In this document: one piece after another, positions 1 to 45,641 of the stretch | Layout of the letters: the number at the start of each line of letters is the position of its first letter | Position numbering within the stretch: position 1 is the stretch's first letter | Virus record (IMG/VR): IMGVR_UViG_3300048919_000305 | Coordinates: 1 to 45,641 of that record | Reading direction: 5' to 3' (one strand) | DNA length: 45,641 nt | From: a virus | Position numbers and translations under genes: made by a program | The notes under the pieces: model-generated | What the model was told of the DNA's origin: nothing | Seen by the model: the letters and a program-made list of their open reading frames with translations, nothing else | The model's database searches: none

Positions 1-19
1 GTTCGCGCGGAAAGTGCCA
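1..19. repeat. 19-bp terminal direct repeat, left copy
   Basis: The first 19 bases, GTTCGCGCGGAAAGTGCCA, are repeated exactly as the last 19 bases of the window. The position just upstream of the small terminase gene is where cohesive-end phages usually keep cos. The repeat may be a cohesive-end sequence written at both ends, or simply assembly overlap of a circular contig. The sequence alone cannot decide between these. Confidence 0.8.
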
Positions 20-235
20 GCAACCGCACATCCCCCCACCCCTTGTGCCTCCCTCTCCCCTTTGTGCTCGATACTGCGCGCCGATTCAGCCGCGGTATGC
101 TGCGCGCTTCACATTCGATAGGCCCTGCCTCTCTCATCACATCCAGCTTATGTGCGCCTCTATGCCCAATCGATTTGGAGGGGCCTAGCCGGGCCTTAGA
201 GCCACGCACTAGCCGTCTGGCTACCCTCGCCACAC
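1..235. other. Non-coding left end, candidate cos region
   Basis: I see no convincing gene here. The only long plus-strand reading frame (43-327) has no ribosome binding site, an arginine/serine/proline-rich composition and overlaps the HNH gene. If the ends are joined, this stretch continues from 45512-45641 and forms about 365 bp between the small terminase gene and the HNH gene. It contains a C/T-rich run near 31-62 and the terminal repeat. It is the likeliest place for the packaging start, by position only. Confidence 0.5.
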
Positions 236-568
236 CTATTCCGTTTCATCGCAGCCAGCGCCCGGATACCACGCATGCCGGGGATCGAGGGGCGAGCCAT
301 CAGGGGCAACACCGTGATTCACGTTGAATCCCCCTAGCCGTATGTCACCGTGTCGCACGTTGTCACATGTGCTGCATAAGGAACGTAGGTTGCTCATCGC
401 CATGGCGAGGGCCGGGTACTGGCCCCGGGGTTTGATGTGATCTACTCGGGCCTTGCCTTTGCCGTGAATATCAGCCCCGCATTTGACGCACCGATAATGA
501 TCCCGAGCTAATACCCGAGCCCTTAATGCCCGCCATTCAGCCGTGCGATAAAAGGGATCATTGGGCAT
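236..568 (-). CDS. HNH endonuclease
   Basis: This 110-residue protein has the layout of phage HNH nucleases. A CxxC pair (C27, C30) and a second CxxC (C65, C68) would bind structural zinc. Between them are D43-H44 (VDHIKP motif) and N60, the catalytic H and N of the fold; H73 follows. The start is placed at the ATG at 568, because the reading frame further upstream encodes a cysteine-rich, non-protein-like stretch and runs through another gene. It is the last gene of the leftward replication operon. After circularisation it is also the gene on the far side of the putative cos region. In several HK97-like phages an HNH protein assists terminase cleavage at cos; that role is possible here but not shown. 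Confidence 0.85.
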   Translation of the reverse strand: MPNDPFYRTAEWRALRARVLARDHYRCVKCGADIHGKGKARVDHIKPRGQYPALAMAMSNLRSLCSTCDNVRHGDIRLGGFNVNHGVAPDGSPLDPRHAWYPGAGCDETE

Positions 569-582
569 TTCGCATTTCCCCC

Positions 583-726
583 TTATACAAACTGCCGAAT
601 TACAATCGCCGCCAATACCGTAGCGATACCGATTGAAAAAATGACTTGGTATTTGCTTTGTGCGAACGCTGTAGACGCAGCAATAAGCGCAAAGGCAACG
701 AGAATTAACCACCCATCGAGCCGCAT
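583..726 (-). CDS. Small two-helix membrane protein
   Basis: A 47-residue frame starts MRLDGWLILVAF and ends with VIRQFV. Two hydrophobic stretches (about residues 6-22 and 28-45) are separated by a short polar turn (AQSKYQ), so it is probably a hairpin inner-membrane protein. The start overlaps the end of the RusA gene by 22 bases and the stop lies 14 bases before the HNH start, so it fits tightly into the operon. The size resembles small holin-like or host-modifying phage membrane proteins, but its place in the replication operon argues against a lysis role. No family is recognised. Confidence 0.6.
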   Translation of the reverse strand: MRLDGWLILVAFALIAASTAFAQSKYQVIFSIGIATVLAAIVIRQFV

Positions 727-1208
727 ACAACCCCCTCGTCCAGTTCAGCGCGGCCGAACATATCGCCTTGCGGTGTGTGCCTTGCATAAGGCGAAATAAC
801 GAGCACTAGCCGCGCGCCGTGCTCATCAGGTTCCATGCGTTCAATCGTGTAGCGCCACACGTATTTGTCATCACCGAACGCGATTTGCTTGAGGCCATCG
901 ATTGCCACCTTGACCCCGTTATCTGCATCGATGCACCGCACGTCCACGTCCCACGCATCGCCGTACTTGCGCTGGCGCTCACGCCAATCCTCGGGGCGGG
1001 CCGGGTAGAGCCGGGCCTCGACCTGGACCAGCCCGGCCAGCGGCTTACGTACGCCGGCCTTCTTTGCGAACCATGCGCAATCGATCTTGTATCGCTTCGC
1101 TTTGGCCGTGAGGACGAGCATCGCCTTGCGCTTGCCGTTGTGCATGCGGACGACGGGTTCCCATATCTCGTTTGTGCTCGGCGGATAGGGCAATTCAATT
1201 TCGATCAT
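705..1208 (-). CDS. rusA: RusA-like Holliday junction resolvase
   Basis: The protein (167 aa) begins MIEIELPYPPSTNEIW, the typical RusA N-terminus, and carries the acidic active-site set D94/D96 (DADN), D104 and D113/D114 (FGDD). RusA-family dimers bind four-way DNA junctions and cut them symmetrically; phages use them to resolve recombination or replication intermediates before packaging. It is longer than the 120-residue E. coli RusA because of about 40 extra residues before the active site, rich in charged residues. The start at 1208 makes an ATGA overlap with the upstream gene, which indicates translational coupling; the longer frame upstream is not RusA-like. Confidence 0.9.
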   Translation of the reverse strand: MIEIELPYPPSTNEIWEPVVRMHNGKRKAMLVLTAKAKRYKIDCAWFAKKAGVRKPLAGLVQVEARLYPARPEDWRERQRKYGDAWDVDVRCIDADNGVKVAIDGLKQIAFGDDKYVWRYTIERMEPDEHGARLVLVISPYARHTPQGDMFGRAELDEGVVCGSMGG

Positions 1209-1651
1209 GAGACGGGCCTTTGCGGATAAGTGGCCTCTCTGAAAACAAAAAACTGAGCACGCCGAATCCACTTATTCGGGAATTCGATCTCATCGCCCAC
1301 AGGGGCCAATTCGGGGAAACCGAGTTCACATACGATGCGTTCAAGGTCGCTCGTCACATCGAGGCCATAGCGATTAACCATGACGTGATGAATGTGGCGA
1401 AGCAATGTGCGCATATTGCGTAGCCGCGTCGTTACGCCATTCCAATTTTCGAATTGCGTAAAGGCGTGAGACGCGCAGACAAACCCTTGTCCCTGATTGA
1501 TCGAGCCGGGCAATGGGCAACCGTGAGCACAGCACGCGCCGAATTTCACCGGGGCGGTTTCCCGTTCGGCGTGCTCGGCCTCGATTTGGCCCCGGGTTTT
1601 GAAATCGGCGGGGTCCATTTTCGCGCGGCGGGGGTATTTGTCGTCGGCCAT
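1205..1651 (-). CDS. Hypothetical protein with Cys/His cluster
   Basis: I do not recognise this 148-residue protein. A cluster of cysteines and histidines near residues 40-62 (ACCAHGCPLPG, then CASH) could bind one zinc ion. The rest is mixed helical with many charged residues. It sits between the replication protein and RusA, sharing TAATG with the former and ATGA with the latter, so it is translated as part of the replication operon. A role in DNA replication or recombination is a guess from position. Confidence 0.7.
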   Translation of the reverse strand: MADDKYPRRAKMDPADFKTRGQIEAEHAERETAPVKFGACCAHGCPLPGSINQGQGFVCASHAFTQFENWNGVTTRLRNMRTLLRHIHHVMVNRYGLDVTSDLERIVCELGFPELAPVGDEIEFPNKWIRRAQFFVFREATYPQRPVS

Positions 1652-2829
1652 TAATTCACCTTGAGATTATGTGAATCAATCGCGGTTTGAATGCGGGCCT
1701 TGAATTGGTCGGTTTCTTCGCCGGGCCGAGCGCCGGAAATACCGAGTTCACGGGCTTTTGCTTCCATGGCGGGAAATGAGGCCCACCACGCATTAGCCGT
1801 TTTGGGCTTCGGTTTCTCGGCGGGCTCGGCCCGCATGGCCTCGATAACCGTTGCGAGATAGGCGGGGGCAATTTTGAACGTATCGCCCTTGTTGTCCCGA
1901 ACGCGGAAAATGGCCGCTTGCAATTCGTCGGCATTAATCCCGAGGGTGGCGAGCTTGCGGGTGCCCTCGTTATATGCGTTCGTGTTAATGCCGTATTGGC
2001 GCAGCATGCCGATTACCTGCCCGCAATCGGGGGCGGGATAACTCGGCCGGGGGAACGTGTGGATTTTGGCCGCGAGATTATCGAGGTCGTCGGCGGCCGA
2101 ATTGGGGGGCGGGTTTGATGTGCTGTTGTCGGCCCTTTCTTCGCAAGTGATCTCGCTCTCACACGCGGGTTTACCGACCACGTTTGAGATTACCTTTTGT
2201 TTGTTTTCTTGTAACTGTATCTGTAGTGCTACATCGTTATGGCTCGCGTTACGTAACGTGTTATGCCTCGTTACGTCACGCGTTACGTCACTCGTTACGC
2301 TACGCGTTACGCCTTGCGTTACGTCATCGACGGACATTTCGGGCATTTGCGGCGATGCGGCAGCAGCCTTGCGGGCACGATAGCGGCGCATGCGCTCGGC
2401 GTTGGCATTGCGCGGCGCGCGGCGTTCATCCTTTGCCGGTACGTTGTATTCGAGGAAATTAGGGAAAATGCACGTGCTCGATTCTTCGTCATGCTTGAGC
2501 CAGCCGACCGCCACCATGGCATAGCCGAAATCGGGAATTTGTGCGAGTGCATCAAAATATGCAGGCGTGACACCATGCCATACCCCGTTCCCTGTATAGA
2601 CATTTGCGGCGGCCCAAACACGCTGTAACGCGACCGTAACGAGGGCCGTAACGGCGTTACGGTATGCGTTACGCTCGTGCGCACGCGTGCCGCCCGGATA
2701 TGTGGTCTTTCCTGCGCCCGGCACGAGTGCATTAATAGCCTCGTTGTCTTCGTACAGAAAATCGACCATTCCTGCGATTTTCGGGGAATCGAAAAGCGCC
2801 TCGTTAGTACGAATCCAATTTTCCGACAT
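1651..2829 (-). CDS. DnaT/lambda O-like replication protein (replisome organiser)
   Basis: The 392-residue protein has the make-up of phage replication initiators. An N-terminal domain (about 1-130) resembles winged-helix replisome organisers: MSENWIRTNEALFDSPKI, then VGWLKHDEESSTCIFPNFLEYN. A basic AERMRRYRARKAAA segment near 145-158 follows, then a low-complexity linker with VT-x-x-VT repeats. The C-terminal region (about 270-360) contains a helical domain with TRKLATLGIN and AYLATVIEAM. Such proteins bind origin iterons and recruit host helicase loader or helicase. The linker is encoded by CGTTACG iterons (annotated separately), as in lambda O, where the origin lies inside the gene. No ATPase motif is seen, so a separate helicase is probably taken from the host. 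Confidence 0.75.
   Translation of the reverse strand: MSENWIRTNEALFDSPKIAGMVDFLYEDNEAINALVPGAGKTTYPGGTRAHERNAYRNAVTALVTVALQRVWAAANVYTGNGVWHGVTPAYFDALAQIPDFGYAMVAVGWLKHDEESSTCIFPNFLEYNVPAKDERRAPRNANAERMRRYRARKAAAASPQMPEMSVDDVTQGVTRSVTSDVTRDVTRHNTLRNASHNDVALQIQLQENKQKVISNVVGKPACESEITCEERADNSTSNPPPNSAADDLDNLAAKIHTFPRPSYPAPDCGQVIGMLRQYGINTNAYNEGTRKLATLGINADELQAAIFRVRDNKGDTFKIAPAYLATVIEAMRAEPAEKPKPKTANAWWASFPAMEAKARELGISGARPGEETDQFKARIQTAIDSHNLKVN
2247..2328. repeat. 12-bp iterons, cluster 1 (candidate origin)
   Basis: Five direct repeats with exact 12-bp period begin at 2269, 2281, 2293, 2305 and 2317, each starting CGTTACG; a degenerate sixth copy starts at 2247. They lie inside the replication gene and encode its VTxx repeats. 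Tandem iterons inside an initiator gene match the lambda ori arrangement, but a purely protein-level repeat is also possible. Confidence 0.6.
2625..2673. repeat. CGTTACG/CGTAACG iterons, cluster 2
   Basis: A second cluster within the same gene: three copies of GTAACG (2625, 2636, 2648) and two of CGTTACG (2655, 2667), spaced 11-12 bp, with the motif turning over between the two groups. The shared heptamer and spacing link it to the cluster at 2247-2328. Confidence 0.5.
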
Positions 2830-2841
2830 GGCGCACCCCGT

Positions 2842-3144
2842 TTATGCGGCGATAGTTTCGGGGCTTTCAGGCGGTGCGGTATCCGCCCGGCGCGTATGGC
2901 GCTTGCGCAATTGGCGCCCGAGCATATCCCAATAGGGATAATCAGGCCGCAAGGTCTTCGGGGTAATGCGGGGGTCGTCGCATTCGGCTACCACAATCGC
3001 CACATATTGAAACGGCATATAGGCTTTGCGGTGATGCCAAAAGGTAATGGCATCGTAACTAAGTCCGAGAATATCGGCCAAACCTTGCCGGCCGCCGAGA
3101 ATCCGCTCGGCAAGGCGGTACGTCTGATACGCGCTTTCGTACAT
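2842..3144 (-). CDS. YdaS/Cro-like DNA-binding regulator
   Basis: This 100-residue protein has one helix-turn-helix: ILGGRQGLADILGLSYDAITFWHHR at about residues 15-39. It is followed by the LRPDYPYWD element that is typical of YdaS/Cro-type phage regulators, and a basic tail (LRKRHTRR). The family binds operator DNA as small dimers and acts as antirepressor, antitoxin or Cro. It is the first gene of the leftward replication operon and lies next to the divergent control region. The ATG at 3144 is chosen because GAGG lies nine bases upstream; a GTG at 3159 is the alternative. It is the best candidate for the protein that reads the nearby decamer repeats, by position only. Confidence 0.75.
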   Translation of the reverse strand: MYESAYQTYRLAERILGGRQGLADILGLSYDAITFWHHRKAYMPFQYVAIVVAECDDPRITPKTLRPDYPYWDMLGRQLRKRHTRRADTAPPESPETIAA

Positions 3145-3188
3145 GGTGGCGGGCCTCACTGGCAGGTGATAGCAGTAAATTTCACTGA

Positions 3189-3218
3189 ACCATAGCCGTC
3201 GCCCTGAAGGTTGCGCAA
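3189..3218 (-). promoter_or_regulatory. Candidate leftward early promoter
   Basis: On the minus strand TTGCGC is followed after 18 bases by TATGGT, a fair sigma-70 match, about 45 bases upstream of the YdaS-like gene. It would drive the replication operon. It is a prediction by eye; the repeat array lies just upstream of it. Confidence 0.35.
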
Positions 3219-3242
3219 GTCCTTTTTTTGGCGCAATTATTA

Positions 3243-3342
3243 TGGCCGTTACTGGCCGTTACTGGCCGATTCTGTCCCGTGCTGGCCGTTACTGGCCGTA
3301 TCTGGCCGCCCCTGTCCTCTACTGGCCTGTACTGTCCGCGTC
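3243..3342. repeat. Ten-unit decamer array TGKCCNNNNC (control region)
   Basis: Ten consecutive 10-bp units fill 3243-3342 with no gap. They begin TGGCC seven times and TGTCC three times (3273, 3313, 3333), and nearly all end in C. The array sits between the divergent rep and recT operons. A period of exactly 10 bp puts every unit on about the same face of the helix, as expected for a protein that binds cooperatively side by side. The last four units (3303-3342) recur almost exactly near the integrase gene. Confidence 0.85.
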
Positions 3343-3533
3343 GTTTGCATCACTTTGAGATTTTTCCCCGCGCCCGTAGACGTGACTTGGCCTAGCATCA
3401 AATCCCCGGCCGGCAACCCACGAACCCGCGCCGCGAGCCTGAACAAAACCCACCCGCAAGCGCCGCCAAGCACGGTGCGCCACCACGCGCGCCCATGGCC
3501 TCGTCTTGCCCTTCGCACAGAGAGGGATTCGCT
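3343..3533 (+). other. recT leader, no gene seen
   Basis: This stretch lies between the decamer array and the recT start. It carries no plausible reading frame with a ribosome binding site and no strong hairpin with a T-run. It ends with GAGAGGGA, a strong Shine-Dalgarno sequence for recT. It is probably the untranslated leader of the rightward operon. Confidence 0.4.
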
Positions 3534-4679
3534 ATGCATCAGGTTTCGACTATCCCGGCCGATGGGCCGATTTCACACGTACCGGCCGTGGCCCGCCTGC
3601 CGATCTTTGAGCCCGGCGCGATGCAACACGCGCTGTCGATTGCCGAGGCCATGAGCAAGGCCCCGGGGCTCGTGCCGCAATTCATGCTCAACAATCCGGG
3701 CGTGTGTCTGGCCGTAACGATTCAGGCGCTCAATTGGCGCCTCGATCCGTTCAGCGTAGCCAAAGAAGCATGGGTCGAGCCGAAATCCGGCCGGCTCAAT
3801 TACACGGCCCGCACGTACGCCTCCGCCGCGCAAGCCCTCGGCGCGCTGCGTGGTGATCTCGATTTCGAAAACCTCGGGGATTGGGATCGCATCAGGGGGC
3901 GCTTTGACAAAAGCGAGCCCACGAAACCCAAACGCCTTTGGTCCGATGAGGATGAGCGCGGCCTCGCGGTGTCGTGCATCGGCACGCTTGCGCGCTCGGG
4001 GAAGACCGTCGAAAAAACGGTGTACCTCGCGGACATTGCTATCCGCAATTCGCCCCTGTGGCACACCGAGCCCGCGCAGCAGCTTTCGTACCAAGCGTGC
4101 GTCCGGTGGATTCGCCTCTACGCCCCTGCCGTGTTGATGGGGGTCAACCTCGGCGGTAACGACAATCCGAACATGCGCGACATGGGCGAGGCGCAACAGG
4201 TGCCACGCACCGACGAGGAACGCCGTGAGGCCCTCGACGCGGCCCTCAGCCCGATCAAGGCGCGCGTTACGGGCGAGCGCCTGCCGAGCCTGCCCGAAGT
4301 CCTCACGCATATCCAGATGGCCGATACGATGGCCGCCCTTGAGCGTTGCATTCAGATGGCGCAGCGCCTGCCGACCGAGATCGACAAGGCCACGGCCCGG
4401 CAGGCGTACCGCGAGAAAAACGCCGCGCTGAAAGGCCCGAGCACGAGCGCGCCAGCGCCCGAGCGTGCGCCCGATCCCGTCGCCACCGAGGCGCCCGAGA
4501 ACAGCCCGCGCACGAACGCGAACGCGCCCGTCTTCACGTACGCCGAGGTGCGCCATCAGCTTGAGCACGCCGAGACCGTTGAGGCCCTCGACGATGCCGC
4601 CAACCTCATCGGGGGCGTGGAGAACGCCGAGCACCGCGAGGAATTGGCCGCGCTCTATCACTCGTTGCGGGGGGAATGA
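3534..4679 (+). CDS. recT: RecT-family single-strand annealing protein
   Basis: The protein (381 aa) carries the RecT signature in its first half: a region around MQHALSIAEAMSKAPG, the AVTIQALNWRLDPF segment, and GRLNYTARTYASAAQ. The C-terminal third is alanine/proline/glutamate-rich, then helical. RecT-like proteins bind single-stranded DNA and anneal complementary strands during phage recombination. The ATG at 3534 is used because GAGAGGGA lies six bases upstream; a start at 3495 has no such signal. It leads the rightward operon and is coupled by ATGA to the next gene. No RecE, lambda Exo or YqaJ-type exonuclease partner is visible nearby, which is unusual. Confidence 0.85.
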   Translation: MHQVSTIPADGPISHVPAVARLPIFEPGAMQHALSIAEAMSKAPGLVPQFMLNNPGVCLAVTIQALNWRLDPFSVAKEAWVEPKSGRLNYTARTYASAAQALGALRGDLDFENLGDWDRIRGRFDKSEPTKPKRLWSDEDERGLAVSCIGTLARSGKTVEKTVYLADIAIRNSPLWHTEPAQQLSYQACVRWIRLYAPAVLMGVNLGGNDNPNMRDMGEAQQVPRTDEERREALDAALSPIKARVTGERLPSLPEVLTHIQMADTMAALERCIQMAQRLPTEIDKATARQAYREKNAALKGPSTSAPAPERAPDPVATEAPENSPRTNANAPVFTYAEVRHQLEHAETVEALDDAANLIGGVENAEHREELAALYHSLRGE

Positions 4680-4867
4680 TGCTCACCGATCAACACGAGA
4701 TGAGGTCGCTTACAGAGCTTGCCGTGAAGCTACACCGCACCGCGTGCGCGTCAGGTGAGAGCGAAGTAGCGACCGTTTCGGCAAACGACTTGCGGCGCGC
4801 AACGTGCGCGCTCTTGCTGGCGCTCGGCTTCGCTCAGGGTGTTCACGCCATGCGGGGGGAGATATGA
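4676..4867 (+). CDS. Small hypothetical protein
   Basis: A 63-residue, mainly helical protein that I do not recognise. Its start overlaps the recT stop (ATGA) and its own stop overlaps the next start in the same way, so it is translated in series with recT. The segment LRRATCALLLALGFAQG is moderately hydrophobic but too short and too polar at its ends to call a membrane helix. Confidence 0.6.
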   Translation: MMLTDQHEMRSLTELAVKLHRTACASGESEVATVSANDLRRATCALLLALGFAQGVHAMRGEI

Positions 4868-5064
4868 CAAAACCCCTGCTAGACGTATCCCGAGCGCTCA
4901 CTCTCGAAACCGCGCTGAAACTTGCGCACGGGCTCGTGCTCAATGCGCGCGTGGCCCATGCCGAGGGCCGCGCGACTATCGACGTCCCGCTCGATGTGGT
5001 GGACGTGATGGTTAGCGCGTTGCTCATCCTCACCGATGCCGACCCCATGGAGGGCGGATCATGA
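4864..5064 (+). CDS. Small hypothetical protein
   Basis: This 66-residue protein starts MTKPLLDVSRALT at an ATG that overlaps the preceding stop and has GGGGGAG seven bases upstream. It is predicted all-helical. No family is recognised. Overlapping ATGA junctions on both sides make it a true member of the recT operon. Confidence 0.65.
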   Translation: MTKPLLDVSRALTLETALKLAHGLVLNARVAHAEGRATIDVPLDVVDVMVSALLILTDADPMEGGS

Positions 5065-5330
5065 AACATGAATTTCACCCCGTGTCTGTCACCATCAAGC
5101 GCGGGCCGATGAACGACGAGACGGTCGTACTCGCAAACGCGGTGCGTGTATTCACGCATCGCCGTTCGCAGCGTTCCATATGCGTCATTGAGCCGCCCAC
5201 GGGAAGCCACGACGAACCGCTCATTATCGTGATTCCCCTCGGGGATAACGCGGCCGGCAAACCATGGATGACCGTCGATCTCTCGGCCTTGCTCGACCTG
5301 TACGAACGCGCGACAGGGGGGCAGCCATGA
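5061..5330 (+). CDS. Hypothetical protein, beta-rich
   Basis: An 89-residue protein with alternating hydrophobic residues (VTIKRG, TVVLANAV, LIIVIPLG) that suggest a small beta sheet, then a C-terminal helix (SALLDLYERAT). Not recognised. It overlaps both neighbours by ATGA. Confidence 0.65.
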   Translation: MKHEFHPVSVTIKRGPMNDETVVLANAVRVFTHRRSQRSICVIEPPTGSHDEPLIIVIPLGDNAAGKPWMTVDLSALLDLYERATGGQP

Positions 5331-5761
5331 GCGAAGCCACCACGCATAACGGGGTCGAGAACGTCCGGCGCAACCAGCTTACGCACGCGCAGATGTACCA
5401 GCTTTGCAAGATGGTCGACGCCGAGTACAGGACCGCCCACCTTACCGACGATGGGTTCGCCATGCGCGTGCAAAAGCGTTTGCCGTTCCCTGTCACGGGT
5501 TCGAACGTTGGGCGAGCACGCGTGATCCTCGGCATCGAGGGCCGGCGCATGCCGCACCAGACCGACCGCTCGCGCGACACCTCAAAGCTACATCGGGAGG
5601 TCCGCACCGTGGCCCGCGTGTGCCTGCACATCGTCGATGAATTGGGCCTCGATTTGCGGCCCGATCAGATGGCCGCGCTCAAACGCATTTGCCATTACGA
5701 GGTCGATGGCGAAGACGTGGCGCAGCAGCCGGCCGAGGGGGTAGCCCGTGAAAACAATTGA
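5327..5761 (+). CDS. Hypothetical protein, possible nucleic-acid binding
   Basis: The ATGA start at 5327 gives 144 residues; the in-frame extension upstream lies inside the previous gene and is not counted. The segment LPFPVTGSNVGRARVILGI (about 50-68) could form a helix-turn-helix and the net charge is positive around it, so DNA binding is possible. The C-terminal half is helical and acidic. No named family is recognised. Confidence 0.6.
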   Translation: MSEATTHNGVENVRRNQLTHAQMYQLCKMVDAEYRTAHLTDDGFAMRVQKRLPFPVTGSNVGRARVILGIEGRRMPHQTDRSRDTSKLHREVRTVARVCLHIVDELGLDLRPDQMAALKRICHYEVDGEDVAQQPAEGVARENN

Positions 5762-5966
5762 TGATGTGCCGAACGAAGTGGTCGAGACGCTGGAGACTTT
5801 TCTACGGGCGATGGCCCAAATGCACCCGCGCGAGGACGTTGTACTGGCCCTCTTGTATCACGGCGCGGCAGGGGTACAGGTGCATTGCGGGACCGCACAG
5901 CTACGCGCCACGCTCACCGAAATCCAAACCCTTATGGGGACTACCGAAAAGGACAGCCCGCAATGA
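5748..5966 (+). CDS. Small hypothetical protein
   Basis: A 72-residue protein with a GTG start, overlapping the previous gene by 14 bases. It is predicted as two helices followed by a short beta hairpin (GVQVHCGTAQLRATLTEI). Not recognised. The GTG is chosen because it is the first start in frame and GTAGC precedes it only weakly, so initiation probably depends on coupling. Confidence 0.55.
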   Translation: MKTIDDVPNEVVETLETFLRAMAQMHPREDVVLALLYHGAAGVQVHCGTAQLRATLTEIQTLMGTTEKDSPQ

Positions 5967-6190
5967 GTGATCCCGAAATGGTTAGCCGCGCGTGGCGCGA
6001 CGCGATCCCGATGTTTGATCTCATCGAGGACGACATGCCACTAGCCGAGATGATTTTCCTTTCTGGCATCGGGGCCGCATTTGACATGCTGGCCGAGTGT
6101 ATCGATTTCGATCAGGTGAGCGCCGTTGTGCTCGCCGCCCGCGAGCAGGCGCTCGCGCGTTCCCTTGAGCTTGAGGACGAAAATGCTTGA
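5963..6190 (+). CDS. Small acidic hypothetical protein
   Basis: This 75-residue protein begins MSDPEMVSRAWRDAIP at an ATGA overlap. It is strongly acidic (IEDDMP, ELEDENA) and helical. Small acidic early phage proteins are often inhibitors or DNA mimics, but there is no direct evidence for that here. Confidence 0.6.
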   Translation: MSDPEMVSRAWRDAIPMFDLIEDDMPLAEMIFLSGIGAAFDMLAECIDFDQVSAVVLAAREQALARSLELEDENA

Positions 6191-6677
6191 ACTATTTGAA
6201 CGCAAATGCAAGTTGCGCAGCGCGAACAATAAGCGAGAGATTCACGGGGATACGAGCGTGCTAGCTATCTATCTCTCGTTTGAATGGATCGCGCCCAATA
6301 CCGAGCTTGAGCGCCTCGGGCGCGGGTTGCTGGCCGCGCTCTACCGTAAGGGCGAGTTGCCCGTCGAAGACCTGCCCGGCATCGACGCGAAGTTGACCGC
6401 GTTGAAGTTTCCCACGCTGTCCGTCCTCACGTTTGAGGATGCGCATGAGCACATGCTATTCACCATCCATCAGGGCGGCCCAGGTCATGACTTGATCTTG
6501 GACGAATGCCTCGTTGACTGCGTGAGCATCGGCCCCAAGGATGGCGGCACGTCGACCGTGAGGTTCCGTGTGCGCACGCATCCGAAGGACAGTAAGACGG
6601 CCGGCATGCTGTGCAATTTGCTCGTGAATGGCGACATTACGGTCAGCGTGGCCGCCATGGAAAGCGAGGCCGCGTGA
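6183..6677 (+). CDS. Hypothetical early protein
   Basis: A 164-residue protein starting MLELFERKCKLRSANNKREIHG. The N-terminal half contains alternating hydrophobic residues (SVLAIYLSFEW); the C-terminal half (STVRFRVRTHP, GDITVSVAAME) looks like a beta sandwich. I do not recognise the family. It overlaps the upstream gene by eight bases and the downstream gene by one (TGATG), typical of this operon. Confidence 0.65.
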   Translation: MLELFERKCKLRSANNKREIHGDTSVLAIYLSFEWIAPNTELERLGRGLLAALYRKGELPVEDLPGIDAKLTALKFPTLSVLTFEDAHEHMLFTIHQGGPGHDLILDECLVDCVSIGPKDGGTSTVRFRVRTHPKDSKTAGMLCNLLVNGDITVSVAAMESEAA

Positions 6678-6919
6678 TGATCGGCCGCGCGGTTTACACC
6701 CTGCCGAACGGGTTGCAGATCGAGGGCACGTCAGCGGCCATCGATTGCGTGCGCCTGTTGATCGATGGCGAGCACGCGCCGGCCTCAACCGAACGCACCG
6801 CGCGCCTCATGACGAGGATTGAGGCAGCGGGGTTTGAGTTTGACGGGCTCGGCCACATCACCGGCAAGCTATCCAATTTTCGCGCGCTCTTGTCGAGCGT
6901 CGAGGGAGAAAAATCATGA
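6677..6919 (+). CDS. Small hypothetical protein
   Basis: The 80-residue protein starts MIGRAVYTLPNGLQIEG; a GTG three bases upstream would add one codon. It has a short beta hairpin, then helices. Not recognised. It is coupled to the flanking genes through TGATG upstream and ATGA downstream. Confidence 0.6.
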   Translation: MIGRAVYTLPNGLQIEGTSAAIDCVRLLIDGEHAPASTERTARLMTRIEAAGFEFDGLGHITGKLSNFRALLSSVEGEKS

Positions 6920-7530
6920 TGATGTATCGCATCACCGAAGACGAATTGCACCGCCTGTCCGCGCAACAGGTTTTCAATTACGCGCTGCGCCACCTCATGG
7001 CGATGGGGCGTCGTTGCGCCAATGAGCGTGGCGATTGCCTCTACCGGGACGGCAAGGGCGGCGCGTGCGTCGTGGGCGCTTTCATCCCCGATAGCCTGTA
7101 CTCGCGCGCGTTCGAATTTAAAAGCGTGCGCACGCTGTACGCGTTCGCAAATTCCCCCACGCTCGCGGCGTTCATCGTGCGGCATGGCCCGCTGTTGGAA
7201 AAGTTGCAGCAGGTACACGACAGTATCCACCCGAGCGGATGGGTCTGGGCTATGGGGCGCGTGGCGCAGATTTTCGCGCTCGACGAGCGCGTGCTTGAGG
7301 ACTACAACGCCCTTGAATCGTCCGACCCCTTGGAGCGTGTCGTCGTGGCGGAAAACCGCACGCCGCAATACTTTGGCCCGCATGACCCTATCGAGGCCAC
7401 GGTCACGCACACGCACTATGCAATGCCCCGCGTGGTGGCGATGACGAGCAAGATGGCGGCCCTCAGTTTGCTCGGGGCAAAGGGCATCGCGCCGAAGGTT
7501 CCCGAGCCGCACCGCCCCGTCTACTCGTGA
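6916..7530 (+). CDS. Hypothetical protein with CxYRDGKGGACVVG motif
   Basis: At 204 residues this is the second largest gene of the operon. It has a strong ribosome binding site (GAGGGAG) and an N-terminal helical part. Around residues 42-56 it contains a CLYRDGKGGACVVGAF motif, a pattern I associate with a recurrent phage protein family of unknown role; the two cysteines may pair or bind metal. The middle contains a long helix (VRHGPLLEKLQQVHDS). No enzymatic motif is certain. Confidence 0.65.
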   Translation: MMMYRITEDELHRLSAQQVFNYALRHLMAMGRRCANERGDCLYRDGKGGACVVGAFIPDSLYSRAFEFKSVRTLYAFANSPTLAAFIVRHGPLLEKLQQVHDSIHPSGWVWAMGRVAQIFALDERVLEDYNALESSDPLERVVVAENRTPQYFGPHDPIEATVTHTHYAMPRVVAMTSKMAALSLLGAKGIAPKVPEPHRPVYS

Positions 7531-7778
7531 GAACGCTACACACCATCCAGCACTATCGGTGCGTCTCGTGCGGGGAGTCCTTCGGCCTCTCTAACGTGTG
7601 GTCAATGGCGGGCCTGCGCGAGACGCAAGTATCAGGCGTGTGTGAAAAATGTTTAGTTGCACGAATGAAGGGAAACCATGAGGACGGAAATCATGACAAC
7701 GAAACGGGGCGGGCGCCCGCGCCGCTACCCGTTGCCCCCGCCGAAAAAAGCCCGGGCAACGCCAGCGAGCCAGACTAA
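7527..7778 (+). CDS. Small zinc-ribbon protein
   Basis: The 83-residue protein uses a GTG start that overlaps the previous stop. Two CxxC pairs (YRCVSCGES and GVCEKCLVAR) are spaced about 25 residues apart, as in a zinc ribbon. The C-terminal 35 residues are polar and overlap the next gene by about 100 bases, so either this tail or the next N-terminus is likely poorly conserved. The function is unknown. Confidence 0.55.
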   Translation: MRTLHTIQHYRCVSCGESFGLSNVWSMAGLRETQVSGVCEKCLVARMKGNHEDGNHDNETGRAPAPLPVAPAEKSPGNASEPD

Positions 7779-8022
7779 GCCGCCGCCCGAGCCGCCAGCA
7801 CCCGCACCAGCGGGGCCAGATGAGGCCGAGGCGCTTGAGCAAAAGGATTTGCTTACCAAGGATGAGGCCGCCGAGTTCCTGCGCATCTCGCCGCGTTCTC
7901 TGCGCCGCCTGCGCAGCGATGGCACCGGCCCGAGGGCGGTACAGGTGACGTCGCGCCGCGAGTTCTACAGGCGCGAGGATTTGGAGGAATGGTTACGGGA
8001 GAGGACAGGCGCCGAGGTGTGA
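7678..8022 (+). CDS. Excisionase-like MerR/AlpA-type HTH protein
   Basis: The protein (114 aa from 7678, or 109 from the ATG at 7693) has a proline-rich N-terminus (about 20-45) and a winged helix-turn-helix: LLTKDEAAEFLRISPRSLRRL, then GTGPRAVQ and YRREDLEEWL. This is the arrangement of AlpA/excisionase-type regulators (HTH_17). It lies at the end of the rightward operon and converges on the integrase, so it may be the recombination directionality factor. Assignment to excision rests on position plus fold type. The upstream start has AGGG five bases before it. Confidence 0.7.
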   Translation: MRTEIMTTKRGGRPRRYPLPPPKKARATPASQTKPPPEPPAPAPAGPDEAEALEQKDLLTKDEAAEFLRISPRSLRRLRSDGTGPRAVQVTSRREFYRREDLEEWLRERTGAEV

Positions 8023-8035
8023 GGCGCCCCATGAG

Positions 8036-8064
8036 AAAGGGCCGCATTGCGCGGCCCTTTTTTT
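8036..8064 (+). terminator. Intrinsic terminator between recT operon and int
   Basis: A hairpin with stem AGGGCCGC/GCGGCCCT and a five-base loop is followed by eight T residues on the plus strand. It ends the rightward operon. The minus strand also has a short T-run, so the hairpin probably acts on integrase transcripts too. Confidence 0.85.
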
Positions 8065-9238
8065 ACATCGTGGCGAACATCTTGTTGACCCGTTCGCGCT
8101 CGTGCGCCGGGTTGATGTGGCCGTAATTCTCATCGATCATTTTGAGGCTCGTCCCTGCGAGCCGGGACACCGTGAGCGTGTCCAAACCCATTTCCAGCAC
8201 GTGCGAGATTGCCGTATGCCGCAAGTTGTAAAGGCAGAATTCGGGCGGCAGACCTGCATGCTTGGCGACGCGCTTTACTCGCACATTCCAATCGTTCGTC
8301 GTCCAGCGCTCACCGTTGCACGTGAACAGGGGCGCGGCCGGGGTCTTGTCTTTGCAAAGGCGGCGCAGCAAATTGGCGGCGCGCTCATTGAGTTGGACCG
8401 AGCGCATGCCCGTCTTGCTCACGTGCTCTTTGATGTGAACGTACCCGGCGCGTTGATCGAAATCCGCCACGTTGAGGCCCGTAAGTTCACCGGGGCGGAA
8501 CGCGGTAAGCAGCATGGCGTCCATGAGATCGCGCAGATCGGTAAGCCCGAGCGCCTCAGCCGAGGCCAGCGCGGCGGCGCGTTGCTCGGGCGTGAGGTAC
8601 AGGGTGCGGCTTGCCTGAATGCCGCCCCACGCGCCGAGCTTCGTCCACGCGCCGTCAGATTCCACCCAATGCATTTCAAGAAACGCGTAGTTAAGCGCGG
8701 CCTTGATCGTCGTCCACTTGCGGGTGGCGGTGGCGTTGGCGCGGCGCACGCTTTCCGGGTCTAGCGGGTCTTTGGGGTTCGGCAGGGCCAGCCGGAACGC
8801 GATCATTTCTTGCCGCGTGAGGGATACCAGCGCGCGGCGCGCGAAAGTGCCATCGGGGGGGACCATCAGATCGAGCGAGCGCTTTGCCGTGTCGTGAGCT
8901 TTGGCGCCATCCGCAGAGAGCTTGTGCGCGAGATAGGCGTCGATGGCATCGGCCACGGTATGCGCGCCCGTCACGCCCTTATTGACCCGCTTGGCGAAGT
9001 CACGCGCCAGCGTGGCCGCGCGGGCGAAGCGATGTTCGGCGGGGATTTCCGAGAGGGTGCCTAGCGCCTCGTGCTTGGTCTTGCCGCTCGTTTCCTCGGT
9101 CACGCGGGCAATCCACGTTTGGCCCGTGGCGAGGATGCGCACGCCCACATAGAGGCGGGGCTCGATGCGTTGAAAGTAAGGCGCCGGGCGGGCGTCCAGT
9201 GCGTTGCGGCGGGCGGTAGTGTCGATCTGTTGGGACAT
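8063..9238 (-). CDS. int: Tyrosine recombinase (phage integrase)
   Basis: The 391-residue protein has the integrase layout: an arm-binding/core N-terminal region, then the catalytic domain with R248 (TAFRPGELTGL), K275 (SKTGMRS), R340 (YNLRHTAISH) and the nucleophile Y372 (ENYGH). The usual first histidine of the HxxR box is Y337 and the usual LGH histidine is replaced in LAGTSLKMI; both changes are common in this phage branch. It catalyses insertion of phage DNA at attB and, with a directionality factor, excision. The ATG at 9238 has AGGA seven bases upstream. The decamer repeats lie within 45-160 bp upstream of its start, where arm-type or operator sites would be expected. Confidence 0.95.
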   Translation of the reverse strand: MSQQIDTTARRNALDARPAPYFQRIEPRLYVGVRILATGQTWIARVTEETSGKTKHEALGTLSEIPAEHRFARAATLARDFAKRVNKGVTGAHTVADAIDAYLAHKLSADGAKAHDTAKRSLDLMVPPDGTFARRALVSLTRQEMIAFRLALPNPKDPLDPESVRRANATATRKWTTIKAALNYAFLEMHWVESDGAWTKLGAWGGIQASRTLYLTPEQRAAALASAEALGLTDLRDLMDAMLLTAFRPGELTGLNVADFDQRAGYVHIKEHVSKTGMRSVQLNERAANLLRRLCKDKTPAAPLFTCNGERWTTNDWNVRVKRVAKHAGLPPEFCLYNLRHTAISHVLEMGLDTLTVSRLAGTSLKMIDENYGHINPAHERERVNKMFATM

Positions 9239-9283
9239 GGGCGGTTCCTGTGCGTGTGAAAGTTCTGTAAAGAATCTTTGTTT

Positions 9284-9333
9284 TGGCCGGTACTGGCCGG
9301 TACTGGCCGCCCCTGTCCTCTACTGGCCGGAAA
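9284..9333 (+). repeat. Decamer array upstream of int, plus orientation
   Basis: Five consecutive 10-bp units (start 9284, 9294, 9304, 9314, 9324) follow the same TGKCCNNNNC pattern as the array at 3243-3342. The 26 bases 9303-9328 are identical to 3302-3327. Confidence 0.85.
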
Positions 9334-9355
9334 CCTAAGCCCAGTAAGGGTTAGC

Positions 9356-9395
9356 GGTTCGGACAGTATAGGCCAGCACAGGACAGGGGAGGCCA
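9356..9395 (-). repeat. Decamer array upstream of int, inverted
   Basis: Read on the minus strand from 9395, four consecutive units fit the decamer pattern (TGG, TGT, TGG, TGT starts). They match the order and most bases of 3303-3342. Together with 9284-9333 they form an inverted pair of arrays about 22 bp apart. Confidence 0.8.
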
Positions 9396-9543
9396 AAATA
9401 CCCCCCGTTTTCGCGCTTGTACGGCACGAGTGGCGGGAGGTGCCACCTACCCGCTAGGCCATACAGGGCAACGGGTAGAGCCGCATAGTACCAGATGTTT
9501 TTTTGGCTCATGTAAAGATTTTGCCAAGAAACGTGCGCGGCCC

Positions 9544-9606
9544 GCTAAACCGCCCGGGGCGGAGTTTAGGGGCTGTAAACCGCTATGGGCGGTGTTTAGC
9601 AGCCAG
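9544..9606. repeat. Two tandem imperfect palindromes (TAAACCGC)
   Basis: Two adjacent hairpin-capable sequences share TAAACCGC on the left arm and GCGG-T/A-GTTTA on the right. The second is extended by GGCTG/CAGCC at its base. They look like a pair of operator half-sites or a structured RNA; there is no T-run directly after them. Confidence 0.5.
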
Positions 9607-9610
9607 CTAC

Positions 9611-9655
9611 AGGCAAAAAAAAGCCCCTGCCGTGCCGGGGTGGCTAGCAAGGGGC
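9611..9655 (-). terminator. Intrinsic terminator, leftward
   Basis: On the minus strand a GC-rich hairpin (GCCCCTTGC pairing with GGCAGGGGC, one bulge) is followed by eight T residues. It would stop a leftward transcript that begins right of 9655, although no gene lies there. Confidence 0.6.
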
Positions 9656-9841
9656 GACAAGAAAACGCCGGGCAGTGTCGATGCGCCGGGCGGCCGGCAG
9701 TATGACGAGGGCCTGCCGTTCTGTCGAGGGGCGCGGCCTCGAATACCTCGGATCGGGTATTGGCCCGGCCAGCCTTTCGACGAGAGGATGACCGTTCCCG
9801 CGATGAGCACCGCGCCGCGCGGGCTTCGTTGTAACCGCTAC

Positions 9842-9878
9842 CCCCCTCGGTGTTACCCGACGCCGAGGGGTTTTTTTT
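9842..9878 (+). terminator. Strong intrinsic terminator, rightward
   Basis: The stem CCCCTCGG/CCGAGGGG with a 12-base loop is followed by eight T residues. It would end a rightward transcript from within 9400-9840, although no gene is seen there, or insulate the next operon. Confidence 0.85.
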
Positions 9879-10070
9879 GCGTCTAGCGACGCACTTCGGG
9901 GGCACAAATGGTTACAAGGATGAAACACCCATATCGGCGGAAAATGGCCTAGACCAGATCGGGTAAACACCTTACCTCAAATGAGGGATGCTATTTCTAG
10001 AGCCCTTACGGGGCATGGCTTGGCGCCTAGTTTCGAGAAACGGTTAAATCTGTATGTAATATTTTTTACT

Positions 10071-10100
10071 TTGTTTGCATTTTTGCACCTGTCCTATGAT
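10071..10100 (+). promoter_or_regulatory. Candidate rightward promoter for accessory operon
   Basis: TTGTTT at 10071 and TATGAT at 10095 are 18 bases apart, after an A/T-rich block that is otherwise rare in this genome. It lies about 170 bases before the first accessory gene. Confidence 0.5.
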
Positions 10101-10268
10101 GGCGTTTCGCACGTTTGAATCGGTTTCACGCTTGATACGTTGCGAGCCACCCGGCCAGTTAGATCGGGGGCACAAAAGAAAGGCCAAACCCCTCGGCGGG
10201 ATCGCGCCACGGCGCGCGAGGGAGAGCGGCCACTGGCCGACAAGAAAACCACACTACCGGGGTACGTC

Positions 10269-10928
10269 ATGACTGATAACCACCAAACGGGCACCGCGCC
10301 CGTTGCCGTAGGCATTGGAGACCGCGAGTTGCGTGTAGGCACGCTGGCGGATGACTTCAAGCGCCTCGCTCATTCCCACATCAAAGACACCAGCGCGCCG
10401 GCCGACGTCATGGCCGCCCTGTTGCTGGCCGGCGCAGAGATCGGCCTGTTGCACGGTCTGCAAGGCGATGCGCAATTGATCCTCGCACAAGTGGGCGCCG
10501 CCCTCGGGGGCGACTTGGTCGTCGTTGAGCCCGAGGACATGCAAGAAGCCGCGCGCAAGTTGCTCGGTTCGCAGAGCGACATTCAGCCCGTCATGGTTTC
10601 CATGTGGCATGGACTCTTGAGCGAGGACGGGCTCTACATGGGCAAGGGCGCCCGCCTGAGCCCCGAGGAATCGACGCAGATGCGCGAGGGCCTCGCCAGT
10701 GCCCTTGCTGCGTTCGGCGCGCATGGCCTCGAAAAGTCCCGCGTGATCGCAATTGAAGTGCTCACGGACCCGCGCGGCGCGGGCGAACATGTCTTCGTCT
10801 TCATCGGCCACGAGCGCGAGCTTTACGCACAGGTAACGCTATGCAATGAGCACGGCGCGCATGTGGTCGAGGGCGTGCCCGAAATCGATCCCGCGCAAGG
10901 CGTGCCATCGGCCAACAATCTGCATTGA
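10269..10928 (+). CDS. Hypothetical protein, first gene of accessory operon
   Basis: A 219-residue protein starting MTDNHQTGTAPVAVGIG, with GGGG six bases before the ATG; the in-frame extension to 10140 is arginine-rich and unlikely. The N-terminal 100 residues are helical (ADVMAALLLAGAEIGLLHG) and the C-terminal part has beta segments (SRVIAIEVLT, EHVFVFIGHERELYAQVTL). I do not recognise it. As the promoter-proximal gene of the accessory operon it is probably the most highly expressed. Confidence 0.65.
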   Translation: MTDNHQTGTAPVAVGIGDRELRVGTLADDFKRLAHSHIKDTSAPADVMAALLLAGAEIGLLHGLQGDAQLILAQVGAALGGDLVVVEPEDMQEAARKLLGSQSDIQPVMVSMWHGLLSEDGLYMGKGARLSPEESTQMREGLASALAAFGAHGLEKSRVIAIEVLTDPRGAGEHVFVFIGHERELYAQVTLCNEHGAHVVEGVPEIDPAQGVPSANNLH

Positions 10929-10936
10929 GGGCCGCC

Positions 10937-11218
10937 ATGTCCAAGAGGTGGAGCACCGAGGAAAAATTGATTGTGGCGTTGTACTGGCAAACAGGCGTGC
11001 CCGTTGCCCGATGGGCGCACCTGTTGCCACTTCGCACGTTGTCGCAAATCACCTCATACGCAATCGTGCGGCTCGGCCTGCCGAGTCTCATTGAGTGCCG
11101 CAGAGTGCGACGCACGAGCGATGCGCGCAGCGCCGAGATTGCGCTTTCCCATGCGGCCGTTGTGCATGGGCGGCACGGTGGCCGGTTCTACAAACAGAGG
11201 GAAATGAACCATGGATGA
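10937..11218 (+). CDS. Myb/SANT-like (GcrA-like) HTH protein
   Basis: The 93-residue protein begins MSKRWSTEEKLIVALYWQTG. It continues with a region ending in YAIVRLGLPSL, the pattern of the small Myb/SANT or GcrA-like DNA-binding modules found in phages (W-S/T-x-EE start, then a leucine before LP). The C-terminal half is basic. It resembles the N-terminal domain of the protein at 13792-14184. It probably binds DNA; the target is unknown. GAGGG lies five bases before the ATG. Confidence 0.55.
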   Translation: MSKRWSTEEKLIVALYWQTGVPVARWAHLLPLRTLSQITSYAIVRLGLPSLIECRRVRRTSDARSAEIALSHAAVVHGRHGGRFYKQREMNHG

Positions 11219-11501
11219 TGCAGAGAAACTCGCAATGCAGCAGCGGTTAGGGTTCCTCGTGAATGAGGTCGGCGCCCTCGCCCTTGAGTGGCTGAAAACC
11301 GCCGCGCCGGGGCTCGGGTACGGGTTCGTTTTCATGCTCATTCCCCCGGGCACTGGCGAGCCGGAAATCATGCCGGCGCCCATGTCTACGAACGTCGAGC
11401 CCGAAAACCTGTACGCCACGCTTCATGCCATGACGGAGCAAATGCAGCAGGCGAACGTAACCGAGCGCATGCGCTTGGTGCGCCCGGGCACCACGAGCTA
11501 G
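11211..11501 (+). CDS. Hypothetical protein
   Basis: A 96-residue protein with a central hydrophobic segment (GLGYGFVFMLIPPGTG) that looks like a buried beta strand rather than a membrane helix, flanked by helices. Not recognised. It overlaps the previous gene by eight bases and has GAGGGAAATG upstream. Confidence 0.6.
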   Translation: MDDAEKLAMQQRLGFLVNEVGALALEWLKTAAPGLGYGFVFMLIPPGTGEPEIMPAPMSTNVEPENLYATLHAMTEQMQQANVTERMRLVRPGTTS

Positions 11502-11508
11502 CCCCGCC

Positions 11509-11754
11509 ATGCTTCCCAAACCCTGCGCGCATTGCGATTGCCCCCTTGTGGAGATGGGCACCGACTCAGACGTCCGGTACGCCGTGTACGTACAGTGCCC
11601 GAATTGCCGCGCACGCGGGCCAGCGGCCAGCGATGCCGACGAGGCTGTAGCCCGCTGGAATCACCGCCCGCGTGAGGGAGCATGGCAAGCACGCTATGCG
11701 AAAATTGTTTTCGAAGTGCGGCGCATTGCCGAGCTTTGCAAAGACGTAGCTTAA
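11509..11754 (+). CDS. Lar-like zinc-ribbon protein (restriction alleviation type)
   Basis: The 81-residue protein has C6/C9 and C30/C33 (CAHC and CPNC), then ARGP and an EAVARWNHR motif near residue 50. This is the Lar-family pattern (PC-x2-C ... C-x2-C-x-GP ... A-x-x-WN-x-R). Rac prophage Lar reduces type I restriction by promoting modification. Family membership is supported by motif order and size. The activity is inferred; many Lar-like phage proteins are untested. Confidence 0.7.
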   Translation: MLPKPCAHCDCPLVEMGTDSDVRYAVYVQCPNCRARGPAASDADEAVARWNHRPREGAWQARYAKIVFEVRRIAELCKDVA

Positions 11755-11791
11755 AACCCATCCATCGGGGTCACACCAAACGGGGCAACAC
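11755..11791 (+). other. Short intergenic leader
   Basis: A 37-base gap that carries GGGGCAACAC just before the next ATG. I see no hairpin with a T-run, so the operon probably continues through it. Confidence 0.4.
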
Positions 11792-12901
11792 ATGAGAAAG
11801 CTAGACGAGATGATCCGTGCGGCACGAGAGGCCGCCGAACAGATTTGCATACCGAGATACGTTTTAGAGGGCCTGCTAGGCGAGGCCGAGAAACAAGCCC
11901 GTAGCGCCGCCGAAATGGCCGCCCTGTGGGATGGCCTCAAAGGACCTGAATACGTGGCGCCACGGGCCGCCACACCAGCGCCAGCCCCACGGCCGGCAGC
12001 GCCGCCAGAACCCAAGATTGCCCGCGCCTATGTCAGCCCCCCGGGACCGCCCGTGGATGACCGCAAGTTGGCGCAGTTAGCGCAGCGTTTCACCGTGAAG
12101 GGTTTGGACAAACTCAACACCGCCCCGGCCCCGTCGCCAGCACCAGCGCCCGACCTGGACCCGGTTCCTGAAACCCCGAGCAACGTTTCGCCCCTGCGCC
12201 ACTACGCGCATTTTTCCGAGGACATTGCGCGGGAGTTTCCCGAGGCCGTGCTCGACGCCATCCTCAGCGGGACGGCACCGTGGCGCGCGTGGCGCGATTA
12301 CTTCGGGGGCGCGGTGCGTAGTGTGGCCGAGGCGTGCGCCGTTGATCCGAGCCGCGTCTATCAGTTCGAATTGAAGGATTGGCGCGCCGGGCGCCAGCCA
12401 CAGGCCCACCACTTGCAAACGATGGCCGAGCTTTTTGGCGTGCCCCTCGAATGGATTCAGGCCGAGAGCGTGAAGCCCGCGCCGATGGCCCGCCCCACGG
12501 TCCAACAGCCGCCGAGTCACGCCTCACAGATCGCGCAAAGCGCGATTGCCAAGCCCCGCCACAAGCCCGAGCCCCCGCCCCCCGAGTTTCAGCGCGACAA
12601 GGGCTTGCGCGTTGACCTCGTGGGCGTCACCGCAAAGCAATTTGCCGAGATAGCCCGCGCCGCGCGCGACACTGGCTTAGACCTCAATCATGTTCAGTTC
12701 CGCGAGAGCACCGCGCCGCGCGTGACCGCTCGTGTCGTGGTGGCCGTCGAGCGCGGATGCAAGGGGCTCGCGGCTAAGGCCGTCAAGGTGCAAACCGGCG
12801 CAAACGGCGCCGCCCTGCATTGGGTCCACGGGTCTATGTCCTCGATTGTGGAGACACTGCGCGGCATCGAGAACGAACCCGAAGCGAGGGCGCAAGCATA
12901 G
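11792..12901 (+). CDS. XRE-like HTH protein with Pro/Ala-rich linkers
   Basis: The 369-residue protein has an N-terminal helical segment, a proline/alanine-rich linker (about 55-130), and a central domain. That domain (about 160-215) has a helix-turn-helix of the XRE type: SVAEACAVDPSRVYQFE, then LQTMAELFGVPLEWIQ. A second proline-rich linker (about 220-265) leads to a C-terminal domain of about 100 residues with beta segments (LRVDLVGV, RVTARVVVAVER). It is the largest accessory protein. It might act as the missing repressor or as an operon regulator, but it has no LexA-type peptidase. No named family is certain. Confidence 0.6.
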   Translation: MRKLDEMIRAAREAAEQICIPRYVLEGLLGEAEKQARSAAEMAALWDGLKGPEYVAPRAATPAPAPRPAAPPEPKIARAYVSPPGPPVDDRKLAQLAQRFTVKGLDKLNTAPAPSPAPAPDLDPVPETPSNVSPLRHYAHFSEDIAREFPEAVLDAILSGTAPWRAWRDYFGGAVRSVAEACAVDPSRVYQFELKDWRAGRQPQAHHLQTMAELFGVPLEWIQAESVKPAPMARPTVQQPPSHASQIAQSAIAKPRHKPEPPPPEFQRDKGLRVDLVGVTAKQFAEIARAARDTGLDLNHVQFRESTAPRVTARVVVAVERGCKGLAAKAVKVQTGANGAALHWVHGSMSSIVETLRGIENEPEARAQA

Positions 12902-13051
12902 ATGCTAGCCTTCTCTACCACCATCGTGGCCCTTGGCGTTGTCCTGCAAGGATTCGCACTCTTGCGGCTGCAACGCGTCATGGTCACGCAGCTAGATATC
13001 ATCGCGCGGCTGGAAAAGCGGCTTTCCGCGCTTGAGGACGACAAGCCATGA
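12902..13051 (+). CDS. Small membrane protein
   Basis: A 49-residue frame starting MLAFSTTIVALGVVLQGFAL immediately after the previous stop, with an N-terminal transmembrane helix (about 3-22) followed by an amphipathic, coiled-coil-like tail (QLDIIARLEKRLSALEDD). The next gene overlaps it by ATGA. The size and shape resemble small phage holin-like or spanin-like membrane proteins, but the position in the accessory operon gives no support for lysis. Confidence 0.6.
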   Translation: MLAFSTTIVALGVVLQGFALLRLQRVMVTQLDIIARLEKRLSALEDDKP

Positions 13052-13278
13052 GCGGGCCGACCATGAGCGAGCGCGAGATTGAAAAGTGGCAGGACGTTTT
13101 CCAGTGCCTGCCCGTTGCGGTAAGGGGCCGCATCATCAGCACCGCGAGCAGCTTTTATGACGAGCACCCCGAGGCGCGCGGCGTACTCGTGCCCCGGTTT
13201 GTCGTCGCCATGACCGTGCGCAATTTCTACATCCAGCGGCGGGCGGTGGCGCTAGTCCGTTGGCGTGCTGTGCCATGA
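13048..13278 (+). CDS. Small hypothetical protein
   Basis: A 76-residue, mostly helical protein starting MSGPTMSEREIEKWQDVF. A second ATG at codon 6 is possible. Not recognised. It overlaps both neighbours by ATGA. Confidence 0.6.
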   Translation: MSGPTMSEREIEKWQDVFQCLPVAVRGRIISTASSFYDEHPEARGVLVPRFVVAMTVRNFYIQRRAVALVRWRAVP

Positions 13279-13454
13279 CTGACGCAGATTTGCTCGCGGC
13301 GGCGCGCGTGGTGGCGCTTACCGCGATGACCTCGGGCGGCCTGCACTTTTCACCATGGCGCAGCACGCGGTTTGCGGCGTTCGTGTCCGGCCTGCATCGG
13401 ACGTGCTCGATCCTGTTTCTTACTGTGGCGTTGCTCTACCTGATTTCGAAATGA
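13275..13454 (+). CDS. Small membrane protein
   Basis: The 59-residue protein starts MTDADLLAAARVVAL. It ends in a hydrophobic segment (TCSILFLTVALLYLISK), a likely C-terminal membrane anchor. The ATG overlaps the upstream stop. No family is recognised. Confidence 0.6.
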   Translation: MTDADLLAAARVVALTAMTSGGLHFSPWRSTRFAAFVSGLHRTCSILFLTVALLYLISK

Positions 13455-13795
13455 CCGACGATACCGTTACCGAGGAACAATTAGCCGCCGCCGATCATGG
13501 CGCACGCGCGGCCTTGCATGCTCACCTTGAATCGTTTCTTGGTGGCATGCGCGAGGAAACGCGCGTTGTGGCCCTTATGTACATCGTAGAAGTGGGCGCG
13601 CAAATGCTCGCCATCGCCCGCGAGAAAGACAGGGGGCGCTTTGCGAAACGCGCGGCCCTGCACACGGCCGGCATGGCCTTGTACGGCGCGCGCTCGTGGC
13701 GGCGCCGCACGGGTTTCGTGGCGTTCTTTGTGCCGATGGGCGTCATTGCCGCGTGTGAATCGATTTGGCGGATTGTCTCGGGGCTTCTGTCATGA
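13451..13795 (+). CDS. Hypothetical protein with C-terminal hydrophobic segment
   Basis: A 114-residue protein starting MTDDTVTEEQLAAADHG at an ATGA overlap. The middle is helical (VVALMYIVEVGAQMLAIARE), then comes a basic stretch (RRRTG) and a hydrophobic C-terminus (FVAFFVPMGVIAACESIW). It is probably membrane-associated. It follows two other small membrane proteins, so the three may work together. Not recognised. Confidence 0.6.
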   Translation: MTDDTVTEEQLAAADHGARAALHAHLESFLGGMREETRVVALMYIVEVGAQMLAIAREKDRGRFAKRAALHTAGMALYGARSWRRRTGFVAFFVPMGVIAACESIWRIVSGLLS

Positions 13796-14184
13796 GCCGC
13801 CGCCGCCCGGGTTACGAATGGTCCCCCGAGGAAGACGAGCGCCTGCGCGTGATGTGGAAATTCGGCTACTCGATCAAGGTAATCGCAAACAAGAGTCTGC
13901 CGAATCGTTCCTATGGAGCCATCATGCAACGCGTGCGCGCGCTTGAGTTGCCCACGTTGACCGAGCAACGCGCGAAGTATGGTTCGCCTGAATGGCGCTT
14001 GATCGAGTTTGAGCTTTTGAGCGCCCAGCTTACGAAACGCGAGTTAGCCCAGCGCACCGGGCTTTCTATCAACGCGGTGCGACATACCTTGAAACAGTGC
14101 CATGAGCACGTGTCGGTCGTTGGCAAAAAAAATTTCGAGAACGTGTATCGCCTCGGCAAACGCAAGAGTGCGCCCTTTGAATAA
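13792..14184 (+). CDS. Myb/SANT plus HTH DNA-binding protein
   Basis: The 130-residue protein begins MSRRRPGYEWSPEEDERLRV. The first 50 residues follow the Myb/SANT or GcrA-like pattern: W-S-P-EED, GYSIKVIANK, SYGAIMQRVRALELP. A second possible helix-turn-helix (LTKRELAQRTGLSINAVRHTL) lies near 82-102, and the tail is basic. Two DNA-binding units suggest a transcription regulator. It is similar in its first domain to the protein at 10937-11218. Confidence 0.65.
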   Translation: MSRRRPGYEWSPEEDERLRVMWKFGYSIKVIANKSLPNRSYGAIMQRVRALELPTLTEQRAKYGSPEWRLIEFELLSAQLTKRELAQRTGLSINAVRHTLKQCHEHVSVVGKKNFENVYRLGKRKSAPFE

Positions 14185-14196
14185 CGAGAGGAACCA

Positions 14197-14577
14197 ATGA
14201 TTTACGACCAGCTATGTAGCCGGTTTGCCGTGCCGCGCGAGTACGACCGCACGCAGCTTTATTTTGCCGAGGGCGAGGGTCGCGTCTATCTGCGCACCGG
14301 CTCGCGCATGTTGCTTAACCGCATGCGGACAACGCTTGAGATTGCAGACGTGAATGTGCCCGAGGCCCTGCGCGGGCAAGGCATGTTCCGCGCGATCCTC
14401 GATGACTGCGAGCGGTATTGCGCGGGCCGGGGCATCGACGCGATGTTCGTTGAGAACGTGATTAGCGAAATCGTGGCCGGCGCGCTGACGCGCCGTGACT
14501 ACGGCCGCCGCACTGGCGCCTATCCGGGCGCGCCGTGCGATTGGTGGAAACGCATCGAGGGGGCACAGCATGGATAG
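14197..14577 (+). CDS. GNAT-like N-acetyltransferase
   Basis: The 126-residue protein has a central VNVPEALRGQGMFRAILDD segment (about 51-69), close to the acetyl-CoA binding motif A of the GNAT family (V-x-x-x-x-R-G-x-G-x-x-R/A-x-L). A predicted helix follows (CERYCAGRGID), then a strand and RRDYGRRTG. The usual Q/R-x-x-G-x-G/A is present as RGQGMF. GNAT enzymes acetylate proteins or small molecules; phage ones can modify host or defence proteins. The target cannot be read from sequence. A strong GAGAGGA lies before the ATG. Confidence 0.7.
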   Translation: MIYDQLCSRFAVPREYDRTQLYFAEGEGRVYLRTGSRMLLNRMRTTLEIADVNVPEALRGQGMFRAILDDCERYCAGRGIDAMFVENVISEIVAGALTRRDYGRRTGAYPGAPCDWWKRIEGAQHG

Positions 14578-15247
14578 CCAAGACCTCAACACCGTTTGCC
14601 CGCAGTGCGGGTACAAGTGCGACGCCGTATCCGGGGTGACTAGCAGCGGGGACGACGCGCCCGGCATGCCGAAACCGGGCAACGTTTCGCTTTGCGCGCG
14701 CTGTGGGGAATATTCATTCTTCGATAAGGGATTGAAACTGCGCAAGCCCACGCATGAGGAAACCGCCGCCCTCATGGATGATCCCATGTCGCAATTCATC
14801 CGGGCGTCTATGAAACTCACGCACGCCAAGATGGAGGGCAACACCACCGCCCGCACGCTCGGCCTGTATATATGGGATCGCGCCACCGACGAGGTACGCG
14901 CGGCGCGCGATCCCCGCGAGTGGAAGACCAATTTTGAGCAAGGGGAATTGCGGCGCGTATCTACGACCCTGATTGCGGGCGTTGGCGTGCTCATGACTTC
15001 GTTTATCGGTATCGATCAGTCGGTTATGAATCTTGCCGGGGCCGGGGAAGAGCGGCGCCTTTTTGAAACCGCACTGCAATATGAGAACTGCGAGGACGGG
15101 GTAGACGTGATCGCGCAATACCCGAACCCCGAGGATGCCCGCCAGTCGCACGAACGTATCGTTGTCGCCCTCATGGAACGGCACGCCGAGACGGTCGAGC
15201 AGGCGCGCGAAATCATCGCCGCCGTGCGCATGCGGGGGGACGAGTAA
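14570..15247 (+). CDS. Hypothetical protein with N-terminal zinc ribbon
   Basis: At 225 residues this is one of the larger accessory genes. CPQCGYKC near the start and CARCGEY near residue 43 form a zinc ribbon. A middle helical region and a conserved-looking core around VGVLMTSFIGIDQSVMNLAG follow. The C-terminal part repeats short amphipathic helices (ESHERIVVALMERHAE type). Not recognised. The ATG overlaps the acetyltransferase gene by eight bases. Confidence 0.6.
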   Translation: MDSQDLNTVCPQCGYKCDAVSGVTSSGDDAPGMPKPGNVSLCARCGEYSFFDKGLKLRKPTHEETAALMDDPMSQFIRASMKLTHAKMEGNTTARTLGLYIWDRATDEVRAARDPREWKTNFEQGELRRVSTTLIAGVGVLMTSFIGIDQSVMNLAGAGEERRLFETALQYENCEDGVDVIAQYPNPEDARQSHERIVVALMERHAETVEQAREIIAAVRMRGDE

Positions 15248-15595
15248 ATGCCAGTCACGCACGAAATCATGCGGCAAATCGGCCTGCCCGAGCACGAGGC
15301 GGACCCGCGCGAGTTCTTCGATTTCATGGCCCGCAATGACTACAGCCACCCCGTGATATTGGCCGATGGGTCGCTTGCCGTGGTCTATCGCTTTGTCTTC
15401 ACTGACGCCATTCTCATCGGCCTCAACCCGTACGGTTACGAGGATCGTTTCTGTTTCTCGCCGGGCAAGGCGCGGGCCGCACTGGATGAGTGGATGCGCA
15501 ACGGCAACGCCGAGCCGCAAGGATGGCACCGTCACCCGCCCACGGGGCGCCGCCGCCCGGATGGTGACGCGGCGGGCGAATACGTGGAGTTTTGA
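15248..15595 (+). CDS. Hypothetical protein
   Basis: A 115-residue protein with a start directly after the previous stop. An alpha/beta core (HPVILADGSLAVVYRFVFTD, then AILIGLNPYG) is followed by a histidine/arginine/proline-rich tail. No family is recognised. Confidence 0.6.
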   Translation: MPVTHEIMRQIGLPEHEADPREFFDFMARNDYSHPVILADGSLAVVYRFVFTDAILIGLNPYGYEDRFCFSPGKARAALDEWMRNGNAEPQGWHRHPPTGRRRPDGDAAGEYVEF

Positions 15596-15598
15596 GCG

Positions 15599-15820
15599 AT
15601 GACCACCGATACCGAGCGGCTCGTTTTCCTCGCCACTCACGCGCTCGTCGTCTGTAGGGATGATTTCGGGGATTGGCACGTCTACGAATTCACGCCGACC
15701 CTTTTCGATGGTGGGTTTGTCAACCGTAACGCGTCGTTCTCCGACATGCGGCAAGCCATCGATGCCGCCATGCTCAGGGTCAAAACGCAACTAGACGAGG
15801 ACGACGAGGGGGCACCATGA
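15599..15820 (+). CDS. Small hypothetical protein
   Basis: A 73-residue protein with a beta-rich first half (LVFLATHALVVCRDDFGDWHVYEF) and an acidic helical end (DEDDEGAP). Not recognised. It overlaps the next gene by ATGA. Confidence 0.6.
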   Translation: MTTDTERLVFLATHALVVCRDDFGDWHVYEFTPTLFDGGFVNRNASFSDMRQAIDAAMLRVKTQLDEDDEGAP

Positions 15821-16038
15821 AACTGAAAAGCGTTGGCGTTATCGACACCCCGCACGGGGCGTTACAGGTGCGCGGAGACTTGACCGCGTTACTGTGGCTG
15901 GCGGATCGTTTGCGCCCGGCTGACCCGCGCATAGTGAATCCGCTGTGGTTCCGCGTGAGTGACATGACGCCGGAACAGGTAGGGGCTGCAATGAAACTTG
16001 CCCCCACTCTGCGCATTCGCTTGGTTGTGGAGGCTTAA
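15817..16038 (+). CDS. Small hypothetical protein
   Basis: A 73-residue protein starting MKLKSVGVIDTPHGALQVRG, with a beta hairpin, a helix and a final strand (LRIRLVVEA). GAGGGGG lies six bases before the ATG. Not recognised. Confidence 0.6.
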   Translation: MKLKSVGVIDTPHGALQVRGDLTALLWLADRLRPADPRIVNPLWFRVSDMTPEQVGAAMKLAPTLRIRLVVEA

Positions 16039-16107
16039 GGATGCTCGCGCGCTCGGTGGCGCGGGGTGTCATCGATGCAATCGACAAAGGGGCAGAGGGG
16101 GACGGAT

Positions 16108-16410
16108 ATGGACACACCAAACTTTGACGAGCTTCTGGCGCGAGCCGAAGCCGAAACCACTGCGTTTAGGGCGGCCGATGCAATGAACCCGACGGTCGCG
16201 TTCCTTATGCGCACGATGTACGCGCTCGGGATTCAGCACGCCACGGCGCGCGTAGCCACCGAGGAAGACGACGCATGCATGGCGGCCATCGTGCTCGGCC
16301 TTGAGGCCAGTATCAAACTTGAGGGCTACAAAGCCGAGAGCGCGCGCATTCTGGCGGCGCAGAAAAAGCGCAACGAGCAAGGGGCCAGCGAGCGCGAGGG
16401 GCAGGCGTGA
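16108..16410 (+). CDS. Hypothetical helical protein
   Basis: A 100-residue all-helical protein starting MDTPNFDELLARAEAE. The C-terminal third is rich in K, R, E and Q and could form a coiled coil. GAGGGGGAC lies seven bases before the ATG; the in-frame ATG at 16066 has no ribosome binding site. Not recognised. Confidence 0.6.
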   Translation: MDTPNFDELLARAEAETTAFRAADAMNPTVAFLMRTMYALGIQHATARVATEEDDACMAAIVLGLEASIKLEGYKAESARILAAQKKRNEQGASEREGQA

Positions 16411-16736
16411 ACGACGAGAAAGTAACGCCGCTCGGGGTGCCAGTGCGGCGCCTCGATATTCCGGCCTCTCTCGTGCGCGACTCAAACCCGTGGCGTTGCG
16501 CCGGAGGCAAGTTCGGGCACGGGCCGTACATCGTCAATGAGGCGCTAGCGTTCGTCCAGTGCCACACGTGCAAGGCGATGCTTAACCCGCTCTTTGTGCT
16601 TGGCGAGTTGCTGCGCAAAGAATCCGAGTTTCTCGCCTTGCATGAGCGCTATCAGGACGAGATGCGGCGCCTACGCGAGCGCCAGAAAACGAAGTGCCGC
16701 CACTGCGGAAAGATGACACCGATTAGCCACGCATGA
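16407..16736 (+). CDS. Zinc-ribbon hypothetical protein
   Basis: The 109-residue protein uses GTG overlapping the upstream stop. CHTC near residue 52 and CRHC near residue 98 are spaced for a zinc ribbon, with a helical insertion (RYQDEMRRLRERQ) between them. C30 and H38 may also take part. A role in binding nucleic acid or protein is likely, but no family is recognised. Confidence 0.6.
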   Translation: MNDEKVTPLGVPVRRLDIPASLVRDSNPWRCAGGKFGHGPYIVNEALAFVQCHTCKAMLNPLFVLGELLRKESEFLALHERYQDEMRRLRERQKTKCRHCGKMTPISHA

Positions 16737-16747
16737 GGGGAGACACC

Positions 16748-17179
16748 ATGAGCGACGACAGCGAAGACGGCCACGAAACCGTGATGCACGGCATTGCCGA
16801 GTTTTTGAGCGCGGCACTTGACGGCGATGCGTTCGCCTTGCACGTGGTCACGCCGGCCAGCGGCGAGCAAGTGCGCGTCACGTACGTATCGAACATGAAC
16901 AAGGCGCACCACGTCGATATGATGCGAACGTTCGTCCAGCGCGAGACGGGAAGCACGATTGATAGCCGGGTAGACAAGGCAAACGCCGCCCTTGAGCCCG
17001 CCATAGGTGCCATGTTCGCCGCCGACCTCGACCCGGCCCACGTCATCCACGCATTGGTGGCTTGCGCCTCGGGCCTCGCCGCCGCTTTCGATGCACGCGA
17101 GGCGTTTGCAGACGCGGCCATGCTTTCAGCCCAAGCGCTTGAGGCTGACGCGGCGGCCCACCGGCCCGGCAACGCGTGA
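16748..17179 (+). CDS. Hypothetical helical protein
   Basis: This 143-residue protein begins MSDDSEDGHETVMHG after a clear AGGGGAGACACC ribosome binding site; an upstream ATGA start at 16733 would add five residues. The first half is alpha/beta (FALHVVTPASGEQVRVTYVS). The second half is alanine-rich and helical. Not recognised. Confidence 0.6.
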   Translation: MSDDSEDGHETVMHGIAEFLSAALDGDAFALHVVTPASGEQVRVTYVSNMNKAHHVDMMRTFVQRETGSTIDSRVDKANAALEPAIGAMFAADLDPAHVIHALVACASGLAAAFDAREAFADAAMLSAQALEADAAAHRPGNA

Positions 17180-17189
17180 GGGGGACACC

Positions 17190-17318
17190 ATGCATCATGT
17201 AGCGAATCAAACACTTCCGGCACGCGGCCCCGACGACGAGCCGGTCCCCGAGCCCGTAGAGCCCCCAGAATCGCCCGAGGCGCCCCGAGCTACCCGAGCA
17301 AGGGACGACGCGAAATGA
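17190..17318 (+). CDS. Small Pro/Glu-rich protein
   Basis: A 42-residue frame starting MHHVANQTLPARGPDDEP after a clear GAGGGGGACACC ribosome binding site. Its stop overlaps the next ATG by ATGA. The sequence is disordered and acidic (EPVPEPVEPPESPE). The strong initiation signal and coupling support it as a gene. No function is suggested by the sequence. Confidence 0.5.
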   Translation: MHHVANQTLPARGPDDEPVPEPVEPPESPEAPRATRARDDAK

Positions 17319-17539
17319 GCCAGCCACGCCCCGCGTCGCAAGCCGGCGCCCCCTTGCTGCGCATCACCGCCCCTCATTTCGTGGCGGGCGTGGTGCCCGG
17401 CCAGTATGCCGCCCCCATCGTGGCCTATATGATCGCGTGGGCACCCGCCGCGATTCACGACTATTGCGCGGTCAAGGGGTGGACGGTCGAGCGAATACCC
17501 GCGCCCGACGAGTACCGCGCCGAGCCGTTCCACCCGTGA
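17315..17539 (+). CDS. Small hypothetical protein, last of accessory operon
   Basis: A 74-residue protein with a moderately hydrophobic middle (APHFVAGVVPGQYAAPIVAYM, about 19-39) and a C-terminal WTVERIPAPDEYR. Not recognised. It is the last gene before transcription direction changes. Confidence 0.55.
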   Translation: MSQPRPASQAGAPLLRITAPHFVAGVVPGQYAAPIVAYMIAWAPAAIHDYCAVKGWTVERIPAPDEYRAEPFHP

Positions 17540-17554
17540 CCATGGCCCGATTCG

Positions 17555-17570
17555 GAAATTTCGAAATTTC
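17555..17570. repeat. Perfect 16-bp palindrome between convergent operons
   Basis: GAAATTTCGAAATTTC reads the same on both strands and lies in the 49-bp gap between the rightward accessory operon and the leftward late operon. It is A/T-rich in a GC-rich genome. There is no T-run, so an intrinsic terminator is unlikely; a protein binding site is possible. Confidence 0.6.
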
Positions 17571-17588
17571 GCAAGTTCGATATTCGCC

Positions 17589-18014
17589 CTAGCGCCTATA
17601 GCTTGAATGCATGCGCGCAATGCGCAGCGCCACCGGGGAGCGCCGACGATTCGCCAGCGCGCCCGGCCTGCCCGCCTTGATTTGCAGCATCGCGCCCCCG
17701 GCCGTGTACACCGCCGTCTGTAGCTTCGAGAAAATGGCCGGGGGCAAGTTGATGCAGCCGTTCGTCACGCGGCGCCTGTCGCCCGGTGGCCGCTCGTACA
17801 GGCCCTCACGCCCGGGCCATGTTCGATGCACCGCGAAAAACGCCTCGGCGGTTTCTTTGAACAACAGCACCTCGCCGCCATAGTTCGGCGCCTCGGTGTG
17901 CATGTACGTGAGCGGATAGGTTCCCGTGGGCGTGTCCTCGCCCACCAATACCGGGTAACACTTGCCGTCGAAGCACAGCACGGCACCGGCCAGAAACACG
18001 GTCACGGTCAGCAT
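17589..18014 (-). CDS. L,D-transpeptidase-like (YkuD/DUF2778-type) protein
   Basis: The 141-residue protein starts with a hydrophobic segment (MLTVTVFLAGAVLC) that may be a short signal or anchor. It then follows the L,D-transpeptidase plan: GKCYPVLVGEDTPTGTYPL, an H63 in FAVHRTWPG, and the active-site box TNGCINLP with C87. The family links or trims peptidoglycan stem peptides; the related DUF2778 proteins include secreted toxins with carboxypeptidase or exchange activity. It is the last gene of the late operon and is the only murein-directed enzyme I can see apart from the tail NlpC/P60 protein. It may replace or assist an endolysin. GAGGTG lies five bases before the ATG. Confidence 0.75.
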   Translation of the reverse strand: MLTVTVFLAGAVLCFDGKCYPVLVGEDTPTGTYPLTYMHTEAPNYGGEVLLFKETAEAFFAVHRTWPGREGLYERPPGDRRRVTNGCINLPPAIFSKLQTAVYTAGGAMLQIKAGRPGALANRRRSPVALRIARMHSSYRR

Positions 18015-18016
18015 GA

Positions 18017-18340
18017 TTACACCTCATCGGTATCGCGCCCGATGCGCACGGGTGGCCCATCGGGCGGGGGTGGAGGAACCGCCGAGCGCGGGACGGCCGG
18101 CATCGGTGGCCCGGGGCGCCGCTTGCCGAGGCCATCACTGATTACCTCGGCCGCCACCGCATCAGGCGCGCAGCGCCCGCATATCACGCGATCCGTACGC
18201 ACTAGTGCAAAGTCTGGCACCGGCACGCGCGAGCGCCAGCCCCATTCCCACCGGAATTGTTTGCCGCATGAATCGCAGTCCGTCCACCACAGCGGGTAAT
18301 ACAGGCGGGCGTTCGGAATCTTGACCTTGTCGCGTTGCAT
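18017..18340 (-). CDS. Zinc-ribbon protein in late operon
   Basis: The 107-residue protein begins MQRDKVKIPNARLYYP. It contains DCDSCGKQF and, 30 residues later, VICGRCAPD, a zinc ribbon. The C-terminal 40 residues are proline-rich. GAGGG lies six bases before the ATG at 18340; the upstream extension crosses a terminator and is rejected. A late-operon role (regulator or virion part) is unknown. Confidence 0.6.
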   Translation of the reverse strand: MQRDKVKIPNARLYYPLWWTDCDSCGKQFRWEWGWRSRVPVPDFALVRTDRVICGRCAPDAVAAEVISDGLGKRRPGPPMPAVPRSAVPPPPPDGPPVRIGRDTDEV

Positions 18341-18354
18341 TTGGTGCCCTCGCA

Positions 18355-18391
18355 AGAAAAAGGCCCGCAGCATCCGGGGGAATGCGCGGGC
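18355..18391 (-). terminator. Intrinsic terminator within late operon
   Basis: On the minus strand GCCCGCGCAT pairs with ATGCTGCGGGC around a short loop, followed by CTTTTTCTT. It lies between the genes at 18445 and 18340 and would lower expression of the last two genes, including the L,D-transpeptidase-like gene. Confidence 0.7.
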
Positions 18392-18444
18392 AACGGGAAC
18401 GCGGGGGAGCGGGGTCAGATGCGCCCCCACGGGTCAAACTCGAA

Positions 18445-18732
18445 TCACTGCCGAATTTTCTTAGGCGGTGGCGCGGGCTTCGGGGGCTCTTGGTACACCG
18501 TTGCGGCCGGCGCGGCGGGCGGGGCCAGTTGCACCACCACCACCGGGGCGTCGCACTCGCTATACGCGCCGGATGAGGAATGCCCACCTTGCCACGTGTA
18601 GCAACGCACCTTTTGAAACTCGGGCTTAATCGGCGGTGCGGTTTGCGCCTTGCCCTCGCACATCGAGAGCGCGAACGCGACACCGACACCCACCACCACC
18701 CACGGCAGCGCCTGCCCTGCGGATAGCGTCAT
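18445..18732 (-). CDS. Membrane-anchored protein with Pro-rich tail
   Basis: The 95-residue protein starts MTLSAGQALPWVVVGVGVAF. A single transmembrane helix (about 9-25) is followed by a periplasmic domain with two cysteines (CYTW, SECD), then VVVVQLAPPAAPA and a proline/lysine-rich C-terminus. One N-terminal membrane helix with a proline-rich end is seen in some i-spanins, but no coiled coil is present, so I do not assign that. AGGGGG lies seven bases before the ATG. Confidence 0.6.
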   Translation of the reverse strand: MTLSAGQALPWVVVGVGVAFALSMCEGKAQTAPPIKPEFQKVRCYTWQGGHSSSGAYSECDAPVVVVQLAPPAAPAATVYQEPPKPAPPPKKIRQ

Positions 18733-18746
18733 GGTGATACCCCCTG

Positions 18747-19367
18747 CTAGTTGCACACACGCGCCGCCAATGCCTTGTCATCAACGGCACGGGCACGCGT
18801 GCAAATGTCGGCGTTACTGGCCGACAGCGTGACAGGCGCGGGCGTGGGCGCGGCGGCCTGTTTGTCGCGTGCCCGCATCGCGGCCTGCGTGCGGAGCATG
18901 CTTTCGGAATTGTCGAGGATCATGAGGGCCTTGTCTTTCTCCCCGAGCATGCCGTACAGGCGCGCCGTTTCCCGATCCTCGCACCCCGGGTCAGGTTTGG
19001 CGAAGTTCACACCGCCGCCACCACCCGGAACAGCGATAGCGAGGCCGCCAGACCAGCCAGTACAGGGACCACTTGCCGGCCCACTCATGGCGATATTCGG
19101 CACGTTTTTTAGCGTCTGCGATCCGCTCACCTCTTGCCGGATCAGTTGCGAGCCGTTGCTCGTGCTGTTCGTCGTCACCGTGGCGGAAGTGTCGGCGGGA
19201 TTGGACGGCATGTTGATAATCGCCTGAGAGCCCGAGGACGAGCCCGCAAGCGCGCCGCTTTGACTTTGAGAGCCAGCACCGGCAACGGCAGTCTGACCTT
19301 GCGCGGCCGATACCGCGAGCGTGCAAGCCGCAGATACCAGCGCAACGCGAAACAAAGATGTTTTCAT
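18747..19367 (-). CDS. Exported protein with Gly/Ser/Gln-rich N-terminus
   Basis: The 206-residue protein has a textbook signal peptide (MKTSLFRVALVSAACTLAVSAAQG, cleavage near AQG). A GSQSQSG/SSSGSQ low-complexity region follows, then NVPNIAMSGPASGPCTG and a C-terminal helical part (ETARLYGMLGEKDKALMILD, ICTRARAVDDKALAARVC). Four cysteines could form disulphides. The C-terminal motif suggests a globular domain. It resembles its neighbour at 19431-19838 in composition. It could be a secreted host-modifying or cell-surface protein. No family is named. Confidence 0.65.
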   Translation of the reverse strand: MKTSLFRVALVSAACTLAVSAAQGQTAVAGAGSQSQSGALAGSSSGSQAIINMPSNPADTSATVTTNSTSNGSQLIRQEVSGSQTLKNVPNIAMSGPASGPCTGWSGGLAIAVPGGGGGVNFAKPDPGCEDRETARLYGMLGEKDKALMILDNSESMLRTQAAMRARDKQAAAPTPAPVTLSASNADICTRARAVDDKALAARVCN

Positions 19368-19430
19368 GATGTGCCCCTAGCAGATGGGGCGCGGGCCGTT
19401 CTCACGCGGCTCGGCGCCCCGTGGCCCTGA

Positions 19431-19838
19431 TTACGGCTTGGCGAAAATCGACAGGTTGCCGAAGCCAAACCCGCCTTGTTGCGCCGAGTTGCCTTGCTGG
19501 CCTGCCGTGCCACCGTTGGCCGTGGCCGCACCGCCGAGCGCGCCGCCGAAGTTGGATTGCCACGCGTTGCCGCCCGACACGTTGAAACCCGTAGAGTTGC
19601 CGCCACCGGCATCGGCGGACGTGGTAACGCCAGCGGCGCCGCCCGAGACAGCACCGGCCGTCGAGGTGCCACCGGCCACGCCGGCCAGCGCTGCGATACT
19701 GCCGCCGCCGACTTGCGAGCCCTGTTGCGATTGCGAGCCTTGTTGACCGCCACCGACGCCGAAGCCGATCCCGATGGATGCAGCCGAGGCGGCGCCGGAC
19801 AGCACCAGCACGGCAGCAGCAATGATTGCCTTTTTCAT
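19431..19838 (-). CDS. Exported Gly/Gln-rich protein
   Basis: The 135-residue protein starts MKKAIIAAAVLVLSGAASA, a clear Sec signal peptide. The mature part is almost entirely glycine, serine, glutamine and alanine (QGSQSQQGSQVGGGS, GGGNSTGFNVSGGN). AGGGG lies six bases before the ATG. Such composition occurs in adhesive or extracellular matrix proteins and in tail-tip fibres. It follows the tail fibre gene in a late operon, yet a signal peptide is unusual for a virion protein. The function is unknown. Confidence 0.65.
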   Translation of the reverse strand: MKKAIIAAAVLVLSGAASAASIGIGFGVGGGQQGSQSQQGSQVGGGSIAALAGVAGGTSTAGAVSGGAAGVTTSADAGGGNSTGFNVSGGNAWQSNFGGALGGAATANGGTAGQQGNSAQQGGFGFGNLSIFAKP

Positions 19839-19998
19839 GATTTCCCCTTGCGGTTTGTTGATGAGACCCGCCACCGTCTGTGCGTTACCGCTTGTTACGA
19901 GTGGCCGGGCCTTGAATGTAGGTTTTGCAAGGCGGGCGGGTAATGATGCGTTCGCAGTAAGCAGGGATGAGGCGAACGGACTAGCGCGGGCGGATGAG

Positions 19999-20034
19999 CC
20001 GCGCGGCGTGCCTCAGTTGGGTTACGCCGCGCGG
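19999..20034 (-). other. Hairpin downstream of tail fibre gene
   Basis: CCGCGCGGCGT and ACGCCGCGCGG form an 11-bp perfect stem around a 14-base loop, just after the tail fibre stop codon on the minus strand. There is no T-run, so it may stabilise the 3' end of the tail mRNA or mark a weak or Rho-dependent stop. The rest of the 206-bp gap (19839-20044) holds no gene that I can see. Confidence 0.5.
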
Positions 20035-20044
20035 TGTAGCCGGG

Positions 20045-21157
20045 CTAGTAAGGCGCGACGATCTTGTAGCCCACACAGTTAAGAGTCAAACCCATGGTGC
20101 CCGTCCCGAGCGTAATAGACGGCGCCGCTACGGGGTTGCCGGTATTGCGAAGGCTGCCCGCGACCCAAACAATTTGGGTCGAGCCCGGCGCCATACCGAT
20201 AAGGCGCGACATATGAGAAAGCGCGGCCAAGCTATCCCCCGCCGCGTACATCGTCAAATTGACATCGATATTGCCATCGGCGTCAGCAGGCAATGACATC
20301 GACCCTTCGTAATGTCCGAGGGTGGCACCAACGGGAGGAACGTAGGCGGCCCAATTGGTAAGCGTAGCGACGCCGTTAATTTGAGCGGCAATTAGCGAGG
20401 CACTCGTGCCCCATTGATAAATCGCATCGGGGCCGAAATAGGTGCACGCGAACATTTCGTTGGCTGTCGTGCCGACCCGGAACGGATAGCCAAACGCGGA
20501 CATGGTGTATCCGCTCGGCAAGGTCGGAGCCACCGAACTAGCCGAGGCGATTGCCGCGAGCCCGTTTGAGGGGTGCCAGATGACATGCACATAGCACCAT
20601 TGCCCCACAAAATTCGCTGCTTGGTCGCGCCCGCCTGCGCCCTGCGTGGCGAGATTGATTGACAGCGTGAAATCTCCCTTGACCAGCCTTGCCGCGTCTC
20701 GCGCGGGCGTCACCAAGCGTACAGCCGAGCCCGCAATACCAAATGTCGCACCGTTGTTTGAGCGCCCACCATTCATTTGGTAGACGTGCGATAGCGGATC
20801 AATCTGCGAATCTGCGTACCCCTTGGGCACCGCGTGAAGCGGGTCGGTTGGATTCACGTTGGCGAGCTTTTGATGTGCCGTGAAATCGCGCGAGCCGTCC
20901 GGCTGAATCGCGCTACTAGCTTTCGTGGCATCGATCCATGCCGTGTTAGCCGCGTTGCGCAGTTTCATCCGGCCGTCGGGGTAGCCCGGGTCGCTCGTGT
21001 CGAGCCACAGCATCCCCGCGAATACGGCCGGGGGCTCGGTGCCGCCACTGTTGCCCGTATTCTGCGCGTTAAAAAAACGATTGAGCCTGTCGGCCAGTTC
21101 GGTCCCGCTCGTGGTAGTGGGATCAATCGGGAAATCACTTGCAAGATTCTGAGCCAT
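20045..21157 (-). CDS. Tail fibre/receptor-binding protein
   Basis: The 370-residue protein begins MAQNLASDFPIDPTTTSG. It contains the short motif seen at the start of many phage tail fibres (FAGMLWLDTSDPGYPDGRMKLRN, about 46-68), where the fibre attaches. The middle is glycine-rich (GGRSNNGATFGIAGSAVRLV), and the C-terminal half has many beta strands with few charged residues, as in a trimeric tip. It is directly downstream of the tail-tip gene, the usual place for the host-recognition fibre. No tail-fibre chaperone follows. Confidence 0.75.
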   Translation of the reverse strand: MAQNLASDFPIDPTTTSGTELADRLNRFFNAQNTGNSGGTEPPAVFAGMLWLDTSDPGYPDGRMKLRNAANTAWIDATKASSAIQPDGSRDFTAHQKLANVNPTDPLHAVPKGYADSQIDPLSHVYQMNGGRSNNGATFGIAGSAVRLVTPARDAARLVKGDFTLSINLATQGAGGRDQAANFVGQWCYVHVIWHPSNGLAAIASASSVAPTLPSGYTMSAFGYPFRVGTTANEMFACTYFGPDAIYQWGTSASLIAAQINGVATLTNWAAYVPPVGATLGHYEGSMSLPADADGNIDVNLTMYAAGDSLAALSHMSRLIGMAPGSTQIVWVAGSLRNTGNPVAAPSITLGTGTMGLTLNCVGYKIVAPY

Positions 21158-21166
21158 AGAACCCCC

Positions 21167-24100
21167 TTAAATTGGCGCGGGCCGCTCGCGGCCGTATCCG
21201 CGTGAAATCCAATCGATGCGGCCCGCCTCGGGCGCGCCATCGATGGCGTTAATCAGTTGCACGTGGAACCCTTGCCGCGAGCGGGCAGTAACGTTTGCGA
21301 TGAGCGGGTCAACAGATCCGTCAATTGACACCGCCACAGCGGGAACATTGCGGAAAGATGGGTCGTAAACAATGTCGGCCCCCGCAACGGGAATCGAGAC
21401 GTCATAAACGGAATCGATGCGATCCGGCATATCGATTTCGATCAGGCCGTCAGACACCACGGGCCGCACATCAGGCGAGTACGACCGCAGTTGGATACGG
21501 AATTGGAAAAGGCGCCCGGTGAAATCGCCCACGTGTACGGGGCGCCAATCGCTCCACTCGGAATCATCCACCTCGGCAATCGGGTCAATCTCGGCCATCG
21601 TGGGCCACGCGGCAATAAAGGTCATGGCCTGCGCGCAGCGCACCTCAACCCACGCGTCCCATTGATCGGCCCGCGCGCGGGCGAGGTACGGCACCTGTGA
21701 CAGCGTGGGCCACGAGGACATGTAATCGTCCTGCGTGTCACCGTGCGCGCGAATCTTGGAGCTAATGCGCGCCTCGTACACTTGCCCGAGGTCGACCAAT
21801 TCTTCGCAGTAGTACGTACCCTCGGGCGGGATTTGCCCCATGGCCCCGGTCATCCCCATCGATGCGCCGTACGTTTGCGTATTGACGTGCTGGCCGTTCC
21901 ACGCGGGGGATTCTTCGGCATCGTTGACCGTCTCCACCGCGTTGATATTGGGCAGTTCCGCAATTGTGGTGCGCTGGTAGGCGATGCCCGATTCGTTGCC
22001 GCTCGTGTCGTATGCCCGGATCATGTATGTGCCCGTGCGGGCGCCCGTTACCATGTGGGTCGTATTCCACGAAATCTTAGCCACCACCTGAGAGGCATTC
22101 CACGCGGGCTGTAGCGTCTCGGGCGTGTAGCGGATGAGGAAGTAATCAATGTCTTCCTCGTCAGGCGTGCGCCAAAAGCATTGGACGGTCATGTCCTGCA
22201 CATTGACCGCAAAGTCCTGTGGCGTGGCCGGGGGCGTGCGATCCGGGGCCGGGTTGATGTACCCGAGGCCCGCCACACCGATGAGGCCAGACGGGCCGAT
22301 AGGCGTTACGGTGAGCGCGAGGGGAATATCCCACTTGCGCGGATTCGCCAGCGCGTCGAGTTCCCATGTCGCCGTAAGGAAAGCCGTTTCCGGCAGGACC
22401 ACCACCTCCCCGTCGCCATACTTCACGACCAGCCTATGGTGATCGAGGTACGAGCCCACGGTTTGCCACGTGGCCGTAAAGACGATGTACGGGCGCCGGT
22501 CGCGGTAAACAATACGCTGCGTGATTTGAACATTCGAAGTTACGAGATCGGTGGCCCCGATCATGTCGTCACCAAACCCCGGGGTCCATGGCGGCAACGC
22601 CCCTATATCGGCCGTGTACACGCCCGGGTCGTACTTGCATAGCGTGAGTTCCGCAGTAAGGTCAGCAGCGGGCGTGATGCGCGTAACTAGATAGGGCTGT
22701 GTCACGCGGGAAATCTTGCCTAACACCATGAGGTCGTCGGGCTGAATGCCGGCCGCGTTGTCGATCAGGAACGTATTTGGCAGATCGGGGGGCACGTACG
22801 TCACCGTGCCGCTTCGCGTGGTGCCATCGGAGAGGCGCACGAGGTAGCCCGTAGGCGCCACCGAGAGGGCCGCCGCTACCACTACTTGCCCCGTGCTCGC
22901 GTTGGCGCTCACCACGCGCGCCGGGTAGCCGCCCACGTTGGGCACATCGTGTGCCACATAAACGAGGTCGCCCCGCTGACACGCGAGGTTTTCCACATCC
23001 ATCGTTACGCTAAACGTCTCACTACGCAGAATGCCCTGCGCCAGCATGTAGCGGCCATACGCCCACGCGTGCGGGTAGTCGGTAATGCCGTAGGTATCGA
23101 GGTCTTCGAAGCGCGTAGCGTTCGATTCGTTGTACCCGTCCGCGTAACAAAGAATCTGCGACTTTTGCCAGTTGTTATCCGGGTCAATGAACGTTACGCG
23201 CAGCGCGTGCGGGTAATCCATAAATTGCCGCGTGCCGCCGAAGTTCCACGAGTTCAAAGGCGTAATGACTTGCTTCGGGACCGACTGTTCCTCATCGATC
23301 AGCACGCCATACTTTCCGCTCGTGGTCATCATGAGCGAGGCGCGGCACGTGGTGAGAATCGAATCAACGAGCGTCTTAACCGTAGTAGCCCCGTCGACCA
23401 CAATGTCGCACGTAAAGCGCGGCATCGTGACTGATACCCCGTTGACGTTCCACGTGCGGGGCGTATCGCAGATCGTGGCAAGGCGAAGCCACGAGGGCCA
23501 GTCAATTTGCCACACATCGAGAGGCCGAGGGTTAGCCGCGCCCGTGAGCACGTCGAGCGCGATCCATACCGGGTTACGCGTGTTACCCGAGGTGAAATTC
23601 ACACCGTCGGTCGTCATGCGCAAGTCTGACCAGACGATGGCGTTGAGGGTTTGGATTACGCCGGAAAGTTGTTCCGATGCCTCGACCGAAATCTCGATCA
23701 TGGTGTGAGCATTCGACAGCTTGAGCACCGGCCCCGGAATGAAACTCTTGAGCATGGTAAGAACCGCGTCATCGGCGGTGCGGGTATCGGTGGCAACAGG
23801 CGACGTGCGCGTGAGGCGCATCTCAAACGTGCCTTGATAGCCGAAGTTCTGCGAGATCGCCACCGAGAAAGGCGCGACCTGATTCCCGTAAATGTCGATA
23901 TACCAATCAAGCCACAAATACGGGTCGTGCCCGTAGTAGGCGCCTACCTGTGTGAAGTAGGCCCACACGCTCGATTGCCAGTTTGGCGGGGCACTGCCCG
24001 GGTAACGTTGCTGATAGCGCACGGGCTCAAAGGCACCGTACGGGTCGCGCCATTCAATGATCCAATCCCCGCCCGGCTCGGGGTTCTGCGCGTCGTGCGT

Positions 24101-25213
24101 GCCGTTGGGCCGGGCGCCCACCGAGTACAGCCATTGCGGCGTGGTGCCCGGATCGTACGCGCGCCACTCGCCATTGCCACCGTATGCGGGATTGAGCCGC
24201 ACCTCGATTCGGTTCCCGATAACGCCGTAAATCTGCACACCGGGGGCGCCCGCGATGTTGGGCACAGACAGTTGATACCAAGTGCTTGAGTTCACATCGC
24301 GCACTTCAAACTTGAAATATGCGTGCTGTGTCTGAATATTGCCCTGCGTGTCAATCGTGTACAGGCCGCGCGGGAACGTGAGCGTCGCCTCGATGGCTAC
24401 CGCGTTGGGCTTCGAGCGGATGACTGTCGGTTCCCCTTGTTGCAGCGAGATTTGATACTGGTCGTACCCGGCCTGCCGTGTCACGAGTTCCGGGCCATTC
24501 GGCAACGTGGTGCCTTGGTGTACGCGCACGTCTGGCCCGTACTCGTACAGATCGACGTCGCCCACACGGAACCCGCTTTCGAAGTTCAGGCCGCCGATAC
24601 CGAAATCGTAGATCGCCTGAAAGCGCGACGAGCGACCGATGTTCGTGATGATCGGATTCGACGCGAGAACAGGAAAAACTTTGTAGCGCCCGTACACGCG
24701 CAGCACGGCGCCGTACGGGCGCGCTTGGTTGCTTTGCCCGGTGATGAAGTAGGAATTGTCAGCAGCCGATGAATTGGAATTGAGCCCGCTACTAATCGAG
24801 GGGGGCGGGATCATGGCGTTAATCGCCATCGTGCCAAGCATGGTGATTCCTGCCGCGATCCCGTAGGCCGCCGCCGCTTGCATGCCGGATAGCGCGGCCA
24901 TTGTGCCCGCCTGCGCGCCAACAAGTACCGGGGCCACGTACCACGCAACGATGGCGACAACGATAGTCAGGATCGTCCCGAGAATTTGCTTACCGCCCCC
25001 CCGTCCCTGAGGCACTGCACAGAGCAAGAGGGATTCGCCCTCGCGCACGCGCACGCCGTTCCAGTCTTTGACGATGAGGCCATTACAAAAAACAATGACC
25101 GTCTCGCGCAATTCGGCCTCGGGTACGGCGCGCTCCACCACCTCGGCCACGGTGAGCCCGGCCGGCAGTTGCACCAGATCGCGCCCCGAGGGCGTCAGGA
25201 TTCGAGCGTCCAT
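21167..25213 (-). CDS. Central tail tip protein (lambda J-like)
   Basis: At 1348 residues this is the largest protein. The N-terminus (MDARILTPSGRDLVQLPAG) is followed by a glycine-rich hydrophobic segment (about 65-135). A long structural region with repeated DPDNNWQKS-like and WQIDWPSWLR motifs follows, then fibronectin-like segments near the end (DRTPPATPQDFAVNVQD and STWYQ-type strands; RTGTYMIRAYDTSG). This is the arrangement of J-like tail hubs in lambda/HK97-type tails, which close the tail tip and often bind the receptor. It starts 19 bases inside the NlpC/P60 gene. The order NlpC/P60, J, fibre is that of lambdoid tails. Confidence 0.85.
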   Translation of the reverse strand: MDARILTPSGRDLVQLPAGLTVAEVVERAVPEAELRETVIVFCNGLIVKDWNGVRVREGESLLLCAVPQGRGGGKQILGTILTIVVAIVAWYVAPVLVGAQAGTMAALSGMQAAAAYGIAAGITMLGTMAINAMIPPPSISSGLNSNSSAADNSYFITGQSNQARPYGAVLRVYGRYKVFPVLASNPIITNIGRSSRFQAIYDFGIGGLNFESGFRVGDVDLYEYGPDVRVHQGTTLPNGPELVTRQAGYDQYQISLQQGEPTVIRSKPNAVAIEATLTFPRGLYTIDTQGNIQTQHAYFKFEVRDVNSSTWYQLSVPNIAGAPGVQIYGVIGNRIEVRLNPAYGGNGEWRAYDPGTTPQWLYSVGARPNGTHDAQNPEPGGDWIIEWRDPYGAFEPVRYQQRYPGSAPPNWQSSVWAYFTQVGAYYGHDPYLWLDWYIDIYGNQVAPFSVAISQNFGYQGTFEMRLTRTSPVATDTRTADDAVLTMLKSFIPGPVLKLSNAHTMIEISVEASEQLSGVIQTLNAIVWSDLRMTTDGVNFTSGNTRNPVWIALDVLTGAANPRPLDVWQIDWPSWLRLATICDTPRTWNVNGVSVTMPRFTCDIVVDGATTVKTLVDSILTTCRASLMMTTSGKYGVLIDEEQSVPKQVITPLNSWNFGGTRQFMDYPHALRVTFIDPDNNWQKSQILCYADGYNESNATRFEDLDTYGITDYPHAWAYGRYMLAQGILRSETFSVTMDVENLACQRGDLVYVAHDVPNVGGYPARVVSANASTGQVVVAAALSVAPTGYLVRLSDGTTRSGTVTYVPPDLPNTFLIDNAAGIQPDDLMVLGKISRVTQPYLVTRITPAADLTAELTLCKYDPGVYTADIGALPPWTPGFGDDMIGATDLVTSNVQITQRIVYRDRRPYIVFTATWQTVGSYLDHHRLVVKYGDGEVVVLPETAFLTATWELDALANPRKWDIPLALTVTPIGPSGLIGVAGLGYINPAPDRTPPATPQDFAVNVQDMTVQCFWRTPDEEDIDYFLIRYTPETLQPAWNASQVVAKISWNTTHMVTGARTGTYMIRAYDTSGNESGIAYQRTTIAELPNINAVETVNDAEESPAWNGQHVNTQTYGASMGMTGAMGQIPPEGTYYCEELVDLGQVYEARISSKIRAHGDTQDDYMSSWPTLSQVPYLARARADQWDAWVEVRCAQAMTFIAAWPTMAEIDPIAEVDDSEWSDWRPVHVGDFTGRLFQFRIQLRSYSPDVRPVVSDGLIEIDMPDRIDSVYDVSIPVAGADIVYDPSFRNVPAVAVSIDGSVDPLIANVTARSRQGFHVQLINAIDGAPEAGRIDWISRGYGRERPAPI

Positions 25214-25602
25214 CGATAGCAGCCGATAAGGCGGTTAGTCCAATCGAGATCATTGAGACTCTCGACCGTGGCGTTGCGGCCCGGCAGAGAGTGAAGGAAC
25301 AGGCCGCCTACCAGCACGAGCCCGCAATGCGTGGGCAGGCCCTTGATACGAAAGACGGCCACATCACCGAGGGCTGGCCGCTCGACCTGGACCCACCGCC
25401 CACCGGGCCGCGTGGCGCCCTCGATCAAGCCGGGCGCGGCTTCGAGCAAATCGGTTTCACTGTAAAAATATTCAGGCAGTTCGACGCGCAGTTGCTCGCG
25501 CGCGAACATAAGGCAGATGCCCCAGCAGTCAGCCCCGGCCGCGCTGCGCCCGCGCTCTTTGTAAGGGATGCCCACATAGCGGGCCACGTTGAGCGCCATC
25601 AT
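25195..25602 (-). CDS. NlpC/P60 cysteine peptidase (tail assembly K-like)
   Basis: The 135-residue protein carries the NlpC/P60 catalytic motif AADCWGIC (C26) and a histidine motif (LPTHCGLVLVGG, H92). It resembles lambda K, a tail-tip protein that cuts peptide bonds in peptidoglycan and aids tail assembly or DNA entry. The residues around the family's third polar position are not clear by eye. It overlaps both neighbours: the upstream gene by ATGA and the hub gene by 19 bases. Confidence 0.8.
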   Translation of the reverse strand: MMALNVARYVGIPYKERGRSAAGADCWGICLMFAREQLRVELPEYFYSETDLLEAAPGLIEGATRPGGRWVQVERPALGDVAVFRIKGLPTHCGLVLVGGLFLHSLPGRNATVESLNDLDWTNRLIGCYRWTLES

Positions 25603-26066
25603 CGAAACAGCCCCGGGAAGTGCGTCGGGTCGTAGTTCTCATCGGGGAACCCGAGCGACAGCACGTTATTTACTTCGAGTTGGCCCGTGATCGTGAGCGC
25701 GTCATAGTTGACGTTGCGCAGCTTGAGGAAATCGAGCCGCTTCTCGACCACGTCCGGGTACGCGCTCGTCACGAGTTCAACAACGATCTCCGGGGGCGTG
25801 GCAAGCGCCCGGATGTACTCGACGATTTCGCCTGAGATGTTGTCAATGGAAAGCGCGGCCGTAGGCAGCGACTCGCCATCGTCAGCAGGCAGCACGAGCC
25901 CGAATGCATAGGGTTGATACGTGATGCCGCGCGAGACGAAAGGCTCGTTGTTATTGACGAGGTAGAGGGGCGGATAACCGGGCTCGGTGATCGTGAGCAA
26001 AAACAGCCACGCAAAGGGCGAGGCCGATTGCTGCGAGATAGGGCGATTCTGCGGAGTGAGTGGCAT
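25599..26066 (-). CDS. DUF1833-type tail protein (L-like)
   Basis: The 155-residue protein starts MPLTPQNRPISQQSASPF. It contains the DUF1833 features LFLLTITEPGYPPLYLVNNNEPFVSRG and LPADDGESLPTAALSIDNISG. DUF1833 proteins fill the position of lambda L between the minor tail M-like protein and K in many phages. The ATG at 26066 is chosen because it overlaps the upstream stop (TAATG). Confidence 0.75.
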   Translation of the reverse strand: MPLTPQNRPISQQSASPFAWLFLLTITEPGYPPLYLVNNNEPFVSRGITYQPYAFGLVLPADDGESLPTAALSIDNISGEIVEYIRALATPPEIVVELVTSAYPDVVEKRLDFLKLRNVNYDALTITGQLEVNNVLSLGFPDENYDPTHFPGLFR

Positions 26067-26443
26067 TAGGGCGCCCCCGCATAGAGCCACTCGGGCAGTT
26101 GTTCGAGCTTCACGTCAGCGCGAAACGCTTTCTTGTCCACCCACTCAATCGTCGGCGCCTCGGTAAAGCGCATGGCGAGTTCTTTGCCGTCACGGGGCCG
26201 CTTAAAGTAGGTCGGCAATACCCCTGCTTGGCAATCGACAAGGAACCATTTCATAAACACGTCGTAATACTTCGCTTCGAGTGTCACCGATCCGGTTACG
26301 TTGAAAACCGAGCCAGTCACGCGGCGGCGCACCTTCACCGTTTGAAAATCGGTTTGCGTGCGCAACACCTGTGGGCTGTGTTGCTCGGTCCAAGTTTGCA
26401 AGCACCCGTCGAGTTCTGCGGGGCGTGGGACGATGGTTGCCAT
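26066..26443 (-). CDS. Minor tail protein (M-like)
   Basis: The 125-residue protein has the size and place of lambda M: just downstream of the tape measure gene. It is beta-rich (VRRRVTGSVFNVTGSVTLEAKYYDVFMKWF, RFTEAPTIEWVDKKAF). The name rests on gene order and size. It probably sits at the tail tip. Confidence 0.65.
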   Translation of the reverse strand: MATIVPRPAELDGCLQTWTEQHSPQVLRTQTDFQTVKVRRRVTGSVFNVTGSVTLEAKYYDVFMKWFLVDCQAGVLPTYFKRPRDGKELAMRFTEAPTIEWVDKKAFRADVKLEQLPEWLYAGAP

Positions 26444-26445
26444 GT

Positions 26446-28707
26446 CTACACCGCCTGTCGTGAGACGCCGTAGTTCTGGCGCATTTGCCGGTCCATCTCC
26501 CCGGAATCAAACATGCCCTTAACTTGGCGCTTGATGTAAATGTCGATTTGCTTTGAGCCGTCCGAGTTGTCACGCGCGGTCGTTTCTACTGTCGTGTTTT
26601 GCGCATCGGAGTTGTAAACGTTGATGACCGTAGGCGATGCCTTGACGCCAAGATCGCCGTTTGTGTGCCGCGTAAGCGGGACGATTGCTTCGGTGCCCGC
26701 TTCACCAGCGAGGCCCACCGCGCCGCGCGCCATCGGGAAAATCGTCGGGCGCGTGATAAGGCCGCCGCGCGCAAAGGGCACAAGTTGCCCGTTGGCGAAT
26801 ACGTTGCCGTGCGCGCTCGAAACCGTACTCGTGTCACCGGCCCCGCCCCATTTGATATTGGCAAGGGCTTTGATGAATTGTTGAAACAGCGTCGAGAGCA
26901 GCAATTTTGCGATGCTCTTGAGCATGCTTTCGACCATGTCCCCGAACGATTTTGAAATGTCGCCCGTGCCCTCGACCAGCTTGTCCGCGAAGTCATCAAT
27001 AAAACGGTTGCCGGCCTGCGAGGCGCTATCGGATAGCGTCTCGAAAAAGGTTTTCGTTTTCGCGTTGGCGTCGTCCAGCTTCGGCCCCGCCTTGACGAGC
27101 CCCTCGTACAGTTCGTCAAACACGTCCGAGCTAATGCCACCGGCCTCGGGGCCTTTGGACAGCAGATCGAACAGGATTTCGAGCTTCGGCGCGACTTGCT
27201 GTGCGGCCTCTTGGGTCTTCACGGCAGACTGGCGGAATGCTTCGAGGGGATCGAGGGAAGCCGCGAGTTCGTCAATCTGAGCTTTCAGCGTCTTGGCGAA
27301 AGTGGTTTCGCCCTGCCCGGCCTTATTGAGTTCATCGAGGGTCTTTTTGAAGTAGGCCAGCTTCACGCCCGCGTCGTCCGTCTTCACCGCCGCGTTGAAA
27401 ATGTCCCGGTCCCATTGTTCAAAGATCGTCAACGATTCCGCCAACGACTTGTTCATTTCCTTGGTGGCCTTGGCGGCCTTGGCGGCAGCATCCGCAATCG
27501 TGTTGATGCGCGGCGCGCGCTCTTTGCCCGCGTCCTTATTCAGTTCGGCATTCGTTTGCCGGATCGTTTCTTGAAACTTGGTTTCGTCCGCCCGGATTTT
27601 TTCAATGGCGTAGCGATGTTCGCTACCGATTGCCTTGGTGCGGTTCTGCGCTTCTTGAAAGATCGTGCCGAGGTTGCCGAAGTTCGACGTCGAGATCGCG
27701 GCCAGCGATTTCACAAGGGCGTCAGTCCAAACCCCTGCGAGTTTGATGAGCGCGACAACCCCTTGAAACCACTTCGACAGATCGACCACTTCCGCCCGCA
27801 CGGCGAGCATGAATTTTTGCCAGAGGGAAAACTCGCCGCCCGTCTGTTCCCCCGACTTGCGAATGTCCCCAATGATTCCGTTGATCGCATCGAGGGCGCG
27901 CAAGAGTTCCTGCGAGATGCCCGTCCACTTGTCGAATTGCGCAAGTACCTGCGTAATATTCGACATGAGGGTGTTGAAACCCTGCGAGAGCGTGCGCGGC
28001 AGCTTTTCGAAATTCTCGCTAATGCTTTTCGTGGCATTGAGCAAGGCGTTTGCCATCACGTCGGCCGTGATCTTGCCTTGCGAGCCGAGTTCTTTGAGGG
28101 CGCCAGTGCTTACGCCGAGTTCCTTTGCAATGACTTGCGCCACGGCCGGCACGCGTTCAAGGATAGAGCGCAGTTCGTCGCCTTGGAGCTTGCCCGAGGC
28201 CAGCGCCTGCGTGTACTGCACCAGCGCGCCGGTGACGTCTTCCATCGAGGCGCCGCTCACGCGCCCGAGCTTGATAAAGTTCTCGGCTACCTGCGCAATT
28301 TCCTCGTTGCTCGATCCAAGGTCTTTCATCGCCAGCGCGAGGCGCTGCGTTGAGGTAGCCACGGCATCGAGCGGGGCGCCGGTATTCGCCACGACACCAA
28401 AAACGCGCGTGAGCAAATCGCCCGCGCGCTGCGTGTCGCCTAGCAGGGCCTGAAACGAGCCTTGCAACGTCGCAAGTTTTTCGCTGGCCTGCGTGATTTC
28501 TTTGGCCCCGCCGATGACGGCAAACGCGGCGGTGAGCGCGCCGGCCACGCGTTTGATGTTCGTCGCCATCCCCTCAAATTGGGAACCCAATTTCGCCATT
28601 TGCGATTGGGTCTTGTTGGCGGCGCCCGAAATCTTGCCGAGTTCGGCCAGCGCTTGGTCAGCCTGAACCGTGAGCTTATATAGCCGTTCTGCTACGTCAG
28701 CGGCCAT
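26446..28707 (-). CDS. Tape measure protein
   Basis: The 753-residue protein is the typical tape measure. The N-terminal part has coiled-coil heptads and an LYKLTVQADQALAELGKI-type start. A central domain of the lambda-type tape measure family follows (LGDTQRAGDLLTRVFGVVANTG, SGKLQGDELRSILERVPAVAQ, about 90-190), then long helices and a hydrophobic stretch near 615-635. Its length sets the tail length; at the usual 0.15 nm per residue this predicts a tail of about 110 nm. The C-terminal 100 residues (ARGGLITRPTIFPMARGAVGLAGEAGTEAIVPL) match the lambda-H-like end. Confidence 0.9.
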   Translation of the reverse strand: MAADVAERLYKLTVQADQALAELGKISGAANKTQSQMAKLGSQFEGMATNIKRVAGALTAAFAVIGGAKEITQASEKLATLQGSFQALLGDTQRAGDLLTRVFGVVANTGAPLDAVATSTQRLALAMKDLGSSNEEIAQVAENFIKLGRVSGASMEDVTGALVQYTQALASGKLQGDELRSILERVPAVAQVIAKELGVSTGALKELGSQGKITADVMANALLNATKSISENFEKLPRTLSQGFNTLMSNITQVLAQFDKWTGISQELLRALDAINGIIGDIRKSGEQTGGEFSLWQKFMLAVRAEVVDLSKWFQGVVALIKLAGVWTDALVKSLAAISTSNFGNLGTIFQEAQNRTKAIGSEHRYAIEKIRADETKFQETIRQTNAELNKDAGKERAPRINTIADAAAKAAKATKEMNKSLAESLTIFEQWDRDIFNAAVKTDDAGVKLAYFKKTLDELNKAGQGETTFAKTLKAQIDELAASLDPLEAFRQSAVKTQEAAQQVAPKLEILFDLLSKGPEAGGISSDVFDELYEGLVKAGPKLDDANAKTKTFFETLSDSASQAGNRFIDDFADKLVEGTGDISKSFGDMVESMLKSIAKLLLSTLFQQFIKALANIKWGGAGDTSTVSSAHGNVFANGQLVPFARGGLITRPTIFPMARGAVGLAGEAGTEAIVPLTRHTNGDLGVKASPTVINVYNSDAQNTTVETTARDNSDGSKQIDIYIKRQVKGMFDSGEMDRQMRQNYGVSRQAV

Positions 28708-28710
28708 GGC

Positions 28711-29478
28711 CTACCCCCTGCGCGATTTAGGCCGAATCACCAAACACGGTGACCCGTACGTGTTGGAATCCCCCGGCACGCCGAGGCGCTTGGAAAAGGC
28801 CACGTACACCGAAAAATCCTTGAACAGCGGGTTGCGCTTAATCATGGCCTTTGCGAGCGCCATGAAACCCACGCCTTGATAGCGTTTCGCCAGTTGCCCC
28901 TTTCTCTTGCCGGAGCGCGCGCGCTTGAATTCGACATTGACGCGCTTCGACTTGGCGAGGGCGTGATTTACAAACCAGCCATAGGTAAGGGGCGAGCGCG
29001 GCACGAGCACGAGCACGTCCGTTGGCCCGAACGAAAATGCGAGATCGGAAGGGATGGCGACGACCATGCCTTTCATTCCGCCCCGGATCAGCACCCACCG
29101 CCAATTGCTCATTGAGCGCAAGCGGCCGGTCTTGGGCGTCGTGGTCTCATCGATGGCGCGGCGCAATGCATCCTCGGCCAGCGACATAGCCGCACGCGCG
29201 AGCACGGTCCCGAAAAAAATCACGATGTTCTTTTCGGCCTTTAGTACCGGCTTTGTGGTGGAGCCATCGACGCGGGTTAGTGTCGGCTTGTTGTCGATGG
29301 CGATTTGCTGCGCGGTTTCGGCAACGGCAATCGAGCGCAGCATGTATTGAATGTCGTCCTTGGCGATGCCGGTGAGATCAAACGACAGCGTATCTTTCTG
29401 CGCGCGCCCGGCCGCGCCGAGATCAATCGTCTTCGGCTTTACCGGCTTGAGCGTGGGCAGATCGACAAGGCGCAGCAC
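28711..29478 (-). CDS. Minor tail or tail-tube-associated protein
   Basis: A 255-residue protein with a GTG start (AAGGGG eight bases upstream). It has conserved-looking beta segments (TKPVLKAEKNIVIFFGTVL), then a basic region (KRARSGKRKGQLAKRYQG). It lies between the tail chaperone and tape measure genes, an unusual place, because the tape measure normally follows the chaperones directly. I do not recognise a named family. Only position suggests a tail role. Confidence 0.6.
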   Translation of the reverse strand: MLRLVDLPTLKPVKPKTIDLGAAGRAQKDTLSFDLTGIAKDDIQYMLRSIAVAETAQQIAIDNKPTLTRVDGSTTKPVLKAEKNIVIFFGTVLARAAMSLAEDALRRAIDETTTPKTGRLRSMSNWRWVLIRGGMKGMVVAIPSDLAFSFGPTDVLVLVPRSPLTYGWFVNHALAKSKRVNVEFKRARSGKRKGQLAKRYQGVGFMALAKAMIKRNPLFKDFSVYVAFSKRLGVPGDSNTYGSPCLVIRPKSRRG

Positions 29479-29481
29479 GTT

Positions 29482-29957
29482 TCAATCCCCTTTGAATTTG
29501 GCCGCCAGTGCGGCCGTATTCATTTCCAGCAGGTTCGGCCCCTTGCTCGGGTTGCTCGGGGTGGCCCTTGCCTGTTCCGTAAAGAACGCATTCCAGCCGA
29601 GGTACTCGTCCCACGTCATGCGCTCTTGCATATCGGCAACGGTCATCCCGAGCCGCAACGCTAGTGCGTAGATGCAGAAATCGAGGGGGCCGAGCCTTTT
29701 GGGGCGTCCACCTCATCGTCGTCGCCTACGCCGTTCGCCCGCAAAACATCCTTGAGCAACAGTTGAAACACGGGCCATTCAAGGTCGTTGAGCGCCTCGG
29801 CGCCGATGGAAACGCCGTCCTTTTCGATGGCCTTTGCGGCCATGAAAAACGAGACGTCTTGCTCATCCGCATCGGGCGCCGTACGGGCCTTTTGAAGTTC
29901 GCGCATCTCGCGCACCTTGAGCGCGCGAACCGTATAGCCGGGCACACTTGATTCCAT
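29482..29957 (-). CDS. Tail assembly chaperone GT fusion by -1 frameshift
   Basis: The 98-residue G-like protein (29661-29957) is extended in the -1 frame through the slippery heptamer at 29703-29697. The fused protein has 87 residues from the first frame plus 71 from the second and ends at 29482. The -1 frame encodes LDFCIYALALRLGMTVADM and ERMTWDEYLGWNAFF, the pattern expected for the T part of lambda-like G/GT proteins, where the GT form guides tape measure assembly. Expression level is predicted to be a small fraction of G. Confidence 0.8.
29661..29957 (-). CDS. Tail assembly chaperone G-like
   Basis: The 98-residue in-frame product begins MESSVPGYTVRALKVREM and has an acidic end (GDDDEVDAPKG) that covers the slip site. 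It has the size and gene position of the G chaperones of lambda and HK97 between tail tube and tape measure. G-like proteins bind the tape measure or tail tube during assembly and are absent from the virion. Confidence 0.8.
   Translation of the reverse strand: MESSVPGYTVRALKVREMRELQKARTAPDADEQDVSFFMAAKAIEKDGVSIGAEALNDLEWPVFQLLLKDVLRANGVGDDDEVDAPKGSAPSISASTH
29697..29703 (-). other. Programmed -1 frameshift slippery site CCCAAAA
   Basis: On the minus strand the heptamer CCCAAAA is read as C CCA AAA in the zero frame, so both tRNAs can re-pair one base back. It lies eleven codons before the G stop. The -1 frame stays open to 29482. Confidence 0.8.
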
Positions 29958-29987
29958 GGGTCGGTCCTCCCTTGTGCTTGGTTTGAT

Positions 29988-30656
29988 TTACGGGGCGGGG
30001 ATATAGCGATGTACCGGCTTCGAGCCGAGCGCCCCGGTCGCGGTAAAGCCAATGCCGCCTTCAAGGGGCGTAGCCCACGTGACAGCGGAAATCGTGATCG
30101 GCGCCACGATGTAGCCTTGATCCTGTGGCAGCACCATAGAAAGCATTCGCGTCTTGCCGTCTTCCTCGGCATCGAGCAGCGCGGTGTAGCCGGGATCGCT
30201 CACGTCGACAAAGCCCGAGAGCGTGGCCGTACCCGCGCCCGTGGCGGTGGCCGGCAGCGTGGCCGAGGGATCGCAGAACGTGCCTACGGCAATCGTTCCG
30301 GGGGTCTCGGGATTGAACGTGAGTTCGGACAGGCACAGCTTCACCGAATCGGCCGCGAGGTACACGTCGATTTCGGGGCTACTTGCCAGCGAGCCCGTCG
30401 AGGCCGAGGTATCCGAGCCGATCAATTCAAACGTGTTTGCCGTGTCGTCAATGTTGCCCACGACGTACGTCTTGCCGTCGATCTCCGAGAACCCCGTTTT
30501 CACCACCGTAGCCGGATCGCCCACGGTGAGCGCGGACACATCAGCCACCGTGACAACGGCCGGCGCGGCTTTGGTGATGGCGGTCGGCACCAGCTTTGTC
30601 GGGTCGGTGCCATCCGAGAGATAAACGTTAATGCCCTTAGTTGACTTGGCGGTCAT
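29988..30656 (-). CDS. Major tail tube protein
   Basis: The 222-residue protein starts MTAKSTKGINVYLSDGTD. It is beta-rich with the usual features of HK97/lambda-like tail tubes (VYLAADSVKLCLSELTFNPETPG, GYTALLDAEEDGKTRMLSM). It lies between the tail terminator and chaperone genes, exactly where the tube gene sits in lambda-like tails. No extra Ig-like domain is seen at its C-terminus. Confidence 0.8.
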   Translation of the reverse strand: MTAKSTKGINVYLSDGTDPTKLVPTAITKAAPAVVTVADVSALTVGDPATVVKTGFSEIDGKTYVVGNIDDTANTFELIGSDTSASTGSLASSPEIDVYLAADSVKLCLSELTFNPETPGTIAVGTFCDPSATLPATATGAGTATLSGFVDVSDPGYTALLDAEEDGKTRMLSMVLPQDQGYIVAPITISAVTWATPLEGGIGFTATGALGSKPVHRYIPAP

Positions 30657-30665
30657 GGTGGCCCC

Positions 30666-31055
30666 CTATGCGGGTTGATATTGGTAATCGATGGAGACCC
30701 CGAGCATGTAAGGCGAGCCATCGCCATCGGTGAGTTCCTCGGGGGGGCTGGCCTCGATGAGTTCAAGCCGCCCAGCGGGGTCGACCTGCGCCATGAGAGC
30801 CGGGAGATCAAGCGCGATTTGCGTGAGGATTGGCACATCACCGACACCGCCCGCGCCGACATAGACAAGCGAGAACGTGCCGCGCTCGATCTCACTGCAA
30901 AACGTGAGCGAATCGGTGCGCGCGTTATCAAATTCGAGGGTTAGCCAGATGGCGTCGGACGGATCAACCGCCTTGTTGATCGAGTCATGAAACGGGACCG
31001 TGCTGACTTCCGTAATCCACTGGCGCACGCGTTGGCGAACGTAGAGAGAGGACAT
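30666..31055 (-). CDS. Tail terminator/head-tail joining protein
   Basis: The 129-residue protein begins MSSLYVRQRVRQWITEV and has alternating strands (IWLTLEF, TFSLVYVGAGG). Its position before the tube gene and its size match lambda U-type tail terminators, which cap the tube and join it to the head. The family assignment is by gene order. Confidence 0.65.
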   Translation of the reverse strand: MSSLYVRQRVRQWITEVSTVPFHDSINKAVDPSDAIWLTLEFDNARTDSLTFCSEIERGTFSLVYVGAGGVGDVPILTQIALDLPALMAQVDPAGRLELIEASPPEELTDGDGSPYMLGVSIDYQYQPA

Positions 31056-31385
31056 TTATTTCCCCCTTACGATCATGTGAAAGCCACACACGACGCCGGC
31101 CACAAGCACGTCATGCACTACCTGTACTTGCATGCTCTTGCCGGCAATAGCGAGCGTGTCAAATTTCACGGGGCGCACCGGCAGCGCATCGGCCAGTACG
31201 TCGACGTACATCGCCTCGGCGCCGTAGGCATTCACGATGGCGTCGTCGCGCGGGCTCACCATTTGCACGAGCGCCCGGATCGTGCGCGGCGTGGCAGGCG
31301 TGGCGAGCGCGGTGTACGTGACCGAGGAACCGAGCACGGCAATTGCCTGCGCGAGTTGCTGGCGGGTATCGAGTGCCGCGTCCAT
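31056..31385 (-). CDS. Head-tail joining/closure protein
   Basis: A 109-residue protein starting MDAALDTRQQLAQAIAVLG. The ATG at 31385 follows the stop of the upstream gene closely; the longer frame to 31499 runs into the adaptor gene and is rejected. It is beta-rich (VTYTALATPATPRTIRALVQM) and resembles HK97-type head closure proteins in size and order. Confidence 0.6.
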   Translation of the reverse strand: MDAALDTRQQLAQAIAVLGSSVTYTALATPATPRTIRALVQMVSPRDDAIVNAYGAEAMYVDVLADALPVRPVKFDTLAIAGKSMQVQVVHDVLVAGVVCGFHMIVRGK

Positions 31386-31386
31386 G

Positions 31387-32007
31387 TCAGCCGGCCCCGA
31401 TAACCGAATGCCAGCGATAACGGTCAAACACCGCCACGGCCGTGAGCGGAATAATCCCGTACGCCTCGATAGCATCGCCGCCACCCGATGAGGCGCCATC
31501 GGTCACGTATTCCATGCGTACACCGTTGATCGTGAACGCCTTTACCGTGCCCGCACCGCCCGAGGATGTGCCCGCCGTCGCGCCCCATCCGGGCGTTGCG
31601 TACCACACCGCGTCGAACGTGGCCCACAGCGCAAATTCGAGATCGGCCGGCAACGTGAGCGTCGAGTAACCGCCCGTCCACGCCACGGTGACATAGCGCG
31701 CAGCGAACCCGCCATGCACGACGCCGGTTTCCTTTTGCAGCGTGTAGGTCGAGGGATCGAGCACCGCCCCGGTGTCGTTATTCGTGATGCTCGTGAGCGC
31801 CGACACGGGATAGCGGCGCAGCAAGAGTCGGCGCGTGTGCATGTCCGCGTATTGCACGGTCTCGGCTTTCTCGATCAGGCCCCGGTCGGTGTAACTCTCG
31901 GCCAGCGCCATAGCGGCGGCCATGGCCTGCGTGAGTTGCGGGTCTTTCGAAATGTCACCCACCGGCAAGCCGATCCGCGCGCGGGCCGTGGCAATGTCCC
32001 AAGTCAT
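31387..32007 (-). CDS. Head-tail adaptor (gp6-like)
   Basis: The 206-residue protein starts [18 protein letters not shown] with AAAGGGG before the ATG. The first 90 residues have the pattern of the DNA-packaging/adaptor family (helical ALAESYTDRGLIE, then LLLRRYPVSALTSI). The second half contains a glycine-rich stretch (GTSSGGAGTVKA) and a strand-rich end. Such adaptors bind the portal ring and close the head. Confidence 0.75.
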   Translation of the reverse strand: MTWDIATARARIGLPVGDISKDPQLTQAMAAAMALAESYTDRGLIEKAETVQYADMHTRRLLLRRYPVSALTSITNNDTGAVLDPSTYTLQKETGVVHGGFAARYVTVAWTGGYSTLTLPADLEFALWATFDAVWYATPGWGATAGTSSGGAGTVKAFTINGVRMEYVTDGASSGGGDAIEAYGIIPLTAVAVFDRYRWHSVIGAG

Positions 32008-32186
32008 TGCGCCCCCCTTTGCTCGGCCGCCTCGGTGAGCGTTAGGGTGATGTGACAGAACGCGACGCACGCCGGTTGCCACGCGCCCCGGATCAATGCG
32101 CCGTGGCCTGTCGTGCCGCACCCCCCGGTCAGCAGGGCGAGCAACAGCAGCGCCGCGAGGCGGGCCAGATCGAGGTCAATCATCAT
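32004..32186 (-). CDS. Small lipoprotein-like or membrane protein
   Basis: A 60-residue protein starting [27 protein letters not shown]. It has a hydrophobic signal-like helix and a lipobox-like LLTGGC (the -3 position is T rather than L/V/I, so the match is imperfect). The stop overlaps the adaptor start by ATGA. A lipoprotein inside the head operon is odd; Rz1-like lipoproteins have a similar size but normally lie with lysis genes. The function is unknown. Confidence 0.55.
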
Positions 32187-34261
32187 GTGTCCCCCTGCGC
32201 GCCGAGCGCGTGGAAACGCAGCGCGGCCGGGTCCGCATAGGGGCGGCCGATTGCGGCTTGATTACGGGCCACGAACGTGAGCGCGGCCGAGGTGCGGCCC
32301 GTCTCGAAAATGGCGAAATCCTCTGAGGCCGAGGCAATCACGAGGGTTTGAGGTAGCACCGCGAAACCGGCCGAGAGCGTGTAATGCCCCGCGCTATCGC
32401 GCACGAGCGAGGTGAACCCTTGGAGCGCGGACACCGTGAGCACGCCGCCCGCAATCGTGGCAAGCGCGTAGCCGCGCCGGACGGTCATGCTCGGGGGCAG
32501 TACCGCGTCGGCGCCTGTAGCGCCCTCAGGGCCTTGCGGGCCGTCTGGCCCCTGTGGCCCCTCAGGGCCAGTCGCGCCCGTGGCGCCTGTGGCCCCTGTC
32601 GGGCCTGCGTCGCCCTGCGGGCCAGCAGGGCCAGCCGGCGCGGTGAATTCGGACCAGTGCGTGAGATCGGCCGAGGGTGGCGTCGTGCTCGTGTACGGCG
32701 CGCCATCGGTGAGGATGTACATCGAGACCACGCCCTCGCCGTTGTCGGCAAAAACGTAATCGTTCGGATCGTATGTGGTGCCGCTCACCCAATCGCCGCG
32801 ATTGTTCAGACCCGTCCCGGGGGAGCCTTGCGGGCCGGTGGCGCCAGTCGGGCCAGCCGGCCCCATAGGCCCGGCAGGGCCATTAGCGCCGGCCACACCG
32901 GGCGATCCTGTGGCACCCGTGGCACCCGTAGCACCCCGGGCGCCCGTAGCGCCTGCGGGGCCTGTAGGCCCTTGCGGCCCTTCTGGCCCGGGCGGGCCTT
33001 GCGGGCCAGTGCCGCCGCCGCCGCCCGAATCGCCGCCGCCGCCCCATTTCGCCAACAGGCGCCACGCCTCATTGCCGGCCAGCGGGTTAAAGGGCGTGCC
33101 CCCCGGGGCGGTGCCATCGGATGGCCGGCGCGCGAGGTAGAGCGCCGTGCCGTAAATCACCACATCGCCCACGGCATAGGCCACGCCCGATTGCCAGATG
33201 CCCCGGAAAAAGCGCAAGGGCGTGGCGGCCTCGTCCTCGGGCACGAACAGGCCGTCGACCATGGCCCGGCATACGCCCGATACCTCGGCCTCGATCTCGG
33301 CCCGATCCTGCGCGGCCAGATCGCGCATGACTTCCATTGCGGCCGTGAGAACCGGAGCCAGGTCGACCGTGTGCGGGATCATTTCGCCCGTACCATCGCG
33401 CATCACCACCGCCAGCACCGAGCCGCGCAATTCCATCGCTTCGAGCGTGGCCCCATCGGTGCCGTCCCGGCCATCGCGCCCGGCCGCGCCCGGCTCGCCC
33501 GGGGCGCCGCGCAGCGTGCCGAGCAATTGCCGTTGCCGGCCGCCATGCATCACCATGAGCGAGCGCTCGCGGACGAACAAATCGCCCTCATCGTATTCGC
33601 GGCCCTCGCACCATGCGGGCGCGATGCGGAAACCGGCCGTCCCCACGCGCGCCCACTTTTCCGAGTGGCCGGGCTCTGCGTCGGTGTCGTCGAGCGCTTC
33701 GAAATATTGGCCGATGTTGTGCTGTACCCGCTCGCCCTTGAGGTAGGCGGCGCCAGCCACATAACGCGGCGTGTTGATGCCGAGGCCGTCGCGCCCCGGC
33801 AAGCCCGCCTCCCCGTCTACCCCGTCCCGGCCATCCTTGCCAGCGGCGCCGGGAATGCCGTCCTTGCCATCGCGGCCAGCCGGGCCGGGCGCGCCGTCCT
33901 TGCCGTCTGCACCGGGAATGCCCGGGGCGCCGTTGAAACCGTGCCGGCCATCCTTGCCCGGCTCGCCGCGTTCGCCTTTCTCGCCTTTCTCGCCGCGTTC
34001 GCCCGGCATACCGTCCTTGCCGTCGCGCCCGTTGCGGCCATCCTTGCCGTCTTTGCCGTTGATGCCGCGCGCGCCCTCGATCCCGTCCCGGCCATCCTTG
34101 CCGGGCAAACCCTGCGGGCCGGGCACCAGCTTGCGGGCGCGCTCGGCTTCGAGGCCCTCGCGGAGTTCGCGCAGCAACGGGGACAGGGCGACGCCAATCC
34201 CCTCGGCCAGCAATTCGGCTGTAGCCGCCGCGAGGATTTCGGGACGGGCCGGCGCATTCAT
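32183..34261 (-). CDS. Collagen-like repeat protein with Trp-rich beta modules
   Basis: The 692-residue protein has two long Gly-X-Y collagen-like blocks, one near 45-165 ([11 protein letters not shown] type) and one near 415-510 ([10 protein letters not shown] type), and shorter ones near 265-280 and 545-590. Between them are Trp-containing modules that resemble CBM5/12-like carbohydrate-binding folds ([20 protein letters not shown], and the [20 protein letters not shown] type). The C-terminal 100 residues are beta-rich. Phage collagen-like proteins form trimeric fibres or head/tail decorations. Its place between portal and adaptor is unusual for a fibre and suggests a neck or whisker part or head fibre. 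Confidence 0.7.
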
Positions 34262-35664
34262 GGCGTAAGGTTCCGCGCGATGAGGCCCGCGATTGCTTGC
34301 ACAGCGGCCCGCGTGTCGTCGGCCTGCCCCTCATCGGCGGGGGCGGCAGGGGTGTCGCCCTCGGCGGGCGCGGCGGCGGCGGGGGTCGAGCTGGTCGACG
34401 CGGCCGGATCGGGCGCCGGGGTGCCGAGGGGTTGAATCTGCGCCTGCGCGTAGAGCCTATCCCCATCGGGTACAGGTGACAGGCCCTCAGCCGTGCGGGC
34501 CTCGTTGGGCATCATGAGCGCGCCCTGAATGGCTTTCGTGTAGCCCTCGATACGTTTTTCGAAATCGGCGCGCAGCAGCGCGGCGGTGTTGAGTTCGCAG
34601 TAGTCGCGCGGGCCGAAGCCAAACAGGGCGTTGAGCGATTGCTCGATGTTTTCGAGTTGCGCGCCGAGCGACACCGATAGCCAATGCTGAATCAGTTGCT
34701 CGGTGTTTTGCAGCGTGGCATGCGAGAGGTCGCCAATCACCGGCAGGGGCACGCCGTACACCCGGGCAATGTCTTCAATCGAGAGGCGCTGCGCCTCGAT
34801 CAATTGCGCATCCTGCGACGTGATCGTGAGGGGCTGAAACTTGAGCCCGCCCGCCACAATGCCAATCCCGCCTTGATTGACGTCCGTGCTCTGTTCCTTC
34901 CACGCTTCGCGCAGTTGGGCAAGTTGCACCTTGGTGAGTGCTTGCTCGGTCGAGAGAATCCCCGAGGGGCGCGACATGCGCGTAAAGAAAGCGAGTTGCG
35001 AGCCCGACAGGGAGACATTCACGCCGGCCGCCATCATCGCCGCCGCTAGGTCGGTCTCACCGATGAGCGGATGCCGGGGGCAATTGGCCCTCAGGTGCAA
35101 CACGTCGCGCGCCGGGACGATCCAGTCGGTGTATTCCGGCAGCATCGGGTTAGGGCCGATGGCATAAAAGATTTCGCCATCAGGGGTCACCAGCGGGGAG
35201 GTCGACCGCATCGGCATGCGGTGTAGTTCGGTGATTTCGTTCCGATCATTGCGGAACGCCACCGCGAACGATTCGCCCTCGAAACCCATCCCCGCCGTCG
35301 CGTTGAGGATGAATTGCGGCCACGTCTCGTAAGCGTTTGGCGAGCGGAAAATCCGCGAGGCCGCGCTCGTTGTCACCACCGAGACGGTCCCCGTGGGGCT
35401 CACCGTCTTGTGTGTCGGGTAGCACTGCGAGATAGCGCGGGCGCTCGCCATGACAGCGGCATAGGCGGCCGGGATTGCGCGGCCATTCACCGCGCCGTTT
35501 TTGAGGTTGCGTTGCCACCCATCCTCAATGCGCCCGAGGGGATACCAGCCCCCTAACTCGCCCATCCCAAAGAACGGGCCGCGCCATGAGCCCTCAAGCC
35601 CATCCCACCAGCCTTTGACGACGCCGCGAGCGCGGCGGATTGGCACGAGCGCGCGCGCGGCCAT
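34258..35664 (-). CDS. Portal protein (HK97 family)
   Basis: The 468-residue protein has the HK97-type portal pattern: the N-terminal basic start, [16 protein letters not shown], a [17 protein letters not shown] segment and the conserved long helix region ([25 protein letters not shown]-like). The C-terminal 60 residues are proline/alanine-rich. The portal ring is the DNA entry channel and head-tail joint. Its order with capsid and protease follows the HK97 model, except for two Ig-like genes between capsid and portal. The ATGA overlap couples it to the collagen-like gene. Confidence 0.9.
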
Positions 35665-35668
35665 GGCG

Positions 35669-36241
35669 TTATGCGCCCGGGGCCGTGAACGTGATCGACG
35701 CGCTTGCCGTGTGCGCCGCGTTCAGGATCGAGCCGTAAATGAGATCCGAGCCGGCGCGCGTGTCGGTTACGTCCACCGTGACAACGCCCTGTGCATCCGA
35801 GTACCCCGAGGGCGCGGAGAGCGTGGGCATCCCCATTACGGGGGAGAGCGAGACGAGCACGCCCGGCGCCGGGGTTCCGTCCTTGGTGACTGTGAATGAG
35901 AGCGCCGAGGTACTGGCGCCATCGGCGGGAACGCTATCCGGGGCCGCCGCGCCAGCAATTGCAAACGTGGCGTAAAGCGCCTGCATTTGCGGGCTGTTCG
36001 GCGTGTCGATGATCTCGGGCAGCGGGTACACCGTGGCCGGATCGAAGCCGATCCCATCGGCCACGAGGCCGTCCACGTCAGCCGTGAGCACCTGAACAAA
36101 ACCCGTGAGCCACCCGGCGCGCGCATCGGCGCGAATCACCCACAGCGGGACACGGGCGTTAGGATCGTCCTCGGCCGGCGCGGCGGATGCGCCCGGATCA
36201 ACCGGCTCGTCAGCCATCAGCGGAAATTTGCGAGTGAGCAT
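35669..36241 (-). CDS. Ig-like head decoration protein 2
   Basis: The 190-residue protein has an N-terminal domain (PLWVIRADARAGWLTGFVQV, then VYPLPEIIDT) and a C-terminal Ig-like domain of the invasin/Big_1 type (about 105-185: FTVTKDGTPAPGVLVSLS, then SDAQGVVTVDVTD). It is clearly a paralogue of the protein at 36251-36874. Phage Ig-like domains usually decorate the capsid surface and may bind carbohydrate or host cells. The ribosome binding site AAGGGG overlaps the upstream gene's stop. Confidence 0.7.
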   Translation of the reverse strand: MLTRKFPLMADEPVDPGASAAPAEDDPNARVPLWVIRADARAGWLTGFVQVLTADVDGLVADGIGFDPATVYPLPEIIDTPNSPQMQALYATFAIAGAAAPDSVPADGASTSALSFTVTKDGTPAPGVLVSLSPVMGMPTLSAPSGYSDAQGVVTVDVTDTRAGSDLIYGSILNAAHTASASITFTAPGA

Positions 36242-36250
36242 GCTTTCCCC

Positions 36251-36874
36251 TTAAGGCGCGGGCGCTGGCGTGGGGGCCGGCGGTGCGGTGAACGTGACAG
36301 GCACGAGCGCGGTTTTGATGATCCCCGGCAGTGCGGCGGTGACAGTCGTCGTCTCGGCCACGGTATCGGTAACAGTCACCGATGCCGTGCCATCGGCGCC
36401 AGTCGTGGCGCTCGATGCCGAGAGTTCGGCCGTTGCCTTGTCAGCGAGGAACGTGAGCGGAACGCCCGCCATCGGTTCGCCGTTGCGCTTGAGCGTGTAC
36501 GTAACCGTCGAGGCCGTGGCGCCATCGGCTACGACGCTCGTGGGCGCAGCGATGCCGGTGAGCGCGAGCGAGGCGAGGATTTTTTTGAGGAAAGCGACCT
36601 GCGTGGTGTCCTCGATGACTGGCAGCGGGTACACCACGTACGGGTCGACCGCGTTGCCATCGGCCACGATGCCGGCCACATCGGTGAGCAGCACCGAGAC
36701 ATAGCCAAGCGCCCAATCGGCGCGGGCATCGCCTTTGATGACCCACAGCGTTTGGTAATCGGCGGGAACCGGGTATGCCACGCTCAGGGGCGCGACGTCC
36801 GCGCCATCGGGCACGGGAGGCGGTTCCGGTTCGCCAGCCGCCGAGGCGGCCGAGTATTTCGATTTGGTAGCCAT
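36251..36874 (-). CDS. Ig-like head decoration protein 1
   Basis: The 207-residue protein starts MATKSKYSAASAAGEPEPP after AAGAGGGGGAAACC. It has the same N-terminal domain as its neighbour (TLWVIKGDARADWALGYVSV, VYPLPVIEDT) and a Big_1-type Ig-like domain (about 115-200: YTLKRNGEPMAGVPLTFL, then GADGTASVTVTD). It lies directly after the capsid gene. It is likely a decoration or outer capsid protein. Confidence 0.7.
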   Translation of the reverse strand: MATKSKYSAASAAGEPEPPPVPDGADVAPLSVAYPVPADYQTLWVIKGDARADWALGYVSVLLTDVAGIVADGNAVDPYVVYPLPVIEDTTQVAFLKKILASLALTGIAAPTSVVADGATASTVTYTLKRNGEPMAGVPLTFLADKATAELSASSATTGADGTASVTVTDTVAETTTVTAALPGIIKTALVPVTFTAPPAPTPAPAP

Positions 36875-36892
36875 GGTTTCCCCCTCTTGGTT

Positions 36893-36933
36893 AAAAAGCC
36901 CCGAGGGGGGAAGACCGACAAAATGCCCCTCGG
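36893..36933 (-). terminator. Intrinsic terminator after capsid gene
   Basis: On the minus strand CCGAGGGG pairs with CCCCTCGG across a 17-base loop, followed by GGCTTTTT. It lies between the capsid stop and the Ig-like gene and is probably partial, so that capsid transcripts exceed those of downstream genes. Confidence 0.7.
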
Positions 36934-36961
36934 AGTAATCGCACACTTGAGAGAAACCGCG

Positions 36962-38440
36962 TTACCAAGCGACGCCCGTGATCGTTTGCACCGCGCCGTC
37001 CCGCAGACGCAGCCAATCGACAGACCACACCGAGCGCAGCGCACCGCTATACGTCTGGAACAGCGAGCGCACCGGATGCGCCACGACAGGCGTCCCCGCG
37101 TTGTCCACAATGGGAAGCGGCGTAGTGTCTTCCTCGTGAATCGTGGCCTGCGTCGAGCCCTCGAATTCCGGCGCACCGCCCGCGAAAGCGATCTCGGCCG
37201 CGTCGATCAGGTACACCGTATCGGCCGCAACCGTGATCGAGGTAACGACAGGCACGCCCACGAGTTGACCGTTTGCCAGTTCGGGGAATTGCAGCGCCCC
37301 GGTGGCGGTGAGCATCATCGAGAGCGCGATAGCGTTGGCGGGATTCATCACCCACACCGGACGACGACCGAGGCCCTGCCCGTACATCGAGGCCAGACGC
37401 GCTTTCAGATCGGCCGTGATCGCGGCAGGCGTGGCGCCCGTCGAAACTGCCGTGTTGCCGGCGCCGATTGCATTGGTGATGCCGGCCGGGCTCTTGTCCG
37501 TCACCACCGCGTCCGCGCTCAAAAACTTCGTGTCGAGCATGATTGCGGTGTCTTCAAGCATGGCCTGCCGAATGACCGCCTCAATGCTCGGGGTGGAACG
37601 GCGCAAGAGTTCCATCGTAAAAGTCCCGATGACCCCGCACGAGTACGGGCGCAGCGTGGCCGATTGCAGCGTGATTGCACCCACGCGAATCGGGTCGCCC
37701 TCTTTGCGCCAGCCCGCCGCAAGGTTCGGATTCGTAAGCGTCGGATTCGGCTTGCGCATCGGCACCACGAGGGAGGCGTAGCCGTCGAACGTGAAGCGTT
37801 GCAGCGGCAGGCGCGGAATTACCGATTCCGGCGCGAGCCATTCCATAAACGCTTCATAGCCCTGCCGCGTGAGTTCCTGCGCCCACCCGGCAACGTTGGT
37901 CATGGCCGGATTCTGCGCAGCCTTGACCACCATCTCCATAACCGCTTTGGTGTTGGCGTCGTCGTTGTAGCGCTCGCGCAGAATCTCGTACGGGCTCTTT
38001 GCCTTGAGATGCGCCTCGCCCGCGATGATGGCCGCGCGGATGATGTAGTCGGCGGGGTTTGACAGGGTGCGGCGCACTTGCCCCGGCGCGGCACGCGTAC
38101 CGGCCAGCGGCAGGCGGCGCGCGCCCTTGTTGGCCTTGTCCTTATCGGGATCGGTATCGGGGTCGTCTTCACCCTCGCCCGGGCCATTGTTGCCGGGGCC
38201 GCCCGTGGTGAGCGATTCGCCCACCGGGCGGGCCGAACGGGCGAGCGCGGCCTCGGCGCGCTTGAGGCTTTCCAGCCCGGCCGCCTCGCGCTCGATGCGC
38301 TCGGAGAGTTCGTCAATCTCAGCCATGACTGCAACGGAATCGCAATCCTCGGCTTCGAGCTTCTTTGTTGCCGCATCGAGTTGATCCTTGTACTCGATCA
38401 GGTTCTTTTCGGCGGCCTTGATCTTTTCAGCGAGATTCAT
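36962..38440 (-). CDS. Major capsid protein with N-terminal scaffold (HK97 fold)
   Basis: The 492-residue protein has a 65-residue coiled-coil start (AEKIKAAEKNLIEYKDQLD, ELSERIEREAAGLESL), an acidic/proline linker (GEGEDDPDTDPDKDK, about 86-100), then the HK97-fold body. This is the standard delta-domain scaffold arrangement, removed by the prohead protease near residue 105-115. HK97 capsid segments are visible (PMRKPNPTLTNPNLAAGW, WVMNPANAIALSMM, GVPVVTSITVAADT). It makes the icosahedral shell. The stop of the protease gene overlaps its start. Confidence 0.9.
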   Translation of the reverse strand: MNLAEKIKAAEKNLIEYKDQLDAATKKLEAEDCDSVAVMAEIDELSERIEREAAGLESLKRAEAALARSARPVGESLTTGGPGNNGPGEGEDDPDTDPDKDKANKGARRLPLAGTRAAPGQVRRTLSNPADYIIRAAIIAGEAHLKAKSPYEILRERYNDDANTKAVMEMVVKAAQNPAMTNVAGWAQELTRQGYEAFMEWLAPESVIPRLPLQRFTFDGYASLVVPMRKPNPTLTNPNLAAGWRKEGDPIRVGAITLQSATLRPYSCGVIGTFTMELLRRSTPSIEAVIRQAMLEDTAIMLDTKFLSADAVVTDKSPAGITNAIGAGNTAVSTGATPAAITADLKARLASMYGQGLGRRPVWVMNPANAIALSMMLTATGALQFPELANGQLVGVPVVTSITVAADTVYLIDAAEIAFAGGAPEFEGSTQATIHEEDTTPLPIVDNAGTPVVAHPVRSLFQTYSGALRSVWSVDWLRLRDGAVQTITGVAW

Positions 38441-39036
38441 TTGTAGGCACTCCCAAGCGCGGCGCGCGCGCGTTTCAGCGCGGCATCAGCGCGCTTACGT
38501 GATTCGGAAACACGGGGGTCGGCCAGCGGGCCGTCAAAGGCGAAAACAGCTTTCAGTTCCCGCTCTTTGCCGCCGAGGGATTTGGCGAGCGCGAGCGCGT
38601 TGGCATTGGCGGGAACAGAGACGAGCGAACCCTCTAACAGTTCGCTTTTCGTGAATGTGTAGCCGAGCACGCGCTCGTTTTGATCGAGGCGCAATTCGCG
38701 GGCGAGCGGTTTGAAGCCCACCGACACCGCGCGCAAGATTCGTTGCTCAACGAGGCCGCGCAGCATGTCAATAAACGAGGATGTGCCGCGCTCTGCGAAA
38801 TCGAGGCGGCCTGTCAGCTTGCCGCCCTTCACGCCGACATTGACCCACGTGCCAATTGGGCGTTCGTGATCGTGAGCCCATAGCGCAATCGGGTTGCGCG
38901 TGAATGCGGCCAGTTCCCAATTTTGCCGAACGATGTCACCCGCCCGGTCGACGTCCTCAGTCGAGAGGATGAATTCGAAGGGATCGCCGCTACTTTGCTG
39001 GCCGGTTTTCAGGACGGTTTGCATCGCGTTGCCCAT
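38437..39036 (-). CDS. HK97-family prohead protease
   Basis: The 199-residue protein has the U35-type protease motifs: H55 in LWAHDHERPIG and S105 in RAVSVGFKP, then LLEGSLVSVPANANALA. It cuts the scaffold part of the capsid protein during head maturation. Starts at 39036 or 39024 are both possible and neither has a strong ribosome binding site; the longer is given. It is coupled to the capsid gene by ATGA. Confidence 0.9.
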   Translation of the reverse strand: MGNAMQTVLKTGQQSSGDPFEFILSTEDVDRAGDIVRQNWELAAFTRNPIALWAHDHERPIGTWVNVGVKGGKLTGRLDFAERGTSSFIDMLRGLVEQRILRAVSVGFKPLARELRLDQNERVLGYTFTKSELLEGSLVSVPANANALALAKSLGGKERELKAVFAFDGPLADPRVSESRKRADAALKRARAALGSAYK

Positions 39037-39126
39037 GAGTTGGGGAACGCGAGGCCGGTAATTGTCCGTTGCTCGCTTTTTCCTGTTGCGTTAATCCGCG
39101 TTCGTTGGGGGGTGGCCTCTTACGGG

Positions 39127-39606
39127 TCATGCTTCCCCCAACATCGCGCCGGCAAGGTAAGCCATCGCGGCGGCCTCGCCTACATGAAACTGTGTATGAC
39201 AGCGCTGACAGAGCCAGCGCACGTCAAGCGGGCGCGCATAGTCATCGTGATGACCGTGCGTGTTGCCGTTCCCGCATACCTCGCATGCCTCGCGTTCAAT
39301 CCGGCCAGCGCTTACCGCTTGCGCCAATAGGCGGCGCGCAGCGTGGCGCAACGGATGCCGAGAGCGGTGGCGCCGGTTGCGCGCATTGGATGCGGCGCGG
39401 CCCTGTGCCGACTGCCCTTGTGCGAGTTTCTTTGCGTACGTAACCGCCGTGGCCCCGGAACGGGGGCGCAGCTTTACGCATTCTTTGCAGCGCCAGTCGC
39501 GCCCATCCGCCTCGGCCTTGCTCGCGTAGAAATCTGACGCCAGTTTCACTACCCCGCATTTGGGGCAGCGTTTCGGCCATGAGAGGTCGAGCGCGGCGGC
39601 TTGCAT
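39127..39606 (-). CDS. HNH-like zinc protein (second HNH)
   Basis: The 159-residue protein starts with a zinc ribbon (CPKC at C14/C17, WRCKEC at C40/C43). Its second half contains CEVC (C108/C111), HGHHDDY near 118-123, and WLCQRCHTQFH (C133/C136/H137/H141). This HHDDY-x-x-PLDVRWLC-x-x-C form is common in phage HNH-like proteins, where DNA cutting has rarely been tested. It sits upstream of the prohead protease, next to the divergent cassette, and could be a homing-type or packaging-associated nuclease. Confidence 0.75.
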   Translation of the reverse strand: MQAAALDLSWPKRCPKCGVVKLASDFYASKAEADGRDWRCKECVKLRPRSGATAVTYAKKLAQGQSAQGRAASNARNRRHRSRHPLRHAARRLLAQAVSAGRIEREACEVCGNGNTHGHHDDYARPLDVRWLCQRCHTQFHVGEAAAMAYLAGAMLGEA

Positions 39607-39706
39607 TTCGAGCGTGTGGATTTTGGATTACCGCGATTCTAGGCGGCCTGCGCGGCGCCTAGGCTGACGAAAATATGAAAGTGGCCCGGGAATCTCTTGT
39701 TGTGAA

Positions 39707-39758
39707 TATGACGCCGTGACATAAAAATTTCTTGCTGTTGTTATGTCACGGTGTCATA
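39707..39758. promoter_or_regulatory. 18-bp inverted repeat, operator-like
   Basis: TATGACGCCGTGACATAA and TTATGTCACGGTGTCATA are inverted copies (17 of 18 pairs) separated by 16 bases. Each arm also holds two TGTCA-like pentamers. The site overlaps a putative promoter for the plus-strand cassette, as an operator would. Confidence 0.75.
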
Positions 39759-39760
39759 CT
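39732..39760 (+). promoter_or_regulatory. Candidate promoter of plus-strand cassette
   Basis: TTGCTG at 39732 and CATACT at 39755 are 17 bases apart. The -10 box lies inside the right arm of the operator-like repeat, so a bound repressor would block RNA polymerase. The first gene starts 75 bases downstream. Confidence 0.5.
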
Positions 39761-39834
39761 GTGGTCTCAGTAGCAAGCAACGTAACCCCGCAGCGCGAAG
39801 CGCCGCACCACCGCCAGAAAAGGAAACGCACACC

Positions 39835-40239
39835 ATGAACGCCAAGACCACCACCAAGCCCACCGCCGCCGAAATCGCCGCCGGCCGCCGCGAGTACGTT
39901 GCCACTGTCGACGCGCAGATTGCCGAGATGCGCGAGGCGCTCGCTACCTTGTCGCGCGCCATCCTCGGGGATGGCTACATCATCCGCACGGGCGGCGCCG
40001 ATTACCCGGTGTACCTCACCTTTACGGTCAACCCTGACCGCATCGTGAATAGCCCGCGTACCTCGGCAGTTCATAAGGCGATGCGTTTTACCCGCGAGGA
40101 TGCCCACCGCATCGCCCCGAGCATTACGAACGGTTCCGGCCAGAAGGGTGAAGCCGTGCATGTGCTCGACGCGATCCGGGCCGAAATCGAATCGCAGCAG
40201 AAAACCCGCGATTACGTCGCCGCCCTTATCACCGAGTAA
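39835..40239 (+). CDS. Hypothetical protein, first gene of cassette
   Basis: The 134-residue protein starts MNAKTTTKPTAAEIAAGR with AGGA ten bases upstream. An N-terminal coiled coil (YVATVDAQIAEMREALATL, about 21-39) is followed by a compact domain (YPVYLTFTVNPDRIV) and a C-terminal helix. I do not recognise it. It is transcribed against the surrounding late genes, from its own promoter. Confidence 0.65.
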   Translation: MNAKTTTKPTAAEIAAGRREYVATVDAQIAEMREALATLSRAILGDGYIIRTGGADYPVYLTFTVNPDRIVNSPRTSAVHKAMRFTREDAHRIAPSITNGSGQKGEAVHVLDAIRAEIESQQKTRDYVAALITE

Positions 40240-40248
40240 CCAGCAACC

Positions 40249-40333
40249 GCCCGGCGCGAGCCGGGCCAGAGGCGTTGGACAACGCCGAGCAGTGCGGCAA
40301 ACAGTGACAACCCCCGCCCGGCTCGCGCCGGGC
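40249..40333 (+). other. Structured element: paired GC-rich hairpins
   Basis: GCCCGGCGCGAGCCGGGC (40249-40266) is a perfect 7-bp hairpin with a GCGA (GNRA-type) tetraloop. Its exact reverse complement lies at 40316-40333. Between them GGCGTT/AACGCC forms another hairpin (40271-40286). The two outer copies could also pair with each other over 18 bp. It fills the 112-base gap between two genes, and no T-run follows. It looks like a folded RNA or mobile repeat. Confidence 0.7.
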
Positions 40334-40351
40334 AATCTCGGAGAACCCACC

Positions 40352-40567
40352 ATGCAAACCAAAGCCCCCACTGCCGAGCAAGTGCGCGCGCTGCGCAATG
40401 AAAGCGGCCTGAGCGCCGACCGCTTTGGCGCCCTCGTGGGCGTGACTGGCCGGGGCGTGTTTCGTTGGGAACAGGGCGACGCCAAGTGCCCCGCCTCGAC
40501 CTGGGAATTGCTCTTGATCGGCTTTGGCAAGATCAGGCCGCGCCGTTTTGAAATCGTGGAGAAATGA
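40352..40567 (+). CDS. Small XRE/Cro-like HTH regulator
   Basis: The 71-residue protein has one helix-turn-helix: EQVRALRNESGLSADRFGALVGVTGRGVFRWEQGDA (about 8-43), the classical XRE pattern with W after the recognition helix. It is the size of a Cro protein. As the only regulator in the cassette it is a candidate to bind the 39707-39758 operator, though it is the second gene. GAG lies nine bases before the ATG. Confidence 0.8.
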   Translation: MQTKAPTAEQVRALRNESGLSADRFGALVGVTGRGVFRWEQGDAKCPASTWELLLIGFGKIRPRRFEIVEK

Positions 40568-40785
40568 CCATGGAATACACCGTAGGCACGCTACGCGAAG
40601 CGGGCTTCGAGGCGAAATGGGGCAAGACCCGCAAAGGCGCCCCGATACTTTTTGCGCGCCGCCCTGAGGCTGAAACGTGGTGGAGCGTTGATAGCCAGAT
40701 GTGGGCGCGCGCTAACGAGGTCGGTTTCGCGCAAGCGTTCGATGAGTTCACCGCGTTAGGCGACATTTTCTGGCTTCGCGTATGA
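40564..40785 (+). CDS. Small hypothetical protein
   Basis: A 73-residue protein starting MTMEYTVGTLREAGFEAKWG. It is alpha/beta with a Trp-rich part (AETWWSVDSQMWARA). It overlaps the HTH gene and the next gene by ATGA. Not recognised. Confidence 0.6.
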   Translation: MTMEYTVGTLREAGFEAKWGKTRKGAPILFARRPEAETWWSVDSQMWARANEVGFAQAFDEFTALGDIFWLRV

Positions 40786-41006
40786 CGACACCACTACGCA
40801 CCGGGGAATCGGTCTTGATCGAGTATGAGGGCCGCACGTTGCCCGGCTCGGTCATGCTGGCATCAGGGAATGGCCGCTCGCTCATGCTCGCGTTTGACGG
40901 GCTTCTAGGCGGCCACGCCGGCATGATGCCGGTCTTGCAAGACGAGCACGGCGCGTATAGCGCCCTCATGACAGGCGCCGAGGTTAAAGTCACCCGGCTC
41001 AACTAA
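40782..41006 (+). CDS. Small beta-barrel-like hypothetical protein
   Basis: A 74-residue protein with many short strands (ESVLIEYEGRTLPGSVMLASG, GAEVKVTRLN), which suggests a small beta barrel. Not recognised. It overlaps its upstream neighbour by ATGA. Confidence 0.6.
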   Translation: MTTPLRTGESVLIEYEGRTLPGSVMLASGNGRSLMLAFDGLLGGHAGMMPVLQDEHGAYSALMTGAEVKVTRLN

Positions 41007-41033
41007 ACCAAAACTTTGAAGGAATCGCACATC

Positions 41034-41267
41034 ATGAAAACCACCGCTATCACCCTCGCGTTATTGGCCGCCACGCTGGCCGGTTGCGCCTCGCCCTTGA
41101 GCCCCGAGCGCATCGGCAGCACGCCCACCGAAGAATTGTGCAAAGGCTACTACTACGCATGGCCGCGCACTCAGCCGCGCGCCGTTGCTGCAAAAGACGA
41201 GTTGATCCGTCGCGGGGAGACCAAGTGCATCACCGATGCCGAGGCGTACAAGGGGGGGCAATCGTGA
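41034..41267 (+). CDS. Lipoprotein A of the cassette
   Basis: The 77-residue protein starts MKTTAITLALLAATLAGCAS. The lipobox LAGC is perfect, so C18 would carry the lipid. The mature part is short and charged, with C36 and C64, and has an ELIRRGE helix. It probably sits in the outer membrane, where prophage lipoproteins can block superinfection. GAAGGAATC precedes the ATG. Confidence 0.75.
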   Translation: MKTTAITLALLAATLAGCASPLSPERIGSTPTEELCKGYYYAWPRTQPRAVAAKDELIRRGETKCITDAEAYKGGQS

Positions 41268-41689
41268 GGGCCGCCATCATCGTCGCCACACTCGCGGCCA
41301 CGCTGGCCGGTTGCGCCGGCTCGCCCGCGCGCCTCGCCATGCAAGACCCCGAGACACTCACGAACGGGGGGCAGCTTTGCACCGCCTATCAAGGATCGAT
41401 CTCGGGCGAGAGCCGGGAGAAATACCTCACGCTCGGCCTTTCCCGTGGCTGGCTCACCGAGCGCGATGTAAGCGCGATCCGCGAACAAAGCGTCTATGTG
41501 GGGATGAGCCGCGCCGCCGCCTTTTGCGCGTGGGGCCAGCCGGACCACATCAACAAAAGCACCGGCAGCTATGGCCGCTCGGAGCAATGGGTCTACGGGG
41601 CCGCGAGCCGCTACTCGCCCTCGCGGCAATACCTGTACCTCGATAACGACCGCGTGAGCGGCACGCAGACTAGCAACCGTTCGCGCTAA
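41264..41689 (+). CDS. Lipoprotein B, BamE/SmpA-like domain
   Basis: The 141-residue protein uses a GTG start overlapping the stop of lipoprotein A and begins (V)RAAIIVATLAATLAGCAGS, with lipobox LAGC. The C-terminal half, VGMSRAAAFCAWGQPDHINKS then SEQWVYGA and YLYLDNDRVSG, follows the BamE/SmpA pattern (helices, then a G-x-P turn, W-x-Y strand and D-x-R/V hairpin). BamE is part of the outer-membrane protein assembly machine. A phage copy could alter host surface assembly or exclude other phages. Confidence 0.7.
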   Translation: MRAAIIVATLAATLAGCAGSPARLAMQDPETLTNGGQLCTAYQGSISGESREKYLTLGLSRGWLTERDVSAIREQSVYVGMSRAAAFCAWGQPDHINKSTGSYGRSEQWVYGAASRYSPSRQYLYLDNDRVSGTQTSNRSR

Positions 41690-41699
41690 GGGGAAGACC

Positions 41700-41891
41700 A
41701 TGGAAACCAAAACGACAATCGACATTACGCCCACGTGGGCCGACCTCTTGCCCGCGCTTCTGGCAGTCATCGAGAGCGGCAAGTTTGAGGGCCGCAAGAT
41801 GGCCGAGCAGGAATTGCGCAGCATGGCCGAGGCCGCCGACAAGTGGAATGCGCATTGCCGGGAGGTGAAGCGGCTAGCCGATCCACGATGA
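41700..41891 (+). CDS. Small hypothetical protein, end of cassette
   Basis: A 63-residue helical protein starting METKTTIDITPTWADLLPALLAV after AAGGGGAAGACC. Its 3' end overlaps the terminase gene on the other strand by 18 bases. Not recognised. Confidence 0.6.
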   Translation: METKTTIDITPTWADLLPALLAVIESGKFEGRKMAEQELRSMAEAADKWNAHCREVKRLADPR

Positions 41892-43496
41892 CACATCGGC
41901 CACCGCCGCCGAGGTCTTGCGCCACTGCCCGTAAGCCATCATTAACGCCACCGCGCCGTCTATGCGCCGGTGGCGTTTTTCGTCTTTCACCGGCTTGCGG
42001 TTCCCGGCCGGGTCGACCTTGATAACCACGTTTGACATGTTCCAGCGCAGCACCGGATTAGCCGCGTGCCGTAACTGTTCGCGCAACACCGCGTTTTCGA
42101 TCTCTTGTACGGCCGGGCTCATGCTGACAAAGCCCTGTCCAAACTCTACCAAGGGTGGCAGTTCGACCCCGAGCTTTTCGGCCTCGTTGCGTAGCGTCTT
42201 GATCCTGTAGCGGTCGTACGCAATCTCTCGAATATCGAAGCGTTCCGCGTCTTCGAGAATTTCCCTAATCACTACCTCGTAATCGACGATCTTGCCGGGG
42301 ACCAGCGTGAGGTGTCCTTGATCGGCCCACAAGCGATAGTCGATTTTGTCGTCCTTGCTGCGTTGATCGATGTTGTATTCGGGCAGAAAGAAACGACAAA
42401 GCACGCAGCACGTGCCATCGTCCACGGGCACCACCAACACGAACGCCGTCAAGTCTGTAGTTTGCGAGAGATCGAGGCCGCCCCATGCCGGGCGCCCCTC
42501 AATATCGGACATTTCAAACGTACCGTTGCACGCGTCCCAAATATCAGGCGTGAACAGTCCCGCCACGCTGCGCACGCGGCGATTTGCGATGAGATTGAGA
42601 AAGCGGGCGCGTTCGCTCGGCAAGCGCGCCGCGCGCTTGCACATCTCGATAATCTCATGCGTGTTGCACCATGCTTCGCGCCACGCTGGCACCCACTCGC
42701 AGAGCCGCGCCTCATCGAGTGGGTCGATCTCATCCGGGCACGAGACGAGGTAGAGGAAAACGCCATCCTCTACGCCATCGCGCACGTTTTGCAAATGATC
42801 GTCAATGAGCACCGACAATAGCGAGGTATCGTCCGGCGCCTGCGTGGAAATCACGACCGTTACAGGATTGAAGACCGCACCCTTGGCGGTATCCATCGCG
42901 TCCCACAAATCCATGTGGGCGCCGGCCTGTCCGAGTTCGTCAAAGAAACACACCTGAGGCGAGAGGCCAAACGAAACCTTTGCGTCTTTCGAGAGCGCTT
43001 TGTACAGCGTGCCATGGCGCGGACAAAGTAACTCTTTGTCGTGCATGCGGATGCGGATTCGCTCGGCCAGCGGCGCCGATTGTTGAACCATCTTCGAGGC
43101 GTAGCGAAACAGAATTGCGGCCTGCGCCCGCGAGAACGCGCACGAGTAGAGTTGCGAGTTTTTCACCACGCACGGGCCGCACAAGTGGGCCAGCAAAAGC
43201 GAGGCCATCAGGCCCGACTTCGCTTGTTTGCGTGGTAGCGAGACTATCGACAGACGATGCTTGAACCGCGTATAGGTGTGCGGCTCGCCCGCGAGGTACT
43301 CGACGTCTTCGACTTCCTCATAAATACCCCGGATGATCTCTTTGTGAAACTCAGGGAGCACGATGGGCCGACCGACGAGCCGACCCTCGGGGTACACGCA
43401 GTACCGCTCGATAAAGCCGATTACCCTGTCAGCCAGTGACAGGGGAATCGTCGGCTTGAGAGCGGATGGCGGGGCCGCCGATTTCGCGCGGGGCAT
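41874..43496 (-). CDS. terL: Large terminase subunit
   Basis: The 540-residue protein has an N-terminal ATPase with a Walker A-like PRKQAKSG (88-95) and Walker B CFFDELGQ (D186, E187), and a C-terminal nuclease with acidic clusters (GGLDLSQTTDLTAF, AYDRYR, RIDGAVALMMA). It packages DNA through the portal and cuts it. The sequence type is that of HK97/P27-linked terminases. The ATG at 43496 makes TGATG with the methyltransferase; a TTG at 43499 is a less likely start. It is the first protein in the late block after Rha and the methyltransferase. Confidence 0.95.
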   Translation of the reverse strand: MPRAKSAAPPSALKPTIPLSLADRVIGFIERYCVYPEGRLVGRPIVLPEFHKEIIRGIYEEVEDVEYLAGEPHTYTRFKHRLSIVSLPRKQAKSGLMASLLLAHLCGPCVVKNSQLYSCAFSRAQAAILFRYASKMVQQSAPLAERIRIRMHDKELLCPRHGTLYKALSKDAKVSFGLSPQVCFFDELGQAGAHMDLWDAMDTAKGAVFNPVTVVISTQAPDDTSLLSVLIDDHLQNVRDGVEDGVFLYLVSCPDEIDPLDEARLCEWVPAWREAWCNTHEIIEMCKRAARLPSERARFLNLIANRRVRSVAGLFTPDIWDACNGTFEMSDIEGRPAWGGLDLSQTTDLTAFVLVVPVDDGTCCVLCRFFLPEYNIDQRSKDDKIDYRLWADQGHLTLVPGKIVDYEVVIREILEDAERFDIREIAYDRYRIKTLRNEAEKLGVELPPLVEFGQGFVSMSPAVQEIENAVLREQLRHAANPVLRWNMSNVVIKVDPAGNRKPVKDEKRHRRIDGAVALMMAYGQWRKTSAAVADVSSWIG

Positions 43497-44305
43497 CAAT
43501 CAAAGAATTCCGCTTGTGTGTACGCCGCGTCGTTTTGCTCGTACGGATCGAGCAGCGAGGGCTGACGCCGCGCCCTGTCGATACGCTGGCACGCGGTGTT
43601 GAAATGTTCCGGGTCCAGTTCGATCCCGATAAAGCGCCGGCCGTGCTTGAGCGCCGCGACGCCCGTGGTGCCCGATCCCATGAAAGGGTCTAGCACCAGA
43701 TCGCCCGGCATGGTGTGCGCAACGAGCATGCGCTCTACCAGCGCGAGCGGCTTTTCGTTCGTGTGCTCGATCTCGCGCGGCTTCGGGTAACGCAGAATGT
43801 TCGGCATCGGCGGGACCGCCTCATTCCACGAGAGCGCGCCCCCGTAGTGATTGCCCACGATGACCATTTCGTGTTGCCGCCGATAGCGCCAGCCGATGCC
43901 CGGGTTCGCCTTGTCCCAAATCACCGAATGAAAGAACCGCAAGCCGCGCGTATTCATCCGCTCGGCCAGCCACGCAAAGACAGGCGTCGGCCCGCCGCCC
44001 GCGCAGCACACACACACGGCCGAAGGATCGGTCAGCAGCGGCGGCAGGGCATCGAGCATGCCGTCTATCACGCGGGCCATGTCGGCGGCGCCATCGTTGG
44101 CAATCGCCTTGCTTGCCGTGGCGCGGCCATCCTTCATTGCGTGCTGGCGCCGAGAGAGAAAATCGTCGTCGGCGTTCCCGTTGCCATAGGGCGGGTCAGT
44201 CCACACAAGGCGCACGCTACGCGGCTCGATGAATGAGAGCCAAGTCAAGCAATCGCCACGGTAGAGCGTGGCGTCGCCAATCGTTACCGTTTCAGTGTCG
44301 AGCAC
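43496..44305 (-). CDS. DNA methyltransferase (beta-type order)
   Basis: The 269-residue protein has the catalytic motif DPPY at 37-40 (VWTDPPYGNGNA) before the AdoMet-binding FxGxG motif (DPFMGSGTTGVA, about 206-217), the beta order of amino-methyltransferases that make N6-methyladenine or N4-methylcytosine. HTNEKPLALVERML near 181-194 is typical of phage and prophage members. No restriction partner is seen, so it is an orphan that probably protects phage DNA. The target site cannot be read. Confidence 0.9.
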   Translation of the reverse strand: MLDTETVTIGDATLYRGDCLTWLSFIEPRSVRLVWTDPPYGNGNADDDFLSRRQHAMKDGRATASKAIANDGAADMARVIDGMLDALPPLLTDPSAVCVCCAGGGPTPVFAWLAERMNTRGLRFFHSVIWDKANPGIGWRYRRQHEMVIVGNHYGGALSWNEAVPPMPNILRYPKPREIEHTNEKPLALVERMLVAHTMPGDLVLDPFMGSGTTGVAALKHGRRFIGIELDPEHFNTACQRIDRARRQPSLLDPYEQNDAAYTQAEFFD

Positions 44306-44308
44306 GGG

Positions 44309-44530
44309 CTACCCCTCATCGTCTGGCGAGGACACGGGGCGCCCCCGGCCGCTAATTTCCATCGATTCGATCAGCACGTCGACGCGCATCACGCCTACCG
44401 AGTGAGGCACGAGGTCGTCGAATTGCACGCGCGTTACGCCGCTCACCTCGTGGTCACCCACCATCAGGCGCGGGGGCTGGCCGAGGCCCTCGATTACGAG
44501 CCGCATGGGCACTTGCTTGCGCTGGCTCAC
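44309..44530 (-). CDS. Small hypothetical protein
   Basis: A 73-residue protein with a GTG start overlapping the Rha stop (GTGA) and GGGGG six bases upstream; an ATG at 44506 is the alternative. It is beta-rich (LVIEGLGQPPRLMVGDHEV, TRVQFDDLVPHSVGVMRVDVLIE). Not recognised. Tight coupling supports expression with Rha and the methyltransferase. Confidence 0.55.
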   Translation of the reverse strand: MSQRKQVPMRLVIEGLGQPPRLMVGDHEVSGVTRVQFDDLVPHSVGVMRVDVLIESMEISGRGRPVSSPDDEG

Positions 44531-45036
44531 GGCGTGCCCCCAAAGGGCAAGCGAAGTTGCGCCGCGTCGCGTAGCGCTTTCACGTGTTGCGCGTGGCGCC
44601 TTTTCTCGCGGCCCCACATCGAGAGCCCGCGCCCGTGTATTGAGGCGTGATCGCTCGCCATCGAGAGGTCAAGTTGCGCGAGTTCCAGCCGGTACGCGCC
44701 GCCGCTCTGAATGAATGCTTCCATGGCCTTGAACGCGTTGAGGTACATGCGCCTCAGCTTCGCCCCGACCTTGCCGCGCAAATCCATCACTAGCAGCATG
44801 AAACCGTCCCGATCCATGAGGTAATACGTGACAGGCTTACCGCCGCTTTTGCGCCTCTCTAAGCATTCTTCAAAATTGAAGATTGCTTCGGGATCGTTCG
44901 ACAGAATCCGTTTCACCGAACGCACGATGTTGAAATGCTCGACGAGCGTGCCATGCCGTGTGGTGATTTTTTGCGCCACCGCGCGCGAGTCCGCCATAGC
45001 GCGCCCGTTGATGTTGCGTACGTAATCGTCAAACAT
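44527..45036 (-). CDS. Rha-family regulatory protein
   Basis: The 169-residue protein has the Rha pattern: AQKITTRHGTLVEHFNIVRSVKRIL, then FNFEEC, then VTYYLMDRDGFMLLVMDLRGKVGAKLR and YLNAFKAMEAFI. Rha in phage P22 and related prophages is a regulatory protein that can interfere with lytic growth in some hosts. The C-terminal part is arginine-rich and may bind nucleic acid. AAGGGG lies five bases before the ATG at 45036. Placing Rha between the two terminase genes is uncommon. Confidence 0.8.
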   Translation of the reverse strand: MFDDYVRNINGRAMADSRAVAQKITTRHGTLVEHFNIVRSVKRILSNDPEAIFNFEECLERRKSGGKPVTYYLMDRDGFMLLVMDLRGKVGAKLRRMYLNAFKAMEAFIQSGGAYRLELAQLDLSMASDHASIHGRGLSMWGREKRRHAQHVKALRDAAQLRLPFGGTP

Positions 45037-45046
45037 GGCGGCCCCT

Positions 45047-45511
45047 TTACGGCAGGTACGGGTCGACCGCCCCCTGCGTGCCGTTCGCTTTCGCGGCTTC
45101 GGCGGCCTTGCTCGGGTTGCGCGTGGGCATGCCCGTCGCTTTGCGGCGCGCGGCATCACGAGCCGAGGGGGCGAGGCGCAGCAGCCGCGCAAACGAGATG
45201 CACGCCGCGCGCAGTGCGCCGACTTCGCGCGCGATCTCGCGGGCCTGTTGGCGCTTGGTGACGTCCTCGGTCCTCAACGGCAACCGCGCTTGCACCGCCA
45301 CGAGCCGGCGCAACCTCGCGTGCGTCTCGCAAAACTGCGCCAATGTCGCCATGTCTCCCTGTTCGAAATGATCGGCACTGAGGCTGTCCACCGTCTCACG
45401 CCAGATAACCGCGCCCTCTGGCGTGAGAAACGCCGGGGGTTCCCACGCATCGCGTTGCGCGGCCAATTCGGCCACTCGCGCGGCCGATGTGCTCATGGTT
45501 TTCGTGCGCAT
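45047..45511 (-). CDS. terS: Small terminase subunit (P27 family)
   Basis: The 154-residue protein has the P27-like features: FLTPEGAVIWRETVDSLSADHFEQGDMATL (about 28-57), a helical core (QFCETHARLRRLVA), and a basic C-terminus (RDAARRKATGMPTRN). Small terminases bind the packaging site and guide the large subunit. GGAG lies eight bases before the ATG. It reads away from the terminal repeat, with a paired palindromic site between. The large subunit gene is separated from it by three genes. Confidence 0.8.
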   Translation of the reverse strand: MRTKTMSTSAARVAELAAQRDAWEPPAFLTPEGAVIWRETVDSLSADHFEQGDMATLAQFCETHARLRRLVAVQARLPLRTEDVTKRQQAREIAREVGALRAACISFARLLRLAPSARDAARRKATGMPTRNPSKAAEAAKANGTQGAVDPYLP

Positions 45512-45534
45512 GATGTTTTCTCCACTTTATTAAA

Positions 45535-45574
45535 TGCAACACGGTTGCGAAAGGTTTTTGCAACACGGTTGCGA
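45535..45574. repeat. Tandem palindromic sites upstream of small terminase
   Basis: TGCAACACGGTTGCGA occurs twice (45535-45550 and 45559-45574), 24 bp apart. Each has a GCAAC/GTTGC palindrome with a 3-bp centre. The pair lies 24-63 bp upstream of the small terminase ATG and within 70 bp of the terminal repeat. It may be an operator of the late promoter or a cosB-like terminase site. Confidence 0.7.
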
Positions 45575-45622
45575 TTACGGCCGAGTTATCTACAATTCAC
45601 CTGCGAAGCGGAGCGGCGTACG

Positions 45623-45641
45623 GTTCGCGCGGAAAGTGCCA
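45623..45641. repeat. 19-bp terminal direct repeat, right copy
   Basis: This is identical to bases 1-19. See the left copy for the interpretation. Confidence 0.8.

Follow-up and report, generated by a model that had tools for sequence, protein, structure and literature searches.

The operators of excisionases, or recombination directionality factors (RDFs), are the described systems closest to the repeat array reported here. Apl of 186 has seven sites at pR-pL and five at attP, arranged as direct repeats 10-11 bp apart; its binding to a single site is weak and its cooperativity strong, and three adjacent operators are needed (PMC7498355). Cox of P2 is an oligomer-forming protein that acts both as excisionase and as repressor (PMC7498355). 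RdfS and BldC form head-to-tail oligomers with approximately one DNA turn per monomer, and the RdfS filament, in which each monomer spans about 10 bp, binds to attP as well as to the promoter of its own gene (PMC11963761). In KplE1, attL contains a tRNA core and two TorI blocks with GTTCG, GATCG and GTCCG, the second of which lies next to the -35 element, and P'1 of the IntS P' sites overlaps the -10 element (PMC2951348).

The array occupies positions 3243-3342 (+ strand) of a 45,641-nucleotide virus sequence (IMG/VR record IMGVR_UViG_3300048919_000305; this whole stretch is called the window) and consists of ten gapless TGKCCNNNNC decamers. A preliminary description had been unable to match it to a described operator system, but such systems exist in the RDF/excisionase operators of 186 Apl, P2 Cox, RdfS and TorI. 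Judging from sequence and comparative analysis, the array is probably a remote operator of the phage RDF, a predicted filament-forming HTH_17 protein (7678-8022) that would also serve att.

The control-region array

The ten contiguous TG[GT]CCNNNNC units of the preliminary description were found exactly at 3243-3342 on the + strand. They are non-palindromic direct repeats spaced about one DNA turn apart, with a C at the last position in 10/10 units, and runs of such units were no longer than two in 200 first-order Markov randomisations of the window, against the ten observed. The strict alternation of TGG and TGT starts claimed for the right half does not hold, since position 3 reads G G G T G G G T G T along the array and alternates in units 7-10 only; nor is it conserved, the order being T G G T G G G G G T in the relative IMGVR_UViG_3300009991_000006.

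The array is intergenic and heads two operons. To its left lies the gene of a YdaS-like Cro-type HTH protein (2842-3159, - strand; the start may be 3144), the first of a leftward operon that also encodes a replication initiation protein (1651-2829, - strand; phrog_2509, 3e-17). The YdaS-like protein matches the phrog_35 repressor (1.4e-5) and, below the Pfam cut-off, PF15943 (3e-5), and its AlphaFold model is of low confidence (mean pLDDT 63). Iteron-like repeats of period 12/24 around CGTTACGY are present within the replication-protein ORF (2235-2326). To the right of the array lies the gene of a RecT annealing protein (3495-4679, + strand; likely start ATG at 3534; PF03837, 8.5e-10), with which a rightward early operon begins (3534-8022): twelve + strand ORFs that overlap or directly adjoin one another, the last of which is the RDF candidate. 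A role of the array at the early-gene switch is plausible. A scan for sigma-70-like promoters gave none next to the array.

The preliminary description had proposed conservation in relatives as a check, and this bore the array out. The sole close relative found, IMGVR_UViG_3300009991_000006 (46.6 kb; integrase 85% and RecT 92% identical), keeps the ten-unit array as well as the 5 + 4 units at att described below. The array is identical at 94/100 positions, and the flanks at fewer: 74/98 (76%) on the left and 30/48 (63%) on the right, together 71% versus 94% (P ~6e-6). Differences within the array affect position 3 (G/T) and positions 6-10, leaving T1, G2, C4 and C5 unchanged. Across the 19 decamers of both phages, substitutions number 0/76 at these four positions versus 10/114 elsewhere (P = 0.006), and TG-CC is present in 38/38 units. 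Between the array and recT, a 55-bp block (3391-3445) is identical at 53/55 positions in the relative, above its neighbours, and is possibly a recT promoter or leader element. A search of 399 Burkholderiaceae genomes returned five matches to the decamer pattern; these are perfect simple repeats and none is a relative of the array.

A second set of decamers at the attachment site

A scan of both strands of the phage revealed one other decamer set, of 5 + 4 units, which the preliminary description had missed. It lies directly upstream of the gene of the tyrosine integrase (8063-9238, - strand; PF00589, 1.7e-14; phrog_1, 9e-41). Block 2 (9284-9333, + strand) has five decamers, the last ending in A instead of C, and is separated by 22 bp from block 1 (9356-9395, - strand), whose four decamers face it; both are conserved in the relative (locus L022). 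In a weight-matrix scan for three phased units, the control array and the att set score 32-39 and the rest of the window at most 9, a value that itself comes from the reverse strand of the att array; high-scoring units in phase are thus confined to these two places in the window.

Block 1 lies beside a putative att core, TGCCGTACAAGCGCGA (9411-9426, - strand), which corresponds to codons for VPYK in a Bug/TTT receptor gene. Because TGCCGTACAAGCGCGA aligns with the core TGCCCTACAAGGGGA of a Cupriavidus element, the att decamers would sit between the core and int. A possible proximal Int arm-type site, TCTTTACA (9262-9273, - strand), has the position of class B in the integrase family and shares an 8-bp word with the distal arm (P = 0.065), which lends weak support to Int arm sites in the window; an 11-bp-spaced pair, TCTTGGCAAAATCTTTACA (9511-9529, - strand), is weakly indicated as their distal counterpart. 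Past the distal att arm, repeated CCGCTAAACCGCCC / CCTAAACTCCGCCC elements occur at 9540-9620 and are largely kept in the relative.

Decamer repeats in the integrase family

Searches for close DNA relatives in the phage collection by blastn and megablast, for the integrase, YdaS-like and HTH_17 proteins in phages by tblastn, and with two near-identical integrases as queries in genome contigs found nothing. In plasmids, tblastn identified a 42% identical integrase (H21) on a plasmid of Cupriavidus oxalaticus (locus L046). This integrase is carried by a small element that includes a capsid gene and interrupts a Bug/TTT receptor gene. The element has a copy of the 15-bp core TGCCCTACAAGGGGA at each end, and 10-bp-phased repeats with TRTCG instead of TGKCC lie between core and int. 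A genome scan with three integrases, now including the Cupriavidus one, yielded 80 further relatives, mainly from Beta-, Gamma- and Alphaproteobacteria.

In the 200 bp upstream of int of 78 relatives, 33 GTCC pairs have a spacing of 10 bp (chance ~0.3) and 10 a spacing of 20 bp, and other spacings are close to zero, 11 bp excepted. By element, a GTCC 10-bp pair occurs in 24/78 (control 0.3) and an RTCC 10-bp pair in 45/78 (control 2.2), with control expectations taken from ten control pieces per locus. The usual plan of the family, read towards int, comprises a tRNA-gene core, a GGAC block, an AT-rich stretch, a GTCC block, a -10-like box, two copies of an 11-bp-spaced element-specific repeat (e.g., TTTCCGTACTATTTCCGTAC) and the int start. 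The two blocks of the family usually point apart; those of the window point at each other, and in the Cupriavidus element, the nearest relative, both point in the same direction, with the motif TGTCG.

Integrase arm sites are required on both att arms, while those of an RDF may be on one. The far end could be located through the duplicated core in 14 small elements of the family, whose proximal arms have six RTCC decamer pairs in all and whose distal arms have none. In 11 of the 14, the 11-bp element-specific repeat recurs beside the distal core, with up to 25 bp identical. We infer that the decamers are RDF sites because RTCC is confined to the proximal arm and the 11-bp repeat is on both, and from the precedent of KplE1. 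A remote array was found within 10 kb in no other member of the family, which leaves it to the two phages.

The HTH_17 excisionase candidate

The last gene of the recT operon (7678-8022, + strand; the start may be 7693) encodes a small protein near int that matches PF12728 (5e-11; HTH_17 domain, 43 bits versus a Pfam cut-off of 27) and phrog_66 (1.6e-11), which is described as excisionase and transcriptional regulator. By profile and model, it is the best RDF candidate in the phage. The model has a mean pLDDT of 69 (domain ~80-85), and RdfS is the best match to the predicted fold. Its N-terminal tail of about 50 residues (7678-7840) is basic and Pro/Ala-rich, with an AT-hook-like GRPRR, and is absent from most RDF candidates of the integrase family. 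Small HTH_17/AlpA proteins occur in other elements of the family: a home-made profile matches 39 of the searched loci, among which are a small number of viral ones not belonging to the family and overlapping copies of both phages, and six of these candidates were checked by Pfam. In the PDB, a profile built from the family RDF candidates matches the GIsul2 AlpA-type excisionase, Pukovnik Xis, RdfS and BldC (8c3t, 4j2n, 8dgl and 6ama, respectively).

The RDF and int genes are convergent and separated by a terminator-like hairpin with a T run, GGGCCGCATTGCGCGGCCCTTTTTTT (8039-8064). In the relative, an IS3-like transposase pair (L022 2549-3951) lies between them.

Discussion

The two arrays and their conservation, the repeats on the int-proximal arms throughout the family, the asymmetry of the arms and the presence of an RDF-type gene in an array-headed operon are direct observations, from which we infer that the RDF binds the decamers, forms a filament and regulates with the sign proposed here. 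Each TGKCC decamer would be read by one RDF monomer, and the monomers, head to tail and one per helical turn, would assemble with strong cooperativity into a DNA-bending nucleoprotein filament. At attP, where 5 + 4 sites are predicted between core and int, this filament would promote excision and shut the int promoter. At 3243-3342, it would cover the gap separating two divergent early promoters, one for the leftward YdaS-like and replication genes and the other for the rightward genes from recT to the RDF, allowing autoregulation of the RDF and control of the early lytic genes. The earlier suggestion of a protein polymerising along one face of the DNA fits well with an RDF filament, although an operator of this type has been described before. 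A stronger version is less likely than not: that a strictly sequence-specific excisionase filament, nucleated on the perfectly phased 100-bp array of ten sites, is the main switch between the divergent early operons, either replacing a Cro/CI-type repressor or working alongside one, with prophage excision and early control both governed by a single cooperative filament of DNA-encoded length.

Other readings of the decamers have to be weighed, and the strictness of the TGKCC core, greater than that of most described RDFs' sites, counts against the RDF operator. So do the orientation of the two att blocks, which departs from that usual in the family, the lack of a remote array within 10 kb in other family members and the negative promoter scan. 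The decamers could be arm-type sites for the N-terminal domain of the integrase, with the control array giving Int a remote role as regulator or sink. The repeats adjoin int throughout the family, and three phased sites per block resemble P'1-P'3 of lambda. However, RTCC decamers are missing from the distal arms, where the other, 11-bp repeat is present as on the proximal ones, and in KplE1 the GTCCG-type sites are those of the RDF TorI and the TAAA-type sites those of IntS, so that this reading is unlikely. About as unlikely is the YdaS-like Cro-type protein as binder. Its gene adjoins the array and is kept together with it in the one relative, and YdaS of E. coli CP-933P binds intergenic DNA adjoining the gene that encodes it (PMC8630535). 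Yet palindromes are the usual targets of Cro-type dimers, and 18-bp ones are present in the CP-933P region, unlike the non-palindromic direct repeats of the array. Moreover, the decamers also occur at att, and the motif class tracks the integrase family, in which no YdaS homologue was found; a search of five relatives' genomes for the YdaS-like protein also gave none. The preliminary description had named the YdaS-like protein and the central HTH protein (11792-12901) as binders to try; the HTH_17 protein (7678-8022) is favoured over both because the decamers recur at attP and go with the integrase family, not with YdaS-like genes.

An iteron-like array, or one bound by another regulator, i.e., the replication protein (1651-2829), the central HTH protein or a host factor, is quite improbable: iterons are direct repeats and the array immediately precedes the replication operon, but the copies beside int and the family-wide att repeats would be left unexplained. 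In its favour, large TGGCC decamer arrays exist in an unrelated phage contig, IMGVR_UViG_3300037963_004562, one with 25 gapless units (L004 5147-5396) and three with seven (L021 2028-2097, 2161-2230 and 2276-2345), and neither an HTH_17 protein nor a tyrosine integrase was detected in the 33 kb of this contig; decamer arrays therefore need not always be RDF sites. That the array is a functionless tandem repeat spread by slippage can be given very little credence. Such short tandem repeats do arise in many phage contigs, and of the 41 stretches that a four-unit pattern picked out among viral contigs, most are simple repeats or arrays whose surroundings are unrelated. Against slippage, TG-CC alone is invariant among variable spacers, conservation is higher in the array than on either side of it, and the decamer recurs at att in both orientations. 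One locus with both an array and an HTH_17 gene (L042) was rejected as a parallel case, its TGTCC run being a near-pentamer repeat inside a gene.

The RDF operator reading ties an unusual repeat array to the biology of excisionases and comes with a comparative rule, by which int-proximal 10-bp RTCC repeats are RDF sites and 11-bp repeats shared by the two arms are the arm sites of Int. In a non-exhaustive literature search, this rule appears not to have been drawn before for this integrase family, and it would allow RDF operators and att cores to be predicted from the sequences of many prophages, satellites and islands of proteobacteria. A ten-site array with nine matched att sites would also offer a clean system in which to relate filament length to gene control.

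Comparison with known systems

A dual-purpose RDF operator is of a known kind, and what is new is its length, regularity, strict motif and genomic placement. As with Apl, helical-turn direct repeats are present both at attP and in the early-promoter region, and one cooperative protein is predicted to combine the functions of RDF and transcriptional regulator. Unlike Apl, however, the phage of the window has 9 + 10 sites spaced exactly 10 bp apart within each block, its putative promoters are divergent instead of face to face, and the predicted binder is an HTH_17 winged helix-turn-helix (wHTH) protein, whereas Apl stands apart from other RDFs in sequence. Cox of P2 is likened by description, P2-like promoters also being face to face. 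The closest likeness in att layout is to TorI and KplE1, which share the plan of the int-proximal att arm and a near-identical motif (GTCCG, GTTCG, GATCG). The sites of the second KplE1 block are 2 nt apart within 28 bp, i.e., a 10-bp period, and TorI represses int; KplE1 differs in having five attL sites, and a remote ten-site array is undescribed there (PMC2951348). RdfS of ICEMlSymR7A belongs to the same HTH_17-type wHTH fold family (PMC11963761), but it has no consensus motif, in contrast to the strict one of the window. By profile and fold, the nearest solved structures are Pukovnik Xis (4j2n), the GIsul2 excisionase (8c3t) and Streptomyces BldC (6ama), from which the protein of the window is set apart by its low identity (20-28%) and its N-terminal tail.

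Follow-up and report, generated by a model that had tools for sequence, protein, structure and literature searches.

Two arrays of turn-spaced decamers share a candidate operator code at the early and integrase regions of a recT-type phage

We describe a phage genome in which asymmetric decamers of the form TGKCCNNNNC, arranged head to tail about one helical turn apart, form two arrays, one between the divergent early operons (array A) and one upstream of the integrase gene (array B; Table 1). The presence of the same code at the early-promoter region and upstream of int suggests that one small excisionase-like protein ties excision to early gene control, and we propose an Xis-like winged-helix protein of the phage as the likely reader. 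The window, by which we mean the whole stretch of DNA that was analysed, comprises the 45,641 nucleotides of IMG/VR record IMGVR_UViG_3300048919_000305. Its ends (1-19 and 45623-45641) are identical, and this 19-bp terminal overlap indicates that the genome is probably complete and was assembled as a circle. The phage is of recT type with an HK022-like terminase, and is not P2-like; the phage collection, searched by DNA and by protein, yielded only distant relatives of its RecT, and no close relatives of the int region, of Int or of the YdaS-like protein. Among its structural genes, a 692-residue protein (32183-34261) carries collagen-like Gly-X-Y repeats.

Table 1. Coordinates of the two arrays and of the genes discussed, numbered from the first base of the window.
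Feature	Position	Strand	Description and evidence
Array A	3243..3342	+	Ten head-to-tail decamers TGKCCNNNNC, 10-bp pitch; from sequence, pattern and run counts
Array B, plus-strand half	9284..9333	+	Five decamers; resembles units 5-9 of array A (43/50)
Array B, minus-strand half	9356..9395	-	Four decamers facing the plus half; resembles units 7-10 of array A (33/40)
Array B centre, AAACCTAAGCCCAGTAAGGGTTAGC	9331..9355	+	Between the facing halves; identical in the relative; matches a Burkholderiaceae motif
Replication initiation protein	1651..2829	-	phrog_2509 3e-17
YdaS/Cro-like regulator	2842..3159	-	phrog_35 1.6e-05; YdaS_toxin 3e-05 (below curated cut-off); first gene of leftward operon
RecT-like annealing protein	3534..4679	+	phrog_561 2.6e-31; RecT 7.8e-10; first gene of rightward run
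Xis/RDF-like winged-helix protein (HTH_17)	7678..8022	+	HTH_17 5e-11; phrog_66 excisionase 1.6e-11
Tyrosine integrase	8063..9238	-	PF00589 1.7e-14; phrog_1 9e-41; array B in its upstream region

Array A separates a leftward operon, which encodes the YdaS/Cro-like regulator, the replication initiator and then RusA, from an unbroken rightward run of plus-strand ORFs (3534-8022) that has recT as its first gene, beside the array, and xis as its last, convergent with int. No excess of terminators was found in this run. Array B consists of direct repeats of the same 10-bp pitch in 5+4 units, located 46-157 bp upstream of int. Its plus-strand cores (TGGCC or TGTCC) start at 9284, 9294, 9304, 9314 and 9324, and its minus-strand cores occupy 9391-9395, 9381-9385, 9371-9375 and 9361-9365. 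The coordinates of all nine cores bear out an earlier sequence-only reading of this region, which had described five plus-strand and four minus-strand units facing each other about 22 bp apart; the gap is 22 bp when whole units are considered and 32 bp between the cores. Together the two arrays define a candidate operator code of 19 units with four invariant positions. We found no sigma-70-like promoter adjoining either array. Beyond array B, two imperfect palindromes (CTAAACCGCCCGGGGCGGAGTTTAG and GTAAACCGCTATGGGCGGTGTTTAG) occur at 9538-9606, possibly representing another operator or an attachment-site core.

Runs of this code are confined to the two loci. The exact two-unit pattern TGKCCNNNNCTGKCC matched 16 times in the 45.6 kb window, in all cases inside arrays A and B, and allowing one mismatch yielded 25 matches where 4.1 were expected. 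The real runs extend over 10, 5 and 4 units, while the longest run across 300 simulated windows with the same local dinucleotide content as the real sequence was of three units and occurred once. Furthermore, a weight matrix built from array A alone recovered the two halves of array B at 48.5 and 36.2 bits, compared with 10.7 bits for the next best site, and the reverse search, with a matrix built from array B, recovered array A far ahead of any other site. The expectation that only these two loci should stand out thus holds for exact two-unit matches, no comparable run occurs elsewhere in the genome, and the recurrence of the decamer arrays is confirmed.

The two arrays also resemble one another beyond their cores. 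The 26 bases at 9303-9328 are identical to 3302-3327, as previously noted, and the minus-strand set, said to match 3303-3342 over nearly all positions, does so at 33 of 40. These unit alignments are compatible with one array having given rise to the other; this is suggestive only, because permuted unit orders reach the best alignment score in 8/120 cases for the plus half and in 3/24 for the minus half.

Both arrays are preserved in the sole close relative that we found, IMGVR_UViG_3300009991_000006, where they have the same number of units, the same order and the same facing arrangement, arguing against the possibility that the matches stem from a recent duplication without conservation. The arrays are 94-96% identical between the two phages (94% for array A), compared with 78-82% for the flanks of array A and 89% for the stretch beyond array B. 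All 10 substitutions within the 190 bp of the arrays fall outside the TG.CC positions (hypergeometric P = 0.005). Flanks are mostly more diverged than the arrays, except for the leader between int and array B (98%) and the centre of array B (100%), which are conserved like the arrays. Only the present phage has the 26-base stretch in identical copies in A and B; the corresponding segments of the relative show mismatches to one another in the spacers and at K, indicating that the constraint acts on the TGKCC register and not on the 26-mer. In addition, the relative carries IS3-like reading frames inserted between xis and int (L147, 7600-9003).

Conservation of the arrays can be compared with that of the proteins that might read them. 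In phage P4, gp-alpha reads both ori and crr, and by analogy the decamers could be replication iterons that the phage initiator reads at two loci; facing TGTCC decamers that adjoin primase, helicase or initiator genes, or fall within them, in several contigs of unrelated phages are in line with such a role. However, the phage has separate 12-bp CGTAACG repeats, presumably iterons, inside its initiator gene (2235-2326), and in the relative these are replaced by GTCACG/CGTGAC repeats (L147, about 2190-2300), while the two initiators share only 44% identity over residues 1-210, compared with 88% over the remainder. Both TGKCC arrays keep their cores nonetheless, and so do not co-vary with the initiator, whose DNA-binding part we assume to be its N-terminal half. 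Since this half and the initiator's own repeats have diverged while the arrays have not lost their cores, we consider the initiator a very unlikely reader. The changed repeats and N-terminal half appear to constitute a natural replication-module difference between the two phages, and because both arrays are retained across it, it helps to separate excision-type from replication-type control.

The YdaS/Cro-like regulator could instead read both arrays as phage repressor operators, an option that its location would suit, as 84 bp separate the start of its gene from array A; its product is 94-96% identical in the relative. Yet a characterised YdaS is reported to use four palindromes of 18 bp (PMC8630535), whereas the TGKCC units of both arrays are asymmetric and lack the palindromic form of Cro, CI or YdaS operators. 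The family match of the regulator also lies below the curated cut-off. Given that the known sites of this type of protein are palindromes, we regard it as an improbable reader.

We favour, with confidence somewhat above even, a reading in which both arrays represent one operator code recognised by the Xis-like winged-helix recombination directionality factor (RDF; 7678-8022), acting as a filament-forming protein at both loci. Pointing to this protein are its predicted winged-helix fold, the 98% identity of its winged-helix domain between the two phages, the precedent of RDFs and of BldC for head-to-tail binding, and the weaker case for the initiator and the YdaS-like regulator. Its PDB matches include an AlpA-family protein (8c3t, 0.0014) and RdfS (0.078), and its structural model contains a winged-helix domain with pLDDT of about 80-89 at residues 61-110. 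RdfS, the GIsul2 excisionase and BldC were the best Foldseek matches of this model, followed lower down by Pukovnik Xis; the E-values were modest, at about 0.001 to 0.05, and the model was built from two sequences only. The N-terminal tail of the protein is basic and proline-rich (KRGGRPRRYPLPPPKKAR; window 7678-7780), with an AT-hook-like core. Points that count against an Xis-like reader include the single close relative, the facing halves and the gene order discussed below, the many facing TGTCC arrays next to replication genes, and the finding that HTH_17 proteins showed no link to similar arrays in unrelated phages.

Under this favoured reading, Xis monomers would bind head to tail, one per decamer and along a single face of the DNA, yielding a short filament with a bend. 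Such a filament on array A would overlie the promoter region from which the leftward (YdaS-like, rep) and rightward (recT to xis) operons diverge, such that occupancy of the array would control both early operons and thereby feed back on xis. On array B, a filament would occupy the int control region, repressing or tuning int, and may also shape attachment-site DNA for excision, with the facing halves building two filaments that converge on the fixed 22-bp centre. The earlier proposal that one protein probably controls both the early and the integrase regions gains support from the shared code, its restriction to two loci and the joint conservation of the arrays, as judged from sequence comparison.

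The earlier sequence-only reading had offered integrase arm sites as an alternative role for the arrays. Array B would then comprise arm-type sites of the integrase, with the core at the 22-bp centre between them; array A would be a second Int target or a duplicated fragment. Several features fit this option for array B: the 10-bp pitch is compatible with lambda-type arm sites, the Int N-terminal domain is 90% identical and the centre unchanged in the relative, and distant Int relatives carry 2-3 direct repeats TACGGAAAT, with a pitch of about 11 bp, just upstream of int. Such repeats, at least two per locus, are found in most of the Burkholderiaceae loci whose Int is ~33-39% identical, and these loci are devoid of TGKCC arrays. 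Arm sites are therefore possible for array B, but alone they leave unexplained the longer conserved array, of 10 units, that lies 6 kb away at the promoters of the divergent recT and rep operons. Moreover, the spacing between the arms and the centre leaves no room of the kind required by a bend protein, and no attachment-site core was identified at the centre. Overall, we think it unlikely that integrase arm binding accounts for the arrays, and the earlier interpretation is partly supported, with the Xis-like protein now proposed as the reader.

Distant relatives of Int mostly use as attachment site a tRNA 3' end located 140-200 bp upstream of int. By analogy, the core would be expected on the far side of array B from int, and array B thus probably lies on the int-side arm of the attachment site. 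A DNA search with the int-upstream region gave no tRNA match that would mark an attP core, and scanning of genome contigs for Int revealed no integrated prophage copy. A cluster at 9788-9823 was set aside as a candidate attP core, as this stretch is not conserved in the relative. The centre of array B was likewise considered as an attB/attP core; it matches conserved Burkholderiaceae loci, yet no identity block typical of att sites was established. The centre motif had 32-33 matches in 30/398 Burkholderiaceae genomes, versus one match for the reversed-pattern control. Its sites include one in a conserved intergenic region adjoining a yggX-like gene and positions near parB on apparent plasmids. 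It was also seen at the int/tRNA junctions of unrelated elements, in the same orientation relative to int.

Similar arrays were also found elsewhere. The matches of a pattern scan of genomes were mostly low-complexity tandem repeats, such as (CTGTC)n. Facing TGTCC decamers of the same pitch were detected in some 20 other viral contigs, several of them beside or inside primase, helicase or initiator genes; these contigs were selected by pattern with no control set of random loci, making the association with replication genes an impression and not a measured enrichment. Such arrays may be origin iterons or operators, and their occurrence beside replication genes in many unrelated phages shows that they can serve functions other than excision. 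In one alphaproteobacterial genome we counted 16 three-unit TGKCC matches and none in the reversed control, spread over many contigs and apparently mostly between chromosomal genes. In an Acidobacteria genome, seven TGTCC decamers precede an integrase gene by about 100 bp (L300, 1045-2484).

These occurrences bear on two broader possibilities. Both arrays could be read by a protein of the host or by a further, uncharacterised regulator of the phage, such as the HTH protein at 11792-12901, which is 90% identical between the two phages. The 10-bp TGTCC arrays in unrelated phages and in the alphaproteobacterial genome are in keeping with this. This option lacks a specific candidate, and those other arrays use TGTCC rather than mostly TGGCC; we judge it rather unlikely. 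We are similarly doubtful, though marginally less so, that head-to-tail and facing TGKCC decamers of 10-bp pitch, beside primase, helicase, initiator and recombination genes in phages of several bacterial groups, make up a widespread, undescribed class of phage control elements read by filament-forming monomers, here extended from the early region to int, with facing halves that build two converging filaments.

Reading by the Xis-like protein has its closest parallel in phage 186, where the RDF Apl binds direct repeats one turn apart, of which pR-pL has seven and attP five (PMC7498355). Three features are shared with 186 Apl and P2 Cox: turn-spaced direct repeats near int, a code in common with the early region, and a small HTH-type RDF gene. 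Like Apl, the present system has such repeats at two loci, with 10 and 5+4 units in place of 7 and 5. The att sites of Apl are direct repeats, whereas the int-side sites here form two facing halves, and the face-to-face early promoters of 186 contrast with early operons that diverge around the array. In the early lytic operon of P2-like phages the RDF gene comes first, while here xis is the last ORF of the run, next to int, so we class the system as one working like Apl/Cox and not as a P2-like member. P2 Cox and P4 Vis are also excisionases that repress early or int promoters from multiple boxes; the portions of the literature covered here report no facing arrays for them, in contrast to the present phage. 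If the favoured reading holds, the Apl/Cox logic, in which one RDF wires excision to early control, would reach a recT-type lineage that has no close relatives in the phage collection.

Among solved structures, that of RdfS from ICEMlSymR7A is closest to the Xis-like protein. RdfS binds its own promoter as well as attP, which lies upstream of intS (PMC11963761). RdfS has no consensus motif, which makes questions of filament formation hard to address in that system; the strict TGKCC code found here, unusually clean, would render filament length, spreading and the geometry of facing arrays directly testable if the Xis-like protein is the reader. TorI of KplE1 represses intS from att and offers a likeness for an int gene transcribed from a dedicated promoter that overlaps the att region and is repressed by the RDF; its five sites lie in two blocks, and the sections of the published account covered here describe no second array in the early region. 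BldC, a MerR/HTH_17-like winged-helix protein, binds head to tail on direct repeats whose number varies (consensus AATTXXXX(C); PMC5859096), but it is a developmental regulator and not an RDF, and its sequence code is different. Dual control of the Apl, Cox and RdfS type is thus already known, and what is unusual in the present phage is the pair of facing sub-arrays around a conserved centre.
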